NCBI GenBank assembly: GCA_903901875.1
Contig: CAIUSO010000094.1
Location: forward strand, 1-64,000
Origin: an uncultured Geobacteraceae bacterium
Lineage (GTDB): Bacteria; Desulfobacterota; Desulfuromonadia; Geobacterales; Pseudopelobacteraceae
Direction: 5' to 3'
DNA: 64,000 nt
Each line of letters begins with the position of its first letter. Within the stretch, counting starts at the first letter, position 1. Under the pieces are notes generated by a model. The model saw only the letters and a list, made by a program, of their open reading frames with translations. It had not been told where the DNA came from and did not search any database. Shown piece after piece: positions 1 to 64,000 of the stretch. Made by a program: the position numbers and the translations under genes.

Positions 1-159
1 AAGACCCAACGCCTCATGTGCCTTGGCAACTTCACCTCGTAACCCTGGTAGGTTCAGAGTAGTGGGGGTAGGCGGCGGGATTAGGGCAAGTGCTCCAGGA
101 TGTGAGTCAAGATGGACTAAGAGTTGCTGACGCTCAGGACTGAGATCGGTTTTGCGCAT
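1..159 (-). CDS. Fic-family protein, N-terminal part (runs off window start)
   Basis: An open frame starts with ATG at 159 on the minus strand and is still open at the window edge (53 residues seen). The peptide has a run ALALIPPPTPTTL followed by LNLPGLRGEVAKAHEALG. That layout, a proline-rich stretch and then an amphipathic helix ending in A-x-x-A-L-G, is what I recall for the N-terminal helical domain of Fic/DOC AMP-transferases. The catalytic HPFxxGNGR motif would lie outside the window, so activity cannot be judged. A weak GGA ribosome site precedes the ATG. Another Fic-type C-terminal fragment occurs at 28753-28902, so Fic genes have been mobile here. The family call is an inference from a short piece. 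Confidence 0.5.
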   Translation of the reverse strand, partial: MRKTDLSPERQQLLVHLDSHPGALALIPPPTPTTLNLPGLRGEVAKAHEALGL

Positions 160-259
160 AATTTATCCGTTAATATGTTTTCAACTTATTAACACGTAGC
201 AGCACATCGGTAAATAAGAATTTTTATTAGCGGATTTAGCATTAGGGTGACGTTGTTGA

Positions 260-563
260 TTAGTCAACTAACTTGTCCCTGAGTGCCGGATTCCTGCTGA
301 CAATCTCCCCTCCACGCTTTACCTCCACACTCACACCTGAACGTGTCATGTTCAGCGCCCTGGCAACTGTAACCCTGCTAAAATGGCACTCCCTTAAGTT
401 CTTGACTCAATGTCCGCACATCATCTGTTGCCTGTAGCTCCATTATATCAGCGATTGCTTCAAGTCGACGACTTATTGCATCAGTTCGTATGAAAGTAAA
501 AGCACTCGGAAAGAAATCATCATTGATTGCAGTGACACTGAGCGCATTGATTCTGCAGGCCAT
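260..563 (-). pseudogene. Frameshifted small gene with HTH-like C-terminus
   Basis: A minus-strand frame opens at 563 (MACRINALSV...) and stops at 378. A one-base shift at the A-run 380-383 restores an open frame to a stop at 260. That second part reads SRVTVARALNMTRSG and then VSVEVKRGGEIVSRNPALRD. It resembles a helix-turn-helix ending of the type seen at the C-terminus of some REP-associated transposases. The joined product would be about 100 residues. I read this as a decayed gene, not two real ORFs. The identity of the N-terminal half is unknown to me. A sequencing error at the A-run could also explain the break. Confidence 0.45.
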
Positions 564-771
564 CGGCTTTTATCCAACTGGCTACAATGCCTGTACTTCC
601 GAGGTAACACTCCTAAAATCATAAACTTTCCCGTCAAATTAGGCATTACTTTACCTTATCAGTGCTTTATATAAGATAATCTTCATGTCAGAAAATCTGA
701 TTCAAATGTCACAGAAGAACCCCAGCATTTAGTACAGCAGTCCAAATTATAACAGGAGATTATCATGATAG

Positions 772-864
772 CAGGGAATCAAGGGGTCCAGGGAATCAAG
801 GGGTCAAACCTACACTCTTGACAAAACAGGGAATCAAGGGGTCAAACCTACACTCTTGACAAAA
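772..864. repeat. 38-bp tandem repeat (two and a half copies)
   Basis: A 38-bp unit beginning CAGGGAATCAAGGGGTC occurs at 789-826 and again, identically, at 827-864. A 17-bp partial copy lies directly in front at 772-788. The unit ends with a TACACTCTTGACAAAA block. This kind of sequence commonly flanks REP-associated Y1 transposase genes in Geobacter-type genomes (recollection, not searched). It sits 54 bp upstream of a transposase start remnant at 918. Confidence 0.85.
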
Positions 865-917
865 TACATCTTGACGATAGAGTTCACCTGAAACCTGGCA
901 TGCGAAGGAGAGTAAAG

Positions 918-962
918 ATGCGCAGACCGCAAAGAATCGAATATGCCGACTGTGACACATAA
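918..962 (+). pseudogene. REP-associated tyrosine (Y1) transposase, N-terminal remnant
   Basis: ATG at 918 follows a GGAGAG ribosome site and encodes M-R-R-P-Q-R-I-E-Y before a stop at 960-962. The M-x-R-P-x-R-I-E-Y start is the hallmark N-terminus of REP-associated tyrosine transposases, which normally continue to a HUH catalytic motif. Nothing recognisable follows in any frame, so only about ten residues survive. The upstream 38-bp tandem repeat fits the same decayed element. The rest of 963-1140 holds no gene I can recognise. Confidence 0.55.
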
Positions 963-1140
963 GAAAAGAGGCATCAATGACCTTTGAAGCAATCTCATTT
1001 GTAAAGAACAAGCAAATTCAAGATGCCGGAAGAAGAACCATTTCAGAACACCGGTGACAATATTCGACCAAACCTTTGACGCTCATCTGAATTGACCCAT
1101 GTTTGCTCAATAAAACTGACCCATCCATTTCATACTATTC

Positions 1141-1184
1141 GACCCACCAGATGCCCTTTCGGGATAATGGTGGGTCGTTTTTTT
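1141..1184 (+). terminator. Rho-independent terminator
   Basis: A perfect 9-bp stem, GACCCACCA (1141-1149) with TGGTGGGTC (1168-1176), is followed by a T-run. It is oriented for plus-strand transcripts, but no intact plus-strand gene lies upstream, so it probably belonged to the decayed region before it. Confidence 0.7.
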
Positions 1185-1375
1185 GTTGTTTAGTCCAGTA
1201 TGTAACTCATAACATTACTTTTGAAAGTGTCGATCTGATCCCTTTGAGTAGGCAGGGGCTTTTCTCCTTTTTTGAAGTCATTTGAAATTATTGTTTGGAG
1301 GTATACCACTAAGCGTGACTCGAAAATCAGTGGATTTAACTATATCAAGCGAAACCATACTGGACAACAGAAAAG

Positions 1376-1405
1376 AAAAAGCCCTTGATTTTTCAAGGGC
1401 TTTTT
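1376..1405 (-). terminator. Terminator of tRNA-Ser transcript
   Basis: The 8-bp stem GCCCTTGA/TCAAGGGC (1381-1400) is flanked by A and T runs, giving a strong hairpin with a T tract on the minus strand just past the 3' end of the tRNA. The T-run on the plus side makes it potentially bidirectional. Confidence 0.8.
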
Positions 1406-1435
1406 GTCTTTATTGGTTACTATCTGATTATTTAG

Positions 1436-1528
1436 TGGCGGAGAGACAGGGATTCGAACCCTGGATACCGGTTTCCCAGTATACTCGCTTAGCAGGCGAG
1501 CGCCTTCGACCTACTCGGCCATCTCTCC
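1436..1528 (-). tRNA. tRNA-Ser (GCT)
   Basis: On the minus strand the 7-bp acceptor GGAGAGA/TCTCTCC closes a cloverleaf with a long variable arm, typical of serine tRNAs. The anticodon loop reads CTGCTAA, giving anticodon GCT (codons AGC/AGU). The T-loop GGTTCGAATCC is canonical, and the 3' CCA is encoded at 1438-1436. It lies downstream of mglA on the same strand. Confidence 0.95.
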
Positions 1529-1632
1529 GTTTGGGGAACAACATAATTAATAACGGCAGAAAGTCTGTTTACCATGCTCTGCAAAAAAAATCAAGCCGAA
1601 AGAGCAAATCGCACCACATTTTGTCTATTAAT

Positions 1633-2223
1633 TTATTTACCTCCCCGTTTCAGGTCAATGAGAATAAGCTTTGCCACCGCCTTGAGTGTTTCAAAAACCC
1701 CCTCACCGGTCACGGCACACGCCTCAAACTCCTGAACGTCTGTTGGATTCAGTTGGCAGTGCAACTCTTCCATAGTCATTATTTCCGGCAGATCACGTTT
1801 GTTATACTGAATGACAAACGGCAGTTTATCTAAATCGTATCCCTGCTCCGTGAGGTTTTCCCTCAGGTTGTCCAGTGACTCCATGTTCGAATCAATCCGC
1901 TCTTCTTGCGAATCCGCGACAAAAACCACACCATCGACCCCTTTGAGGATCAGTTTGCGGGATGCATCATAAAAAACCTGTCCCGGAACGGTATAGAGGT
2001 GGAAACGGGTTTTGAAACCCCGTATATCCCCGAGAGAAAGCGGGAGGAAATCAAAGAAAAGGGTACGTTCCGTTTCGGTAGCCAGGCTGATCATCTTTCC
2101 CCTGGCTTCGGGATCGGTTTTTTCGTAGATATGTTGGAGGTTGGTGGTCTTTCCACACAAGCCCGGTCCGTAATAGACGATTTTACAATTTATTTCTCGG
2201 GAAGCATAATTGATGAATGACAT
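1633..2223 (-). CDS. mglA: MglA-type Ras-like GTPase
   Basis: A 196-residue small GTPase of the bacterial MglA/Arf-like group, which sets cell polarity with its partner MglB. The P-loop GPGLCGKTT is at residues 19-27. The switch region has T-V-P-G-Q, the usual replacement for D-x-x-G-Q, and N-K-R-D is the guanine specificity motif. The N-terminus [20 protein letters not shown] is characteristic of MglA. A GGGAG ribosome site precedes the ATG at 2223. The gene lies 53 bp behind mglB, so the pair forms one operon. In myxobacteria this pair controls motility reversals; in Geobacter-like cells a role in type IV pilus polarity is an inference. Confidence 0.93.
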
Positions 2224-2276
2224 CGCGGGGGCTCCCTACACTCTGGTTTGGCTATGCCTGATAGATTAGCAGTAAA

Positions 2277-2768
2277 TCAGCAAAAAAGATTGTCTATGTC
2301 GTCATCCGTCAGTTCATCCAGGGGGAAATGTGACGTTCCCCGTTTTTTCCGTTCTTCCGCTTGCTCTCCGATTGTCGTAAAAATGGCCGCAAGCAGCTCC
2401 GATGCCTGTTTAACCCGCAACCGGACAAGACCGAGGGAGGAACGACTGTCAAATAGTACCACCAAAATAACCGCGCCACCGATGATTGAAATATGGAGAT
2501 TGTCTTTTTCTCCTTCATGAAAAAGGATTGAAAACTCCTTTTCACCAATCAACTTGGCAAGCCCACCGGTTGCCGCTATATTTCCCGCGGCCAAAGACGC
2601 AAGCGATGTAGTATCAAAACGGTCCGTTTCTCCTGCACTGGAGATGAGCTGCCCGTTCTTGTCAACGAGGAAAACAACCTTGGCACTGGCTTCTTTGAGT
2701 AAACGATCCATTACTTCATGAATCTCTTTTGATTCATTTTCATAGAGGATCATCGGTGAGTTGGACAT
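2277..2768 (-). CDS. mglB: MglB-like roadblock/LC7 protein
   Basis: A 163-residue roadblock/LC7 domain protein, the expected GTPase-activating partner of the MglA encoded next. I start at ATG 2768 (MSNSPMILYENE) because AAGGAG lies seven bases upstream; an open frame extends to 2813 without a better start. Residues about 10-125 form the roadblock fold (VFLVDKNGQLISSAGE, then DTTSLASLAAGNIAATGGLA). The C-terminal 40 residues are charged and probably extend from the fold. A promoter candidate lies just upstream. Confidence 0.9.
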   Translation of the reverse strand: MSNSPMILYENESKEIHEVMDRLLKEASAKVVFLVDKNGQLISSAGETDRFDTTSLASLAAGNIAATGGLAKLIGEKEFSILFHEGEKDNLHISIIGGAVILVVLFDSRSSLGLVRLRVKQASELLAAIFTTIGEQAEERKKRGTSHFPLDELTDDDIDNLFC

Positions 2769-2812
2769 ACCAAACTCCTTAACTGCTGTAAACATACGGA
2801 TTGTCATGGACA

Positions 2813-2841
2813 TTTATAGCAAACCTCCCACAGGCACACAA
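2813..2841 (-). promoter_or_regulatory. Sigma-70 type promoter for mglBA
   Basis: On the minus strand TTGTGT (2841-2836) and TATAAA (2818-2813) are separated by 17 bp, and the predicted start lies about 40 bases before the mglB ATG. The match is seen in the sequence; activity is inferred. Confidence 0.5.
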
Positions 2842-2965
2842 GCATAATCTCCCGATTGTGTCCCGGACTATCAGCATCAGCTGTTTGCTTTACGGAGGAA
2901 GCTGTGATACCGTGTGTTCCCTCTCAACAATTACCTGCGTGACCCACCAGGAGGGTGTACAATCA

Positions 2966-4003
2966 ATGGAATTGAGCTTTTCCAAAGGCAACAAACAGAT
3001 TGATCAGATCATAACCAGATTGATTGAAGAAAGCGGCAACATCTACCACCCTGACATTATCAAGGAGATGATTCTTGCCACACTCAAGATCGGTCAGAAT
3101 GTTGATTATCTTGCTGACCTTAAACTGATCAACCGCACCCTGCGTGAAATGCGGTACACGGCAAAAGTATTCTCCCCGTATCGTCAGAGAAAAAAGGTGA
3201 CTATCTTTGGCTCGGCCCGCACCTTGGAAAGCGACGAAATGTATCAGAAGTGCGTTCGCTTCTCACATATTCTTGCAGAAAAAAACTACATGGTGATTAC
3301 CGGCGGCGGTCCCGGCATCATGCAGGCAGGCAATGAGGGAGCCGGAAGCGAGAATTCTTTTGCGGTGAACATCCGTCTTCCCTTTGAGCAAAAACCCAAC
3401 CCGATAATGTACCGTAATCCCCGACTGGTGACGTATAAATATTTCTTCAATCGCAAGGTTGCCTTTGTTAAGGAGACCGACGCCATTGTGGTGTTTCCGG
3501 GAGGGTTCGGCACCCTTGACGAGGCCATGGAGGTGTTCACCCTGATTCAGACCGGCAAGACATCACCTAAGCCACTGATCCTGATGGAAGACAAGGATGG
3601 TTACTGGCAAAAGTTTATCGAATTCCTTAAAGAGAACTTGCTCGTTAAAGGTTTTATATCTCCCGAGGATTTTTCCCTTTTTACCGTAACAACCTGCGAG
3701 CAGGAAGCACTTCGTGTCATAGACAACTTCTACAGCACCTACCATTCACTCCGTTTTATAGAGAATCGTCTGATAATCCGTCTGCTTCGTCCACTTACAC
3801 CTGAGCAGACAGGGACTCTCTCCTCCGAATTCCCCGAACTCATCAAGGAAAATGATGCAATTCGTTGCTGTGAGGCATTCCCGGAGGAGAGTGATGAGCC
3901 GGATCTTGCCCGGTTACCACGAATTTCCCTCTTGTTCGACCATCACCATTACGGCATGTTGATCGCGTTTATTAACAGGATCAACTCTTTTGTATTTGAC
4001 TAA
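2966..4003 (+). CDS. LOG-family (TIGR00730-like) Rossmann protein
   Basis: A 345-residue protein whose middle is a LOG / 'lysine decarboxylase-like' nucleotide-binding fold. It shows VTIFGSARTLESDEMY, ITGGGPGIMQAGNEGA, and the catalytic PGGFGTLDE motif of cytokinin riboside monophosphate phosphoribohydrolases. The roughly 75 N-terminal and 110 C-terminal residues are extra compared with ordinary LOG proteins of about 190 residues. The start at 2966 is chosen because AGGAGG (2949-2954) lies at the right distance; the frame continues upstream to 2801. The substrate is unknown; nucleotide monophosphate cleavage is the family's known reaction. It is transcribed divergently from mglBA. Confidence 0.8.
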   Translation: MELSFSKGNKQIDQIITRLIEESGNIYHPDIIKEMILATLKIGQNVDYLADLKLINRTLREMRYTAKVFSPYRQRKKVTIFGSARTLESDEMYQKCVRFSHILAEKNYMVITGGGPGIMQAGNEGAGSENSFAVNIRLPFEQKPNPIMYRNPRLVTYKYFFNRKVAFVKETDAIVVFPGGFGTLDEAMEVFTLIQTGKTSPKPLILMEDKDGYWQKFIEFLKENLLVKGFISPEDFSLFTVTTCEQEALRVIDNFYSTYHSLRFIENRLIIRLLRPLTPEQTGTLSSEFPELIKENDAIRCCEAFPEESDEPDLARLPRISLLFDHHHYGMLIAFINRINSFVFD

Positions 4004-4031
4004 AAAAATACGCACCATCACCCGCTGTACG

Positions 4032-4061
4032 TTGACAACAGAGGAGAGTTAACGGTATAAT
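4032..4061 (+). promoter_or_regulatory. Consensus sigma-70 promoter for the PBP gene
   Basis: TTGACA (4032-4037) and TATAAT (4056-4061) are both perfect consensus hexamers with an 18-bp spacer, giving a leader of about 28 bases before the ATG at 4097. Confidence 0.8.
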
Positions 4062-4096
4062 CCCCGTTTTCCAATAACGTGTTACCCTGAGGCATC

Positions 4097-5485
4097 ATGC
4101 AGGACTTCAAGCATCTGACACAACAAAAAAAGTTTTCCGCGTTCAAGCGTCTCGTCAGGGGTAGCCGTAATTCTCACAACAGAATCACTGCAGAACCAAT
4201 TCGTGAAAAACTTTCCGTACCAACGGGAAAAAAGCTTTTCCGTCTTAAAGCGGTACTGTTGTTCATTGCCACGGTACTTACGGTTACCCCGCTCTGTGTT
4301 ATGGCACTGGGAAAGATAAAAAGCAGTGGCATCCATCCCGAAACTTTGTTCAGCACCATAACCCCAGAGGCCCCCAGGCAGGCCGAGGCGGCAAAACCTC
4401 CCGTATCCGTAAGCCGTTTCGAGACCGCAAGCAATCTCTTGTCAACCGCCCAGTTCAATGGTTCACGACTCCAGGCCCGTACCCCTGAAGGACTCCAGCA
4501 TATCTATACAATCCAGGGAAATCTGCAACAGAGAGTCCATGATTTTTTGGCAAAGAACCAAGTGCCCTATGGTGTATTCGTTGCTATTGAGCCACACACC
4601 GGCCGTATTCTTGGCATGACTTCTTACTCTGCCATTGACCCTAACTGGATCAAGCAATCGCCGTACAACCTCTACCCCATGGCCTCACTATTTAAAATTA
4701 TTACCGCTTCGGCCGCGCTGGAGTCCCATAAGATAACCCCTGAATCGGTCATTGAATTCCGGGGTGCCTCCTATTCGGAAAATCCACGCTATTGGGACAT
4801 CAACCCCCGGGGGAAAAATAACCGGATGGACCTCACCTACGCCATGAGCAAATCAATCAACCCGGTGTACGGTCGTGTAGCCAGTGAAATAGCCGGCAAA
4901 ACATCGGTAATGGAGCAGGTTTCACATTTTGGATTTAATCAGCAGTTATTTCCCGGCACACCGGCAAAACCGAGCAGGGCCGGGGAACCCTCAAGCAACC
5001 ATGGCCTGCGTCTGATGGGGGCTGGGCTGGACCATGAAGTAAAAATTTCACCACTCCATGCGGCGGTCATTATGTCGGCAATCGCCAATGGGGGGAAAAT
5101 GATGGTTCCCAGCCTGACCAGCAGTGTCATTGACGGCCAGGGGATTGAAAAAGAGACCTTTACCCCCCGGGAACTTCGACAACTGGTAACGCCTGAAACA
5201 TCCGCATCCCTGACACGTATGCTCTCAAGTACGGTACTTACCGGAACCTCACGTAAGGCGTTCCATGACCGTCGGGGACGATTTCTGCTCAATGTGCCGG
5301 TTGCTGCAAAGACCGGGTCAATCAACGGCACCGATCCAAAGGGGCATTACTCATGGTTTGCCGCGTTTGCACCGATAAAGAACCCACAGATCGCACTGGT
5401 TGCCCTGGTGATTAATCCTGACAAATGGAAGGTTAAGGCGTCCCAGGTCGGAGCCCAGGCTCTGGAAGAGTTTTTTCGGAAATAG
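4097..5485 (+). CDS. Penicillin-binding protein, transpeptidase domain
   Basis: A 462-residue inner-membrane protein with a basic cytoplasmic N-terminus, one membrane segment at about residues 50-72, and a periplasmic penicillin-binding transpeptidase domain. The three active-site motifs are present: SLFK with the nucleophile Ser197 and Lys200, S253-x-N255 (SIN), and K405-T-G. The product would crosslink peptidoglycan as a D,D-transpeptidase. It is shorter than FtsI or MrdA and lacks a recognisable class B dimerisation domain, so I do not assign a symbol. It is the only gene behind a consensus promoter, and its last 53 bp overlap the end of the convergent lpxH. Confidence 0.88.
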   Translation: MQDFKHLTQQKKFSAFKRLVRGSRNSHNRITAEPIREKLSVPTGKKLFRLKAVLLFIATVLTVTPLCVMALGKIKSSGIHPETLFSTITPEAPRQAEAAKPPVSVSRFETASNLLSTAQFNGSRLQARTPEGLQHIYTIQGNLQQRVHDFLAKNQVPYGVFVAIEPHTGRILGMTSYSAIDPNWIKQSPYNLYPMASLFKIITASAALESHKITPESVIEFRGASYSENPRYWDINPRGKNNRMDLTYAMSKSINPVYGRVASEIAGKTSVMEQVSHFGFNQQLFPGTPAKPSRAGEPSSNHGLRLMGAGLDHEVKISPLHAAVIMSAIANGGKMMVPSLTSSVIDGQGIEKETFTPRELRQLVTPETSASLTRMLSSTVLTGTSRKAFHDRRGRFLLNVPVAAKTGSINGTDPKGHYSWFAAFAPIKNPQIALVALVINPDKWKVKASQVGAQALEEFFRK

Positions 5486-6212
5486 CTGATTCGGCACCGT
5501 AGCTCTTGAGACTCAGCACCCCATCGACCATTTCTCCGTAGGTTTGTTGGGCCATCCAGTCACCAAGTGCTACTATTTCCACGGAAGTACCCGGTGCCTT
5601 TTCATGCAAAGCCAAATGGAAATGACCGGTCACCATCCCGTCACACCCGCTTTCACTCAGGGTGTGGGCGAAATCAAACAGAATTTTCTGGTAATTCCAT
5701 CGGGCGGTTTTGCTTTCGTAGCCTGACTGGCTGTGGCTTTGGAGGCGACTCCGTATCCACTCGGCCCATGTCGGGGATACAAGCCTGACACAGGTGGCCG
5801 TGACCGGTGAATGGAGAAAAAAGCGCAGCAACCGATAGAGATAATCATCCGGATTGATTTGATCTCCGTGGCAGAGATAGAGCTGTCGTCCCTGTACCCG
5901 TTCGATGGACGGTCCCCGTTCAATCCTCGCCTTCAGGCGATGGGAAAAGACCGGTCCCAGGTGAAAATCATGGTTACCTTCAAAATAGACCACTCTGCAG
6001 CCACGGATAACCAACCGTTTCAGGGCATCGAGAACGGGATCATAATGATGAAACGGTTGGGAGGGAAATCCCACCCAAAAGTCGAACAGGTCACCCATAA
6101 TATAGAGGGTATCAAGTTGCCCCTCCTGTTCATGTAAGAAGCGGAGCAATTGACGGTAATTAGGCTGGTCCGGTGACTTCAGATGGGCATCGGCAATAAA
6201 AAGAGTTCTCAT
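5433..6212 (-). CDS. lpxH: UDP-2,3-diacylglucosamine diphosphatase (LpxH)
   Basis: A 259-residue metallophosphoesterase that converts UDP-2,3-diacylglucosamine to lipid X in lipid A synthesis at the inner membrane face. Metal-binding motifs are in order: D-A-H near the start (FIADAHL), GDLFDFW, GNHD, HGD and GHFH. The ATG at 6212 (MRTLFIADAHL) puts the first motif at the usual place; the frame extends to 6263 but the extra residues are not family-like. The C-terminal tail past GVLSL is about 25 residues of low conservation and overlaps the convergent PBP gene by 53 bp. Confidence 0.87.
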   Translation of the reverse strand: MRTLFIADAHLKSPDQPNYRQLLRFLHEQEGQLDTLYIMGDLFDFWVGFPSQPFHHYDPVLDALKRLVIRGCRVVYFEGNHDFHLGPVFSHRLKARIERGPSIERVQGRQLYLCHGDQINPDDYLYRLLRFFLHSPVTATCVRLVSPTWAEWIRSRLQSHSQSGYESKTARWNYQKILFDFAHTLSESGCDGMVTGHFHLALHEKAPGTSVEIVALGDWMAQQTYGEMVDGVLSLKSYGAESAISEKTLPEPGLRPGTP

Positions 6213-6265
6213 GGGGTGATTGTGCTTCGATCCCCGGTCAAAAGTCAAGTAGAAGGAGTACATCG

Positions 6266-6718
6266 ATGGCTTCGATTCACCGCGTTGAAATACTATGGGA
6301 AGATCTGCTGGGGGCCTTTACCAGCGGCCAACCGGATAAGATCCATTACCTGGATCGTCTGACAGGAGAAATATTTTCGGTGCCAACCTCCGACAACAGC
6401 GAGGTCCGGCAGCAACTTAAAAACAACGGTGAGCGTTTTTTGGAAATCCCCCCTTTTGACTATCGCACCGAACGTCAGGTTCTGACCGAATTCGTCGCCC
6501 AGATAACCGAACCGGAACTGAGAATTTTGCTGCAAAACTCCCTGGAGGGAAAAAAACCCTTTGGAAAAATCGAGGATATTCTGTCGTTTTATCCTTCCGA
6601 AGAAAACAGCTTTGCCCTGTTGAAAGACCAGTTTCTTGCCAATCGCCTGAAGAACTGGATGGATGAGAACAATCTGATCACCGGTGATGCCATCCAACGG
6701 GGCACAAAGCACGTGTAA
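6266..6718 (+). CDS. UPF0158 family protein
   Basis: A 150-residue soluble acidic protein. W-E-D-L-L-G-A-F at the start and Y-L-D-R-L-T-G-E-I-F at residues 28-37 match UPF0158, a family of unknown function. No catalytic motif is evident. It is the first gene of a plus-strand series with a permease, copper ATPase and PAP2 phosphatase (gaps of 9, 6 and -4 bp), so co-transcription is likely. Confidence 0.75.
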   Translation: MASIHRVEILWEDLLGAFTSGQPDKIHYLDRLTGEIFSVPTSDNSEVRQQLKNNGERFLEIPPFDYRTERQVLTEFVAQITEPELRILLQNSLEGKKPFGKIEDILSFYPSEENSFALLKDQFLANRLKNWMDENNLITGDAIQRGTKHV

Positions 6719-6727
6719 GGGGACACC

Positions 6728-7786
6728 ATGGAGCACCATCACCCACATCTCCCCCGAAATGATTACGGCAGGTTTATCGCCACCGTTCTGTTATTTTGCC
6801 TGTTGGCGGCTGCCGGATACGCCCTGCAACACACTATTTCCTGTTTTCTCCTCTCCTGGGTAATAGCCTACCTGCTGGATCCCCTGCTGGTGCGGGTTGA
6901 ACAGCGCGGGTTAAAACGGGGATATGCACTTGGCCTGCTCTACGTCGTCTTGCTGTTTGTGGGGTTCTTTTTCCTAGCATTTATCCTTCCGGCCATCACC
7001 ATCAGTTGGAACGCCTTTATCCACGATCTCCCCGCCTATATTCAAAAGCTGAAACAGGTGGCCTTTGACTGGAAAAGCCGGATCCCTGACCGCTACGGTG
7101 CCGACGAAATACAGTGGCTTATTGACAAAGCGGCCGCCAATATCGACACCGCCACCGAAAAAGCCGGTGTCGGTGCCTATAACTTTGGTACGCGAATAAT
7201 TTTTAATCTTTTTAATATTGTTCTGTCACCGATACTGGTCTTCTTTATGCTTTTCTACAAACAGACCGTCATTGAAACCTTAAAGTCCTGGCTCCCCGAC
7301 GGCCGACGTGACCAGATCATCGCCATTGCCAATGAGGTAAACAGCAGCATTGGTGGCTATCTCCGGGGACAGGTCTTTGTTTCGATCATCGTTGCGGTTC
7401 TTGCCAGCGTGGCACTTCTCGTTCTTGGCACCCCCCATCCGTTTTTTTGTGGCATTTTTGCCGGTGCCGCTTCAATCCTGCCGTTTATCGGTGTTATCAT
7501 TGCCACACTGCCGGCACTTTTCTTCTCCTGGTTTCAGTTTCAGTCCGCCAGTATGGTTGGACAGACCGCACTGACATTTGCGGTCATATATTTTGTCGAA
7601 GGTTATCTCATCAAACCATTGGTATTTAAGGAATCCATGAACCTTAATCCGCTGGTAACCATTATCATGGTAATGGCACTGGGTGAAACACTCGGCTTTT
7701 GGGGAATTTTGCTGGCTCTCCCCATCGCATCGGCCATAAAAATCACCTGGGGACACCTGGTACAGGGCGATTTCAATCAGAGGTAA
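6728..7786 (+). CDS. AI-2E family transporter (PerM-like permease)
   Basis: A 352-residue polytopic membrane protein with about seven to eight hydrophobic segments. It has the family's layout: two N-terminal helices (TVLLFCLLAAAGYAL and LLYVVLLFVGFFFLAF), an amphipathic middle (residues 100-150), and a C-terminal block of helices with PFIGVIIATLPA and NPLVTIIMVMALGETLGFWG. Members export small molecules or act as Na+/H+ antiporters; the substrate here is unknown. A GGGGACACC site precedes the ATG, nine bases after the UPF0158 gene. Confidence 0.88.
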   Translation: MEHHHPHLPRNDYGRFIATVLLFCLLAAAGYALQHTISCFLLSWVIAYLLDPLLVRVEQRGLKRGYALGLLYVVLLFVGFFFLAFILPAITISWNAFIHDLPAYIQKLKQVAFDWKSRIPDRYGADEIQWLIDKAAANIDTATEKAGVGAYNFGTRIIFNLFNIVLSPILVFFMLFYKQTVIETLKSWLPDGRRDQIIAIANEVNSSIGGYLRGQVFVSIIVAVLASVALLVLGTPHPFFCGIFAGAASILPFIGVIIATLPALFFSWFQFQSASMVGQTALTFAVIYFVEGYLIKPLVFKESMNLNPLVTIIMVMALGETLGFWGILLALPIASAIKITWGHLVQGDFNQR

Positions 7787-7792
7787 CTTTCC

Positions 7793-10006
7793 ATGAATAC
7801 CGATCAATCCATCCCCTCTCCTGCCACCATGTCCGGTGAAATCACCTTCGGCGTTCGCGGTCTCCATTGTGCTTCCTGCGTTTCTACCCTTGAGCGAAAA
7901 CTCCGCGAACACCAGGCAATTTCCACCGCAATCGTTAATCTGGCCGCTGAGACCGGTTTTGTCCGATATGATGATCGACTGCTGAACACGTCTGACATAT
8001 TCAGCCTGGTTCACAATGCCGGCTATACTCCGGTGGAACTTGCCCAGGCCGAAGCCGCATCCGTTGATGATCTCCAGTCCCAGCGAAACTGGTTTATCTT
8101 TTCACTCTGTGCCGCTCTGCCGATCATGATTACCATGGGAAATCACAGCAATCATGCCGTGATGCAGTTGAACTTGCTCCTGGCAACAGTGGTCCAGTTC
8201 ACCGCCGGTCTGGTCTTTTATCGGGGTGCCTGGAGTGCCGTTAAAAACCGCACCGCAAACATGGACGTGCTGGTGGCCCTCGGCACATCGGCAGCCTACT
8301 TTTACTCCCTTGCCGCCTACTATGGCCTCTTCGGAGCCCACCAAGGGGTATTTTTTGAAACGTCGGCCATGCTGATCGCCTTTATACGTCTTGGAAAATA
8401 TCTGGAAGCCCGGGCACGGGGCAAGGCGGGCGAAGCGCTCAAGAAACTTCTCCACCTCCAGGCGGATAAAGCCATCCTGGTGACGGAAACAGGTGAAGAA
8501 ACTGTGCCAGCTTCGGTTATCCGGGTTGGTGACATCGTACTGGTACGGGCTGGTGATGTTATTCCGGCGGACGGAACGGTTATCCTTGGCGGGGGGGCCG
8601 TTAATGAAAGCATGATTACGGGAGAAGCACTCCCCGTGTTGAAAAAGGTCGGCGACAGCGTCGCCGGAGCAACCATAAATACCAACGGTTACCTGCACAT
8701 TCGGGCAACCCGCATCGGCGAGGAAACCCTGCTGGCACAGATAATCGCCATGGTTCGCACCGCCCAGGGGGACAAGGCACCTATCCAGAAATTTGCCGAC
8801 ATCGTTTCAGCCTGGTTCGTTCCGGTCGTCATGCTGCTTGCGGCAGTCACCTTTGCCTACTGGTATTCTTTTCACGCCAGTGGGTTCCTGATCGCCTTCC
8901 GGCATGCCATTTCCGTGCTGGTCATCGCCTGTCCCTGCGCCATGGGACTGGCAACACCAACGGCTATCATGGTGGGAAGCGGCATCGCCCTTGGCCGTGG
9001 AATTCTGGTAAAGCGTGGTTCCGCCCTGGAGGTGATTTCAAAAATATCCATACTACTCCTCGACAAAACCGGCACCATTACCAAAGGCACACCGGAGATG
9101 ACCGATCTGGTACCGGTCTCCCGCAGCGTTGACCCATTAAAACTCCTTGAATGTCTGGCCACCGCCGAAGCGCATTCGACCCACCCCCTGGCCCAGGCAG
9201 CCGTTGCTGCTGCCCGAGACGCGGGTGTTGAACCGGGAACAGCCGATCAGTTCGAGGAACGGGGCGGGTTCGGAATAACCTGTCAGTACGGAGGATTCCA
9301 ACTGGCGGTCGGTAATGAGCGACTCATGGAGGAGCAGGGAATTTCTTTGGCCCCCCTTTCCAAGAAAACGGCGACGTTGACCGATGCCGGCAAATCCCTC
9401 GTCTACGTTGCTGCCGGTAACTCTCTGGTTGGCGTAGCAGCTTTTGCCGATTCGCTCCGTGACGGTTCTCTGGCCGCCATCACCACGTTGCGCTCCATGG
9501 GAATTACCACCTGCATGATTACGGGAGACCATGGGGCGGTTGCGGAAAGGGTGGCACAACAGGCCGGAGTCGATCATTTTGAGGCAGACGTGCTGCCCGA
9601 ACGCAAGCTGGCGATCGTGAAAGAGTACCAGAGCCGGGGCATGATCGTCGGCATGGTTGGTGATGGCATCAATGACGCGCCGGCCCTTGCCCAGGCAGAT
9701 ATCGGCATTGCCATCGGTGCCGGAACCGATGTGGCAAAGGAGACCGGCGATATTGTTTTGATTAAGAGTGAACTGCGGGATGCGGTGCGAGCCATTATCA
9801 TAGGCAGGGAAACCCTGGGGAAAATACGGCAGAACCTCTTCTGGGCCCTTTGTTATAATGTCCTCGGCATACCGGTGGCTGCCGGACTGCTGTCACGCTA
9901 CGGAATTACCCTTAAACCTGAATATGCCGGTTTGGCCATGGCTTTTTCTTCGGTGTCCGTTGTCATTAATTCACTACTTTTGAAACGAATCGAAAAAAAA
10001 TTATGA
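7793..10006 (+). CDS. copA: Copper-exporting P-type ATPase
   Basis: A 737-residue P1B-type ATPase that exports Cu(I). One N-terminal metal-binding domain carries GLHCASC at residues 23-29. The transmembrane metal site is C380-P-C382, the phosphorylated aspartate is D424 in DKTGTITKG, the H464-P motif is present, and GDGINDAPALAQADIGIAIG closes the nucleotide site near residue 623. The C-terminal pair of helices has Y-N and M-x-x-S-S residues typical of the Cu(I) subclass. No CueR- or CsoR-like regulator or copper chaperone lies nearby. The last four bases overlap the PAP2 gene start. Confidence 0.93.
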   Translation: MNTDQSIPSPATMSGEITFGVRGLHCASCVSTLERKLREHQAISTAIVNLAAETGFVRYDDRLLNTSDIFSLVHNAGYTPVELAQAEAASVDDLQSQRNWFIFSLCAALPIMITMGNHSNHAVMQLNLLLATVVQFTAGLVFYRGAWSAVKNRTANMDVLVALGTSAAYFYSLAAYYGLFGAHQGVFFETSAMLIAFIRLGKYLEARARGKAGEALKKLLHLQADKAILVTETGEETVPASVIRVGDIVLVRAGDVIPADGTVILGGGAVNESMITGEALPVLKKVGDSVAGATINTNGYLHIRATRIGEETLLAQIIAMVRTAQGDKAPIQKFADIVSAWFVPVVMLLAAVTFAYWYSFHASGFLIAFRHAISVLVIACPCAMGLATPTAIMVGSGIALGRGILVKRGSALEVISKISILLLDKTGTITKGTPEMTDLVPVSRSVDPLKLLECLATAEAHSTHPLAQAAVAAARDAGVEPGTADQFEERGGFGITCQYGGFQLAVGNERLMEEQGISLAPLSKKTATLTDAGKSLVYVAAGNSLVGVAAFADSLRDGSLAAITTLRSMGITTCMITGDHGAVAERVAQQAGVDHFEADVLPERKLAIVKEYQSRGMIVGMVGDGINDAPALAQADIGIAIGAGTDVAKETGDIVLIKSELRDAVRAIIIGRETLGKIRQNLFWALCYNVLGIPVAAGLLSRYGITLKPEYAGLAMAFSSVSVVINSLLLKRIEKKL

Positions 10007-10938
10007 GTATACCACGGGAACTCTCACGATCCCATGGTGCGGTACTTCGTCTCCTGTGCATTCATCTGTTTTTCACCGCCGCATGTACCGCTTCCCACGC
10101 CAGCGTTTCATGGGCATCAGATCTGGCACCGGCACCATCCACCACCGCTTCGATAGAGGGAGTGCACCACCCCACACCGGTTGAGCCACCCCAGCAGTTT
10201 CCTGACAGACTATCCGGCGAATATCTCAAGAGCTACCTTACCGATACCGGGAAAATACTTACTTCACCGGGCGGATGGGACGGAGATTCATGGCTGAAAC
10301 TGGGTATCATTGCCAGCATCACTACGGGAATATATCTGGGAGACAGTGACATCAGGCAGATCGCCCACAGAAACCAGAGCCCGACCGGTGCCACGGCTGC
10401 ACAGGTCGGCAATGCACTGGGTAATCCCTTCTATACAGGCCCGACCCTTGGCCTCTTTTACCTGTACGGACACCTTGCCGATGACAGCCGGGCGCGCCGC
10501 ACTTCGTTGCTGGCCGTTGAAAGCCTGGCAATCAGTGGCACATTTACCTGGACATTGAAAGAAATCATCCAGCGTCCCCGCCCCGGCGACGGTGTCTCTT
10601 CAACCACCTGGAACGGCCCACGCGGCGACCTCGCCGATTATTCTTTCCCGTCAGGGCACACCACCGCTGCATTTTCAGTCGCTTCCGTCATTGCGGAAGA
10701 GTACGGCAACAATCCCGCCGTGCCGCCACTGGCGTACGGACTTGCCACGTTGACCGGATTAGCCCGTATTTATGACGATAAGCACTGGGCCTCCGACGCC
10801 TTTTTGGGAGGCGCCATAGGCTACTTTGTCGGCAAGGCGGTGGTACGTTCCCATGGTTCTCCTGACTATTTTCCGGTAAGGATAACTCCGATTGCCGTAA
10901 GGAATGGAGGAGGATTGACCGTTGAATATCGTTATTAA
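10003..10938 (+). CDS. PAP2-family phosphatase, exported
   Basis: A 311-residue protein with an N-terminal hydrophobic segment (VLRLLCIHLFFTAACTASHA), probably a signal peptide or anchor. The PAP2/haloperoxidase motifs are complete: K-E-I-I-Q-R-P-R-P, PSGHTTA and A-R-I-Y-D-D-K-H-W-A-S-D. The third motif has A-R in place of S-R. Likely substrates are lipid phosphates or undecaprenyl diphosphate at the periplasmic face; this is inferred from the family. ATGA overlap with copA implies translational coupling. Confidence 0.85.
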   Translation: MSIPRELSRSHGAVLRLLCIHLFFTAACTASHASVSWASDLAPAPSTTASIEGVHHPTPVEPPQQFPDRLSGEYLKSYLTDTGKILTSPGGWDGDSWLKLGIIASITTGIYLGDSDIRQIAHRNQSPTGATAAQVGNALGNPFYTGPTLGLFYLYGHLADDSRARRTSLLAVESLAISGTFTWTLKEIIQRPRPGDGVSSTTWNGPRGDLADYSFPSGHTTAAFSVASVIAEEYGNNPAVPPLAYGLATLTGLARIYDDKHWASDAFLGGAIGYFVGKAVVRSHGSPDYFPVRITPIAVRNGGGLTVEYRY

Positions 10939-10996
10939 CTATTGCAAAACGCCTTAATAATCAGTAGTCTCCGGATTGGTTCTTGCGTTTAGCCTC

Positions 10997-11034
10997 CACT
11001 CCCTTGAGACTCTCCATGTCCCACAAGGGGAGTG
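10997..11034 (+). terminator. Possible terminator hairpin after the copA-PAP2 operon
   Basis: CACTCCCTTG (10997-11006) can pair with CAAGGGGAGTG (11024-11034) with one bulge. It is followed by GGGGACTTTT, a weak T tract, 59 bp past the PAP2 stop. Confidence 0.4.
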
Positions 11035-11109
11035 GGGACTTTTAAGGCAACTGCAAAATCAAACGGACAACACTGATTAATACTGATGCACTCGAAAAAA
11101 GCTGACAAG

Positions 11110-11210
11110 TTCCCCAGGAGGGAGGGTTAGGGAGGGGGCGTTTTCTGAGGTTGTCTCAACAAGATGCAAAACATCCCCCCTCCTGACCTCCCCCCGCTTG
11201 GGGGAGGAAA
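11110..11210. repeat. Imperfect 101-bp inverted repeat
   Basis: The purine-rich left arm (11110-11144, blocks GGAGGGAGGG and GGGAGGGGG followed by GTTTT) is matched by a right arm (11167-11210) with the complementary order AAAAC, CCCCCCTCC and CCTCCCCCC, ending GGGGGAGGAAA. The right arm alone forms a CCTCCCC/GGGGAGG hairpin followed by a T-rich stretch. It could be a small non-autonomous repeat or a terminator; the sequence does not decide. The 10939-11276 gap holds no gene. Confidence 0.55.
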
Positions 11211-11276
11211 TTACTTTTTTCAAGAGCATCAATAATGGTAGTTTATAAACTATTTGGTCTTATTAAGGAGTATCCC

Positions 11277-13337
11277 ATGTCCTTATTACGCAGATCTGGA
11301 AAGGCCTTTGAAGAAGAAAGTTTTCTTACCAGAAGGATTAAACTTTTTTCCTGGATTATTTTTGCCTGCTGGACCGTGCTGATCACGGCATCATGGTGCT
11401 GGAACTACTATGCCGAGCAGCAGGTTTTTCACAAGGTAGCCCAAGCGGAAGCCCGCGCCGTTATCGAACGAGATGCGCTTTATCGCCGCTGGGCTGCGGC
11501 CCGAGGTGGAGTCTACGTTCCCGCTACCCCGGAGTCCCCCCCCAATAACTATCTTTCCCATATTCCTGAACGTGATATTTCCACCCCCTCCGGAAGGCAT
11601 TTGACGTTAGTCAACCCCGCGTACATGACCCGCCAGGTCAATGAGTTATCCAAAATTATAAATCCGTTTTTAGGACAGGCGCACATAACCAGCCTCAATC
11701 CGCTTCGCCCGGAAAATGCACCTGACCCGTGGGAGGCCGGAGCCCTTCGATCCTTTGAAAGTGGTTTGCCGGAGGTCAGTGAGTTGGTAACCGTGTCCGG
11801 CAAACCATTTTTACGACTTATGAAGCCCTTCGTTACCGAAGAACCGTGCCTGAAATGCCATGCAGAGCAGGGATATACGGCTGGATCCATTCGGGGGGGC
11901 ATCAGCGTCTCTATTCCGGTACAACCTCTGATTGATGCTGGCCAGGCCCAGTTTATCGGTTCACTGGTCTTCCATGGAGCCATCTGGCTACTGGGGCTTG
12001 CAGTGGCATCTGCCGGAGCCCGGCATCTGTCACGAAACGCCCTGCTCCAGAAACTGACCGAAAACGAACTCCACCTCCAGACGCTGCAGCTTGAGGAAGA
12101 GATGGCCGAGCGCCAGACTGCACAGGAGTTGTTGCAGAAAAACGAATCCCGCCTGAGAATAGTTGCCGACTTTTCTTCAAACTGGGAGTACTGGCGCTTA
12201 CCCGACAACCGTTTTCTCTATATGTCTCCGTCGGTCGAGGCCATAACCGGTTACTCACGAGAGGAATTCGAACATGATGAGAAGTTGATCCTCTCGATAA
12301 TCTATCCCGATGATCGGGAGCTGTTTTGTCACCATATCCATGGCACCGACTCCCGTGGACATGTTCAGCCCATAGAGCATCGAATAACCTGCAAAAATGG
12401 CGAAGTTCGCTGGATAAGCCATATCTGTCAGCAGGTTTATACCGCAGACGGTATGCCGTGGGGATGGCGGGCCAGCAATCAGGACATTACAGACCGTAAA
12501 CAGGTTGAAAGTAAATTATTTGAGCAGAAAGAACAACTGGTGCGGGAAGCCGCACAACGTACGGACGTCCAGGCACGCCTGGAAGAGTTGAATTATTCTC
12601 TGGAAGAGAGGATACGATGCGCCGTTGCAGAATCACGGAGTAAGGATCAAACTCTGATTCAGCAAAGCCGTCTTGCTGCCATGGGTGAAATGATCAACAA
12701 CATTGCCCACCAATGGCGCCAACCCCTCAACAATATTGCCCTGATCGTTCAGGGTATGCAGGTATCCTGCTCAATCGGGACGAGCACAACGCAAGAGTTA
12801 CAACACGACATAGACAAGACCATGGATGTTATCATGCATATGTCGCGCACCATTGATGATTTTCGGAACTTCTTCCGCAAAGACAAGCAGCAGAGTGAAT
12901 TTCCCGTGGGAGTGGCAATAGAGCGTGCCCTTGATTTTGTCTCGGCAATCATGTCAAGTCATGGCATCCGGGTTGAGTTTTCCGATGACCGGCAGATACG
13001 GGCCACCGGCTACCAGAACGAATATGCCCAGGTACTTCTCAATATTCTTTCAAATGCACGTGAGACGGCCGTTGAACGAAATATCAGTTCCCCCTGTGTC
13101 TGGATTGACGTTACCGGCATCAACGGCCACTCCCTGGTGACCATTCGGGATAATTGCGGCGGCATCGCCGACGATGTCCTGCCGCGGATATTTGATCCCT
13201 ACTTCACGACACGGGCTCCGGACAAGGGAACCGGTATCGGGTTATACATGTCGAAGATTATCGTTGAGCAGAATATGAACGGAAGCCTGACCGCCATAAA
13301 CACCGAAGACGGGGCAGAGTTCCGTATTGAGGTCTGA
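11277..13337 (+). CDS. Sensor histidine kinase with periplasmic c-type heme (DUF3365) domain
   Basis: A 686-residue membrane kinase. A first membrane segment (LFSWIIFACWTVLITASWCW) is followed by a periplasmic DUF3365/Tll0287-like sensor containing a single c-heme motif CLKCH at residues 191-195. A second segment lies at about 210-235, then a coiled coil, a PAS domain (FLYMSPSVEAITGYSREEF), another coiled coil, and a kinase core with the H-box NIAHQWRQPLNNIA and ATP-binding DNCGGI and GTGIGLYMSK. ATG 11277 has AAGGAG upstream. No response regulator is adjacent. A redox, NO or CO input through heme is an inference. Confidence 0.88.
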   Translation: MSLLRRSGKAFEEESFLTRRIKLFSWIIFACWTVLITASWCWNYYAEQQVFHKVAQAEARAVIERDALYRRWAAARGGVYVPATPESPPNNYLSHIPERDISTPSGRHLTLVNPAYMTRQVNELSKIINPFLGQAHITSLNPLRPENAPDPWEAGALRSFESGLPEVSELVTVSGKPFLRLMKPFVTEEPCLKCHAEQGYTAGSIRGGISVSIPVQPLIDAGQAQFIGSLVFHGAIWLLGLAVASAGARHLSRNALLQKLTENELHLQTLQLEEEMAERQTAQELLQKNESRLRIVADFSSNWEYWRLPDNRFLYMSPSVEAITGYSREEFEHDEKLILSIIYPDDRELFCHHIHGTDSRGHVQPIEHRITCKNGEVRWISHICQQVYTADGMPWGWRASNQDITDRKQVESKLFEQKEQLVREAAQRTDVQARLEELNYSLEERIRCAVAESRSKDQTLIQQSRLAAMGEMINNIAHQWRQPLNNIALIVQGMQVSCSIGTSTTQELQHDIDKTMDVIMHMSRTIDDFRNFFRKDKQQSEFPVGVAIERALDFVSAIMSSHGIRVEFSDDRQIRATGYQNEYAQVLLNILSNARETAVERNISSPCVWIDVTGINGHSLVTIRDNCGGIADDVLPRIFDPYFTTRAPDKGTGIGLYMSKIIVEQNMNGSLTAINTEDGAEFRIEV

Positions 13338-13348
13338 TCTCTTTTATT

Positions 13349-13810
13349 TCAGGAGGCCAGATACGCGAGAACCTGGTCGGGATGCAGCTCGGCCTTGGCA
13401 ACCTTGGCCCACTGCTTTCTGACCATGCCGTCTGGCCCTACGATAACCGTTGAACGTATCGTACCAAGGGTTTTCTTGCCATACATGGTTTTCTCGCCGA
13501 ATGCTTCGTATGCCTGCATCATAGAGCAGTCCGGGTCACTCAGGAGCGGAAACGGCAGACCATAGGCGGAAATAAACTTGCCATGGGCAGCAATACTGTC
13601 CTTGCTTACTCCCAGGATTACGATCCCCCGTTCACTCAAGGTCTGGTAATGATCGCGAAAGCCACAGGCCTCCTTGGTGCACCCAGGCGTATTGTCCCGC
13701 GGGTAAAAATAAATCACCACCGTTTTGCCGGCGTACTGCTGAAGTGTATGCTGCTCGCCATCGCTCCCGGCCAGCGAAAAATCCGGTGCCTTCTTCCCTT
13801 CCAACGCCAT
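13349..13810 (-). CDS. bcp: Thioredoxin-dependent peroxiredoxin (Bcp/PrxQ)
   Basis: A 153-residue peroxiredoxin that reduces peroxides with thioredoxin. The peroxidatic cysteine sits in PRDNTPGCTKEACGF, where the second Cys five residues on is the resolving cysteine of the PrxQ alpha-type enzymes. It is cytoplasmic, with no signal peptide. The start has AGGAAAGGTGG upstream. An inverted repeat AATTGAGTTCAATT at 13836-13849, 26 bases upstream, could be an operator, but I cannot assign a factor. Confidence 0.93.
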   Translation of the reverse strand: MALEGKKAPDFSLAGSDGEQHTLQQYAGKTVVIYFYPRDNTPGCTKEACGFRDHYQTLSERGIVILGVSKDSIAAHGKFISAYGLPFPLLSDPDCSMMQAYEAFGEKTMYGKKTLGTIRSTVIVGPDGMVRKQWAKVAKAELHPDQVLAYLAS

Positions 13811-13976
13811 AACTGTCCACCTTTCCTCAAAGGATAATTGAGTTCAATTTAACACTACGGGAGAAAACGTCAATTAAAAACATTTCCAGGTTTCGTCAAG
13901 CCACTTCATTGCAATTATATCGCCGCATGATAGTATCACATCCTCTCATACATGAGGTGACCAGGGAGATTTTCCG

Positions 13977-14324
13977 ATGAGCATTACCCGTAAGGAGTTT
14001 TTCAGACAGAGCCTGTTTTCACTGGGCAAGACAGCCCTTGATCTTGCAGAATCAATAAAAGTACATCTCCCTGCCATTCCTGAACTGCAGCTGGAATCGG
14101 CATCACCGGAAGCCCGCCCTGATATGAAGGCCGAAGCCTTTAACGAACGGTGTCTGGCCAGTTCCCCGGCCTGCTCGGCCTGTATCGAGCGTTGTGCCAC
14201 CCAGGCGATCAAGCCGATTCCCGGTATAGGGGTCCAGATAAACCCGCTGTTCTGCACCGGATGCAGCGAATGTGAATATGTCTGTCCGGTAGAACCGAAA
14301 GCAATTGTACTGGTACCGAGATAA
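13977..14324 (+). CDS. NapF-like 2[4Fe-4S] ferredoxin
   Basis: A 115-residue protein with two Fe-S motifs. The first is C-x6-C-x2-C-x3-C (CLASSPACSACIERC), unusual in its first gap, and the second is the standard CTGCSECEYVCPVEPKAI. The odd first motif followed by a normal one matches the C-terminal half of NapF, the accessory ferredoxin of periplasmic nitrate reductase. The N-terminus TRKEFF resembles a weak twin-arginine motif but has R-K and only a poor hydrophobic stretch, so export is doubtful. It lies 283 bp upstream of the octaheme nitrite reductase on the same strand, which supports a nitrogen-respiration role. Confidence 0.78.
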   Translation: MSITRKEFFRQSLFSLGKTALDLAESIKVHLPAIPELQLESASPEARPDMKAEAFNERCLASSPACSACIERCATQAIKPIPGIGVQINPLFCTGCSECEYVCPVEPKAIVLVPR

Positions 14325-14400
14325 TATCTTCCCGATGAAACTAAGTAAATATTCAGTGTTGTCCGTTAGAAAATTGCACGGCGAAAAACGCTGCCATATC

Positions 14401-14465
14401 CCCTCATCCGCTCTGACGGGCACCTTCTCCCGGGGGGAGAAGGTGCCCGTCAGAGCGGATGAGGG
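14401..14465. repeat. Perfect 31-bp inverted repeat with 3-nt loop
   Basis: Arms 14401-14431 and 14435-14465 are exact reverse complements with only GGG between them. The arms carry CCCTCATCCG and GGCACCTTCTCCC blocks, which resemble dispersed intergenic repeats of many proteobacteria (recollection). A hairpin this stable can act as a terminator between the ferredoxin and the nitrite reductase, though no T tract follows. Confidence 0.92.
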
Positions 14466-14521
14466 CGAACCGTGGCCTCATGCAAAAAGCTAACTGAGGA
14501 CGCTGGTAAATAGTGACTAAT

Positions 14522-14535
14522 TTGATTTTGGTCAA
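14522..14535 (+). promoter_or_regulatory. FNR/HcpR-type operator before the nitrite reductase
   Basis: TTGATTTTGGTCAA is a dyad with four central bases. The left half equals the FNR half-site TTGAT; the right half GTCAA equals the HcpR-type half (consensus TTGAC-N4-GTCAA). Its centre is about 79 bases before the ATG, a distance that suits CRP/FNR-family activation. Which CRP/FNR protein binds is unknown. Confidence 0.65.
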
Positions 14536-14607
14536 ATGATTTATCGGTAATGTGCGCGACAATCTATCGTATGAGACAGTTATCCGCCTGACAAAGGAGA
14601 ACGAAAC

Positions 14608-16230
14608 ATGAAGAAGACGACCCTGGCCCTGGCCGCTGCGCTGGTTGGCGCACTAGCCCTCCTCTCCACCCCCCTGATTACCTCAGCCGTCAACAAGCCG
14701 GCAACTGCTGTGGCGGGTGATGGACGCGCCAAATGCTACGAGTGCCATGACGAAATTAAAGCACTCAAAGAAGGCTCAAAGCATGCAAAACTAGCCTGTA
14801 CGGTCTGCCACGACAATCTTCAGGCCCATGTCAGTGACCCGGAAAAGAACAAGCCGGTCACACTCATTGATCAGCAGTTGTGCGGGAAATGCCACAGGAG
14901 CCAATTGGAGAGTTTCTACAACGTCAACCGTGACGGAGGTGCTCGTAAGGAAAAAGGGGTTCCAACCGGCCGTTCACCCATGCAGGACAAACTGCTGGCC
15001 CCCTACGGTTTTACCATTGAGCATAACGAACCCCGCGGCCATGCTTTCATGGTCATTGACCAGTTTGCCGTGGACCGCTTTCAGGGGGGACGTTTCCAGT
15101 TCAAAGGAGGATGGAAAAATATTGATAAGACCGGTAAAACATGGGATGTCCTTGAAGACAAAGGTAAGGATTTCAAGCTGAAAGAAACCGCCATGGCCGG
15201 TAACCCGACCTGCATCCAGTGCAAAACCTCTGACCATATTCTTAAATGGAAATTCATGGGTGACAAGGATCCGAAAGCCAAGTGGGATCGCACGTCCAAT
15301 ATCGTTGACGTTGCCAAGGACACCAATAATCCGGTCGGTTGCATCCATTGCCATGATCCCCATGGTTCCCAGCCCCGCGTGGTTCGTGACGGCTTGATTC
15401 AGGCAATTGAGCGGGACTCCAGGACCAATATATTTTCCAAAGATGGCAAGACAGACCTGAAAGTAATCTCGTTCCGTGACGGCTTCCGCAAGATCGGCGT
15501 CATGGGAAAAACCGACTCACGCATGATGTGCGCCCAGTGCCATGTGGAATATGCCTGTGGATCCGGGACCCAATGGAGCGATGGCAAAGCGGTTAAATAT
15601 GACGACCAGAGGACGAACCACTTCCCCCTCAAGAATGCCCTCCAACTGCTGAAGCATTACCGGGAGCTTGATTTTTTCGACTTCAAACATGCCGTGACCG
15701 GTGCCCGCCTGATCAAGTTCCAGCATCCTGAGGCAGAGACCTATGCAGGCAGTGTCCATGACAAGGCCGGGGTCCAGTGCCACCAGTGCCATATGCCTAA
15801 ACAGAAGGACAAAAAAGGCAAAATGTTCTCCAACCATGGAGTTGTCAAACCAAAGCAGAACATCAAGGCCGCCTGCCTTGGCTGTCACAGCGACAGCAGC
15901 GTTGCCAAGAAACAGTACGAGATGGACTCCATCATCAACTATACTAAAGGGAAAATGCGTAAAGCCGAATACTGGCTCGGACAGCTGATCGACAATTATG
16001 CCGCCGCCCAGCGCATGGGCGTTACCGAAAGTGTTCTGACCCAGGCCCGTGAGAAACATGAAGAAGCCCATGTGTTATGGGAATACTGGACTGCGGAAAA
16101 CTCGGACGGGTTCCATAATCCGGAACTGGCACGGGAAAGCCTGACCGGATCCATCGCCGCCTCAAAAGCCGGGGTAAAGATTCTCAACGACGCCATGGCC
16201 GTAGTAAAAAAAGATGAGGTAAAAAAGTGA
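14608..16230 (+). CDS. Octaheme c-type nitrite reductase (ammonia-forming)
   Basis: A 540-residue exported cytochrome with a signal peptide (residues 1-26) and eight heme motifs: C43, C64, C92, C202, C245, C308, C391 and C423. Seven are CxxCH; the fourth is C202-I-Q-C-K206, the lysine-ligated catalytic heme of octaheme nitrite reductases (ONR, e.g. TvNiR). Active-site residues in context are Arg143 (PRGHA), Tyr315 (AQCHVEY), Gln372 and His373 (QHPE). Tyr315 is followed at +2 by Cys317, the spacing of the Tyr-Cys crosslink known in TvNiR. It reduces nitrite to ammonium with six electrons in the periplasm. AAAGGAG precedes the ATG. Pentaheme NrfA is ruled out by heme number and by the CxxCK motif being fourth. 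Confidence 0.93.
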   Translation: MKKTTLALAAALVGALALLSTPLITSAVNKPATAVAGDGRAKCYECHDEIKALKEGSKHAKLACTVCHDNLQAHVSDPEKNKPVTLIDQQLCGKCHRSQLESFYNVNRDGGARKEKGVPTGRSPMQDKLLAPYGFTIEHNEPRGHAFMVIDQFAVDRFQGGRFQFKGGWKNIDKTGKTWDVLEDKGKDFKLKETAMAGNPTCIQCKTSDHILKWKFMGDKDPKAKWDRTSNIVDVAKDTNNPVGCIHCHDPHGSQPRVVRDGLIQAIERDSRTNIFSKDGKTDLKVISFRDGFRKIGVMGKTDSRMMCAQCHVEYACGSGTQWSDGKAVKYDDQRTNHFPLKNALQLLKHYRELDFFDFKHAVTGARLIKFQHPEAETYAGSVHDKAGVQCHQCHMPKQKDKKGKMFSNHGVVKPKQNIKAACLGCHSDSSVAKKQYEMDSIINYTKGKMRKAEYWLGQLIDNYAAAQRMGVTESVLTQAREKHEEAHVLWEYWTAENSDGFHNPELARESLTGSIAASKAGVKILNDAMAVVKKDEVKK

Positions 16231-16270
16231 GCTGAAACAGAAAAGGTTCCGGATGGAAATGAAGTCAACG

Positions 16271-16300
16271 AAAAGGCGGGGAAATTATTCCCCGCCTTTT
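16271..16300 (+). terminator. Strong terminator after the nitrite reductase gene
   Basis: A perfect 12-bp stem AAAAGGCGGGGA/TCCCCGCCTTTT with a 6-nt loop. A and T flanks on both sides make it bidirectional, so it also serves the convergent STAS gene. Confidence 0.92.
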
Positions 16301-16324
16301 CGTCGTTACAACAATCTGAAAAAA

Positions 16325-16627
16325 TCAGTGCCGCTTTACAAAACGCACATTAAACGTCTGAACCACATTCAGTTCTGCAAGCAGATCGTATAACCGCTGA
16401 TCACCGACTATCAGTGACAAGCTTACCTTGTCGTGGTGGACCAGCTTCATGAGGTTACCAATCACTGTCGAAGTAATGGAAAACGAGTCGATGATGTTCA
16501 TACGCAGACTCTGGGCACCATCGCGACGAAGCCTGATGATGGCCTGCTTGATCGATATACTGTCTTCAATCGACTTGATATTTCCGGTTATGGTCAACTC
16601 GGAGCCGTCGTTATATTCAATCTGCAT
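16325..16627 (-). CDS. STAS-domain anti-sigma factor antagonist-like protein
   Basis: A 100-residue single-domain protein with the STAS fold pattern: strands at LTITG and SLRMNI, then the IDSFSITSTVIGNLMKL segment that in family members carries the phosphorylated serine before the helix. It would be the substrate in a partner-switch relay. The gene directly upstream encodes both a SpoIIE-type phosphatase and an anti-sigma-like kinase domain, the two enzymes that would set its phosphorylation state. It is the last gene of the three-gene operon, 13 bp after its neighbour. Confidence 0.78.
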   Translation of the reverse strand: MQIEYNDGSELTITGNIKSIEDSISIKQAIIRLRRDGAQSLRMNIIDSFSITSTVIGNLMKLVHHDKVSLSLIVGDQRLYDLLAELNVVQTFNVRFVKRH

Positions 16628-16640
16628 GGTCTATATCTCC

Positions 16641-18317
16641 TCAAATGGTTTTTAAAATAATCAGGCACCCCGAGGGGCCGCCAACAAAAAGGCTATCACA
16701 GTACCGGTCGATCATCCGTAAGCCCCTGCCACAGACGGCAAGGGAGTCAGCAGTGCCAAGACCAGCCAGAGGAATCCCGCTGCCACTATCCCGAATTTCC
16801 AGAGAAAGCAGGGGAAGCCCCATGCCACGCCAGAGTGACAGGGAAAGGGACATGGCGGAACCGTCCGGTGGAAGGCACGTTTCCAGAAAATCTTCATACT
16901 CTCCTGTCAGCATGATACGCTTCTTCTCGGCACTGTCAATCCTGAGACAGCCATGTTCGTAAGCGTTTGTTAAGGCCTCAGACAGCATCAGCTCCAGTTC
17001 ATCCCTCAACTGCTCCGACAGTGGCATTTCACGGTCCAACCTCTCCAAGGCCGTAGCAATTGCTCCATGGAGCGCATCATAACGGGGAGGCACCGGACAG
17101 CTCCAGTGCCAGGCACGGGGAAGATCAATGCGCCTGATATGAAGCATGGTGCGGTCGTCCTGTTCATAGGATGCACCAACCCGGCTATGGAACAGTTCCA
17201 GTAATGATGCCAGGGTCGGAGAAGCGATGTAATCATCAAGCAGATGTTCCCGATATTGCCCTTCTACCGAAAGTTCGGCATCGGAAAACCCGTCGGACAC
17301 AAGTAGCAAATCGGCAACGTTTTCCAGGGAAAAACTGGTGGTTGCCGCTGCACCGCTATAGGGTGAAAGGGGTGGGTTCTTGCTGCGAATACTGCTTACC
17401 GAACCATCAAGATCCCGTACCAGCAACGGAGGAAGAGCAAAAAGTGCTGTTTCCAGATTGAGATTTGCCAGGTCAATGAGCAGAAATCCACAGGAAACGA
17501 CTTCATCATCCAAAAGAATTCCGGCAATATATTCGGTAAAAAAACCGAGCATACGGGAAAATTCATAGCCGGAAAAGTGGAAAAAATGTTCGAAATGAAA
17601 ATTGCAAAAGGACGTCGCCAACAGCGTGGTCAGCGAAGCCGACAGGCCGGACCCCATGGCATCAATGAGGAAAACCATGACCCTGTCATCGGATAACCGG
17701 CAGATGCTGTAGCCATCACCACACATGATATCACGGGAAACGTGGGCAACATCAACCCCCCACCGATTGCCCCGACTGTCTGAAACTGTCTGAAAACGGA
17801 GGTCATGTCGAACAACATGACGCTCTTTCCTGACGGCAGCCTCCTGCTGCATTGAATTATACTGATCCCGATACCGCAACAGCTCCATCTCCTGCTGTTG
17901 ATGATGCCGATGGAACCGCTCGTTGGCTATTCGTTGAGAAATATCATCAAGAGCCTGCACCATCAGATCAAACTTGAACGGTTTGGGGATGAACTGGGTA
18001 ACCCCAAGGTTTATCGCCTTTACCAAAAGTTGGTGATCAATGTTACCGGTCATTAACACCACCGGCGTCAACCGGTCAGTCATACGGATCTGCGCCAGCA
18101 TTTCCATGCCGCTCAAACCGGGCATCTGCTGGTCGGTTACTATGATATCAGGGGCACACTCATGAAAAAGACGCAACCCCTCTTCACCATCCTCCGCCAT
18201 TACAATGCGCTTGAACAGGTGGGAAAGGCTCATCATCCCGATTTCCCTGAAAAACTCGTTATCTTCGACAAACAACAGAGTGAGCTCGCGGGATGGTAAT
18301 GCCGACGGCACGTTCAT
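16641..18317 (-). CDS. Response regulator with SpoIIE phosphatase and HATPase domains
   Basis: A 558-residue fusion. Residues 10-130 are a receiver domain with phospho-acceptor D62 (IIVTDQQMPG) and Lys in IPKPF. Residues about 160-390 are a PP2C/SpoIIE phosphatase (IDAMGSGLSASL, then LLLVSDGFSDA and DDRTMLHI). Residues about 410-558 are a GHKL ATPase of the anti-sigma factor kinase type (MLSEALTNAYEHG, then IRDSGSGIP). Phosphatase and kinase in one chain imply a switch for a STAS protein, and the next gene encodes one. It starts four bases past the chemoreceptor stop, so translation is probably coupled. Confidence 0.88.
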   Translation of the reverse strand: MNVPSALPSRELTLLFVEDNEFFREIGMMSLSHLFKRIVMAEDGEEGLRLFHECAPDIIVTDQQMPGLSGMEMLAQIRMTDRLTPVVLMTGNIDHQLLVKAINLGVTQFIPKPFKFDLMVQALDDISQRIANERFHRHHQQQEMELLRYRDQYNSMQQEAAVRKERHVVRHDLRFQTVSDSRGNRWGVDVAHVSRDIMCGDGYSICRLSDDRVMVFLIDAMGSGLSASLTTLLATSFCNFHFEHFFHFSGYEFSRMLGFFTEYIAGILLDDEVVSCGFLLIDLANLNLETALFALPPLLVRDLDGSVSSIRSKNPPLSPYSGAAATTSFSLENVADLLLVSDGFSDAELSVEGQYREHLLDDYIASPTLASLLELFHSRVGASYEQDDRTMLHIRRIDLPRAWHWSCPVPPRYDALHGAIATALERLDREMPLSEQLRDELELMLSEALTNAYEHGCLRIDSAEKKRIMLTGEYEDFLETCLPPDGSAMSLSLSLWRGMGLPLLSLEIRDSGSGIPLAGLGTADSLAVCGRGLRMIDRYCDSLFVGGPSGCLIILKTI

Positions 18318-18321
18318 CTGA

Positions 18322-19893
18322 TCAGGTCCTGAAATGGGTAAGGGCTGCCCGCAGGCTTTCCGATTTTTCAGCCAAGGAGGCCGAAACGCCTCCTACTTCA
18401 CTGGCAACGGTCCGGTTCTGTTCCGCTGCTTCGGTTATCCGCCGCATCAGATCAATCATCTGTTTGGTACGGGTGGCGATATAGGTACACTTGCTGGTCA
18501 ACTCCGACGAGATATCAACCGCCCCCCGAAGTTGTTCACCGGTTTCACCGATGCTGTCAATCAGGTGCTGAGTAGTGACCGAAATATCACGCATTCTCTT
18601 AGCACTGTCCTCATTGGCGGCGCACACCGAAACCACACTGTTCACCACCACAGACACACCGCTATGTATCTGGGCCAGTGAGCTCTGGGTCTTGGCAGCC
18701 AGTTGCCGGACTTCGTCGGCGACCACCGCAAAACCGCGCCCCATTTCACCTGCCCGCGCCGCCTCGATGGAAGCATTGAGTGCCAGCAGATTTGTCTGGT
18801 CAGCTATATCGGCGATAATCTCCAGAACCGAGCGGATATCCCCCACCTTGCCGGCCAGTTCCTGGGTCTGGGACGCCAGAGCCACCTGTTTTTCCGACTC
18901 ACTGATAATGATGGTTCCGGCCCTGTTGAGATCTGCCACAAAACTGCTCAGGACCGAGCGGGTCGCTTCAACGGTTTCCGTCGTCGAAATGGCCATTTCC
19001 TCAGTGGCATCAAGGTTACCGGCCACATCCTTGGTCAAGTTGTCACATTCGATGATCATGTCGGACTGCTGTCGCACGGTGTTCGACAGGTTGGTGGCAA
19101 TATGGGATAGCTCCTGACTACCACAGGCCACATTGTCTGCCGACAGTTTATCCTCGGCAATCACATCCCTGAACTTGACAATCAGTTGATCGATAGAGTG
19201 GGAGAGAGACCCCAGTTCATCGCCGCTTTTGTGGTTAATACTGACGGTGAGGTTGCCGCCGGCCATTTCACCCACCTTGCCGACAATCGCAATAATATGC
19301 TGGATAATGGCCTTCTTGAAAAAAAGATAAATACTTCCCAGCAGGGCCAGAAAAAACAGTAGACCGGGAATAATCAGTGTGAGAAGCAGAGTTACCACAT
19401 TATCATAACCGTCCTGTATGGAAGTGGTGACCAGAACCGCTCCCAAGTAGGTTTTAGACTCGCCATGGCACTGATTGCACCGTTTTTCGTTAAGTATAGG
19501 CATGGCAATAGTCAACTGATGGATACTGTTTTCCACCGTGGCAAAACGGACCTCCTTGCCGCTCTGAAGGGCCTGACTGATGTGGGCCTCCGAAGCCCCC
19601 CCTCCGGTACCCGCTTCCTTACCCTGATCATTGAATATCTTCAGATCGCGGACAAACGCCTTTTTTTTGGCCTCATCAATATACCGTATCACTTCCTTTG
19701 CATCACCACGGAGCATATACTCCTGAATATCTTTTATGATAATGGCGGTCAGGTTCCCGGCATTTTTAGTCTGCAACTCCATGGTGGCGTGATACTGGAG
19801 CCACATGGTTACCCCCCCCATGGATACCAGAGTGACGCTAAGGATCACCCCAAGAATAGATAGAACTTTAGTGGTGAGGGAATTATTAAACAT
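18322..19893 (-). CDS. Methyl-accepting chemotaxis protein with c-type heme sensor
   Basis: A 523-residue chemoreceptor. A membrane segment (residues 10-32) leads to a short periplasmic sensor with one c-heme motif CNQCH at 139-143, a second membrane segment ([27 protein letters not shown]), a HAMP domain and a cytoplasmic signalling domain. The hairpin tip has [20 protein letters not shown], the CheA/CheW contact. No CheA or CheW genes are adjacent; instead the next gene is a regulator with phosphatase and kinase domains. This suggests the receptor feeds a non-motility pathway. AGGAGA precedes the ATG. Confidence 0.9.
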
Positions 19894-19979
19894 CAGATTC
19901 TCCTGAGGCAGTTAGTATATATTCAAGGTAAAAAGTGATTATTATAATCCATGAGTTTATTGCTATGCAATGCTTTTAA

Positions 19980-20774
19980 TCATTTTAAGGGAAAATCAGA
20001 AATTTTGACAAAACGAAAACCCCGTCTTTTCAATTCAGGTACGGCCGCGATGATACCGGCACCGGTTCCGGCTTCGGGGTGATTCATATGCAGAAGTGCG
20101 ATGTCCCCCGGACGTGCCTGCAACAGTGCAGCCGTCACCGTGGTGGAATTCCAGGTTGCTCCGGCATCTCCGAGGAGTGAGTAGCCAACCACCTCATGGG
20201 CCAAATCCCGAGATATTTCCACAGCAACCTCATCATAATACGCGGTGCCCGAACGGTATAATTTTGGGCGATGCCCACAAATTGCCGAAATTTTACGGGC
20301 GTTAAGCTCAATTTCATCAACCACTTCCCCGATGTTTTTGGTCCCGTTGATTCCATAGACAGACCGACCGGTGACCGATGCGGGCTTATGCCGAATGCCA
20401 TGGTTGGCGATCTCGAAGAGCGGATTTGCCGAAAGAGTTTTGAACAGTTGGAGGTTGGCATCAATCCAGCGGCCATTGATGAAGAGCGTAGCAGGAATCT
20501 GTTCATGGATCAAAAACTCCATTAAACGGGAGTCAATACCGTTTCCTTTGGCACTTCCGCAGGCGTCAAGGGTCAGGGCCACCACTTTTTCCGGGGTATC
20601 GAGACGGGTGCGTACTCCCGAAACCCGTTCCCCCCATTGGAGCGGGTTAGTGCCGCCATGACGGACGACCATCTGCTGCTTCAACGCTTCCAGCGGCACC
20701 GAGGCCACCTCAGAACCCCAGGAAGAGGCGGCAGTGATACCAATGATCAGTAATGCGATACTAATGTTTTTCAT
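19980..20774 (-). CDS. Exported polysaccharide deacetylase-like protein
   Basis: A 264-residue protein with a signal peptide (MKNISIALLIIGITAASSWGS). The NodB-like fold shows V-A-L-T-L-D-A-C-G (first motif, where T-F-D-D is usual), E-I-A-N-H-G-I-R-H (the His-x3-His metal motif), L-Y-R-S-G-T and L-L-H-M-N-H-P. The first motif has Asp-Ala-Cys in place of Asp-Asp, as in some divergent deacetylases, so activity on chitin or peptidoglycan sugars is uncertain. ATG 20774 has GGAGGGAC upstream; the frame extends to 20882 without family-like residues. Confidence 0.75.
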   Translation of the reverse strand: MKNISIALLIIGITAASSWGSEVASVPLEALKQQMVVRHGGTNPLQWGERVSGVRTRLDTPEKVVALTLDACGSAKGNGIDSRLMEFLIHEQIPATLFINGRWIDANLQLFKTLSANPLFEIANHGIRHKPASVTGRSVYGINGTKNIGEVVDEIELNARKISAICGHRPKLYRSGTAYYDEVAVEISRDLAHEVVGYSLLGDAGATWNSTTVTAALLQARPGDIALLHMNHPEAGTGAGIIAAVPELKRRGFRFVKISDFPLK

Positions 20775-20998
20775 TAACTCTGTCCCTCCTTCAATGCAGT
20801 CAGCGAGGTATATGCATTGGATGTCTATTCGCCCATTTAAGAATTCTGCGGACAAACGCACCTCTGCCCTTTGGATGTGCATACTAACACAATCTGTGCA
20901 GTAAAATCTTCGGATTTATGTACACTAATCAGTGAAATACACAGGAAGCTTCAGAAGAACATAGTTGCTCTGATTTTTCAGGCATGGTATAAAATATC

Positions 20999-21290
20999 AT
21001 GGCTGAAACAAAGATCTTAGACCGATCCTTTATGGTTTCGCGTAAGCGTGGAAATGGCACCCTGCGATACGAAGTGTGGCAAGAGCATGGCGTTGTGACA
21101 CGCTACAATATGGCGTATATCAATCACCGGATATTTGCCGGTGATAATGGGCGGGTTATTGGGTATGATTACAGACACGGCCATCACAGGCATTTTAAAG
21201 GGACGACGGAACAGGTAGAAACAACAAGCTACAATTACAGGCTGTTGTTGCCTGACTCCTCAGTCACGTTTCAGCCAAGGAGAACTCACC
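20999..21290 (+). pseudogene. Truncated TumE-like (DUF6516) toxin gene
   Basis: The frame from 20999 encodes a run with DNGRVIGYDYRHGHHRHFKG (residues about 48-67), matching the D-N-G-R-V-x-G-Y-D-x-x-H-G-x-H-H-R-H-F core I recall from TumE/DUF6516 toxins. Past T-T-S-Y the expected last 20-30 residues are not recognisable, and the frame runs on into the radical SAM gene out of phase. No HTH antitoxin gene is adjacent. A promoter-like TTGCTC-17 bp-TATAAA ends at 20993, only five bases before the ATG, so translation would be leaderless or start later. Probably a broken, orphan toxin. Confidence 0.5.
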
Positions 21291-21291
21291 C

Positions 21292-22614
21292 GTGTCACGA
21301 CGCCTGCCGAAAATGCTCTATGCCGATCACAAGGGAAACATATTTGACCACCCGGACCTCTGTATGGCAGGTATGAACGGCACCACCCCGGTCATACCGT
21401 CCGACATTGAACTGATTCCCCTTCCCGAGGACAGCAAACTCTTTACCATGCCCGCCATGCCCCCCATCGCCTGGGATCCGCGTAAAAAGGCATTCCAGAC
21501 CGTTGATACGTTACGGGAGGGGAAACGGCGGCAGCCGATTCAGGCGGTGTCCGCTTTCATGGCCCCCGGATATATGCGGACCCTGCTGCCAGCCTGCGAC
21601 TATTCCCGGAAGAGCACCCCGTTGCCGCTCTGGTCCTACACCGCCGTTGGCTGGGATGAGGATCGGGACTGTTTTGTGGTGGCTGCCACAAGAGTTGACA
21701 ATAACAGCAACTGGGACCCGATCAACTACGATGACCGGACCCTTGACCCGCTGGTACGGGAACTGCTGAAACAGATGCCCCAGAACCGCCTGCTGGAACA
21801 GCTGTCCCGCTGCGCCGTTGACTACCACTGTTTCGCAGCCAAGAACCTGTTCTACCGACGCTGGGAGGCACCACTCCCCACGTCTCCGGTCTGCAACTCG
21901 GCCTGTCTCGGCTGTATCAGCCTCCAGGCGTCTGAATGCTGCCCCTCCAATCACGAGCGGATCGGTTTTGTGCCAACGCCGGAAGAGCTGTGTGAAATAG
22001 CCGTGCCCCATCTGGAACAGGCAGAACAGGCCATCGTTTCCTATGGTCAGGGGTGCGAAGGTGATCCCATACTCCAGGCAGACACCATCGCTGAGGCAAC
22101 CAGACGAATGAAGCAGGCCACACCACGGGGCACGGTCAATTTCAATTCTAACGGCTCACTGCCTGACAAAATACCGCTCCTGATTGATGCCGGCATGGAC
22201 TCCTTCCGTTTTTCGCTGAATTCCGTGCAGGAAGAGCTCTATAATCGGTATTACCGCCCCAAAGGATACCGCTTTGCTGACGTGGTACGCTCGGTGAAAC
22301 AGGCGAAAGAGGCAGGTCGCTTCACCATGATTAACTATCTGGTCTCCCCCGGTGTCAGTGACTCGGCGGAAGAGGTCGAAACGCTGCTCCGGTTTGTAGC
22401 CGAAACCGGCATCGACATGATCCAGATGCGCAACCTCTCCATCGATCCCGAGTATTATAACCGGGCCATGGGCGTAACCGGTAAGGGAATCGGTATGTAC
22501 CGTTTACTCCGGACATTGAAAAAAGAGTTTCCCCGCTTGCAGTTCGGCTACTACAACAGAACCCGTGAAAACTTCTATCCACCCGGCTTTGAGACAGGGT
22601 GGCCACTACCATAA
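21292..22614 (+). CDS. Radical SAM protein of unknown substrate
   Basis: A 440-residue protein. The first 200 residues are an uncharacterised N-terminal domain. The radical SAM cluster motif is C-N-S-A-C-L-G-C (CxxxCxxC) at about residues 203-210, followed by YGQGCEGDP (the GGE-like SAM contact), FNSNGSLPD and DSFRFSLNS. The C-terminal 60 residues have no obvious auxiliary cluster motif. The gene stands alone, between a broken toxin gene and groES. I do not know its substrate. The start is at 21292, after AAGGAGAA. Confidence 0.82.
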   Translation: MSRRLPKMLYADHKGNIFDHPDLCMAGMNGTTPVIPSDIELIPLPEDSKLFTMPAMPPIAWDPRKKAFQTVDTLREGKRRQPIQAVSAFMAPGYMRTLLPACDYSRKSTPLPLWSYTAVGWDEDRDCFVVAATRVDNNSNWDPINYDDRTLDPLVRELLKQMPQNRLLEQLSRCAVDYHCFAAKNLFYRRWEAPLPTSPVCNSACLGCISLQASECCPSNHERIGFVPTPEELCEIAVPHLEQAEQAIVSYGQGCEGDPILQADTIAEATRRMKQATPRGTVNFNSNGSLPDKIPLLIDAGMDSFRFSLNSVQEELYNRYYRPKGYRFADVVRSVKQAKEAGRFTMINYLVSPGVSDSAEEVETLLRFVAETGIDMIQMRNLSIDPEYYNRAMGVTGKGIGMYRLLRTLKKEFPRLQFGYYNRTRENFYPPGFETGWPLP

Positions 22615-22649
22615 TTTCCCGCTCCCCAGAAAAAAGTTCAGATCACCCC

Positions 22650-22678
22650 TTGATTTTTCTTGAGGTGCTGTATATATT
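22650..22678 (+). promoter_or_regulatory. groESL sigma-70 promoter
   Basis: TTGATT (22650-22655) and TATATT (22673-22678) are spaced by 17 bp. The predicted start near 22685 falls at the edge of the CIRCE element, the usual arrangement for HrcA repression. Confidence 0.8.
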
Positions 22679-22685
22679 CCCCTTG

Positions 22686-22712
22686 TTAGCACTCGACACT
22701 GTTGAGTGCTAA
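22686..22712. promoter_or_regulatory. CIRCE operator (HrcA binding site)
   Basis: TTAGCACTC, nine bases, GAGTGCTAA: a perfect match to the CIRCE consensus. HrcA bound here represses groESL until heat shock (established for this element). Confidence 0.97.
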
Positions 22713-22759
22713 TTTCATGATACCAACACACCACACACCATAGGAAAGGAGATGTACAG

Positions 22760-23047
22760 ATGAATTTACGACCACTTCAGGACCGCATCATTGTTAAACG
22801 AGTCGAAGAAGAAACCAAGACCGCCGGGGGACTGTTCATTCCGGAAACCGCCAAAGAAAAACCGCAACGCGGTGAAATCGTTGCTGCAGGCAACGGCAAA
22901 AAAACCGAAGACGGTAAAGTTCTTCCCCTCGACGTTAAAGTGGGCGATGTTGTACTGTTCGGCAAATATGCCGGTACCGAAGTCAAAGTTGATGGCTGTG
23001 ACTACCTGATGATGCGTGAAGACGACATCCTGGCAGTTGTTGAGTAA
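22760..23047 (+). CDS. groES: Co-chaperonin GroES
   Basis: A 95-residue Hsp10. [16 protein letters not shown] and the mobile loop [18 protein letters not shown] (residues 18-35), which contacts GroEL, are typical, as is the dome segment [17 protein letters not shown]-like ending. It caps the GroEL folding chamber in the cytoplasm. It lies behind CIRCE and 66 bp before groEL. Confidence 0.98.
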
Positions 23048-24769
<1,722 letters not shown>

Positions 24770-24804
24770 GCCGTTACCGGTAAAACTGCAGCATTGATTA
24801 AAGG

Positions 24805-24834
24805 AAAGCCCCGTTTTTACGGGGCTTTTTTATT
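24805..24834 (+). terminator. groESL terminator
   Basis: The 9-bp stem AAAGCCCCG/CGGGGCTTT with a 6-nt loop runs into a T tract, 36 bp past the groEL stop. Confidence 0.92.
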
Positions 24835-24936
24835 TTGATTGATTGTTTTCATGTCGTTTCGTTTTTTCCTGGTAACTGCCACTTTTTGGATAAAACATCT
24901 TGCGAAACGATAGCTCATACGCTACCATAAAAAGAT

Positions 24937-25176
24937 ATGGGAAAAGCTATTATCAATTTAGACACGCCAAGCGGAGTTGAGTTCAACGATCTGCTTAAGT
25001 TATGCCGGACGTATTTCGGAGAGCCGATAATTGCGGGGAGTCACCATATTTTCAAAACACCGTGGCCTGGTGATCCTCTAATTAATCTGCAACGTGACGG
25101 CAAAATGGCAAAACAATATCAGGTGATGCAGGTCAAGAAGGCCATTGAAAAACGGGAGAAACACCATGTTGTTTGA
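24937..25176 (+). CDS. hicA: HicA-type mRNA interferase toxin
   Basis: A 79-residue dsRBD-fold toxin. The catalytic histidine is in G-S-H-H-I-F-K, followed by PWPGDPLINLQ and KQYQVMQVKKAIEK, the classic HicA order. It cleaves mRNA when free of HicB. It overlaps hicB by 11 bp, the usual coupled arrangement. The surrounding A+T content looks higher than in neighbouring genes, consistent with acquired DNA. No strong ribosome site is visible before the ATG. Confidence 0.9.
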   Translation: MGKAIINLDTPSGVEFNDLLKLCRTYFGEPIIAGSHHIFKTPWPGDPLINLQRDGKMAKQYQVMQVKKAIEKREKHHVV

Positions 25177-25489
25177 GGTGAATAAATACACCTACCGCAT
25201 TGAATGGTCAGAAGAAGACCAGGCACACCTTGCCCGATGCCTTGAATTCCCTTCACTGGTTACCCATGGAAAAACACCGGAAAAAGCTCTGAAAGAAATT
25301 GAATTGGTTGTATCTGAATCGATTAAGTGGATTGAAGAAGAAAAAGGAACCGTTCCGGAACCACTGGGCGTAAGACGCTACAAAGGAAACATATCGCTCA
25401 GAGTGCCGCCTGATTTACACCGCTCCCTTGCCATACTATCAGCCGAACAAGGTGTGTCAATCAACCAACTGGTGTTATCTCGACTGTAA
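25166..25489 (+). CDS. hicB: HicB-type antitoxin
   Basis: A 107-residue antitoxin. The N-terminal degraded RNase H-like domain (YRIEWSEEDQAHLARCLEFPSL) is followed by a C-terminal ribbon-helix-helix (ISLRVPPDLHRSLAILSAEQG, SINQLVLSRL) that would bind the operon promoter. ATG 25166 is chosen over 25145 because it begins the conserved domain and has GGAG upstream. Confidence 0.88.
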   Translation: MLFEVNKYTYRIEWSEEDQAHLARCLEFPSLVTHGKTPEKALKEIELVVSESIKWIEEEKGTVPEPLGVRRYKGNISLRVPPDLHRSLAILSAEQGVSINQLVLSRL

Positions 25490-25543
25490 CATGTTCTTAT
25501 TCTCGAACATCCTGTAAATCCCATCAAAAAAACGGAGTAACTC

Positions 25544-25861
25544 ATGGAATTAATCGGTACGGCATTAACTTTAAGCGACCTCGTCTCCTATCAGGAAGGA
25601 TCGGTGGTCAGCAAGACCCTCATTGACAAAAAAATCGGCACGGTGACCATGTTTTCTTTTGGTGCCGGCCAGGGATTAAGTGAGCATACGGCACCGTTCG
25701 ATGCCTTTGTGCAGGTGGTGGATGGAGAGGCACAGGTCACCATCGACGGCACGCCCCAGACGGTGACAGCTGGACAGATTATCATCATGCCGGCCAACAT
25801 TCCCCACGAACTGAAAGCGGTAAAACCGTTCAAAATGCTGCTGATCATGATACGGGCGTAA
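25544..25861 (+). CDS. Small cupin-domain protein
   Basis: A 105-residue single beta-barrel cupin. Motif 1 has LSEHTAPFDAFVQVVDGEA and motif 2 IIIMPANIPHELKA; the histidines H-x(n)-E and P-x-x-x-P-H could hold a metal, although motif 1 has fewer His than a canonical G-x5-H-x-H site. The function is unknown. It sits three bases before hemH, and a CGGAG site precedes the ATG. Confidence 0.8.
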   Translation: MELIGTALTLSDLVSYQEGSVVSKTLIDKKIGTVTMFSFGAGQGLSEHTAPFDAFVQVVDGEAQVTIDGTPQTVTAGQIIIMPANIPHELKAVKPFKMLLIMIRA

Positions 25862-25864
25862 GAT

Positions 25865-26818
25865 ATGGGTGCCAAGACCGCCGTACTGCTCCTCCAGATG
25901 GGGGGACCCGATTCACTGGACGCCATTGAGCCGTTTCTGTACAACCTCTTCTCCGATCGCGATATCATCCGTCTCGGTCCTGCATTCATGCAGCCGTTTC
26001 TCGCCCGCTCCATCTCCCGGAAACGGGCAAAAAAAGTCACGGAATATTACCGTAAAATCGGTGGCAAGTCTCCCATTCGCGAACTGACCGAACAGCAGGC
26101 AACCGAACTGGAAAAGGCCCTGGGAGACGACTATCGCTGTTTTGTAGCGATGCGTTATTCCCACCCCGATACGACCGAAGCGGTGGCCGCCATTACTGCC
26201 GAGGGGTTCGGCTCCATCATCGCCCTCTCCCTCTATCCCCACTACTCCCGTGCCACGGTCGGTTCCAGTGTCAATGAGTTGTATCGGGTGCTGAAAAAGG
26301 GCACCGCACCGTTCAACATCTCCACCATTACCCAGTTTTACGACAATCCTGCCTACATCGCAGCCCTCTCGGAAAAAGTTGAGAAGGGACTGGCCGGTTT
26401 CCCTGACCGGAGCACGGTGGAACTGGTTTTTTCAGCCCACGGTCTCCCCCAGTCGTTCATCGACTCCGGTGACCCCTATCTGGACCATATCCAGGAGACG
26501 GTCCGTTTGACCATGGCCAATTTTGGCGGGGTTTCCCACCACCTTGCCTTCCAGTCCCGTGCCGGACCGGTCAAGTGGCTGGAACCCTCCACCGAGGCCA
26601 CCATCGCCCGGCTTGCAGCCTCCGGATGCACAAACTTACTCATGGTGCCACTCTCCTTTGTGTCTGACCATATTGAGACTCTCTATGAGATCGATATTCA
26701 GTATAAGGAAGATGCATTGGAACGCGGAATTACCAGTTTCCACCGCACCGAAGCACTCAACAGTTCACCCGCGTTTATCTCCATGCTTGCCGCACTGGTT
26801 CGCAAAAGTCAGGGATAA
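25865..26818 (+). CDS. hemH: Ferrochelatase
   Basis: A 317-residue heme-synthesis enzyme that inserts Fe2+ into the porphyrin. It has [18 protein letters not shown] at the start, the catalytic histidine in VFSAHGLP (residues about 193-200) and [13 protein letters not shown] near residue 263. No Fe-S cysteine cluster is seen at the C-terminus. It fits a genome that needs heme for its many c-type cytochromes. It is preceded closely by the cupin gene, so the two may be co-transcribed. Confidence 0.93.
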
Positions 26819-26877
26819 CACATGACGTACATTGATGACGTGAAAGCGTAGCACACTAAACTCAGGAGGAATATTTC

Positions 26878-27450
26878 ATGCGTACCTTGTTTTTATCTGC
26901 ACTGCTTCTCATCTGTCTGACGGTAACCACCGTGGCAGCAGCTGGAAGCAAAAATCCGGTAGTATTAATGGAAACCAACTTTGGCACCGTCAAGATAGAG
27001 CTGTTTGAAAAAGAGGCCCCCGTCAGCGTGAAAAACTTCCTCGACTACACCAAAAACGGCTTCTACAGCAACACCATCTTCCACCGTGTCATCGGCAATT
27101 TCATGGTCCAGGGGGGGGGATTTACCGCTGACTTCAAGCAGAAGCAGACAAAACCACCGATCATCAATGAGGCCGGCAATGGTCTGAAAAATGAGCGGGG
27201 AACAGTGGCCATGGCTCGAACCGCCATAGTCAACTCGGCTTCGGCTCAGTTTTTCATCAACGTAGTGGACAATGGCTTCCTCAACCATCGTGACGAAAGT
27301 GACCAGGGTTTTGGCTATGCCGTGTTCGGAAAGGTACTGTCCGGCATGGATGTTGTTGATAAAATAGCTGCCACTAAAACCGTTACCCGTGGTTTCCCGG
27401 ATGTTCCCGAATCACCTGTCATCATCAAATCAGTCAAGTTGGTCAAGTAG
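26878..27450 (+). CDS. ppiA: Exported cyclophilin-type peptidyl-prolyl isomerase
   Basis: A 190-residue protein with a signal peptide (MRTLFLSALLLICLTVTTVAAA) and one cyclophilin domain. FHRVIGNFMVQGGGFTADF holds the catalytic arginine, and QFFINVVDN the substrate-binding residues. It speeds proline isomerisation of periplasmic proteins. GGAGGA precedes the ATG. It is followed six bases later by the comF gene. Confidence 0.92.
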   Translation: MRTLFLSALLLICLTVTTVAAAGSKNPVVLMETNFGTVKIELFEKEAPVSVKNFLDYTKNGFYSNTIFHRVIGNFMVQGGGFTADFKQKQTKPPIINEAGNGLKNERGTVAMARTAIVNSASAQFFINVVDNGFLNHRDESDQGFGYAVFGKVLSGMDVVDKIAATKTVTRGFPDVPESPVIIKSVKLVK

Positions 27451-27456
27451 AAACCC

Positions 27457-28194
27457 ATGGCGGTGGTCGAGCAATTTCTTCGGACGTTGCTCGACCTGCT
27501 GCTCCCCCCCATCTGTCACATTTGTCATGCTTTCATTCCCAACGCGGGAACACTTCATATCTGCCCCCGTTGCCGGGAACAGTTATCCCCCGTGTCATCA
27601 CCACTCTGTCCCCTCTGCGGCATACCCTTCATCGGTGCCGGCGGAGACCACCGCTGCGGCCACTGTTTGGCACACCCGCCCCATTTTGAGAGAGCCCTGT
27701 CACACTATCGCTACGAAGGGGCGATACGGGAACTGCTCCACTCGTTCAAATATAATCGGCGTACTCATCTTCGCGCTCCCTTGGCTCTCCTTACCCTGGA
27801 GTGGCTCCCCCCTTTTCTGGCCGAACACTCTCCCCACCTGATAGTTCCGGTACCACTGCACCCTTCCCGGCTTCGCCAGAGGGGATTCAATCAGGCGGTG
27901 CTTATCGGCACGGTTTTGTCACGGCAGCTATCACTCCCCCTGATCCCGGATGCCCTGGTCCGTACCAGGGTCACGGAACCCCAGATCACTCTCCCGGCAG
28001 CGGAGCGCCGCACCAATGTTCATGATGCCTTTGCCGTCAAGAAGCCCGAATGTGTCGCCGGCAAGAGAATTCTCCTCCTTGACGACGTCATGACAACCGG
28101 CTCAACCGTCAACGAATGTGCACGAGTGCTGAAAAAGGCCGGTGCGGTACATATCATGGTGGTAACGGTAGCCCGAACGGCCCGTGAGAGCTAG
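27457..28194 (+). CDS. comF: ComF family phosphoribosyltransferase-like protein
   Basis: A 245-residue protein. The N-terminus has paired cysteines (CHICH, CPRC, CPLCG, CGHC) that form a zinc-binding module. The C-terminus is a phosphoribosyltransferase-type fold with ILLLDDVMTTGSTVNEC, the PRPP-binding loop. ComF proteins are linked to DNA uptake in competent bacteria; whether this cell is competent is unknown. It follows ppiA by six bases. Confidence 0.9.
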   Translation: MAVVEQFLRTLLDLLLPPICHICHAFIPNAGTLHICPRCREQLSPVSSPLCPLCGIPFIGAGGDHRCGHCLAHPPHFERALSHYRYEGAIRELLHSFKYNRRTHLRAPLALLTLEWLPPFLAEHSPHLIVPVPLHPSRLRQRGFNQAVLIGTVLSRQLSLPLIPDALVRTRVTEPQITLPAAERRTNVHDAFAVKKPECVAGKRILLLDDVMTTGSTVNECARVLKKAGAVHIMVVTVARTARES

Positions 28195-28275
28195 CATATA
28201 AGGTTTTATTTTCTTGACAATAACCGTACAGTTTCGTCATCATTGCGTATTGTTCATTTATATGTGGAGTAGCGT

Positions 28276-28737
28276 ATGCGATTATCGACCAAAAGTAGAT
28301 ACGGCCTGCGGGCCATGTTTGATATTGCCTTTAACTGTGGGCCAGAACCGGCACAGATCCAGGACATTTCCCGGCGTCAGCAAATTTCACCCCGCTATCT
28401 GGAGCAGATATTTCAGAATTTGAAACGGGCCGGCCTCTTAAAAAGTAAACGGGGCCCCCAGGGGGGGTATGTGCTGTCACGAAAACCGGAGGAAATATCG
28501 GTTCTGGATATCCTCAAGGCAACGGAACAGGATGTACTGCTGGTGGATTGTGTCGGAGTAACTCCGAAAAAACGACGGGGAAAATCGGAGTGCCAGTTTG
28601 AGGGGTGCTGCGTTACCCAGACCGTCTGGTCCGAAGCGAGTGCCATGCTCGATACACTGTTTGGCTCGATGACCCTGGAAACCCTCTGCCACAGAGCCCG
28701 CGCCATGAAGGGGGAGGAGAAGGAAGACCTCCCTTGA
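28276..28737 (+). CDS. Rrf2-family transcriptional regulator
   Basis: A 153-residue winged-helix regulator (MRLSTKSRYGLRAMFDIA, ISPRYLEQIFQNLKRAGLLKSKRGPQGGY). The C-terminal half carries four cysteines, D-C-V-G, then E-C-Q-F-E-G-C-C, spaced differently from IscR (C-x5-C-x5-C). A cluster ligated by these residues, or a thiol switch, is possible. No cysteine desulfurase or iscU gene follows, so its targets are elsewhere. GGAGTAGCGT precedes the ATG; TTGACA lies at 28214 but without a good -10. Confidence 0.85.
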   Translation: MRLSTKSRYGLRAMFDIAFNCGPEPAQIQDISRRQQISPRYLEQIFQNLKRAGLLKSKRGPQGGYVLSRKPEEISVLDILKATEQDVLLVDCVGVTPKKRRGKSECQFEGCCVTQTVWSEASAMLDTLFGSMTLETLCHRARAMKGEEKEDLP

Positions 28738-28752
28738 CGTGGTGCGTATCCG

Positions 28753-28902
28753 CTACGTGCGTTCCAGACTCCGTAGCATTCGCAGATAGTCGCGCTGGCT
28801 CTCCCATACCATGTTGGACAGCAGTGTGGTAAATGGTACATGGTTGCCATCATTGCAGTTACGAACGGCAGTCAGGTAGTCGCTCCGTAACAATGGCGGA
28901 AT
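28753..28902 (-). pseudogene. C-terminal remnant of a Fic-family protein
   Basis: The minus strand of this short gap reads IPPLLRSDYLTAVRNCNDGN, then HVPFTTLLSNMVWESQRDYL and RMLRSLERT before a stop at 28753. This matches the usual tail of Fic proteins (R-S-D-Y-x-x-A-L...P-F-x-x-F...E-T-Q-x-D-Y-L-R). No start codon or catalytic core precedes it, because the argA-like gene ends at 28908. It is a gene scar of about 50 residues. Confidence 0.55.
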
Positions 28903-28907
28903 TCTCG

Positions 28908-29357
28908 TTAAAGATCAAGAATCATGGCATTCTCATCGCAGTCGGGAAATTTGGGGCATTTGATGCAGTCACCCCACACCTTGTGGGGCAGTTCTGCCTT
29001 GTCCACCAGACGAAAACCATGTTTGGCAAAGAAGTCAGGTTTGTAGGTAAGACAGAAAATCCGCCGCAACCCAAGTTCACGGGCCTCAGCAATGCACGCC
29101 TGAACCAGCCGACTGCCGATTCCCTTGCGCCCTGAATGTTCAATAACCGCCACCGAGCGGACCTCGGCAAGATCCTCCCAGACGATATGGAGGGCCGCAG
29201 CCCCCATCAGGATACCATCATGTTCCACAACATAGAAATCACGCAACGACTCGTATATTTCAGAAAGTGAGCGGGAGAGCATATCCCCCCGGCTGGCATA
29301 GGTCATCAACAGTTTCTGAATTTCCTTTACATCGGCAATTTGACCTTTTCTGACCAC
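28908..29357 (-). CDS. argA: GNAT N-acetyltransferase, ArgA-like (N-acetylglutamate synthase)
   Basis: A 149-residue single GNAT domain. VRSVAVIEHSGRKGIGSRLV is the acetyl-CoA binding loop. The C-terminus W-G-D-C-I-K-C-P-K-F-P-D-C-D-E matches the acetyltransferase domain of short ArgA-type N-acetylglutamate synthases, the first step of arginine synthesis. It lacks the amino-acid kinase domain of classical ArgA, as is usual for this short type. The symbol is by family resemblance. It is transcribed with ybaK and hypE on the minus strand. Confidence 0.75.
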   Translation of the reverse strand: MVRKGQIADVKEIQKLLMTYASRGDMLSRSLSEIYESLRDFYVVEHDGILMGAAALHIVWEDLAEVRSVAVIEHSGRKGIGSRLVQACIAEARELGLRRIFCLTYKPDFFAKHGFRLVDKAELPHKVWGDCIKCPKFPDCDENAMILDL

Positions 29358-29373
29358 ACTATTCCCCTTTTCT

Positions 29374-29859
29374 TTATCTGATACCTACCGTAACCATGTG
29401 GGGTTTGAGCACCCGGACCAGTTCGGCCGGAGCCATTCCGACCAGATATCCCCGTTTCCCCCCGTTTATATACAGCTTTTCCAGTCCGCCAATACTCTCT
29501 TCCATGTAGACCGGCATTGTCTGACGGGTTCCGAACGGGGAGGTACCGCCAAACAGATATCCGGTCAGCTTCTGTGCCGTGTCGAGGGAACAGGGGGTAA
29601 CCTGTTTCACCCCCCTGATGCGGGCAAGTTCCTTGGTTGAAACCTGCATATCACCATGCATCAGAACCAGCAGTGGCTTACGGTTGTCATCCTCCATCAC
29701 CAGTGTCTTGATGACGGCATGTTCAACTATGCCAAGCTCCCGGGAAGAGGCGGCTGTCCCCCCCTTTTCCTCATAGACATAGGGATGGTCAGTGAACGAA
29801 ATCTTTTCCGCCCGGAGCTGTCGCACAGCCGCTGTGACCGGTGTCTTATCTCTGGCCAT
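29374..29859 (-). CDS. ybaK: Cys-tRNA(Pro)/Cys-tRNA deacylase (YbaK)
   Basis: A 161-residue editing enzyme that hydrolyses Cys-tRNA(Pro) made by prolyl-tRNA synthetase error. It has the YbaK/ProX fold with K-T-L-V near residue 50 and G-Y-L-F-G-G-T-S-P-F-G in the active loop. The ATG at 29859 starts MARDKTPVTAA; the open frame to 29916 overlaps hypE and is unlikely to be used. The gap to hypE is one base. Confidence 0.9.
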   Translation of the reverse strand: MARDKTPVTAAVRQLRAEKISFTDHPYVYEEKGGTAASSRELGIVEHAVIKTLVMEDDNRKPLLVLMHGDMQVSTKELARIRGVKQVTPCSLDTAQKLTGYLFGGTSPFGTRQTMPVYMEESIGGLEKLYINGGKRGYLVGMAPAELVRVLKPHMVTVGIR

Positions 29860-29860
29860 C

Positions 29861-30874
29861 TCAGCAAATCCTCGGCAATTGCTCGCCGGACAACATCTCA
29901 ACCGCCCGAATGCCACCGATCACGGTCTCCATGTCAACCCGCCCCGCCGGACCTGCCCCAACGGTACCAATTATGGCGGCATCCCTGCCGAGGGGATGGG
30001 CTCGAAAGGTGGCCAGTGCTCTGTCTGCCACCTTGGACGACACAAACGCCAGAAGCTTCCCTTCATTGGCGACAAAGAGCGGATCTAGCCCCAGAATCCC
30101 GCAGACGCCCCGAACTGCCGGCTTCACCGGCAGGGACTCTTCCCGGAGCCTGATGGTGACCGACGACTGGAGGGCTATCTCCTTGATAGTCGTTGCCACC
30201 CCACCACGGGTCGGATCACGCAGGACATGCAGATCAGCACCGAGGCTCGCCACAAGCTCAGCGGTCAGGCCGTTGAGGGGCGCAGAGTCACTGCATATTT
30301 CCGCGCTGACCTCCAGACCTTCACGGCCAGCCATCACCGCAATGCCATGGTCGCCAATGGTCCCGTTGATAATAATCACATCACCCGGTTGGGCATTGGC
30401 TCCATGTATGGTCAGGTCATGTTCCACCGCCCCGATCCCCGAAGTGGCAATAAACAGTTTATCCCCCTTGCCGCGGGGAACCACTTTGGTATCTCCGGTA
30501 ACAATCCGCACCCCTGCCCCATCGGCAGCCCCACGCATATCCTCCAGTATCACCCTCAGGCTTTCCTTGCTGAATCCCTCTTCTATGATCAGGCCGACAC
30601 TCAGCCACAGGGGTCTGGCCCCCATCATCGCCAGATCATTGACCGTACCATGGACCGCAAGACTGCCGATGGTGCCTCCCGGAAAAAAAATCGGATCAAC
30701 CACAAAGGTGTCTGTCGTAAAGGCAAGACGACCGGTAATACCGTCAAGCAGTGCCGCATCGTTCTGCCCGGCGGCAGAGGTTCCGCTGAGAAGCGGAATA
30801 ATCAGTTCATCAAGTAACTGATGGGACAGCCGTCCACCACTGCCGTGCCCCAGCAGAATCAGGTCGTTATTCAT
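29861..30874 (-). CDS. hypE: Hydrogenase maturation protein HypE
   Basis: A 337-residue PurM-like ATPase that dehydrates the carbamoylated C-terminal cysteine to thiocyanate for the NiFe hydrogenase cyanide ligands. The N-terminus has L-L-G-H-G-S-G-G, the centre F-T-T-D-T-F-V-V-D-P, and the chain ends in P-R-I-C, the modified cysteine tail. ATG 30874 (MNNDLILLGHG) is chosen over 30913. No other hyp or hydrogenase gene is in the window; upstream genes may have been separated. Confidence 0.94.
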   Translation of the reverse strand: MNNDLILLGHGSGGRLSHQLLDELIIPLLSGTSAAGQNDAALLDGITGRLAFTTDTFVVDPIFFPGGTIGSLAVHGTVNDLAMMGARPLWLSVGLIIEEGFSKESLRVILEDMRGAADGAGVRIVTGDTKVVPRGKGDKLFIATSGIGAVEHDLTIHGANAQPGDVIIINGTIGDHGIAVMAGREGLEVSAEICSDSAPLNGLTAELVASLGADLHVLRDPTRGGVATTIKEIALQSSVTIRLREESLPVKPAVRGVCGILGLDPLFVANEGKLLAFVSSKVADRALATFRAHPLGRDAAIIGTVGAGPAGRVDMETVIGGIRAVEMLSGEQLPRIC

Positions 30875-31008
30875 AATCGCCACATCCCCCAAAAATGGTA
30901 AAGCATAACACACTTCCCCTCCGGTGTCACTTCAGCTTTTTATATTCACATAAATGGGTGACTTATGCTATAGGTAACGCTTATAAAAACTGAACCATGG
31001 GGGATTGC

Positions 31009-32355
31009 ATGACGGAATATAGACCACTACGACAGCTGCCCGAACCGTCCGCTTACAAAACAGGAGATGTGCTGGTATTGGTAGGGGAGCTTTTCGGTCG
31101 CGGCTACGCTAACGGCCTTGTTGACGAAGCACGACGTGTTGGCATGACCATTATCGGCACCACGGTCGGACGTCGGGACACGGACGGCACCCTGAGACCC
31201 CTGACTGTTGAAGAGCGGGAGCAGGCGGAAATTCTCTTGGGTGGGAAGATTGTCAACATCCCCCTTGAAGCAGGATTCGACCTGGAAAGCGTCGATGGTG
31301 TACCTTCCATTGCCGAGCAGCTTAAGAAGGCCCGGCCCGACGATTATGCCTCCATCAGTTTTATCGAAGGGAGTGTGGAAAATGCCCGGCAGGCCGGTAC
31401 GACCAGACTCCGTTCCCATCTGGCTGAACTTGAAAAAGAACTGATCCAGCTGATTCCGCCCGGAGCAAACGTGCTCGTGGCACACGCCATGGCGGGGGGA
31501 ATTCCCCGTGTGCGGGTATTCATGCCGCTCCTGAACCGGATATTTAAAGGAACCGGCGAAAAATATCTGGCCTCGGAGCTGTTCTGGAACAGCCCCCTGG
31601 GGCAGCTCTGCGACAGCAGCTTTAATGAAGTAACCGCCGATACCTTTCGTTACCTGATTGAAGAGACCACCGCGCTGCGGGAGCGCACTACGGCATCCGG
31701 CGGTCGTATCTGTTATTCGGCCTACGGCTACCATGGCACGGAAGTACTGGTGAACGGCAGCTATCAGTGGCAGTCTTACACCCCCTATGTTCAGGGTTTT
31801 GCCAAGATGAGACTGGAAGATATAGCCGCAGAGGCCACATCCCGTGGCATTCCGGCCACTGTGTACAACTGTCCGGAAATCCAGACCAACTCCAGTGCCC
31901 TGTTCCTTGGTGTGGAAATTTCCCTCTATCCGCTGCTGGGCGCAATTCGCCGTGAAGCGGGAGAAGAGAATGCAGCTCACCTGGAGGCGTGCTGTCAGGC
32001 CATGTTAAAAGAGGGAGAAAGCATCGCCTCATTGTTGGAACGTGCTGACCGCTACCTCTCCTCACCACTGCTTGCAGAAATCGTCGATTTTTCCACCTGG
32101 CCCCAGCACAATACCCGTGAACAGGCCGAGTTAATGTTGGCAAGTTCTGCCGAATTAATGGATATGCATCAGGACCAAAAACAGTTGATCTGCGCCGAAT
32201 TGTCACGAATCGTCTTCCTGACCACCGGGCGCATCATGCTGCACAGTGCCTGGAATCCACCCGCTTCAACCGTCTGGCTCAATCACGACATTCTGGCTCG
32301 GCTGCTGGCTGACGAGCTGGGTGCAGGCATCCTGTGCCAAAAAGGAACCGTATGA
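31009..32355 (+). CDS. Conserved protein, possibly FabMG-like enoyl-ACP reductase
   Basis: A 448-residue soluble protein. The N-terminus (DVLVLVGELFGRGYANGLVDEARRVGM) looks like a Rossmann-type nucleotide-binding turn. Further motifs include NVLVAHAMAGGIPRVRVFMPLLNRIFKG and RICYSAYGYHGTEVLVNG. I tentatively relate it to the family annotated as FabMG-type enoyl-ACP reductase, from memory and with low certainty. It is coupled to bamD by an ATGA overlap and to plsY beyond, which fits a lipid or envelope role. Start 31009 has GGGGGA upstream; 30997 is an alternative. Confidence 0.55.
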   Translation: MTEYRPLRQLPEPSAYKTGDVLVLVGELFGRGYANGLVDEARRVGMTIIGTTVGRRDTDGTLRPLTVEEREQAEILLGGKIVNIPLEAGFDLESVDGVPSIAEQLKKARPDDYASISFIEGSVENARQAGTTRLRSHLAELEKELIQLIPPGANVLVAHAMAGGIPRVRVFMPLLNRIFKGTGEKYLASELFWNSPLGQLCDSSFNEVTADTFRYLIEETTALRERTTASGGRICYSAYGYHGTEVLVNGSYQWQSYTPYVQGFAKMRLEDIAAEATSRGIPATVYNCPEIQTNSSALFLGVEISLYPLLGAIRREAGEENAAHLEACCQAMLKEGESIASLLERADRYLSSPLLAEIVDFSTWPQHNTREQAELMLASSAELMDMHQDQKQLICAELSRIVFLTTGRIMLHSAWNPPASTVWLNHDILARLLADELGAGILCQKGTV

Positions 32356-33098
32356 ACGGAGTATCACGAGTAGTCATGGCGTGGGTACTGGCTTCTTCAC
32401 TTCTCGCCGGATGCGCGACCACTCCGGTGGTCAAACCGGCCGACGTGCTCTATAAAGAGGCGGAGGTGCTCTTTCAGGACAAGAGCTATGAAGAAGCCAT
32501 CACCCAGTACAAAAAGGTGAAAGAGACCTACGAGTCGGCGGAACTCTCCACCAAAGCCGAGCTCAGAATCGCTGACGCCTATTTCCTCAACAAAGACTAC
32601 ATTGAGGCCGCCGCCGGTTATGAAGACTTTCGGAAGATGCATCCCAAACATCTCCAGGCCGAGTATGCCCTGTTTCGGCAGGCGGTCAGTTACTTTAACC
32701 AGATCCATGGCATTGACACCGACCAGACCCCGGTAAAAAATGCCCTGGCAACATTCGACTCCTACCTGATACTTTTTCCCGCCGGAGCCAACCAGGCTGA
32801 GGTCAGGGACAAACGTTCGGAGTGCCGGGACAAACAGTTGCAATATGAGCTATACGTCGGTAAATTTTACCTGAAAACCGATGCCCACAAGGCGGCAATC
32901 GGCCGTTTTGAAGAGGCACTGAAAAACTTTTCCGAACAGAAGCGACGGGATGAAGTTCTCTACTATCTGCGCAAAGCCTATCTGGAAACCAAACAGAATG
33001 AGAAAGGGGATGAGATTGTTGTTCGCCTCGGCAAAGAATTCCCCGACAGCACCTTTCTGGCCCGGATCAGGGAGGAAATGGGGGTTCAGAAAAAATGA
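32352..33098 (+). CDS. bamD: Outer-membrane assembly lipoprotein BamD
   Basis: A 248-residue lipoprotein with lipobox L-L-A-G-C21 and TPR-like helical repeats across the rest (ADVLYKEAEVLFQDKSYEEAI, then AELRIADAYFLNKDYIEAA). BamD is the essential partner of BamA in folding outer-membrane barrels. Start 32352 overlaps the upstream stop (ATGA), and its own stop overlaps plsY the same way, so the three genes form a tightly coupled unit. Confidence 0.88.
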   Translation: MNGVSRVVMAWVLASSLLAGCATTPVVKPADVLYKEAEVLFQDKSYEEAITQYKKVKETYESAELSTKAELRIADAYFLNKDYIEAAAGYEDFRKMHPKHLQAEYALFRQAVSYFNQIHGIDTDQTPVKNALATFDSYLILFPAGANQAEVRDKRSECRDKQLQYELYVGKFYLKTDAHKAAIGRFEEALKNFSEQKRRDEVLYYLRKAYLETKQNEKGDEIVVRLGKEFPDSTFLARIREEMGVQKK

Positions 33099-33679
33099 TC
33101 ACGCTCTCTCTGCTTCTGGCGGCATCCTACCTGATCGGCTCTATCCCGACCGGCCTGCTCCTCGGCAAAGCATACGGCATTGATGTCCGTACCAAAGGGA
33201 GCGGCAACATCGGTGCCACCAACCTCTACCGGACGGTGGGGCGAAAGGTCGGCATCATGACACTGGCAGGGGATTGCCTGAAGGGACTGCTTCCGGTGCT
33301 GTATGTTGCCCACGGCACGTTTCCGGCAGAGTACGCTTCCTGGGTAGGACTGGCAGCATTCTGCGGCCATGTCTTTTCGATCTTTCTCACGTTCAAGGGG
33401 GGTAAAGGGGTAGCAACGGCCCTGGGGGTATTTCTGGCACTGGCTCCGCGGGCGGTGGCGTGCGCCATCGCACTGTTCGCCGTGACCATGTACCTCTGGC
33501 GCTACGTTTCCCTCGGCTCAATCTGTGCCGCCATTGCCATGCCGGTGGCGGTGTATGCACTGGGGGGAGCACACAGCGTTGTCATCGTAACCCTGGCAAT
33601 CGCCCTGATCGTCGTACTCCGCCATGTCGAAAATATTAAACGGCTCCTCGCCGGAACGGAGAACCGGTTCAAGGCATGA
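33095..33679 (+). CDS. plsY: Acyl-phosphate:glycerol-3-phosphate acyltransferase PlsY
   Basis: A 194-residue membrane enzyme with about five membrane segments. Its three conserved motifs are visible: SYLIGSIPTGLLLGK, GSGNIGATNLYRTVG (glycerol-phosphate site) and FKGGKGVATALG. It makes lysophosphatidate from acyl phosphate, the first phospholipid step. It overlaps bamD by four bases and the convergent DTW gene by 11 bp. Confidence 0.95.
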   Translation: MITLSLLLAASYLIGSIPTGLLLGKAYGIDVRTKGSGNIGATNLYRTVGRKVGIMTLAGDCLKGLLPVLYVAHGTFPAEYASWVGLAAFCGHVFSIFLTFKGGKGVATALGVFLALAPRAVACAIALFAVTMYLWRYVSLGSICAAIAMPVAVYALGGAHSVVIVTLAIALIVVLRHVENIKRLLAGTENRFKA

Positions 33680-34205
33680 GTTGGGGCGGGCACGAAATAT
33701 TCGTGCCGCTCCGACTCCCCGGCAGGGAGCCCCGCATCACCCCTTCAGGCCTGATAAATGCCAGAAAACGTTCGTACAGCAGTTCTGCCTCTTCATGTTT
33801 TCCAAACATCCGCAGTACCTCTATCACGCATTCGGCGGTACAAAGCCCTTCTTCTTTCTGATTTTTTCTCAAGTTGTACCGTGATTTTACTCCCGTAGAA
33901 AGACCGATACGGGGAATCGTCAGGAGGTAGGGGCTCCGCTGGTGAATTTTACGCGCTTCGTGCCAGGTGCCGTCAATGAGTACCACCCGGGAAATTGCCT
34001 CCAGCCCGACAGCGTTCACGTCAACGGCACCGGGATACACCAGAGCAACGCCCCCTGCGGCAATGTCCTCCAGCAGATGAACCGGCGGCACCATACGATC
34101 CCAGCGAACCTGCTCTGCGGCCGTACCAAGTACGTCAACCACCAGCTGTCCGGTATTGGAACGCTTTTCAAATTCCTTAAAATGGGTCAGCAGCGTAATA
34201 TTCAT
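33669..34205 (-). CDS. DTW-domain tRNA-uridine aminocarboxypropyltransferase-like protein
   Basis: A 178-residue DTW-domain protein. I-D-G-T-W-H-E-A-R-K is the signature (D-x-T-W), preceded by GGVALVYPGAVDVNA and followed by TIPRIGLSTGVKSRYNLRKN. Characterised members (TapT/Tuaa) add a 3-amino-3-carboxypropyl group from SAM to tRNA uridine (acp3U). The start at 34205 gives MNITLLTHFKEFEKRSNTG, as in short members. It directly follows the Gre-like gene, whose stop is two bases away. Confidence 0.85.
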   Translation of the reverse strand: MNITLLTHFKEFEKRSNTGQLVVDVLGTAAEQVRWDRMVPPVHLLEDIAAGGVALVYPGAVDVNAVGLEAISRVVLIDGTWHEARKIHQRSPYLLTIPRIGLSTGVKSRYNLRKNQKEEGLCTAECVIEVLRMFGKHEEAELLYERFLAFIRPEGVMRGSLPGSRSGTNISCPPQLMP

Positions 34206-34206
34206 C

Positions 34207-34689
34207 TCAGCAGACCGACCGAATGGTGAAAATTGGTGCCCCGGCCGAATCTTCATTCTGCACATCATCGCCGCTCCGCAGTCCCAGCAGCCGTTTCCCC
34301 AGGGGAGAACCGGGAGTAATGACCATGATCTCCCCCTCCCCGTCGGCACACTTCATCCCTCCCCCCTGGGGGCCAAGAAAGAACCGTCGCAGTGAACCGT
34401 CATCCCCCTCCAGGGTCACCAGCGCGGTCAACCGGATCGGTGTCTCATCATCAAACGTTTGAAGCACCAGACAACGATAGGATTCCAGGGCAATCCGGAT
34501 TTCCTGGGCCCGGTTTGCCTGTCCCTGGGCTATATAGGAGGCCTCCAGGGCGGTCGTGTCATATTTGTTGTCCGGCAGACATTCCGCATGGGTGGCGGCC
34601 CCGTGTGCTGCCAACGCCGCCTGGGAAAAAACCGACAGATCGGCACTGAGGGCCGCCATTATCTTCTCCACGAGCTGTTCTTTGATCAT
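34207..34689 (-). CDS. GreA/GreB-like transcription factor
   Basis: A 160-residue protein. The C-terminal half (residues about 85-155) has the GreA/GreB C-terminal fold with VITPGSPLGKRLLGLRSGDDV, the P-x-S-P-L-G-x-x-L-x-G-x-x-x-G-D motif. The N-terminal half is shorter and less coiled than in true GreA, without clear acidic tip residues that stimulate RNA cleavage, so it may bind polymerase without that activity. It lies just downstream of the UPF0182 gene on the minus strand. Confidence 0.75.
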   Translation of the reverse strand: MIKEQLVEKIMAALSADLSVFSQAALAAHGAATHAECLPDNKYDTTALEASYIAQGQANRAQEIRIALESYRCLVLQTFDDETPIRLTALVTLEGDDGSLRRFFLGPQGGGMKCADGEGEIMVITPGSPLGKRLLGLRSGDDVQNEDSAGAPIFTIRSVC

Positions 34690-34691
34690 TA

Positions 34692-37367
34692 TTACTGTGC
34701 CATCCGTTTCAGTACCTGCTCAAGCTTGCGCAATTCCTCACCATAACCGCCCCAATCACCCTGACGCTGCATGGTGGTCGCCTTCTCGTAGATTTTCATC
34801 GCCTCCCGGGCGAGGGTACCGGGTGTCGCAGCGACATTCCCCGCTACCGGTGCCGAAGCGACCGCCACCGTTTTTTTCTCTCCGAACAACCGTTGCAGTG
34901 CCAGCTCCAGATTTTCTTCCATGACGACTTCATCATTGAAGGCAACAATGACCCGCTTTAACTCCGGCAGTGCAGACTTGTCGGCAGCAAGAAAGAGCGG
35001 CTGCACATAGAGAAGTGATTTTTCGATCGGTATCACCAGCATACTCCCCCGGATGACTTCCGAACCACGCTGATTCCAGAGGGTTAACTGCTGGGAAATG
35101 AAGGAATCCTGGTTGATGCGGGCATCAATCTGTTTTGGACCATAGATTAACCGGTCCCGAGGAAACGTATAGGCACGGATTTTTCCGTAATTCGGTTCGT
35201 CACAGCGGGCCGTGAGCCAGGCCGCCAGATTGTCCCGCTTCGACGGGGTAAAGGGGAGCAGCAGGATATATTCCTCCCGCTGTTCACCGGGAAGTTTCAT
35301 GATGGTGTAATACGGTTCCATCGGCTTGTCACCCAATGCCGGTATCTGCCAGAGGTTTTCCTTGTTATAGAACACCTTGGGGTCGGTCATGTGATAGGCG
35401 GCAAAGATGGACGCCTGCAGTTGCAGGAACTGATGGGGATAGCGCACATGGGCACGCAGATCGTCAGGCATGGCACTGATCGGCTTGAACAGCCCCGGAA
35501 ACATCCGGTCATAGACCCGCACCAGCAGATCACGGGGATCACTGATATAGAAACTGACCGAACCGTCATAGGCATCCACCACCGCCTTGACCGAGTTCCG
35601 CATATAATTGATCCCCCCCGTGAGCGGCTTGGAATAGGGAAGACGGTCCGAATAGGTATAGGCATCGATAATCCAGGCAAGCCCCCCGTTTTTCCGAACC
35701 ACCATGTAGGGATCGCCATCATAGCGGAGAAAGGGGGCGATGGCCCTCACCCGCTCGTTAATATTGCGATTGAAGATAATCCGGCTTTCCGGAGTAATAT
35801 CCGAGGAGAGAAGTATCTTCTCCGTTTTGAAACGAGCGGCAAACAGCAGCTTTTTGAATAGTGTCTCAATGGGCACCCCGCCCTTTCCGGTATAGGTGGT
35901 GTTAATATTACCGGTGGCGGTCGGATAACTGAACTCGGGCAATCGGGTTTTGACCACAACATAGTCGTTGGAAAGTTCCCCAAAATAGATTTCCGGACGG
36001 GTGACCTTGATATCGGCCAGACTGACCGGCGGAATATCCTTGACAAAAAATTCCGGAAGCCCTTCCTTGCTGATCCGACTGACCGGCCCGAAGGTGATGC
36101 CATTACCATGGGTAAAAATGAGCCGTTCGTTGATCCAATTCTTGCTGGGAAGGTCGGCATAAGAAAGTTCGCGGGGTGACAACATCACCTGGGTGTACTG
36201 GCCATTTACCAGATAGCGGTCATTATCCACATCAAAAAACTTGTAATATGTCCGTATCTGCTGCAGTTGGCTGTAGGTTTTGAGAAGCGGTGCATGGTCC
36301 CAGAGACGGATGTTTTTGATCGTGGCGGCATTGGCGGCAATGTCTGCTGCTGTCAGCTTGGTATCCACGTCAAAGGGTACTGTTTCAATTTTTTCCAGAT
36401 CGTATCCGAAGCGGGTAAACTTCAGGTTATTTTCGATATAGGGGGTCTCCAGCGCCAATTCATTGGGAGCCACCTTGAATTTCTGCAGCAATCCCGGATA
36501 GAGGTGGATGCCGATGCCATAGATACCACAGAGAAACAGCGGTGGTATCAGCGCCATGCGCCATCGCCCCTTCCAGAGTGCCACCACCACCATCACGCCG
36601 ACAACCGGTGTCACCACCGTCAACGTCCGCAGAGTCATTAACCGTGAGTTAACATCGACGTAACCGGCACCGTAAAAGCTCCCCCGTGAGGCAAAGAGCA
36701 GGTTGAAACCGTCAAGGTAAAAACCGGCGGCAATAGTACCGGCACACAGACCCGCCAACAGTGCCAGGTGCCGGCGAACCGCAGGCTCAACCGTAACCCC
36801 CAGACCGGTAGCCACGATCCCTCCCCGCACAAAGTAGACCATTGCGGTCATCAACAGTGACAGTGGCACCAGAAACCCGACGTACCCCCTGAGCATCTCC
36901 CAAAAAGGGAGACAGAACAGATAGAAACCAAGGTCAGCACCGATGACGGGGTCCGGGGTACCGACGGTGATCCGGTTCATGAAGGTCAGTAATTCCGCCC
37001 ACTGGAAGGCACCCCAATTACCGACCAGCAGCGCAACAACAAAAGCGACCAGGGTACCGACAGGTTTGACAAGACGCATCGTTTCATCGCGCCGCAACCG
37101 GATGGTGCCTCCCTGAATAAACAAGCCGCTACGGGGAAAGTCTGCCCTGTTTGCGTACAACAGATTGCCGAGCAAGAGCAGAAATGCCCCCCCTCCAAAA
37201 AGTGCGCCGGCACCCATCTTGGCATACAATACCGTTGTAAAAACCTGTGCAAAACCGGTTTCGTAAAAAAACAGCCAGTCCGTGGAAAATGTCACACATG
37301 ACGATAAAAACGGTATAAAGAGGAGCACTATGACCGCAACCACCACCAACCTGTTTTTCTGTAGCAT
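34692..37367 (-). CDS. UPF0182 family membrane protein
   Basis: An 891-residue protein with seven hydrophobic segments in the first 300 residues (VVVAVIVLLFIPFLSSCV, ALFGGGAFLLLLGNLLYA and others), then a large extracytoplasmic region of about 500 residues with P-F-L-R-Y-D-G-D-P-Y and P-S-K-R-D-N-L-A-A-W. This layout is that of UPF0182 (COG1615), whose function is not known. A short proline/alanine-rich linker precedes the C-terminal helical tail. Its stop is two bases before the Gre-like start. Confidence 0.9.
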   Translation of the reverse strand: MLQKNRLVVVAVIVLLFIPFLSSCVTFSTDWLFFYETGFAQVFTTVLYAKMGAGALFGGGAFLLLLGNLLYANRADFPRSGLFIQGGTIRLRRDETMRLVKPVGTLVAFVVALLVGNWGAFQWAELLTFMNRITVGTPDPVIGADLGFYLFCLPFWEMLRGYVGFLVPLSLLMTAMVYFVRGGIVATGLGVTVEPAVRRHLALLAGLCAGTIAAGFYLDGFNLLFASRGSFYGAGYVDVNSRLMTLRTLTVVTPVVGVMVVVALWKGRWRMALIPPLFLCGIYGIGIHLYPGLLQKFKVAPNELALETPYIENNLKFTRFGYDLEKIETVPFDVDTKLTAADIAANAATIKNIRLWDHAPLLKTYSQLQQIRTYYKFFDVDNDRYLVNGQYTQVMLSPRELSYADLPSKNWINERLIFTHGNGITFGPVSRISKEGLPEFFVKDIPPVSLADIKVTRPEIYFGELSNDYVVVKTRLPEFSYPTATGNINTTYTGKGGVPIETLFKKLLFAARFKTEKILLSSDITPESRIIFNRNINERVRAIAPFLRYDGDPYMVVRKNGGLAWIIDAYTYSDRLPYSKPLTGGINYMRNSVKAVVDAYDGSVSFYISDPRDLLVRVYDRMFPGLFKPISAMPDDLRAHVRYPHQFLQLQASIFAAYHMTDPKVFYNKENLWQIPALGDKPMEPYYTIMKLPGEQREEYILLLPFTPSKRDNLAAWLTARCDEPNYGKIRAYTFPRDRLIYGPKQIDARINQDSFISQQLTLWNQRGSEVIRGSMLVIPIEKSLLYVQPLFLAADKSALPELKRVIVAFNDEVVMEENLELALQRLFGEKKTVAVASAPVAGNVAATPGTLAREAMKIYEKATTMQRQGDWGGYGEELRKLEQVLKRMAQ

Positions 37368-37402
37368 AAAAGGGCACCCCGATTTAAATCTATTTCAATT
37401 CT

Positions 37403-38155
37403 CTACGTCGTCGGAAACCAGATACCTGCTCCCATGGTCATGCCGATGTCACGACACCCGAGATAATCGCTATGGACCCGTAAGCCGCTTTCCGAAATCC
37501 CCATCCCCACCTCAACCTTGTGAAACGCCTCGTTCCGGCTATGGTCAGCCACCAGCAGCACCGTTGCGTTAATCTGACGCAGCTTCAGGTAAAGCTCGGA
37601 GATATTTTTCAGATTATCAGGAAAGAAATCCTCCACCGGATCGAGCACAATCAGCTTGCATTTAAAGTATTCCACGAACTGGTTCAGATAGGCGTAGGTT
37701 TTCGTCATACTGCCGGACACATCGATCAAATGGGGCGAAACGCCGAAACATTCATCAAACAGGGATATATGGGTGAAGTTATCCAGGTTTTCATCTATAC
37801 GACGGGAAAAATTGGCTGCATCGGGCCATTCTCTGCAGAGACGCTTAAAGCGACGATGACTGTCCTCATCGGTGTCACGGGCATTGATGTAAAGAACCTT
37901 TCCCGGCTGTAGACAGGGAAAGTGCCCGAGAAACGGCAAATTAAACGCCACCGACATCGCCAACTGGGTGGCGAGGGTTGTTTTGCCAAACACCGAACTG
38001 GCCTGAAGTGACACCAGAGCGTGTGCCGGAATCAACTCCTCAATCAGATACTCTTCCGGCTTTGGAGGTGTAAAGGGACGGCTTTGCCACTCCTTTATGC
38101 CAAGCTTCAGGGCAAAAGGATTCTCTTCGATCTTCATATTGGCGGAAATTGGCAT
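37403..38155 (-). CDS. RepA-like AAA ATPase with degenerate P-loop
   Basis: A 250-residue AAA_25/RepA-type ATPase. The P-loop is A-S-S-V-F-G-K-T-T-L, with Ala for the first Gly of G-x4-GKT. The Walker B strand is K-L-I-V-L-D-P-V-E-D, and a late V-L-L-V-A-D-H-S-R acts as the sensor strand. Such ATPases load DNA in plasmids and phages; no replication or integrase genes lie nearby. The start at 38155 has GGGAG upstream with a long spacer. The gene is divergent from the CsgG-like locus. Confidence 0.72.
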   Translation of the reverse strand: MPISANMKIEENPFALKLGIKEWQSRPFTPPKPEEYLIEELIPAHALVSLQASSVFGKTTLATQLAMSVAFNLPFLGHFPCLQPGKVLYINARDTDEDSHRRFKRLCREWPDAANFSRRIDENLDNFTHISLFDECFGVSPHLIDVSGSMTKTYAYLNQFVEYFKCKLIVLDPVEDFFPDNLKNISELYLKLRQINATVLLVADHSRNEAFHKVEVGMGISESGLRVHSDYLGCRDIGMTMGAGIWFPTT

Positions 38156-38291
38156 GTTAGTGGCGTCTCCCTGATGAATACATAATCTACTGACTGAAAT
38201 AATCCGTACCATCAATACCATAGCAGCCGCATTACCCACAAGTATGATGTTGCCGGATTGATCTATTAACCTGAAGCGGGAGTTATGGGGC

Positions 38292-38320
38292 TTGAACCAA
38301 TGGTAAAGATGATATATACT
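38292..38320 (+). promoter_or_regulatory. Sigma-70 type promoter of the CsgG-like locus
   Basis: TTGAAC (38292-38297) and TATACT (38315-38320) are spaced by exactly 17 bp, leaving a leader of about 55 bases before the first gene of the cluster. Confidence 0.6.
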
Positions 38321-38381
38321 AAGAAAAAATCACTATTTAAGTTAATGAGACTCTTTTACTCTGCAGTAACCGGAGCAACCA

Positions 38382-39569
38382 ATGAAACGTACCCCATTTC
38401 CCACAAGGCTATCAGGCGGTCTCTTACTCTGTCTTCTGGCGTTACTACTCAGCATGGTGGTCACTTCAGAATGCACTGCGGAGGTGCGTACGGTCACAGC
38501 CGATGGTGTCTCAAGCCTTCAGGGCAACAACGGTATTTCCCGTGATAACGCCATCAATGATGCCCTTAAGAAAGCCATTGAGCAGGCGGTCGGCCTGTTC
38601 GTTTCGTCGGAAACAATGGCAACCAATGCAATGCTTGTTTCGGAAAATATCTACAGCAAAACCCAGGGATATATCAAGGAATTCAAAATAGTGAAGGAAA
38701 CGGTTGATCAGGATCAACAGTGCTATCGGGTATCGTTGTCCGCCGTTATCGGGGTAAGTGACCTTGAGAATGATCTGGCCGCCCTGGGGCTGCTCCAGAC
38801 CCGTGCAGGCAAACCCCGTACCCTGTTTATGATTTCCGAGTTTTTATCTGCCGCCGATTCCCCGCAGCGGGAAAGGCGGGGAGCAACCGGCTTCTCCGAA
38901 GCTGCCATGAAGGAAGAATTCGTAGCCAAAGAATTTAATGTTGTTGAGGGGAGCGCAACCACAGCTCCCCAGAACGCCACAGCGGATTCCGAACAGTCAG
39001 ACAGTGCTGCCCGGGAATCAGCCAAAAAATTGGGTGCTGAAATCGTGATCAAGGGTACGGCGCGGGTCACTGAAGGGGGGCGGACAGCGGGAAGTCCGGT
39101 CGGCACCTACTCTGCAGACATATCGGCAACCGCTATTCGGGTTGATAACGGTCAACTGTTGGCTTCCGGGCGCAGTCAGGGAACGGCACGACATATAGCT
39201 CGGAACAACGGCGAAAGTGCCGCCCTTGAACAGGCCGGTCGCAAGATTGCCAGCAAACTCATTGAACAGATCCTCGCAAAGTGGGTTGCGGAAACAGCCG
39301 GAACACGGCAGACACTTATTACTGTCCACGGATTACGGGACGTGTCCCAGCTTATCATGGTCAAGGAGTATTTTTCCAGCCAGCTGCGGGGAGTTCAAAA
39401 CGTAATCCAGCGCAGCTTCAGTGATGGGATCGCGATCCTTGATGTGAGCGCAAAAGTAAGTGCCCAACAGATAGGAGATGAAGTAGCCATATCAAAAGTT
39501 GGCGGAATTATTTTAAAGGTTGTGGGAGCCACAGCCAACACGCTGGAAATTGCCGTGAGCACGCCATAA
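38382..39569 (+). CDS. FlgT-like exported protein
   Basis: A 395-residue periplasmic protein with a signal peptide (LLLCLLALLLSMVVTSECTA). Residues about 35-125 (NAINDALKKAIEQAVGLFVSSE, KTQGYIKEFKIVKE) match the N-terminal domain of the flagellar assembly protein FlgT. The middle (KKLGAEIVIKGTARVTEGG, ISATAIRVDNGQLLASGRSQG) is like the repeat fold of FlgO/CsgG-type proteins. In Vibrio, FlgT builds the H-ring of the flagellar motor, but no flagellar gene is present here. It leads a plus-strand run with a DUF799-like lipoprotein and a CsgG-like protein. Confidence 0.72.
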   Translation: MKRTPFPTRLSGGLLLCLLALLLSMVVTSECTAEVRTVTADGVSSLQGNNGISRDNAINDALKKAIEQAVGLFVSSETMATNAMLVSENIYSKTQGYIKEFKIVKETVDQDQQCYRVSLSAVIGVSDLENDLAALGLLQTRAGKPRTLFMISEFLSAADSPQRERRGATGFSEAAMKEEFVAKEFNVVEGSATTAPQNATADSEQSDSAARESAKKLGAEIVIKGTARVTEGGRTAGSPVGTYSADISATAIRVDNGQLLASGRSQGTARHIARNNGESAALEQAGRKIASKLIEQILAKWVAETAGTRQTLITVHGLRDVSQLIMVKEYFSSQLRGVQNVIQRSFSDGIAILDVSAKVSAQQIGDEVAISKVGGIILKVVGATANTLEIAVSTP

Positions 39570-39600
39570 ATTCAATTACCCGGAATCGTAAGGAAATTTC

Positions 39601-40455
39601 ATGAATACTCTGGTGACGTCATTCATTACCGTATTGATTCTCGGCACCCTGTCCGCCTGTTCGTCCCTGCCTGCGGTAAAACCTGACCCGGCGAACAGTA
39701 TCAGGTCAATTGCGCTCATGCCGCTGGTTAACAATACTATCGACATTGAAGGGCCGACCCTTGTCAGGGCACTTCTGGCGGCACGGCTGGAAGGAGGCTA
39801 TTTCTACAAAATATCTCCCCTTGATGAGACAGACCGTATCCTGAGAGAGCAGATGGGGATTACCCTGGGCTCCCAACTTGATATGGCCACCATAGCTCTG
39901 TTGTGTGAAAAGCTTGGTACCGATGCCATCCTCCAAGGCTCTTTGGAAGACTTCAGCCAAAAGATCACCGGCTTGTACAACAACAAACGGGTCCGACTGC
40001 GGGTCAAGCTGGACAGTTGCAAAGGCGGCACCATCTGGAAAAACGGAATTGGCGTCAAACGGGAAGTGATGGCCAGTGACAACATGTTGAAAAATGTCCC
40101 GATCCTCGGAAACGCCATCACATCAGTTGGAGTAGCCTCGGCCGTCATGTCCAGCATATCGGATAAAAATGGTGCAGATCTCCCCCCCTTCCGGGGGGAA
40201 GCAATTACCGCTCCCTGGCAGGACATCTCCGAGGGGGGGAGCAGTGCTGAGCTCAATTTAATCTTTGGTATCGGAGAAAGAGTCACCACAAAAGCCTTAA
40301 ACAACCCACTGCTTGCCGAGTCGGAAGTGGCGATTGATATTTTACTGCGAGGGATCTATGATGATGGGTCCGACTATATCCCCTACGGAAAAATGATTCC
40401 GGCTGGTCCGGTGACACCGAAGGTTACCAAAACGGCAGAAAGTGTCAAAAAATGA
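39601..40455 (+). CDS. DUF799/GNA1162-like lipoprotein
   Basis: A 284-residue lipoprotein (lipobox L-S-A-C20, then SSLP). It continues SIALMPLVNNTIDIEGPTL, the opening strand and loop seen in GNA1162/DUF799 and other CsgG-like folds. GTDAILQGSLEDFSQ is the repeat-domain strand. Two long hydrophobic-glycine segments (ITSVGVASAVMSSIS) follow. Related proteins form outer-membrane-associated components in neisseriae. It precedes the CsgG-like gene with a gap of 34 bp. Confidence 0.68.
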   Translation: MNTLVTSFITVLILGTLSACSSLPAVKPDPANSIRSIALMPLVNNTIDIEGPTLVRALLAARLEGGYFYKISPLDETDRILREQMGITLGSQLDMATIALLCEKLGTDAILQGSLEDFSQKITGLYNNKRVRLRVKLDSCKGGTIWKNGIGVKREVMASDNMLKNVPILGNAITSVGVASAVMSSISDKNGADLPPFRGEAITAPWQDISEGGSSAELNLIFGIGERVTTKALNNPLLAESEVAIDILLRGIYDDGSDYIPYGKMIPAGPVTPKVTKTAESVKK

Positions 40456-40489
40456 TCCGCAATACCATCATCACTGCCGGGGAGATACT

Positions 40490-41410
40490 ATGAAACTGAA
40501 CACAAAAGGGATTGCACTGACCGCTATTACTGTAGCTACTATTTTTGGTAGTGCCGTTATGGCCGGAGCAGCACCGTCGTCCGAAGTGGCCGAACCATCA
40601 TACCATGGGCCATCCCATACCATAGCCCTGATAAAATTCAACAACAAGACCCCGTCAAAGGTCCTTGGAATTGGGGAGTCGGCAACGGATATTCTCCGAA
40701 CTCTCCTCAAAGTAGCAGGTCTTGAACCGATTGATGTCACCGAAGATGGGTTACGAGAGCAGGATGAACTTATCAGGCTTCAGCAAAGCGGCACCGTAAA
40801 AACCGGTAAGAAAAACGCCACTGACGGCTTTGACGCCGTCGATTACCGTATTCAGGGTGCCGTCACCTCCTACTCTGAAGTGGAAGAGGGGTCTGACATG
40901 TTGTTCTACCAGAAGAAAACCCAGGTGGCACGTGTTGTTGTGGATTACTCACTGGTCGATATCGCCAGTGGCAAGAGCCTTCTTGCGGAATCAGGCACCG
41001 GAGAGATCCGAAAAGAATCGGGGGGAGCCCTCGGTTTCGGTTCAAAATCCACCGTCGATACCGGATTACGGGAAGGGGCACTGCGCAACGCACTCTCAAA
41101 AGCCTTGAACAAGATGATTGATAAACTGAACGGTATCCCTTTCCAGAGTCGGATTCTTCTGGTTGAAAATCAGACCGTGGTAATAAAAGCCGGTGAAAAG
41201 TCAAAGTTGCCAATTGGAACCAGATTGGGAGTATTCCGTGCCGGGCAGGAATTAATTGATCCCGAAAGCGGAATTTCCCTCGGCAAACGGGAAAAAATGA
41301 TTGGTGAACTATCCGTGACGGCCCACCAGAATGAACGGGTAACGGAAACAAGTATTATCTCGGGAAGCGACATCAAAGCGGGAGATATTGTCAGGGTTAT
41401 GAGGCCATGA
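40490..41410 (+). CDS. CsgG-like exported protein
   Basis: A 306-residue protein with a signal peptide (GIALTAITVATIFGSAVMAGAA) but no lipobox cysteine. The core has SHTIALIKFNNKTPSKVLGIGESATDIL (first CsgG-type strand-helix), YRIQGAVTSYSE and RVVVDYSLVDIASGKSLLAES, the pattern of CsgG-family domains. The C-terminal 90 residues (residues 215-306) are extra and end in a beta-rich P-I-G-T-R-L-G-V-F-R-A-G region like the FlgT C-terminal domain. In curli systems CsgG is an outer-membrane pore; pore formation here is an inference. GGGGAG precedes the ATG at 40490. Confidence 0.75.
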   Translation: MKLNTKGIALTAITVATIFGSAVMAGAAPSSEVAEPSYHGPSHTIALIKFNNKTPSKVLGIGESATDILRTLLKVAGLEPIDVTEDGLREQDELIRLQQSGTVKTGKKNATDGFDAVDYRIQGAVTSYSEVEEGSDMLFYQKKTQVARVVVDYSLVDIASGKSLLAESGTGEIRKESGGALGFGSKSTVDTGLREGALRNALSKALNKMIDKLNGIPFQSRILLVENQTVVIKAGEKSKLPIGTRLGVFRAGQELIDPESGISLGKREKMIGELSVTAHQNERVTETSIISGSDIKAGDIVRVMRP

Positions 41411-41561
41411 TCTTTACTGCCCATGACCGGCCTCTGTCGTATATTTTATCGTTTTCTGCATTCTTCATTCAGCATTCGGCATTCGGCATTAAGAGCATTC
41501 GGGGATGACAATTTATTTGTAACTGGCTCTACAAACTGCTGTTCAATAAAGGAGATTATTT

Positions 41562-43553
41562 ATGTTAAACCGAACGTCCACATTTTTCGTTGCCCTGCTG
41601 CTTTTGTCAATCACATTTCTTTTCACTGCTTGCAGTGGTAGCAACACCACAGCCGGAAGTGGCGGAATCTCGGCCAGATTGGTCTGGAGCAGCAAAAGTG
41701 CCTCAAAATCAGTTGCCTATGCCCCAGCAGGAGTAACAAAAGTTCGACTGGCAATTACGGGGAATGGTATAACCACCATTCAGCAGGATTTTACTGCCAT
41801 TCCGGGACAACCGGGATCGGGGACTCTCACCGGCGTCCCGGCAGGTAGCGGCTATATTCTGACCGCATACGGACTGGACTCAGGAAACAACATTCTCTTT
41901 CAGGGAACAATCACCGGCATAACCATCCAGAGCGGAAGAACGACCGATGCCGGCTTGGTAACATTACTCTCAACAACCATTGTCTACAAGGGGGCGGTTG
42001 AGTTGCTGTCCCTTAACGGTTCAGGCTCGCCCATTTCCGGCTCGGTCGTATCCACCGTAGGTCTTCCCAATGTCATAACCGCAACCACCGATTCGAGTGG
42101 AGTATTCACCTTGGCCGGAATCCCCAAAGGTGTGCCATTTTCAGTACATATCACCTCACCTTCGTATTCGGATATTTACTCCTGCAATTTAACTTATTCA
42201 GCTGACTATGACGGCTCCCTGTTTCCCTTTGGTTTGCACGCACCTGCAACCATCACCGGTTTTGGCAACTACTCGGGTAACGGTATTATTCGCACCCGCG
42301 TTATTAACAGTACCAGCACAAGCCTGGCCGCAGGCGGATTTATTGGTGGAGCGGTGGTAACGGCCACGGATAACGCAACCGGGACAACCTATCCGGTAAA
42401 GTACACAAACAACACCACCGGGGTTACCAGTAATGCCTTAAGTGTCACCGACCCCGGCAACGGCATCTTTACCATAGTAAATATTCCCGCAGGCCATTCC
42501 GTTTCTGTCACCGCTTCCGCCGCCGGTTACACCTTCAACACAAGAACCTACGTGGTTCAGGCAAACGCCGTCAGTCAAGGCAGATTAACCGGAACAGCCA
42601 CTTCCTCAGGCTCCACCGGTTTATTCGCTTCAGCATTGCAATCGGGCTTTTATATTTTAAATAAGGACAGCTACACCCCTGCCAGCGGGACTAATTCTCT
42701 TCTCTTGTATTACTATGACTCCCTATCCTACAACAGCAGCACCATGACACTGACCTCCACAGCCTTCTTTTACAACTCCTCCGGCGGTACCTGGGGAGCT
42801 TCTGCTCCTGCCAACTTCACGCCACGCACCCACTATATTCTCTCGGCATCGGGATGGACACCGGTTTCCGGTGACACACCCAATGGAGACGGGCTTGCAT
42901 TTAATCCCGACGGAAGTGCCACCTTATCAAAAACAATCGACGGGTCTCAGCATCTTCTGACCACTACCAGCACAGATCTCACCGGCAGGACCATCGCCAG
43001 TACCTATGCCCAGTACACGTGGCCAATCGGCACAAACACAACGGCCACATTCCCCACAGGTTCCCTCCTCTATACCATACAAGATACACCCTATGATGAC
43101 TCATACACCGTCTGGGACTCTGGGCACCCCTTGAGCACTTTCTCCACCGTTGCCACCGACTTACCACAGATATTCATAGACAAAAGCAATGGTGCTGACC
43201 CAAGTATCGAGTATTACTGCACCCTCTCAGCAAACAACAGTGCCACCATTTTCCAGGTCAATAGCAGCGTAGCACCTGCCACGACCACCAACATTGGTAG
43301 TGCCACATGGAGTATTACCACTATTCGTGGTCAGCAGATTCTTGAGATAGCTATTCCCCAGCAGGTACGAACGGATTATCTGCTGGGAGGAAATCCGATC
43401 GTTTCCATTATCAACAGCGTTGCATGGACAGGTTCCCACCCCCTTCCAGGGATGGTTGACTACGCCGGTGGCGGTATCGCATTCAACCCGATCGCTCTTA
43501 AATTTTTGCAGGACAATATGACGACAAACGGTTCCGTATCAGCAAGTTGGTAA
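41562..43553 (+). CDS. Large beta-rich lipoprotein with carboxypeptidase-regulatory-like repeats
   Basis: A 663-residue lipoprotein (lipobox F-T-A-C24, then S-G-S). At least three beta-sandwich repeats of the carboxypeptidase regulatory-like type can be seen: T-D-S-S-G-V-F-T-L-A-G-I-P-K-G (about 180-195), D-P-G-N-G-I-F-T-I-V-N-I-P-A-G (about 300-315), and an earlier I-P-G-Q-P-G-S-G-T-L-T-G-V-P-A-G. The C-terminal half is Thr/Ser/Tyr-rich with no repeat I recognise. The chain ends V-S-A-S-W, an ending shared with the lipoprotein at 44838. AAGGAG precedes the ATG. A surface role is inferred. Confidence 0.75.
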   Translation: MLNRTSTFFVALLLLSITFLFTACSGSNTTAGSGGISARLVWSSKSASKSVAYAPAGVTKVRLAITGNGITTIQQDFTAIPGQPGSGTLTGVPAGSGYILTAYGLDSGNNILFQGTITGITIQSGRTTDAGLVTLLSTTIVYKGAVELLSLNGSGSPISGSVVSTVGLPNVITATTDSSGVFTLAGIPKGVPFSVHITSPSYSDIYSCNLTYSADYDGSLFPFGLHAPATITGFGNYSGNGIIRTRVINSTSTSLAAGGFIGGAVVTATDNATGTTYPVKYTNNTTGVTSNALSVTDPGNGIFTIVNIPAGHSVSVTASAAGYTFNTRTYVVQANAVSQGRLTGTATSSGSTGLFASALQSGFYILNKDSYTPASGTNSLLLYYYDSLSYNSSTMTLTSTAFFYNSSGGTWGASAPANFTPRTHYILSASGWTPVSGDTPNGDGLAFNPDGSATLSKTIDGSQHLLTTTSTDLTGRTIASTYAQYTWPIGTNTTATFPTGSLLYTIQDTPYDDSYTVWDSGHPLSTFSTVATDLPQIFIDKSNGADPSIEYYCTLSANNSATIFQVNSSVAPATTTNIGSATWSITTIRGQQILEIAIPQQVRTDYLLGGNPIVSIINSVAWTGSHPLPGMVDYAGGGIAFNPIALKFLQDNMTTNGSVSASW

Positions 43554-43717
43554 CCGATTAACGTCGGCTCTCTACAGCCATCGGCAACGAGGTTTTCCAT
43601 AACGCTTTTCGTCTGAAAATATAAACCGTACAGTGTGGTCCCCATCTTCACCGCTTTGAATATCAAGGCGTGAGAAGATGGGGATACCTTGAAATGGACA
43701 CATCATAAAGGAGAGCC

Positions 43718-44827
43718 ATGATGAATCGCTGCTCAACTCCCCACTTCTCACGAGTATGCATGCAAGCAGCTATTATTTTTGCCTGTCTCATGCTGTGCAT
43801 CCCACGTTTGTCGCACGCTGCCAGCGCAACCCTGAACTTTAATTTTAATGGAGTAGAGGCGCGTGCCTCGGCACTTGTTGCCCCCACTCAGGCCGGCTCG
43901 ACGGCAAACACCTATGCCCCCGTGTTTAAGAGCGTACAAGCAACCACAGAAATTGTTCAGACTGTTGTCCAGCCCCAACCGGTAGAATCAGCACCAATCA
44001 CGGTCCAACCAGCTGAAACCGCACCCGTCACGACACAACCTGCTGAATCGGCACCTGCCACGGCACAGCCGACTGAAGCAGCACCGGGTGGTTCCGTTCG
44101 TCCCGCCCCGGCCGCAAAAGGGGCACCCAAAATAGGTATCGGCATCGACACCACCATGAGTAACGACCTCAAGATATATACTATTCCGGTAAGTTATGCG
44201 CTTAACCGCAACTTCGCCCTGCAGCTCACCCTCCCGTTTGTCACCGCAAAGTTCGCAGACACCGATGATTTATCCCATACCAACAACGGACTTGGCGATG
44301 TGGGGCTTACCCTGAAACACCGTATCGGTAGTGAAAACAGCTCCGCTTTACTCTACTCACTGCTGACGGTCAAATTAGCGACCGGCAATGCAAATCAGGG
44401 GCTTGGTACCGGCACCTATGACCTCGCACTTACTGAAAAAGTCATCAAACGTTTTGGCATCTACCGCGTCACCCTCATGGGCGGTATCATCCAACCACTC
44501 AATGACCCGACAATTCTTGACAGTAAGATCGAATTTGGCACAACCTTTTCCTACATGGCCGCCGCAGAACGGACCTTTTTCGTCCCCGACTTCTGGTGCG
44601 GTATCAGGACCGAGGGGCTACATACTTTTGAATCCCGGATTGACGGTATCGCCCAAGGCAATGCCCTGACCACTCTGGATTTAGCCCCTGAGCTCAAATA
44701 CTATTTCAAGCGAGGCTCTTCCATTAATTTTGGTATCAACATACCTGTCTACACCAACTATGCACTTGTTGGTGGCGCAAAAACTCGCCAACTGTCTGCC
44801 AACTTCGGCATATCCACCATGTTCTAG
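43718..44827 (+). CDS. Outer-membrane beta-barrel protein
   Basis: A 369-residue protein with a signal peptide (VCMQAAIIFACLMLCIPRLSHA). Residues 88-127 are four ten-residue repeats of the type V-Q-P-x-E-x-A-P-x-T. From residue 138 a beta-barrel of about 230 residues follows, with alternating strands such as KIGIGIDTTM and GDVGLTLKHRI, ending in the N-F-G-I-S-T-M-F pattern whose C-terminal Phe is the BamA recognition signal. It resembles the transporter-like barrels found near secretion or biogenesis loci. GGAG precedes the ATG. It lies between the two lipoproteins that share an ending. Confidence 0.8.
   Translation: MMNRCSTPHFSRVCMQAAIIFACLMLCIPRLSHAASATLNFNFNGVEARASALVAPTQAGSTANTYAPVFKSVQATTEIVQTVVQPQPVESAPITVQPAETAPVTTQPAESAPATAQPTEAAPGGSVRPAPAAKGAPKIGIGIDTTMSNDLKIYTIPVSYALNRNFALQLTLPFVTAKFADTDDLSHTNNGLGDVGLTLKHRIGSENSSALLYSLLTVKLATGNANQGLGTGTYDLALTEKVIKRFGIYRVTLMGGIIQPLNDPTILDSKIEFGTTFSYMAAAERTFFVPDFWCGIRTEGLHTFESRIDGIAQGNALTTLDLAPELKYYFKRGSSINFGINIPVYTNYALVGGAKTRQLSANFGISTMF
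43979..44098. repeat. Four 30-bp coding tandem repeats
   Basis: Units at 43979, 44009, 44039 and 44069 each encode a ten-residue proline-rich repeat in the barrel protein. Units differ at several third positions, so they are old rather than recent duplications. Confidence 0.85.
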
Positions 44828-44837
44828 GGGAAACGTT

Positions 44838-45983
44838 ATGACTAAATTCACCATATTCGGAGCACTCCTGTTTTTTGTACTCGCGTCACTCCTGACCGGA
44901 TGCTCCGGCAACAATTACCCGGACAGTTCAAAGGTTGCACTTAAGGTACAGTTTCAAAAAAAGTCGGGAAAAATGGTTGCGGCAACCGCCTTTGATAACA
45001 TCAGTAGCCTCAATCTTTCCATTATCCCACAGGACCCTGCGGAAATTCTGTCCCCATCAAGTGCCTCTCAAGAGCTGACATCTTTACTCCGCAATGGCCA
45101 GAGCTCTGTCACCATTGACAACCTGGGAGATGGTAAAACGTATTTCTTCAAAATTGTCGCATCCAATTACGGGGACAATGGAGCCAAAGCCTGGATTGGA
45201 TCAAATCTGGCAACGCTTAACAGCAATACGGTGACACCGGTTACCGTAACCGTAATGAAAAATGACTCCGATGCCTATGATGCCGCGTTGCCCACCTATT
45301 ATGCGGCCGCCAGGAATTCGGTAGCATCACCCTCCATAGATCTCCAGGTTCAGGGCTCGGGCATCACTTCCGCAACCGTCGTTTCGGCGACGAAAAAGGA
45401 TACACTCTATACACTGCTTGACCTTTTTAACAAGTCGATTACCGCGGAAATATCACCATTTACTGCTTCTCAACCGTTATATGATGACGGCAACCATGCT
45501 GATTTTGCCCCCAAAGATGGCAGATTCGAACTGCGCCTGAATGGACCCCACGATGCCGGTGATTCGTTTACCTTCCAGATTAACTTTACCAACGCATTCG
45601 GACAACCGGATATCATGACACAAACTGCAATTCTTGGCAGCCATTTCACGGAAGGTCCCACATGGAAAAGTGCCAATCTCCCCCATCAAAGTGCCGGTGC
45701 TGACCTTCTTCTTTCCTGGACACTCCCGGCAAACAGCGGAGAAAATGTATTCAATGATATTCATGTGAACTACTGGACGCCAGATTACTCCGTCAACAAA
45801 GAGGTGCTCCTGCCGGCTACGGCCACCGGATTTACCATACCGGGTACCGATATCATCGATAAACAGAGTTATTACGTGGTGATTACACTCATGAGAAAAG
45901 ATACGAGCGGAATCTATAATGCAAAGATCACCTCACCGGTATTCTCCTTTGATACAACCGGTGCTGTTTCTGCCCAATGGTAA
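44838..45983 (+). CDS. Lipoprotein ending in V-S-A-x-W
   Basis: A 381-residue lipoprotein (lipobox L-T-G-C22, then S-G-N). It is beta-rich with no domain I recognise; residues about 290-375 look like a fibronectin-type fold (DLLLSWTLPANSGEN, QSYYVVITLMRKDTSGIYNA). The last residues are T-G-A-V-S-A-Q-W, matching the V-S-A-S-W end of the lipoprotein at 41562. ATG 44838 is chosen for the GGGGAAACG ribosome site and the signal sequence MTKFTIFGALLFFVLASLL; an open frame extends to 44730 inside the barrel gene. Confidence 0.75.
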   Translation: MTKFTIFGALLFFVLASLLTGCSGNNYPDSSKVALKVQFQKKSGKMVAATAFDNISSLNLSIIPQDPAEILSPSSASQELTSLLRNGQSSVTIDNLGDGKTYFFKIVASNYGDNGAKAWIGSNLATLNSNTVTPVTVTVMKNDSDAYDAALPTYYAAARNSVASPSIDLQVQGSGITSATVVSATKKDTLYTLLDLFNKSITAEISPFTASQPLYDDGNHADFAPKDGRFELRLNGPHDAGDSFTFQINFTNAFGQPDIMTQTAILGSHFTEGPTWKSANLPHQSAGADLLLSWTLPANSGENVFNDIHVNYWTPDYSVNKEVLLPATATGFTIPGTDIIDKQSYYVVITLMRKDTSGIYNAKITSPVFSFDTTGAVSAQW

Positions 45984-45994
45984 CAGAAATACAA

Positions 45995-46027
45995 CTACCT
46001 TTGCCCGTTTGTAACGGGTAAAGGTAG
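45995..46027 (+). terminator. Stem-loop after the lipoprotein gene
   Basis: A 15-bp stem with a single G-U pair (CTACCTTTGCCCGTT with AACGGGTAAAGGTAG) and a 3-nt loop, 11 bp after the stop. It lacks a T tract, so it may act as an mRNA stabiliser or a Rho-independent terminator of poor strength. The gap 45984-46371 holds, besides this, only the sigma-54 type site. Confidence 0.55.
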
Positions 46028-46264
46028 CCCGATCGTCACAGCCCCCCACACAGCACCCCCACTCCACCAGAGATGCAACTGTAAATCTCAAAAAACCCCT
46101 GCGACAATTTGAGCTTCACCACCATGAGGCAACGAGCCACAACCGCCCGTTAATCCTCGCTCTGCTGCCATTCAGTCGTTTTCCTGTCAACTTTTGTCAC
46201 TAGGTTTCAACAAAAATAAACCCGTATCATGCTGATATTTATGTATTAATTTTCAGTATTGTTT

Positions 46265-46280
46265 TGGCATGAGTGATGCT
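46265..46280 (+). promoter_or_regulatory. Sigma-54 type promoter
   Basis: TGGCATGAGTGATGCT matches TGGCAYGR-N3-TTGCW with one mismatch (A for the first T of TTGC). GG at 46266-46267 and GC at 46278-46279 have the required spacing. It lies about 90 bases before the membrane protein gene at 46372. Confidence 0.6.
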
Positions 46281-46371
46281 AACTGAAGCATATGTTTTTT
46301 ATTTATCATGGCATAGCACCTCGACGTCATCACTTGTAAATTTCACACTGTTTTTTGAGGAGGAGACGTGA

Positions 46372-47055
46372 ATGTCGATAAACCTGGCGGACTGCATTAC
46401 TGCTGTTGCCGGCATAGGCACGGCAGCAGTTGCACTGGTCGATAGCAGTAAAATCGTACGCGGTGGCATTTCTAACTGCGGATTTCACCATATTATGCGA
46501 GTAATAACCGTTTTCTTCCCTGTAAATTCTGCTCCGTCTCCCGCGCTGGATCTGGTCGGAGTACGGGCAGCACTCCGGGCGAACTGGCTGAATGGCACTC
46601 CACTCACTGAGCAGAAAAAACTCGCCCGTTCGTTGATAACTCTCAGACTTGACGGAGTAAATGCAGCGCATCTTGCCGAGGTAACCGGAGTGGATCCTGC
46701 GATACTGTCTACCGCGGCCGACAAATACCGCATCGGTAAACCGCTGGACAAGCGGGAATCCGCTGTTATCAACAGATTTGACCTCATTGTGGCAGCACTC
46801 CTTGACGAAGGGTACCTGCAGGCCGACCAAACCTATCGAAATAGTGCCAAGGTATGCGCAGCATCCATCTCAATCCTGCTCGCCACCTTGGGGGGGTGGC
46901 TTCTCAGTTCTGGTGCCTATTGGGGAACAGCTGACATGGGTATCGCCATAATGGCGGGGATTTTGGCCACACCGTTGGCACCGGTGGCAAAAGATATAAG
47001 CCGTGCCGTCACAGCCGGTGCACGGATACTTTCACAGGCTGTAAAGACGATTTAA
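46372..47055 (+). CDS. Membrane protein of unknown function
   Basis: A 227-residue protein I do not recognise. Residues 8-25 are weakly hydrophobic, residues 70-150 are helical and charged (LTEQKKLARSLITLRLDG, then ITEVTGVDPAILSTAADK-like helices, here AEVTGVDPAILSTAADKY), and two clear membrane segments lie at about 160-178 (VCAASISILLATLGGWLLS) and 185-205 (ADMGIAIMAGILATPLAPVA). No catalytic motif is visible. GAGGAGGAG precedes the ATG. The sigma-54 type promoter and the lipoprotein gene that follows after 41 bp suggest a two-gene unit. Confidence 0.7.
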   Translation: MSINLADCITAVAGIGTAAVALVDSSKIVRGGISNCGFHHIMRVITVFFPVNSAPSPALDLVGVRAALRANWLNGTPLTEQKKLARSLITLRLDGVNAAHLAEVTGVDPAILSTAADKYRIGKPLDKRESAVINRFDLIVAALLDEGYLQADQTYRNSAKVCAASISILLATLGGWLLSSGAYWGTADMGIAIMAGILATPLAPVAKDISRAVTAGARILSQAVKTI

Positions 47056-47096
47056 TGATGTTTTTCATTACAATCAAAGGGAAGGAGGATGAACTC

Positions 47097-48041
47097 ATGG
47101 TACGAAAACTGATCGTGTGTGTTATCGGAGTGGTATTCATGGCAGGTTGCAGTGGGGGAGACGGAAGTAGCACCGCGCGTGGAGGTGATTCGGGAAGCAC
47201 TATAACACAGACCGGTCAATATAACGGCCTGACTACCCCGGCTCTTTTTACCGTCACTAACGCCAAAGCCCTCTCTTCAGATGCCTACACCACGAACCGG
47301 GTTGTAGCAACAGCCACCGGAGTTGGCAAGATAACCACCATTTCCGGTGCCACACCATGCCTCCTTCAAGGAATCACCAGCACGTTAAAAGAAAGAGTCA
47401 CGTCAACTCTCTTACGATCTTCATCTTCAAATAAAATCGTCGCCTTGACAATTAAAGACACCATCACCGGCATGAGTGGCTCCATTACGTATCAGACGGA
47501 ACTTGACCAGACAACCGGCAACTTTACCGGAAAAATCACCTTCACCGAGTACCAGGACACCGCATCATCAGCAACAATAACCGGTACAACAGATTTTACC
47601 GGAAACCTCAACACTGCAACTTCCATATTCACCAGCCTGAATATGCAGATGAACAGCCTGCTCGGTATATTAGGCGGCACATCATTCACCCTGAATGGCA
47701 CCATCTCATTTTCAGGGGGAAAACTAAATGTGGTATCAATTGCGTCGGTAGTGCTAACAAATAATAGCACCGGAAATGCCTATTGGTTCAAAGATTACGC
47801 TTTTACGTACTCAGGAAACATGGTAACCATCAGCGGCACCTATTACGATCCTTCAGAAGGATATGTCGTGGTGACCACAATCACCCCACTCACTGCGGCA
47901 TCCGCAGATGCCATTCCACTCTCTGGAGAGCTGCTCTTTACCGGTACTAACAAAACAGCAGTCCGCTTGACATTTACCGATAGCGGCCAAACCGTAGAGG
48001 TCGATACGGCCGGCAATAGCATCTTTACTATCGTCCCTTGA
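47097..48041 (+). CDS. Lipoprotein of unknown function
   Basis: A 314-residue lipoprotein (lipobox F-M-A-G-C18, then S-G-G). It is Thr/Ser-rich and beta-patterned (ITYQTELDQTTGNFTGKITF, FTLNGTISFSGGKLNVVS) with no family I recognise. C-S-G follows the processing site in all three large lipoproteins of this locus (41562, 44838, 47097), with no Asp at +2, so outer-membrane sorting is expected. AAGGAGG precedes the ATG at 47097; the frame extends to 47055. Confidence 0.72.
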   Translation: MVRKLIVCVIGVVFMAGCSGGDGSSTARGGDSGSTITQTGQYNGLTTPALFTVTNAKALSSDAYTTNRVVATATGVGKITTISGATPCLLQGITSTLKERVTSTLLRSSSSNKIVALTIKDTITGMSGSITYQTELDQTTGNFTGKITFTEYQDTASSATITGTTDFTGNLNTATSIFTSLNMQMNSLLGILGGTSFTLNGTISFSGGKLNVVSIASVVLTNNSTGNAYWFKDYAFTYSGNMVTISGTYYDPSEGYVVVTTITPLTAASADAIPLSGELLFTGTNKTAVRLTFTDSGQTVEVDTAGNSIFTIVP

Positions 48042-48065
48042 TGAGGAACATGTTAAAGTTCCCAC

Positions 48066-49403
48066 CTAATCCTGTATCGTATCATGGTATTTACTGATTT
48101 TTCTTTTGAACCTTTTATAGTCGATTCCGAGCAATTCGGCGGCAAGCATCTTTTTCCCCCCCGAACGCTGAAGGGCTTCTTCTATTGCCCATAGTTCCAA
48201 CTCGTCAAAGCGTAACGTCGGGGGCATAATGGATCGAGACACGCCAGAGGGTACATCTCTTGGTAATAGCTGCCGAATCTGTTCGCCACTGATTTGCTTT
48301 GAACCGTAGATAGCCGCACGTCGGATGATATTTTTCATTTGCGTAATATTGCCGGACCACGGGTATCTCATCAATACATCAAGGGCTTCATGTGACAGTG
48401 AGAGACCGGAGCGATGGAGGTCGTCCTCCGCTTCTTTGAGAAAGAGAGCCGCCAACCGGGGAATTTCTTCCGTTATTGTACGTAACGGAGGTAAGACTAT
48501 TACCTGTTCCGTAATCTGGTAATAAAGTGCCTCTGAGAGCTTTCCCTCGCTGTATTCATCGTGGGCATTTCTCAGCATGGTCGCCATTACTCGACTCTTT
48601 ATCTGCAAAGGCTCAAGGCCGCCAACCGGCAGTATTTCCTTATTCTGAATGGCCCGGGCCACCTTATTCTGCATGGCCAGCGACATGGAACTTGGCTCGA
48701 TGAGGATCACCGTCCCCATACCAATTGAGACAAGTTTACCTACCTGTTTTCCCCTGCCGAAAAGTTCCACTTCCAGATGTTCATCGGTGCAACCGGTGCA
48801 ATGAATAGTGATACAGGGAGAACGGGGATTGCGTCCAAGTGAATGGATCATTGTGGCCAGATGGGTTTTACCGACACCTGACTCTCCCTCAATGGTAAGA
48901 CAGTAGCCATGTTCTGATGCGTAACTGGCCTGTTCTACAACGGCCTGCATGGGCTGACTCCAGCCAAGGTCAGTTGAAAGCGTATTACCCAGTTTGGCCT
49001 GAAGCCTGTTGATCTGCAGATCTTGCAGGAGAGGAGTCGCTACCCTGAGAATGGTAGCTGCTAACTGTTCATAATCCAGTGGTTTGCTCACAAAACCGCA
49101 GACTCCCAGATCAATTGATTTAAGCAAGTAATCCACCTCCGTAAATGCGGTGGTAATAATAACCGGTATATCCGGATATTTCGCCTTGAGCCGAGTCGTA
49201 AATTCAATACCGTCAATATTTGGCATTTGAATATCGGTAACAACGATATCAGGCCGTTTTTCTTCCACTAACCGTAACCCGTCAAGCCCATCCACCGCTA
49301 CGGTAACGCTTTCATACTGCATGGAAAGATAGAGTGAGAATGCTGTGCGCAGATTGAGATCATCCTCCACATACAATAGATTTAACGGTAATCGTTTGGA
49401 CAT
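48066..49403 (-). CDS. NtrC-family response regulator lacking the GAFTGA loop
   Basis: A 445-residue regulator. The receiver domain (phospho-acceptor D57) is followed by an AAA+ domain with an intact Walker A (GESGVGKT, 173-180). The stretch between ELFG (213-216) and the Walker B strand is about nine residues shorter than in NtrC and has no GAFTGA. Walker B reads V-I-L-I-E-P in place of F-L-D-E. The C-terminal Fis-type HTH (KKMLAAELLGIDYKRFKRKI) is intact. It therefore probably binds DNA but cannot activate sigma-54. It is the second gene of an operon with the hybrid kinase, 58 bp after it. Confidence 0.9.
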   Translation of the reverse strand: MSKRLPLNLLYVEDDLNLRTAFSLYLSMQYESVTVAVDGLDGLRLVEEKRPDIVVTDIQMPNIDGIEFTTRLKAKYPDIPVIITTAFTEVDYLLKSIDLGVCGFVSKPLDYEQLAATILRVATPLLQDLQINRLQAKLGNTLSTDLGWSQPMQAVVEQASYASEHGYCLTIEGESGVGKTHLATMIHSLGRNPRSPCITIHCTGCTDEHLEVELFGRGKQVGKLVSIGMGTVILIEPSSMSLAMQNKVARAIQNKEILPVGGLEPLQIKSRVMATMLRNAHDEYSEGKLSEALYYQITEQVIVLPPLRTITEEIPRLAALFLKEAEDDLHRSGLSLSHEALDVLMRYPWSGNITQMKNIIRRAAIYGSKQISGEQIRQLLPRDVPSGVSRSIMPPTLRFDELELWAIEEALQRSGGKKMLAAELLGIDYKRFKRKISKYHDTIQD

Positions 49404-49461
49404 CGTACACCTCCATCTCGTAATTGAACAAAAAGCACCATATCCGTCCCAAAAAGGGAAC

Positions 49462-52434
49462 TCAGCTGGTGAGTTTTTTAATTTTGCTTATTAGTTCCAG
49501 CGGGTTCAGCGGCTTCTCAATTAAATCGATGTCGTCGGAACCACCAAGATTACCGATAACATCCTGGGCATGACCACTTATGAAAATATACGGCACATTC
49601 TGCGAGATGGCCCTGATTTCATCGTAGGCAACTTTGCCGCTTTTATTCGGCATAATCACATCCGAAATAACCAGGTCAATTTCATCCTTTTTCGTCTTAA
49701 ATATATCCACCGCTTGACAACCGTCGGTGGCAGTTATGACGTTATAGCCACTTTGAACCAGTATTTTACTCATTACTTTACAAAAGTTAACATCATCTTC
49801 AACAAGCAGAATCGTTGCCAAGTGACCGGAAACAAGTGCATCAGATGAAGCATACCGGTTAAAATCAACCTCAGTCCACTGATCGGTCATAGACTCCGCA
49901 AGAGGAAATTGCAGACTGAAAACCGTTCCAACCCCTACCTTACTCTGCACCTCTATAATGCCATCATGTTGCATAATAATACCGAACACCATTGAAAGAC
50001 CAAGCCCGGTCCCTTTACCCACGTCCTTGGTGGTAAAGAATGGATCGAATATGCATCGTTGGGTCTCGTCATCCATACCGTGACCTGAATCGCTCACCGT
50101 TATAATAGCACACCGCACCTTCTCCGCCGTCTCAGGCTCGGCCCCCCGGTTATGGACCATGAACCCGGCCCGTGCCGTGATGTGTAACGTTCCACCTCGT
50201 GGCATTGCGTCCCGCGCGTTGGTGGCCAGATTAATCATAACCTGTTCAATCTGCCCGGCATCAATATATGCCATAAGCGGTTCATCGGACAATTCAATTG
50301 TCAGTTCAATATCTTCCCGTATCAGGTGTTTTATAAACTGTCCCACCTTACCAAGTAATACATTAAGATTTTCGGTTTTTATTCTCATTATCTGCTTGCG
50401 ACCATAGGCTAGCATACTGTGGGTAATGGCACCGGCCCTGTTGGATGCAGCCATTATTTCATTAACATACTGAATATGCTCCGAACTCATGCCACTGGCC
50501 ATTTTCAGAAGGATTCCATAGGCATTGATAATGCTCAGTTTATTGTTCAAGTCGTGTGCAAGACCTCCTGCCAACTGACCGATGGTCTCAACTTTTTGTG
50601 AATGAACCAACTGGGCTATCAATTCTTTTTTTTCGGTAATATCCTCCTTGACTGCAACAAAGTTTGAAATTGAACCGGCCTTGTCGTACAGGGGAGAAAC
50701 AATAACATGCTCCCAAAGAACAGTGCCATCCTTCCTTTTGTCAGGAAGCTCTCCATTCCAGGAATGACCTGACAATATGGTTGCCCAGATATCGGCATAC
50801 AGCTTCGATGTGGTGTGATCCGAAGATAATTGATACGGCATCTGACCTATCGCCTCATCAAAGGTGAACCCGGTATTTTTGGTAAAACTTTGATTAACAA
50901 ACTCGATTCGACCCTTGGAATCGGTAATCAGAATTGAGGATGGACTCTGCTCAATGGCACACGACAGTTTATGCATCTTATTTTCATATTTCTTTCGATG
51001 GGTAATATCAACATGGGCGATAACAACCCGGATTTTATTATCAATGTGTAACGAACACGCTTTGCAGACATACCATTGCTCCGTCTCGGGTGAACTACAG
51101 AGGTATTCCGTATAAAAGTCCTTTTGCCTTCCTTCAAGCACACTCCTCAGATTGTTGGTAAAAGCCAGAACATCAGGATCACACTCAGTGACGGATGGCA
51201 GGCATGCCTCAAAATAGTTGGCATTGACGCTGCATCGCTCCTTGACGCCACCGTTGTGGGCCGCAAAGGATTCCCACCCCTGATTCGTCTGGATTATGGT
51301 TCCCTGCTCATCAATGACGCAAATATGGGCAGGGAGTCCATCAAGGGTACTCATGAGATCCATGGTTCTATGAAGTTGCAACTCCATATTTTTCTTATTG
51401 GTTACATCACTGACAAATCCATGCCACAGAACACTTCCGTCGCTCTGCCTCGATGGCATTGCGATGCCATAATGCCAATGAACGTCCACACCTGGCAAGT
51501 GTACCCGAAATTCATATTCCCACGCGTGAAGCGTTTCTGCTGACAACCGCACGGACTGTATTAAACCCTGCTTATCATCAGGATGAATAGTCGCGAGCAA
51601 TGGAGACGCATTATGAAAAACCTGATCAGGTGTCACACCATAAAGCTCGTTGATCGCACTACTTGCATAGGGAAAAGAAAAACGGCCATCGGGAAACAGG
51701 CAGCACTGGTAAATCATGCCAGGTACCTGTTCAGAGATGGCCGTAAGAAGGTTATGGCTCTGTTCAAGACGTTTTTCCAGGTTTTTTTGGATCGTTACGT
51801 CGGTAATAACCCAGATAATTCCGTTGGACGGGTTTTCCGTATCAAGTGTAGTTCCACTCAGACGCGCCGTAAAAACCGTTCCGTCACGTCTCTTCATTTG
51901 CTGATCGGTAACTACTGTTTTGTGATTCTGGAGTAACTCGTAGGTATTTCTTCCAAACTCTTCAAATTCAACCTGAGAAACAAAACCCATTCTGGTACTG
52001 GCATCAACCAGTTCTTCCAGAGAGTAACCCGACATCTGACTACAAACCGAATTAACCCATTTTATACTTCTATTCTGGACATATACAATGGCGGCTCCAA
52101 CATTTTCCAAAACGAATTTTTGTTCTTCAAAACAGCGAACAAGTTCCCGCTCAACCAATTCACTGCGCGTCTCATGGGCGTGCATCCGGTTGCGCATGAA
52201 AATAATGCTGCCAATTCCCACAAACCAGATCCCGCCATGTACGAGACAGAAAGCTGATAAACGTAGGTAAATAAGGCTCTTATCACCGGATACCAGTGTC
52301 TCAAAGATTGAGTTAGCGTACTCTACCTTACACAACAGGCAGGCAAACAACCCGGAACTACCGACAACGAGAAGTGTCCACGACAAAACCAATGTCGAAA
52401 GTGATACTCCAAATACCTTGGATTCAGATCCCAT
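49462..52434 (-). CDS. Hybrid PAS-domain sensor histidine kinase
   Basis: A 990-residue membrane kinase. Two membrane segments (LSTLVLSWTLLVVGSSGLFACLL and LSAFCLVHGGIWFVGIGSIIF) enclose a short periplasmic loop. At least four PAS domains follow (residues about 105-225, 235-350, 360-475, 485-600), then a kinase core with the H-box AGGLAHDLNNKLSIINAYG, ATP-binding DSGHGMDDE and GKGTGLGLSMV, and a C-terminal receiver (DLVISDVIMPNKSG). The partner is most likely the adjacent regulator without GAFTGA. The signal is unknown. Confidence 0.9.
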   Translation of the reverse strand: MGSESKVFGVSLSTLVLSWTLLVVGSSGLFACLLCKVEYANSIFETLVSGDKSLIYLRLSAFCLVHGGIWFVGIGSIIFMRNRMHAHETRSELVERELVRCFEEQKFVLENVGAAIVYVQNRSIKWVNSVCSQMSGYSLEELVDASTRMGFVSQVEFEEFGRNTYELLQNHKTVVTDQQMKRRDGTVFTARLSGTTLDTENPSNGIIWVITDVTIQKNLEKRLEQSHNLLTAISEQVPGMIYQCCLFPDGRFSFPYASSAINELYGVTPDQVFHNASPLLATIHPDDKQGLIQSVRLSAETLHAWEYEFRVHLPGVDVHWHYGIAMPSRQSDGSVLWHGFVSDVTNKKNMELQLHRTMDLMSTLDGLPAHICVIDEQGTIIQTNQGWESFAAHNGGVKERCSVNANYFEACLPSVTECDPDVLAFTNNLRSVLEGRQKDFYTEYLCSSPETEQWYVCKACSLHIDNKIRVVIAHVDITHRKKYENKMHKLSCAIEQSPSSILITDSKGRIEFVNQSFTKNTGFTFDEAIGQMPYQLSSDHTTSKLYADIWATILSGHSWNGELPDKRKDGTVLWEHVIVSPLYDKAGSISNFVAVKEDITEKKELIAQLVHSQKVETIGQLAGGLAHDLNNKLSIINAYGILLKMASGMSSEHIQYVNEIMAASNRAGAITHSMLAYGRKQIMRIKTENLNVLLGKVGQFIKHLIREDIELTIELSDEPLMAYIDAGQIEQVMINLATNARDAMPRGGTLHITARAGFMVHNRGAEPETAEKVRCAIITVSDSGHGMDDETQRCIFDPFFTTKDVGKGTGLGLSMVFGIIMQHDGIIEVQSKVGVGTVFSLQFPLAESMTDQWTEVDFNRYASSDALVSGHLATILLVEDDVNFCKVMSKILVQSGYNVITATDGCQAVDIFKTKKDEIDLVISDVIMPNKSGKVAYDEIRAISQNVPYIFISGHAQDVIGNLGGSDDIDLIEKPLNPLELISKIKKLTS

Positions 52435-52848
52435 TTTTTGCGGTTCACCTCAGGGATGTAATTGTCACCACCCCGAACAGTCGTATATAATAAGAGCCCA
52501 TTCCATCACCCATAACAGTGCGATTGGAAATTTCACTAATTGTCGCGTAATAATTAGACAATTGATGCACACGTGGTCAACGGCTATATGTATTAAAAAT
52601 AATATTATAGTTATCACTGATAGTTACTAAATATAATTTAAAAACATTTGTGGTTATTTTATCCATGCAAGTAGTCAAAATGACCACCCACCAGAATACC
52701 CGTTCATGATGAATAAATTGAAGGCGGTACGCCTTGCTGGAAGGGAGAACGTGTTTGACGATTTAGAGGTCAATTAGTTGTTTTCTTGGTCAACACATAG
52801 GTGTGATACAAATTCAAGCACCTACAGAATTAACTGTAAGTGCTTTAA
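52435..52848. other. Intergenic gap without a recognisable gene
   Basis: This 414-bp stretch is A+T-rich in its first 240 bases and contains only short open frames (for example a 22-23 codon frame near 52707-52776). I see no RNA gene, strong terminator or repeat. A block around 52672-52702 (AAAATGACCACCCACCAG) resembles the end of an IS21-type element from memory, too short to call. Confidence 0.4.
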
Positions 52849-53178
52849 TTTACTGTTCTGCATAACCTACCGGAACCCGATTTTGTTCAGCGCGGCGGCG
52901 AATTCACAACTACCGTCTGGCGTGACTGGCTGACTCCGGACCGGCTTGCCCGGTTTAACCTGAATGAGCGACAGGTGAAGGCGGTGGTCTATCTGAAAAT
53001 ACATCAGATGATTACTAACACTATTTATCAATCAGAGTTTGCAGCATCGAAACGAACCGCATCACGTGACTTGGATGAGTTGATTACTTCCGGAATTGTT
53101 GAGAAAATTGGGACTACTGGTAAAGGGGTCTATGATCGTTTGGCTAAAGGGGCCATAAAGCGGCCAAACGGGCCATGA
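52849..53178 (+). pseudogene. C-terminal remnant of an AlbA/RecG-like ATP-binding protein
   Basis: The frame from 52849 reads NLPEPDFVQRGGEFTTTVWR, then DWLTPDRLARFNLNERQVKA and an HTH (SKRTASRDLDELITSGIVEK, IGTTGKG) before a stop at 53178. This is the tail of the AlbA_2/RecG-like ATP-binding proteins, whose members have about 400-500 residues. An in-frame stop (52846-52848) cuts off the rest; the N-terminal ATP-binding domain is absent. One of a series of remnants next to tRNA-Pro. Confidence 0.7.
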
Positions 53179-53213
53179 AAGCTAAAGGGGCCGTAAAGGG
53201 GCCAAACGGGCCA
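53143..53213. repeat. Two 33-bp direct repeats, period 38
   Basis: Copies at 53143-53175 and 53181-53213 (GCTAAAGGGGCC...AAACGGGCCA) differ at two positions. The first lies in the end of the remnant coding frame, the second beyond its stop. Confidence 0.8.
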
Positions 53214-53356
53214 GTGTCATATGAACCCGTCATAAAGCCGTCTAACCCGTCAGAGGTTGGGGGGTAAAAGGGGCAACTCCATTAAATAGGCGTAGCGTAT
53301 AGACGCATATAGCACTTTAATACTGACTATATTTGAGAAATTAAGGAGCTTGAGTT

Positions 53357-53539
53357 ATGGCAATGACAGTTGAAATCAAAGGCAACAAGCTCTGCATCGA
53401 AATTGACTTGGAGAAACCAACTCCATCGGCTTCAGGTAAGACATTGGTGGTTGCCAGTACACGGGGCAATGCCGTTACCACGGCTGAAGTTGATGGAAAG
53501 CCTATTACTATCGGGCTGAATGCCTATATAAAACCGTGA
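53357..53539 (+). CDS. Small conserved protein of unknown function
   Basis: A 60-residue protein with AAGGAG upstream of the ATG. It reads VEIKGNKLCIEIDLEKPTPS, then ASGKTLVVASTRGN and GKPITIGLNAYIK. I recall near-identical small proteins in Geobacter-type genomes, often near mobile or remnant genes, without a known function. The even amphipathic beta pattern suggests a small barrel. It seems intact although its neighbours are decayed. Confidence 0.68.
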   Translation: MAMTVEIKGNKLCIEIDLEKPTPSASGKTLVVASTRGNAVTTAEVDGKPITIGLNAYIKP

Positions 53540-53628
53540 TACAAGAGTCCTGGTTCGATGATCGGGAGGGATGTGTGATTAATAACTCGAAAAAATCAGT
53601 GCTCTTCAACCATATTCTTCCAACACAA

Positions 53629-53935
53629 ATGGCAAAGAAGAAAAAACCGGCTGATCCGCTGGTTGACTTGCTGGAGGAGGCCAAGCCCGAGACGCTGATC
53701 AATTTGATTGTCGAGCTTGCGGAAGATCGACCAGATGTACGTCGCGAATGCTTTGACTATCTGAAAAACATGTCTCACTCACACGTGCTCAGAAGACACG
53801 GTCGGAAGGCGAGATTGTCATGGCAATGAACAAAGATTGGCCGACCGATCACGCCCGAAGGATCTATCGCAAATTTGGTGACCGGGCGAAATATCTGGAT
53901 TTGTACGGTTGGCACAAATCAACAATCTTGAGGTA
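53629..53935 (+). pseudogene. Frameshifted and deleted remnant of a SWIM-zinc-finger-type gene
   Basis: The start MAKKKKPADPLVDLLEEAKP and ETLINLIVELAEDRPDVRRE is a recognisable N-terminus. At about 53772 the reading frame shifts; the continuation reads VSLTRAQKTRSEGEIVMAMN in the next frame, then jumps to a segment DHARRIYRKFGDRAKYLDLY that belongs to a C-terminal part, implying an internal deletion. The frame ends at 53935. I assign the SWIM-type family from memory, at low certainty. Confidence 0.5.
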
Positions 53936-54259
53936 GATGTCGATAGTATTACGACGGAGTTTTTGAAGGCCAAGCTGAACCTTGGTCTTACCTCTGATTC
54001 AGAATTCAAAAGCTTCGCAAGGAATGCGTACATCCATATGCGTACGGTTCTTGATGAATGGCAAAAACCAGAAAAATGGCGACCGCCCACACTCACCCCC
54101 CGATATCCGACGCTGATTGAAATTGAGTCGGCCATATTCGAAAGTCTTTTTGAGGTGTGTAAACAGAAATCGCTTATCTGGACAGGCAAATTGAATGAAG
54201 AATTAGCTGACAGGGTGCGGAAGTTTTTGAAGGCTCACGGATACAGCGACAATAAGTGA
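53909..54259 (+). CDS. Unknown small protein or remnant
   Basis: A 116-residue open frame starting with TTG at 53909 and overlapping the end of the broken gene before it. It contains LKAKLNLGLTSDSEFKSFARNAY and ELADRVRKFLKAHGYS. No domain is recognised and no ribosome site is evident. It may be the 3' end of a lost gene joined by the deletion described for 53629-53935. If real, the true start is unclear. Confidence 0.35.
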   Translation: MAQINNLEVDVDSITTEFLKAKLNLGLTSDSEFKSFARNAYIHMRTVLDEWQKPEKWRPPTLTPRYPTLIEIESAIFESLFEVCKQKSLIWTGKLNEELADRVRKFLKAHGYSDNK

Positions 54260-54306
54260 AAACGTGTAAAAACACAATAGAGGTTCCACGAAAGGTTCCA
54301 CGCAGC

Positions 54307-54339
54307 AAAAAGGGGTTACAGAATAAACTGCAACCCCTT
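54307..54339 (-). terminator. Terminator of tRNA-Pro
   Basis: On the minus strand a 12-bp stem AAGGGGTTGCAG/CTGTAACCCCTT with a 6-nt loop and one mismatch is followed by a T tract, directly past the 3' end of the tRNA. Confidence 0.85.
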
Positions 54340-54347
54340 GAATTTGC

Positions 54348-54424
54348 TGGTCGGTGAGACTGGAATCGAACCAGCGACCCCCTGCTCCCAAGGCAGGTGC
54401 GCTACCAGGCTGCGCTACTCACCG
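54348..54424 (-). tRNA. tRNA-Pro (TGG)
   Basis: Acceptor CGGTGAG/CTCACCG, D-arm GCGCAGCCTGGTAGCGC, anticodon stem CCTGC/GCAGG with loop CTTGGGA (anticodon TGG), T-loop GGTTCGAATCC, and encoded CCA. The 77-nt gene lies downstream of dxs on the minus strand. Its 3' half faces the remnant region at 52.8-54.3 kb, as would be expected if an element once integrated in it. Confidence 0.95.
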
Positions 54425-54505
54425 AAAGAACAGATTAATAGCACAGACTATCATCGACTGTCAATGATAAAAATGCCAATACCAAAAATAACAAGGGTTC
54501 AAAAT

Positions 54506-56380
54506 TTATTTCCGTTCAACGAACTCTCTAATCGAATCTGCAATTCCGGTGCTGTCAAGCCCCAGCAGGGCACGTAGTTCATGCTGTTCTCCCGGAGGAA
54601 TATAAGCATCGGGATAGCCAAGACGCAGCACCTTCACCCCGGTGAGGTGACGCTCTTCAAGCAGTTCCAGAACGGCTGAACCGAATCCCCCGAGCAGGGC
54701 ATTTTCCTCAACGGTTACCAGCAAGCCTAGTTGCCGCGCCAGATCGAGAATCAAGGTATCATCAAGGGGCTTGACAAAACGGGCATTTACGACAGCGAAG
54801 TCAATCCCTTCCTCTTTTAACGTATCTGCTGCCGCAAGTGCCGGATATACCGTCGTCCCAAGGGCCAGAATCACCCCCTGAGTGCCTTCACGAAGCAATT
54901 CCGCACTGCCGATGGGAAGAAGTTGCAATGTCTGATCCAGTGCCACGCCAACACCGTTTCCCCGCGGATAGCGGATTGCGGCCGGAGTCCCCAGCGCGAT
55001 TGCAGTTGCCAGCATATGCTGGAGTTCATTCTCGTCTTTGGGAACCATCAGAGTCATATTGGGGAGATGGCGCAGATAGGAAATATCAAACGCTCCATGG
55101 TGGGTCGGTCCATCATTGCCAACCACGCCGCTCCGATCAATGGCAAATGTCACCGGCAGGTTCTGCAGACAGACGTCGTGACATACCTGGTCGTAGGCAC
55201 GCTGGAGAAAGCTTGAGTAGATGGCGCAGACAGGACGGTACCCACCTGCGGCCAGACCGGCAGCAAAAGTGACCCCGTGCTGTTCGGCGATTCCCACATC
55301 AAAGAAACGCTCTGGAAATTCAGTAGAGAAGCCGATCAGGCCGGTTCCATCGGGCATGGCAGCGGTTATGGCGGTGATCCGTTCATCTTCGGCGGCCAGT
55401 CGGCAGAGTGCCGAGCCAAAGATTGCGGTATATGAAGCCACCCCCCCCTTCCCTTTAAGTACCTTGCCACTGGCAATATCAAAGGGTCCAACTCCATGAA
55501 AAAGTGAAGGATTCGCCTCAGCAGGCCCATAGCCCTTGCCTTTTTTTGTCAGAACGTGAACAAGGACTGCACTATCAAATTTTTTTACATTTTCAAGCGT
55601 ATCAATCAGGGCGGGAAGATCGTGACCATCAACCGGACCGATGTACTCGAAACCGAAGGCTTCAAAGAGCATCCCGGGGGTAAACATCCCCTTGAAGGAT
55701 TCCTCCATCTTACGGGCCACATGTAACACACCTTTGCCTATTTCCAGACGACTCAAAAATGACTCGGTATTTTTTTTAAACCGCTGAACAAATTCACTGG
55801 ATGCCGTACGGGAAAGAAAAGTGGAAAGGGCACCGACATTTTCAGCAATGGACATTTCGTTATCATTTAAAATGACGATCATGTCGCGATTAAGATGTCC
55901 GGCGTGGTTAATCGCTTCGTAGGCCAACCCTCCGGTCATGGAACCGTCGCCGATAATCGCCATCACCTTACTCCTCCGCCCATCCAGATCACGTGCCACG
56001 GCAAAACCGGTGGCTGCAGAGATTGAGGTTGAAGAGTGTCCGGTATCAAACGAGTCATGTTCCGACTCATGGCGTTTGGGAAAACCGCTGATGCCGTTCA
56101 GGGTGCGAAGTGTATTAAAAGTCCCGTTCCGACCGGTCAACAGCTTATGGGCGTATGCCTGATGCCCCACATCCCAGATTATTTTATCACGGGGAGTCGT
56201 AAACACCCGGTGGAGAGCGATGGTAAGCTCCACAACCCCCAGACTAGGAGCCAGATGCCCCCCGTTGACCGAACAGGTTTGAATGATGCTGCGCCGCAGT
56301 TCCGATGCCAGATCCGGCAAAAGCGATGCCGGCAGTCGTTTCACATCATCCGGGGAGTGAATTGTTTCGAGGATTGCCAT
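54506..56380 (-). CDS. dxs: 1-deoxy-D-xylulose-5-phosphate synthase
   Basis: A 624-residue thiamine-diphosphate enzyme that condenses pyruvate and glyceraldehyde 3-phosphate, the first step of the MEP isoprenoid pathway. The thiamine site [28 protein letters not shown] and [16 protein letters not shown] are present. ATG 56380 ([12 protein letters not shown]) is preferred over GTG 56395 since family members begin there. It is the last gene of the minus-strand run, 17 bp after ispA; both belong to isoprenoid synthesis. Confidence 0.96.
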
Positions 56381-56397
56381 AGATTCTCTGACCACCT

Positions 56398-57291
56398 TCA
56401 GCTTTTCCGCTGGACGATAAAGCGGGCAATCTCCCGCAACCGGTCGGCTTCGGCGCCAAATAGTTCCAATGCGCGCAGTGCTTCATCCATCATGGCACGG
56501 GCCTCTACCCGGGCAGCCGCCAAACCGAGAACCAGCGGATAGGTGGCCTTACCCCGCGCCACATCACTCCCCGCATCCTTGCCGATTTCTTCGGTCGTAC
56601 CTTCTATATCAAGAATATCGTCGGCTATCTGGAAGGCCAGACCGGCAGCCTCTCCGTAGCGGGTTATGGCCGCCAGTTGGACGGTATCGGCTCCCCCCAG
56701 CAGTGCTCCGGCAACGACCGCAGCCTTGATCAATGCTCCGGTTTTGTGGGTATGGATATATTGCACCGTGGGAAGATCAATATCGTGCCCCCCCTCGCTT
56801 TCCATATCAACAACCTGCCCACCGACCATGCCATATGAACCGGCGCAGGTAGCAATTTCCTGGATAACGGCCAGCAGCCCGGCCGGAGCAGATCCCGCCG
56901 TGCGGGCCGGACTACTTAACAACCTGAACGCCTCCGTCAGCAGCGCATCACCGGCCAGAATGGCAATGGCCTCTCCGAACACCTTATGACAGGTCGGATT
57001 GCCGCGGCGAAAATCATCGTTATCCATGGCGGGAAGGTCGTCGTGAATGAGCGAATAGGTATGAATCATCTCCATGGCGCAGGCAGCAGGAATTACCCGC
57101 TCCGACTCTCCACCGACCGCCATACAGGCTGCCAGCATCAAAATCGGCCGCACCCGCTTGCCTCCGGCAAAAACCGAATAGCGCATGGCACGGTGGATCG
57201 AATGGGGAAGTTCCGTTTCCTGCGGCAGGAATAGATCCAGTGCTGCATCTATTCTGGCCGCCTCTGTCTGTAGATATTCTTTCAACTCCAT
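56398..57291 (-). CDS. ispA: Farnesyl/geranyl diphosphate synthase
   Basis: A 297-residue prenyltransferase. The first aspartate-rich motif is in [13 protein letters not shown], and the second is in F-Q-I-A-D-D-I-L-D. It has the ten-residue type FARM motif (D-D-x4-D) of bacterial farnesyl diphosphate synthases. It extends dimethylallyl to geranyl and farnesyl diphosphate in the cytoplasm. Start 57291 has GAGGAG upstream; 57321 is an in-frame alternative overlapping xseB. Confidence 0.95.
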
Positions 57292-57301
57292 ACGCGACTC
57301 C

Positions 57302-57532
57302 TCAGATGTCACCGGTATCAAATGGCTCCCTTTTCAGGGAACCGTCCTTCTGCTTGAGGAGGATTTCCACACGCTGCTCGGCGTCATCAAGACGACCGGA
57401 GCAGAAAGCGGCATGTTTCACCCCTTCCTCGAACGCTTTTAAGGAGTCCTCAAGTGTCAGGGAACCATTTTCCAACCGTTTGACGATTTCTTCCAGTTTT
57501 TTCAATGATGCTTCGAATTTATCGGTAGCCAT
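57302..57532 (-). CDS. xseB: Exodeoxyribonuclease VII small subunit
   Basis: A 76-residue helical protein with FEASLKKLEEIVKRLENGSL, SLEDSLKAFEEG-type core (here TLEDSLKAFEEGVKHAAFC), the family signature. Several copies bind one XseA and are needed for single-strand DNA digestion. It lies 61 bp after xseA and 10 bp before ispA. Confidence 0.95.
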   Translation of the reverse strand: MATDKFEASLKKLEEIVKRLENGSLTLEDSLKAFEEGVKHAAFCSGRLDDAEQRVEILLKQKDGSLKREPFDTGDI

Positions 57533-57593
57533 GGTGTGATTCTCTCAGTACATTAATTAATGGGGTGATTGTAGGCTTGAAGTTTCGCAGACG

Positions 57594-58943
57594 TCAAGTT
57601 TTGTTGGTTTCCAGCGATTCAATGCGGCAGGTTGCCCCTCCGCGATAAAGGGTAAGTGACAGCAGATCACCGATCTCAAGCTGTGAGGTATCAGTGACAA
57701 CGGTGCCTCCGGCATGGTGGCTGGCAATGGCATAGCCACGAGCCAGCGTTTTGAGCGGCGAAAGCACCTCAAGCCGGGCCGTATGGTCGCCAAACCTCTG
57801 CCGAAAAAGTTCAATGCGCTGTTTCAAAAGGTGTTCGGACCGCTCCGAAAGAAAGGCTACGTGCTGTTTGAGCAGGGCCGCTTTCCGGGAGGGATCGTTA
57901 TGCTGCAATGAAGCGTGGAGACGTTCAAAACGGTCGCGTCGCTGGAGACATGCCATTCGCAGCCCGGACTCCAGCCTTCCGGTCAGGTCATCCAGCCTCT
58001 GGGCCAGGTGCCCCAGCATGGTCCGGGGATCATGAATCGCCCGCCGTAACCCCTCAAGCCGGTGGGCAGAGAGCGCAAGCAGCCCCCCCATGGTTCTGCG
58101 AAGACGGTGGGACAGTGACTCAAGCTGATTTCTCAACTCCTCCACACTGGCAATAACCAGCTCGGCAGCCGCCGAGGGGGTGGGAGCACGAAGGTCGGCA
58201 ACAAAATCGCAGATAGTCCAGTCGGTCTCATGGCCAACGGCAGAAATAACAGGAATCCGGGAGTGATATACCGCCCGGGCCACCACCTCTTCGTTGAACG
58301 CCCAGAGATCCTCCAATGAGCCACCGCCACGCCCCACCAGAATCACATCTACTTCGGCAAGCTGATTCAACTCATCAACGGCCCGTGCTATCTCCCGAGC
58401 AGCCCCCTCCCCCTGTACCCGTACCGGATACAAAAGAATCTCCAGAGAGGCAAAGCGCCGCTTCAGCACCGTAAGAATGTCTTGAATGGCCGCACCGGTT
58501 GGTGAGGTGACCACGCCAATTTTTCGGGGAAAACGGGGGACCGGAACTTTGTGTGACTCGTCGAACAGACCTTCCCCTGACAGTTTATTTTTCAACTGTT
58601 CAAAGGCCACCTGCAGTGCCCCCACACCGGCCGGTTCGGCATATTCACAGATCAGCTGATATTCGCCCCGCTGATCATAAACCGAGATCCGCCCCCGCAC
58701 GATCAACGCCATACCATCGTTCATCCGAAACTTGAGGTTCCGGGCGGCACTTTTGAACATGACGCAGCGCAACTGGGCCCCGGCATCCTTAATGGTAAAA
58801 TAGCAATGACCGGACGAGGGGTACGAAACGTTGGACAGCTCACCCTGCACCCAGAGCTGCTCGAAGTTTTCCTCCAGCACCCCCCGCAGCAGGGCGGTCA
58901 GACGACTGACCGTCAGTATGGTTTTTTCAGCAAAAATATCCAA
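57594..58943 (-). CDS. xseA: Exodeoxyribonuclease VII large subunit
   Basis: A 449-residue nuclease. The N-terminal OB-fold (residues 8-100: LRGVLEENFEQLWVQGELSN, GHCYFTIKD) binds single-stranded DNA. The catalytic region follows with VTSPTGAAIQDIL, DVILVGRGGGSLEDLWAFNEE and ISAVGHETDWTICDFVADLR. A long coiled coil precedes a C-terminal beta tail. It degrades ssDNA in repair. Confidence 0.96.
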   Translation of the reverse strand: MDIFAEKTILTVSRLTALLRGVLEENFEQLWVQGELSNVSYPSSGHCYFTIKDAGAQLRCVMFKSAARNLKFRMNDGMALIVRGRISVYDQRGEYQLICEYAEPAGVGALQVAFEQLKNKLSGEGLFDESHKVPVPRFPRKIGVVTSPTGAAIQDILTVLKRRFASLEILLYPVRVQGEGAAREIARAVDELNQLAEVDVILVGRGGGSLEDLWAFNEEVVARAVYHSRIPVISAVGHETDWTICDFVADLRAPTPSAAAELVIASVEELRNQLESLSHRLRRTMGGLLALSAHRLEGLRRAIHDPRTMLGHLAQRLDDLTGRLESGLRMACLQRRDRFERLHASLQHNDPSRKAALLKQHVAFLSERSEHLLKQRIELFRQRFGDHTARLEVLSPLKTLARGYAIASHHAGGTVVTDTSQLEIGDLLSLTLYRGGATCRIESLETNKT

Positions 58944-58982
58944 ATTCAGTAGTCACCTGGTGTCCGCAGAACACGCCATCTT

Positions 58983-59897
58983 TCAAAAATCATCGGAGGA
59001 ACCGCCTCCGTCAAAACCGCCGCCACCGCCAGAGAAATCATCACCGCCACCCGATGGTCCACCACCACCGCCACCACCGAAGAACCCACCAAAGAATCCC
59101 CCAAGAAAGCCACCACCAAAACCGCCACCAGGCCCGCCAGAGCCGCCAAAACCTCCCCCACCGGTAAAGAGCGTAACAACGGCACCACTGAGCAGATAGC
59201 CAACCACCCCACCCCCCAGTGCCACCACCAGAAGTAACACTTCACCGGCGGCGGGAAATGCCAGATAGGTTGCCAGGGGAAAACCAATCGCACCAGCAGC
59301 GGCCCCCAGATAAAGCGACACCAACCCCATAATGGCAATCGCCACCAGGGTACCCAGTGCCATGACGACAATGGAAGGGTACTGCCGGGTAGCGGTACTG
59401 CTCCGGGTGGTGAAACCGGTCCCTTTAAATTCACCCTTTGTTGCCCCGATAATGCTCTCAACGCCGCGGGAAAGAGCCTGATCAAAATCGTTGTTTTTCA
59501 GGTACGGTCCCATGACGTTCCGAATAATCTGAGCCGACGTAATATCGGGAAGAGCCCCCTGTAACCCCCGCCCCACTTCAATGCGCAGTTTCCGCTCTGC
59601 CTGAGCGAGGACCAGCAGAACTCCATTATCCTTCCCCTTCACCCCAGGTTTCCATATATCGGCAACATGGATGGTGAACTGGTCGATAGTGTCCCCCTGC
59701 AAGGAGGGGACGGTAAGAATCACCACCTGATTGGAAGTTTCCCGTTCAAAAGCGGCAAGCCGACCTTCCAATTGTTGGCGGGATTCGGCAGACAGTACCC
59801 CGGCCAAATCATTGACCCGGCCGGCCAGGGGAGGCACGTCGAGTGCCATCAGCTGGAACGGTACCAGCAGCAGTATGAGGAGAAGTAATGATTTCAT
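58983..59897 (-). CDS. TPM-domain (YgcG-type) protein with glycine-rich tail
   Basis: A 304-residue protein with a signal peptide (MKSLLLLILLLVPFQLMA). The TPM domain is at residues about 20-150 (GRVNDLAGVLSAESRQQLEG, DIWKPGVKGKDNGVLLVLAQAERKLRIEVGRG). Two membrane segments lie at about 175-230 (YPSIVVMALGTLVAIAIMGLVSLY), then a tail of roughly 75 residues that is mostly glycine and phenylalanine, ending in S-S-D-D-F. TPM proteins commonly pair with LemA, encoded 23 bp upstream. The molecular function is unknown. Confidence 0.88.
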   Translation of the reverse strand: MKSLLLLILLLVPFQLMALDVPPLAGRVNDLAGVLSAESRQQLEGRLAAFERETSNQVVILTVPSLQGDTIDQFTIHVADIWKPGVKGKDNGVLLVLAQAERKLRIEVGRGLQGALPDITSAQIIRNVMGPYLKNNDFDQALSRGVESIIGATKGEFKGTGFTTRSSTATRQYPSIVVMALGTLVAIAIMGLVSLYLGAAAGAIGFPLATYLAFPAAGEVLLLVVALGGGVVGYLLSGAVVTLFTGGGGFGGSGGPGGGFGGGFLGGFFGGFFGGGGGGGPSGGGDDFSGGGGGFDGGGSSDDF

Positions 59898-59920
59898 GCC
59901 AGACCGACGGCTTCCCGTAG

Positions 59921-60505
59921 TTAGAACTTGACTTTGGGAGCCGTTTTTGCCCCTTCATCGGCTTTAAACGGCTCTTTCCGTTGCAGATGGAGCATAAGAG
60001 AGTTCGTCATTGAATTGGGAAAGGTACGGATACTGGTATTGAAGAACTGAACCGAATCGTTGTACCGCTCACGGGCCACATTGATCCGGTTTTCCGTTCC
60101 TTCCAGCTGTTTTTGCAGATCCATAAAGTTCTGGTTTGCCTTCAGTTCGGGGTACTTTTCAACGACCACCATCAGGCGTGACAGGGCCCCGGAAAGTTCT
60201 CCCTGGGCCTGCTGGAACTTTTTCAGGGCGGCCGGATTTGCCAGTGCATCCTTTGTCACCTGGGTGGAACCGACCTTTGCCCGGGCCTCCGTAACGGCGG
60301 TAAGGGTATCAGCCTCGTGCTTGGCATACCCCTTAACCACTTCAACCAGGTTAGGAATCAGGTCAGCCCTTCGCTGACAGGCTGATTCAACATTTCCCCA
60401 TGCGGCAATGACCGCCTCTTCGTTAGCCTGCATACTGTTGTATCCGCATCCGGAAAGCAGCGTGAAAAGCATGATCAAAACCAATACTGAACTACATTGT
60501 CTCAT
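59921..60505 (-). CDS. lemA: LemA family lipoprotein
   Basis: A 194-residue protein with a lipobox L-L-S-G-C20, then the LemA core (EEAVIAAWGNVESACQRRAD, LIPNLVEVVKGYAKHE, and E-N-R-I-N-V-A-R-E-R-Y-N). ATG 60505 has GGAGGA upstream. Lipoprotein attachment differs from the simple N-terminal anchor of many LemA proteins. It is operonic with the TPM gene, a pairing seen across bacteria. Confidence 0.9.
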   Translation of the reverse strand: MRQCSSVLVLIMLFTLLSGCGYNSMQANEEAVIAAWGNVESACQRRADLIPNLVEVVKGYAKHEADTLTAVTEARAKVGSTQVTKDALANPAALKKFQQAQGELSGALSRLMVVVEKYPELKANQNFMDLQKQLEGTENRINVARERYNDSVQFFNTSIRTFPNSMTNSLMLHLQRKEPFKADEGAKTAPKVKF

Positions 60506-60545
60506 AATGTTTCCTCCGTGGTAGCGTGGTAAAAACGGTGGTCCG

Positions 60546-60809
60546 TCAACAGACGTCCCCCCCATAGCGAATTTTCATATATGTCAGTACGACGTTGCAG
60601 ATGAGCGGGGTAATATTTGCCAGAATCAGCGGCATATCCGAGATCAGAACTCCGTAGATCATCCAGAGTGTCACACCAATGGCCAGAAGCAACGGCTGCC
60701 AGATGGATATATCCCGCACATGGCGGGTCTTCATGGTTTTGATCACCTGAGGAATTGCAGCTATGCTGGTAAGGGCACCGGCTACCATGCCAATAGTCGT
60801 GGGCGTCAC
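60546..60809 (-). CDS. SemiSWEET-type transporter
   Basis: An 87-residue membrane protein with three helices: TTIGMVAGALTSIAAIPQVIK, PLLLAIGVTLWMIYGVLIS and ILANITPLICNVVLTYMKI. The P-Q loop motif (A-A-I-P-Q-V) and the conserved I-S-x-W-x-P identify a bacterial SemiSWEET, which works as a dimer to move sugars. The substrate is unknown. ATGA overlap with trmJ; 40 bp before lemA. Confidence 0.88.
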   Translation of the reverse strand: MTPTTIGMVAGALTSIAAIPQVIKTMKTRHVRDISIWQPLLLAIGVTLWMIYGVLISDMPLILANITPLICNVVLTYMKIRYGGDVC

Positions 60810-61540
60810 GACCGCTTTCTCCCGTCGAAAGCCGAACTTGCCCAGTCGATCTGGGTCAGCATGCCGCGCAGCACCGTAACTTCACGGCTGTCAAGACTGG
60901 CCCGGAAAAATATTCTTCGGAGTGAACGCATCATATGGGCCGGGTTCTGATCATTTAAAAAGCCTATTTTACCCAAGGTGGCATCCAGATGGCTAAAAAA
61001 CGCTTCCATCTCGGCGGATTGAGCCAGGTCAAGGGGACGACCACCACCGGGTGATTCCGACGCCTTACCGATTTCATAGCAAAAAAGCAGCACCGACTGG
61101 GCCAGATTCAGCGAACCATATTCAGATGATGTCGGAATAGTGGCATGCCAGCGGCACTGGGACAACTCTTCGGTGGTGAGGCCACTGTCCTCACGACCGA
61201 ACACCACGGCCGCCCGGCATTCGGGAGCAGCATGTTCCTTGAAACGTCCGGCCACCTCGGCGGGTGAGAGTATTTCCTGGCGGTATTTGCCATGGCGGCG
61301 GGTGGTTCCCACGGTAAGAGTACAGTCGGCCAGAGCCGATGCAAGGTCAGGAAATACGGTGGCTGACTCAAGCAGGTCTCGGGCGGCAACGGCAAATTTG
61401 AGTGACTCGGAATCAAAACGGTCACACCCCTTGACAATTCTCAGCTGATTAAAACCCATATTTTTCATGGCCCGACAGGCCATGCCGACATTTCCGGGTG
61501 ACTGTGGTTCCACAAGCACTATTGCAATGTCATTATTCAC
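60806..61540 (-). CDS. trmJ: TrmJ-type tRNA/rRNA 2'-O-methyltransferase (SpoU family)
   Basis: A 244-residue SPOUT methyltransferase. N-terminal VLVEPQSPGNVGMACRAMKNMGF, then VVFGREDSGLTTEEL and the SAM knot SLNLAQSVLLFCYEI are the three family motifs. TrmJ methylates the ribose at tRNA position 32. The start is GTG 61540 (V-N-N-D-I-A-I), with AAGGAA upstream and a GTGA overlap with the stop of the upstream dedA gene; a frame to 61660 lies inside dedA. The exact target is by family. Confidence 0.88.
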   Translation of the reverse strand: MNNDIAIVLVEPQSPGNVGMACRAMKNMGFNQLRIVKGCDRFDSESLKFAVAARDLLESATVFPDLASALADCTLTVGTTRRHGKYRQEILSPAEVAGRFKEHAAPECRAAVVFGREDSGLTTEELSQCRWHATIPTSSEYGSLNLAQSVLLFCYEIGKASESPGGGRPLDLAQSAEMEAFFSHLDATLGKIGFLNDQNPAHMMRSLRRIFFRASLDSREVTVLRGMLTQIDWASSAFDGRKRS

Positions 61541-62220
61541 ACAAGATTCCTTCGTACGGTCCGTATGGCCCGAATCCGCACACAGCGCGCTCTGACCGGT
61601 TTTTTTAGTTTCCAGACCTGACAGGCATGCACACACCAGACCACACCCATAAGACCACACAGAGCCAGAATAAGATGCTGTTCATAATTTCCCGCCTGTT
61701 CCAGAAAAAGAGACGCACTTTTTCCGAACAGATACCCCCCCAGTGAAAAGACAACCGACCAACTCAGGGCACTCAGTAGATTTATCACAAGAAAGGTACG
61801 GGGAGCAAGTGTGGTGATGCCGAGAATTATCGGCAGAACAATCCTGAAACCATAGGTAAAACGGGAAATGAATGCCACCAGATTGCCATATTTCCCTATC
61901 ATTTTGATGGCAGATCGGGATTTCCTGGCCAAAAAATGAAAACGCCTCAGCAACCACCTGCCCTGAAATCGACCGAGATAAAAATAGCATTGATCTCCAC
62001 AGAACGAGCCGGCCCACGAAACACCAATGACCGCATAAATATTCAGATATCCCTGAAACGCGAGAAAGCCTGCCAGCAGCAAGATTGTCTCCCCCTCCAG
62101 AAATGTTCCTGCAAGCAGAACCCAGTAACCGTGCAGTTCAAGATATTCCCGTAATAAATGCTGAATATGCACCAGCGGCCCCTCTTTTTCCTCCGCGCTT
62201 CGTACGGAAATGACGCTCAT
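61537..62220 (-). CDS. DedA-family membrane protein
   Basis: A 227-residue protein with hydrophobic segments at about 30-55, 60-75 and 135-200. FLEGETILLLAGFLAFQGYL, GDQCYFYLGRF (the G-D-x-x-x-Y-x-x-G-R motif) and F-I-S-R-F-T-Y-G-F-R-I-V are the DedA (SNARE-associated Golgi) signatures. Family members flip undecaprenyl phosphate or phosphatidylethanolamine. It overlaps trmJ by four bases and is the first gene of the nine-gene minus run. Confidence 0.9.
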   Translation of the reverse strand: MSVISVRSAEEKEGPLVHIQHLLREYLELHGYWVLLAGTFLEGETILLLAGFLAFQGYLNIYAVIGVSWAGSFCGDQCYFYLGRFQGRWLLRRFHFLARKSRSAIKMIGKYGNLVAFISRFTYGFRIVLPIILGITTLAPRTFLVINLLSALSWSVVFSLGGYLFGKSASLFLEQAGNYEQHLILALCGLMGVVWCVHACQVWKLKKPVRARCVRIRAIRTVRRNLV

Positions 62221-62409
62221 TCCCCACTGAAAATACCGTAAAGGATTTTTCGTACCGTGTCAAAGCAAAACAAAGCACCTAAAACAGTGAATATACTAAG
62301 ATTACCACCAGATTCCCCTTGACAACCCCTAACCGTTACCATTACCTTATTTTTTACGCTCTGTTTCGACTGTCCGGTATGAAAAAAGCCCTTATACGAG
62401 GTGCCTCTT

Positions 62410-62551
62410 GGACTTAGGAGAAATCTGCTGCAAATCCGTCTGAACGGATCATATTTCGCCACTTTTTCGGTCAATAGAACGACTATTGACCTTCAAAATC
62501 GTCAAAATCTGCTCTCGCCCAGCCGAATTTTCGCGACGATTTCCTAAGTCC
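62410..62551. repeat. 142-bp imperfect palindromic element
   Basis: Ends GGACTTAGG (62410-62418) and CCTAAGTCC (62543-62551) are perfect inverse complements. The centre GGTCAATAG-AACGA-CTATTGACC (62469-62491) is a perfect 9-bp hairpin exactly in the middle. The arms between share several blocks (AAATC, AAATTCGGC/AAATCCG). No gene lies within, and it fills most of the gap 62221-62571. This looks like a MITE-type or large hairpin repeat. Confidence 0.85.
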
Positions 62552-62571
62552 GACAGACTCCGAGGACACCC

Positions 62572-64000
62572 ATGACCGCCATGACAACAAAAGACAAGTT
62601 AATCGAAGAAGCTCAGAAATATGCGCTCAAGGGGCAGTTTGACAAAGCTGCCAGTACCTATGAACGGCTGCTTGCCGCCGACCCGGGTGCCATGAATCTC
62701 CGGCAGAAGCGTGCAGAATTTCTCGTAAAATGTGGCAAATATGACGATGCCCGGAAAGAACTTGAAATTGTCGGGCGGCATTTTTCTCGAAACAGTTTCT
62801 TTCTCAAAGCCATTGCGGTCTATAAACAGTTACAAAAGCTCTTTCCCGACGACATTTCATTATCGCTCACTCTTGCCGAACTCAACCAGAAACATGGTCT
62901 CAAGGCAAACGCACTCACCGAGTACCGACTTGTCCGTGACCACTATACAAAAAATGGCGATCACGCAAAAGCACATGGAATACTTGGCCGGATGCATCTG
63001 GCTGACCCGGCAAATGTCTCAGTTAAAATTGCCTATGCCGAAAGCTGCGCCGTTCAGGGAATAGTGGAAGAAGCGTTTGCCCTGTTCACTCAGATAGCCA
63101 TGCTACTGCTTGAACGAAACGACCACGAGACGCTCAACCAAGTCTGCACCAGGGGCCAGATTCTGCTCCCTGCCCACCCTGAGCTATTACTCGATGTACT
63201 TGCCCAATTGGCACAGCAGGAACAGGGAGGGATCATCCTGGGGAGTCTGCACGCCATATTGCGAAAGAATCCCCATAACAAACGGGCGTGGGATTTGATT
63301 ATTTCTGCCTATCAACAACTGAAACAGCCCCAGCAACTGAGGACCGCATATCAGCACTATGTACGCTTTTTCCCCGAAGAACCGGAGCCCCTCATTGGGC
63401 TCATTACCTGTATTATTGAAGAGGGAAACATCACTGAAGCGTTCGGACTCATCGAAAAGCATGAAGCTTTTCTCCTCGGCCGTCATTATTTTTCACAGCT
63501 CGAACAGCTCTATGGGACCCTTGATAAACGGGACCCGCTCAATATCAACATTCTGCAGGGGCTTGCCAGAGTGGCCTCTGCAGCCGGCAATGATGCGGAG
63601 GCACAAGCACTGGCATCACAACGGAACCTGCTTCAGGTATTCTCGGGAGACGGAGCTTTCCCACCGCTGTGGTCGGAGGAGGAGAATCGGGATATACCAC
63701 TGGATGCGACAGCCCTGTCTGATTTTGCCAACGAAACCATTATTAATGAGGCGGACGCAACATACGATCTCCCTGCTGAAACGGCAGATAACTCAGAAGC
63801 CCCCCATACACAGCAGGAGGATGGCGAAGACAGCGAGATTGAAATAGACCTTGACCTTGAATCAATATTTGGCACATCTGAGAGTGACTGTTCACCGGTT
63901 GATATGCCGGATAACTGGACAGAAACAGTTGACCAGCTGTTCGGTGCCATTGCAACCGCCCCCCGTAGTGTGAAATTCAGCAGTGGCCTGGAAGGAAGCG
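62572..64000 (+). CDS. TPR-repeat protein (runs off window end)
   Basis: An open frame from ATG 62572 to the window end (476 residues seen). TPR helices start at residue 8 (LIEEAQKYALKGQFDKAAST, YERLLAADPG), and helical repeats continue to about residue 345 (QLKQPQQLRTAYQHYVRFFP, EEPEPLIGLI). The following 120 residues are acidic and low-complexity (EDGEDSEIEIDLDLESIFG). The last visible part, SVKFSSGLEGS, resembles the linker before a second TPR block in related proteins. The role is likely scaffolding; partners are unknown. Confidence 0.85.
   Translation, partial: MTAMTTKDKLIEEAQKYALKGQFDKAASTYERLLAADPGAMNLRQKRAEFLVKCGKYDDARKELEIVGRHFSRNSFFLKAIAVYKQLQKLFPDDISLSLTLAELNQKHGLKANALTEYRLVRDHYTKNGDHAKAHGILGRMHLADPANVSVKIAYAESCAVQGIVEEAFALFTQIAMLLLERNDHETLNQVCTRGQILLPAHPELLLDVLAQLAQQEQGGIILGSLHAILRKNPHNKRAWDLIISAYQQLKQPQQLRTAYQHYVRFFPEEPEPLIGLITCIIEEGNITEAFGLIEKHEAFLLGRHYFSQLEQLYGTLDKRDPLNINILQGLARVASAAGNDAEAQALASQRNLLQVFSGDGAFPPLWSEEENRDIPLDATALSDFANETIINEADATYDLPAETADNSEAPHTQQEDGEDSEIEIDLDLESIFGTSESDCSPVDMPDNWTETVDQLFGAIATAPRSVKFSSGLEGS

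Follow-up and report, generated by a model that had tools for sequence, protein, structure and literature searches.

An octaheme nitrite reductase gene and its HcpR-type operator in the genome of an uncultured Geobacteraceae bacterium

A multiheme cytochrome c gene in the genome of an uncultured Geobacteraceae bacterium (assembly GCA_903901875.1; 4.3 Mb, 169 contigs, estimated completeness 99.76%) raises two questions, namely which kind of nitrite reductase it encodes and which regulator acts on the palindrome in front of it. The gene lies in the window, by which we mean the whole stretch of 64,000 nucleotides that was analysed (positions 1-64,000, forward strand, of contig CAIUSO010000094.1; contig C94 of genome G000 in our numbering). 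A sequence-only reading had placed an octaheme nitrite reductase (ONR) with a mixed FNR/HcpR operator at 14522-16300, an interval that takes in promoter and gene, although the onr gene itself starts at 14608 (Table 1). The gene turned out to encode an ordinary TaNiR-type ONR, and its operator looks like an HcpR-type site, the usual switch of genes for nitrogen-oxide handling; the locus is largely what is expected for a known kind. As a whole, we consider it very probable that this ONR is encoded in a unit of its own, activated by an HcpR/DNR-type regulator, and belongs to a regulon together with napA and hcp.

Table 1. Features of the onr locus, with positions in the window
Feature	Position	Strand	Basis
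Heme-c kinase (Tll0287-like, PAS, HATPase)	11235..13337		domains from Pfam
Peroxiredoxin (AhpC/TSA family)	13349..13810	-	Pfam match
NapF-like ferredoxin	13977..14324	+	Fer4 family matches at 65-106; two 4Fe-4S cysteine sets by eye
REP-like palindrome between ferredoxin and onr	14401..14465	.	62/65 bases self-complementary
HcpR-type operator (putative) ATTTGATTTTGGTCAAAT, core 14522-14535	14520..14537	.	consensus from available excerpts of PMC1274295 and PMC545781, relatives, matrix
Candidate -10 element GACAAT	14558..14563	+	alignment of site-anchored upstreams
Ribosome-binding site AAAGGAG, ahead of onr	14593..14599	+	by eye
onr, octaheme cytochrome c nitrite reductase, 540 aa	14608..16230	+	ORF, heme motifs, PDB matches, alignment
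Inverted repeat downstream of onr, terminator-like	16269..16302	+	by eye

The enzyme and its place among cytochrome c nitrite reductases

Translation of the onr reading frame revealed eight heme motifs (CYECH43, CTVCH64, CGKCH92, CIQCK202, CIHCH245, CAQCH308, CHQCH391 and CLGCH423), the fourth of which, as had been read before, is of the CxxCK type with Lys206. A Sec-type signal was recognised by eye, and the mature part begins at approximately Gly39 in the alignment to PDB entry 8rv0. This entry, together with 8rvm and 8rxu, represents the previously characterised TaNiR, which we take to be the enzyme of Trichlorobacter ammonificans, a close relative, and it was the leading phmmer match in the PDB (4.1e-252), followed by entries of TvNiR from Thioalkalivibrio nitratireducens (PDB 2zo5, 4q0t and others; ~2e-156), while the top NrfA reached 3.9e-27. 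With TaNiR the protein shares the heme order, the Lys at heme 4, the Tyr-x-Cys pair and the Lys-x-Gln-His motif. Its catalytic residues also fall in register with those of TvNiR, which includes the Y315-A-C317 pair, spaced as in the TvNiR crosslink. This pair permits a covalent Tyr315-Cys317 bond, which may likewise form here. The heme order further follows the ONR hallmark of three CXXCH, one CXXCK and four CXXCH motifs given in the available excerpt of PMC10716430, which also names a His that is conserved in the stretch from the sixth to the seventh heme site.

Searches of named genomes returned 164 relatives, the best 80 of which were retained. Lys206, Arg157, Tyr315, Cys317 and His373 are kept in TaNiR, TvNiR and 80/80 of these best 80 of 164 relatives, with His373 being the conserved His between heme sites six (308) and seven (391), and Gln372 is replaced by Arg in one relative of the same set. 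Individual deviations comprise CHVDYAC in place of CHVEYAC in one relative (L057) and seven visible heme motifs in a contig-cut sequence (L071). At the position of Cys317, a comparison set of 28 NrfAs (27 from genomes of the window's family and one from E. coli) contains Ile, Val or Phe and Cys in none, as against Cys in all of the best 80 of 164 relatives. Ahead of the active-site His, the window ONR carries Lys-x-Gln-His in the form found in E. coli and TvNiR; the 27 family NrfAs carry Arg-His at this position, a form that the available excerpt of PMC10716430 ties to calcium independence.

The Pfam family of the protein, Cytochrom_C552, covers NrfA as well, and a pentaheme-type NrfA or an HAO-type octaheme cytochrome was therefore weighed as an alternative to an ONR. 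We regard this as extremely improbable, as it is contradicted by both the residue comparison and the trees. Eight hemes with CxxCK as the fourth argue against NrfA, as does an identity to NrfA of 27% (E. coli) and 26% (a protein from the window's own family) versus 71% to TaNiR (over 497 residues); identity to TvNiR is 48%. Against an HAO-type protein stand the lack of any PF13447 (HAO-type) match in the genome and a long distance in the tree.

Two trees combining these groups, as the sequence-only reading had suggested, were calculated from 25 of the 80 relatives (best 80 of 164), 14 of the 27 family NrfAs, E. coli NrfA, TaNiR and TvNiR: one of 43 rows without PF13447 proteins and one of 53 rows with 10 of 20 such proteins added. 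In the 43-row tree, ONR and NrfA split at 96% SH-aLRT, with the window protein inside a set of 18 ONRs at 99%. The 53-row tree again returned an 18-row set at 99% that includes both TaNiR and the window protein, and NrfA formed one side at 96%, the ONR side receiving only 41% with the distant PF13447 outgroup, which was itself set apart at 100% and by a long distance. This tree carries a long-branch warning, which concerns E. coli NrfA most of all and also bears on TvNiR, found on an ONR branch separate from that of the window protein. The placement of the window protein among Geobacteraceae ONRs is thus firm on both trees, while the deep rooting is not. Judged from its sequence, the protein is an ONR of the TaNiR/TvNiR family, in line with the original assignment to ONR rather than NrfA or HAO. 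It would act in the periplasm, reducing nitrite to ammonium at the Lys-ligated heme 4, and would probably accept NO and hydroxylamine as well.

Within the window's family, PF02335 matches occur in 66 of 76 genomes; by hand count of score bands, 48 genomes contain a match in the ONR-like range (117-217 bits) and 27 one in the NrfA-like range (>300 bits). In the window's own 99.76%-complete genome, the same search returned onr as its only match and hence no NrfA.

Neighbours of onr and the supply of electrons

The sequence-only reading had grouped the enzyme, the NapF-like ferredoxin and the heme-c kinase into one module. All three are present, but the kinase was rejected as a module member, since a homologue occupies the same place in only 1/80 relatives (L012; best 80 of 164). 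Weaker kinase matches were seen downstream in two more loci (L026 and L078), in a count that leaves out matches below 150 bits and in which short flanks could hide some. The ferredoxin, by comparison with the same set (best 80 of 164), has a homologue adjacent upstream of onr in 32/77 relatives, and a peroxiredoxin homologue lies upstream of onr in 21/80 loci by hand count. NapF is the best Nap-related match of the window ferredoxin, at a score far below cut-off, and the protein is 50% identical to the ferredoxin that follows napAB on contig C114.

The palindrome that separates onr from the ferredoxin has a calculated folding energy of -75.4 kcal/mol (z -11) and may terminate the ferredoxin transcript. 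The element is not specific to the locus: it is a dispersed repeat with 121 matches in its own genome, both strands of a copy counted, and many copies are paired at a distance of ~13-15 bases. We propose that onr would form its own transcription unit.

onr is also flanked by two sensors with CxxCH in the sensor domain, namely the Tll0287-like histidine kinase and a chemotaxis protein with a Mcp40H-20 sensor (18322-19893). In the region 16325-18317, a response regulator (16641-18317, minus strand) combines SpoIIE phosphatase and HATPase domains; beside it lies a protein of 100 aa without Pfam match that resembles a STAS-type partner by eye.

The earlier observation that the window holds neither NrfA nor NrfH was borne out at the level of the genome, as a PF03264 search revealed no NrfH-sized NapC/NrfH protein. 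Its two matches were a 536-aa frame with six CxxCH motifs, the sole one over cut-off, and an 1881-aa frame below cut-off, and a NapC/NrfH donor was rejected. Matches to PF12801 (NapH-like) lay on other contigs, in three frames (334, 427 and 518 aa). Six PF00384 matches comprised one NapA, one formate dehydrogenase alpha, two nearest NuoG and just under its cut-off, and, both under cut-off, one nearest PhsA and one without a name; among them no narG was recognised (best score 73 bits versus a cut-off of 1084). Electrons would be delivered from menaquinol through a donor, possibly aided by the NapF-like ferredoxin.

The operator upstream of onr and its candidate regulator

The operator TTGAT-N4-GTCAA is present as previously described, as TTGATTTTGGTCAA within an 18-bp near-palindrome (Table 1), and it recurs upstream of onr in relatives. 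Among the relatives (best 80 of 164), 77 offer at least 300 bp of upstream sequence, L006, L028 and L062 being left out as too short, and in 28 of these 77 TTGAY-N4-RTCAA lies no further than 300 bp from onr. In 200 mononucleotide shuffles, the chance level was 0.105 on average and 2 at most, and the reversed pattern occurred in 0/77 relatives within the same upstream regions. As the relatives are kin, the 28 sites do not represent 28 independent events; the operator upstream of onr is nevertheless real and beyond chance.

In 49/77 relatives, the 300 bp upstream of onr hold no perfect site, which is explained in part by a site at the head of a ferredoxin/nap unit. None of the 25 relatives whose ferredoxin ends at most 95 nt from onr has an onr site; in 7 of them the ferredoxin itself has a site at a distance of up to 300 bp, and in another 9, out of 11 whose sequence reaches far enough, a site lies no more than 650 bp from napA, so that a head site is present in 16 of 25 and accounts for 16 of the 49. 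Where the ferredoxin is adjacent but, like that of the window, separated from onr by more than this, the onr site occurs in 5/7 relatives, and where no ferredoxin is adjacent, in 23/45; neither an onr site nor a head site was found in 33/77. Two loci (L004 and L020) have nap, ferredoxin and onr in line yet carry the site directly before onr, and so represent a halfway form between operon and split layout.

Alignment of the window and the 28 ortholog upstreams on the operator revealed A at site start +37 in 25/29 sequences, a position with which the second base of the GACAAT element aligns. This supports but does not prove a -10 box, as the sequences are related. If GACAAT is the -10 box, the operator centre would lie ~41.5 bp before the transcription start, which is predicted near position 14570. 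A centre near -41.5 is the position of class II activators. An HcpR/DNR-type regulator of the CRP/FNR family would bind there and activate onr, probably in class II fashion.

The two halves of the operator had been described as one FNR-like and one HcpR-like, a reading that did not hold. Among the 28 ortholog sites, 18 are TTGAC/GTCAA, 3 TTGAT/ATCAA and 7 mixed, and one relative (L036) carries the identical 14-mer; mixed halves are thus ordinary variants. TTGAT matches the consensus of an FNR half-site, and on this ground we considered whether a genuine oxygen-sensing FNR, or two factors with one per half, might recognise the operator. CRP/FNR proteins bind as homodimers, which speaks against two factors, and the predominance of symmetric TTGAC/GTCAA sites, together with a genome whose one CRP-type HTH protein over cut-off has a single cysteine, makes either version very unlikely. 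With mixed halves at 7/28 sites and no recognised FNR, the two-factor operator was rejected. The operator instead looks like an HcpR-type site: in available excerpts, the HcpR consensus of Geobacter and Desulfuromonas is given as wyTTGACnnnnGTCAArw (PMC1274295), from which the window deviates in a single base, a T for C in one of the halves, and the HcpR site of Desulfotalea psychrophila frdX also has a TTGAt half (PMC545781, Table 10).

Profile searches of the genome for CRP-type HTH and cNMP-binding domains recognised no FNR. The HTH protein over cut-off is encoded on contig C109 (a second match, below cut-off, is GntR-family), and among four proteins with a cNMP-binding domain it alone also appears among the HTH matches. 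It has SETISR in the recognition helix, with the register set by eye against CRP, a single cysteine, and DNR (3dkw) as its top PDB match. One cysteine provides no cluster ligand set, which excludes the protein from the iron-sulphur FNRs known so far. It carries Ser-Glu where, according to the available excerpt of PMC1274295, these HcpRs have Arg180 changed to Ser or Pro, with Glu also given. Helix, single cysteine and DNR match point to a putative HcpR/DNR-type regulator, an assignment based on the helix and on exclusion, and a further regulator may have been missed by both models or may lie in an assembly gap.

A candidate regulon of napA, onr and hcp

A 20-position matrix, trained on 29 onr-upstream sites that all come from other genomes, was used to score the 31 exact cores in the window's genome (23 TTGAY-N4-GTCAA and 8 TTGAT-N4-ATCAA places). 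The three leading places, all intergenic, precede napA (24.8), onr (23.5) and hcp (19.0), with the napA and hcp sites lying outside the matrix training set; the next two (15.4) fall inside long ORFs. TTGAT-N4-ATCAA was rejected as a second site type, as its 8 places all scored at most 12.8. A symmetric TTGACGTTAGTCAA inside the kinase gene (11601-11614) scored 13.6, well under the three leaders, and is probably a chance occurrence. By matrix ranking and conservation, onr, nap and hcp are linked to one site type.

The nap genes, missed in the earlier reading, lie on contig C114 with a site of their own: napA (TIGR01706, 1069 bits, cut-off 930.55) is followed by a small diheme protein, taken as NapB despite having no NCBIfam match, and then by the ferredoxin. 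From this site it is 403 nt to napA and 156 nt to a divergent gene; on contig C149, the hcp site is 89 nt upstream of hcp and 28 nt from a divergent gene. As both sites also face these divergent genes, the latter could be the targets instead. The regulator proposed for onr would probably control napA and hcp too, giving a three-operon regulon for nitrate, nitrite and NO.

Excerpts of the HcpR regulon papers describe a site before hcp and predict control of nitrite and nitrate reductases (PMC545781, PMC1274295), including nrfHA and nar in Geobacter and Desulfuromonas (PMC1274295). The window's genome resembles this description in its palindrome, with the one substitution, and in the site before hcp, and differs from the nrfHA and nar targets given there in that its sites lie ahead of onr and napA; the supplementary tables of both papers may already include onr. 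The arrangement also departs from the Nap-ONR organisation in the available part of PMC11972089, where onr of T. lovleyi lies directly downstream of nap and the authors link this arrangement to T. ammonificans: in the window's genome, nap and onr occupy different contigs, onr is preceded by an operator of its own, and within the window only the NapF-like ferredoxin lies ahead of it.

A promoter of its own, nap on another contig and a site type common to hcp would also suit an ONR that mainly detoxifies nitrite, NO or hydroxylamine rather than serving respiration. We consider this rather unlikely, as the genome has a NapA with the same site type that would make periplasmic nitrite, and DNRA in T. 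ammonificans reportedly depends on an ONR alone (PMC11972089, available excerpt).

With this locus, there is one more genome in which the search for cytochrome c nitrite reductases found an ONR and no other. A 2025 review states, in its available excerpt, that octaheme enzymes coexisting with NrfA add unknowns to the regulation of DNRA (PMC12285233). For onr in this group, our analysis offers a sequence-supported prediction of how the gene would be switched, namely through an HcpR/DNR-type site at about -41.5 that is common to nap and hcp. What is added to previous work is a connection of onr, nap and hcp through a single site type, backed by conservation and matrix rank, together with onr as an independent unit in some relatives. 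More tentatively, and with somewhat less than even confidence, we suggest that in some Geobacterales onr has come off the nap operon and carries its own HcpR-type site, so that nap, onr and hcp may form a minimal three-operon regulon under one NO- or nitrite-sensing CRP/FNR regulator, in a genome with neither a found NrfA nor a recognised FNR.
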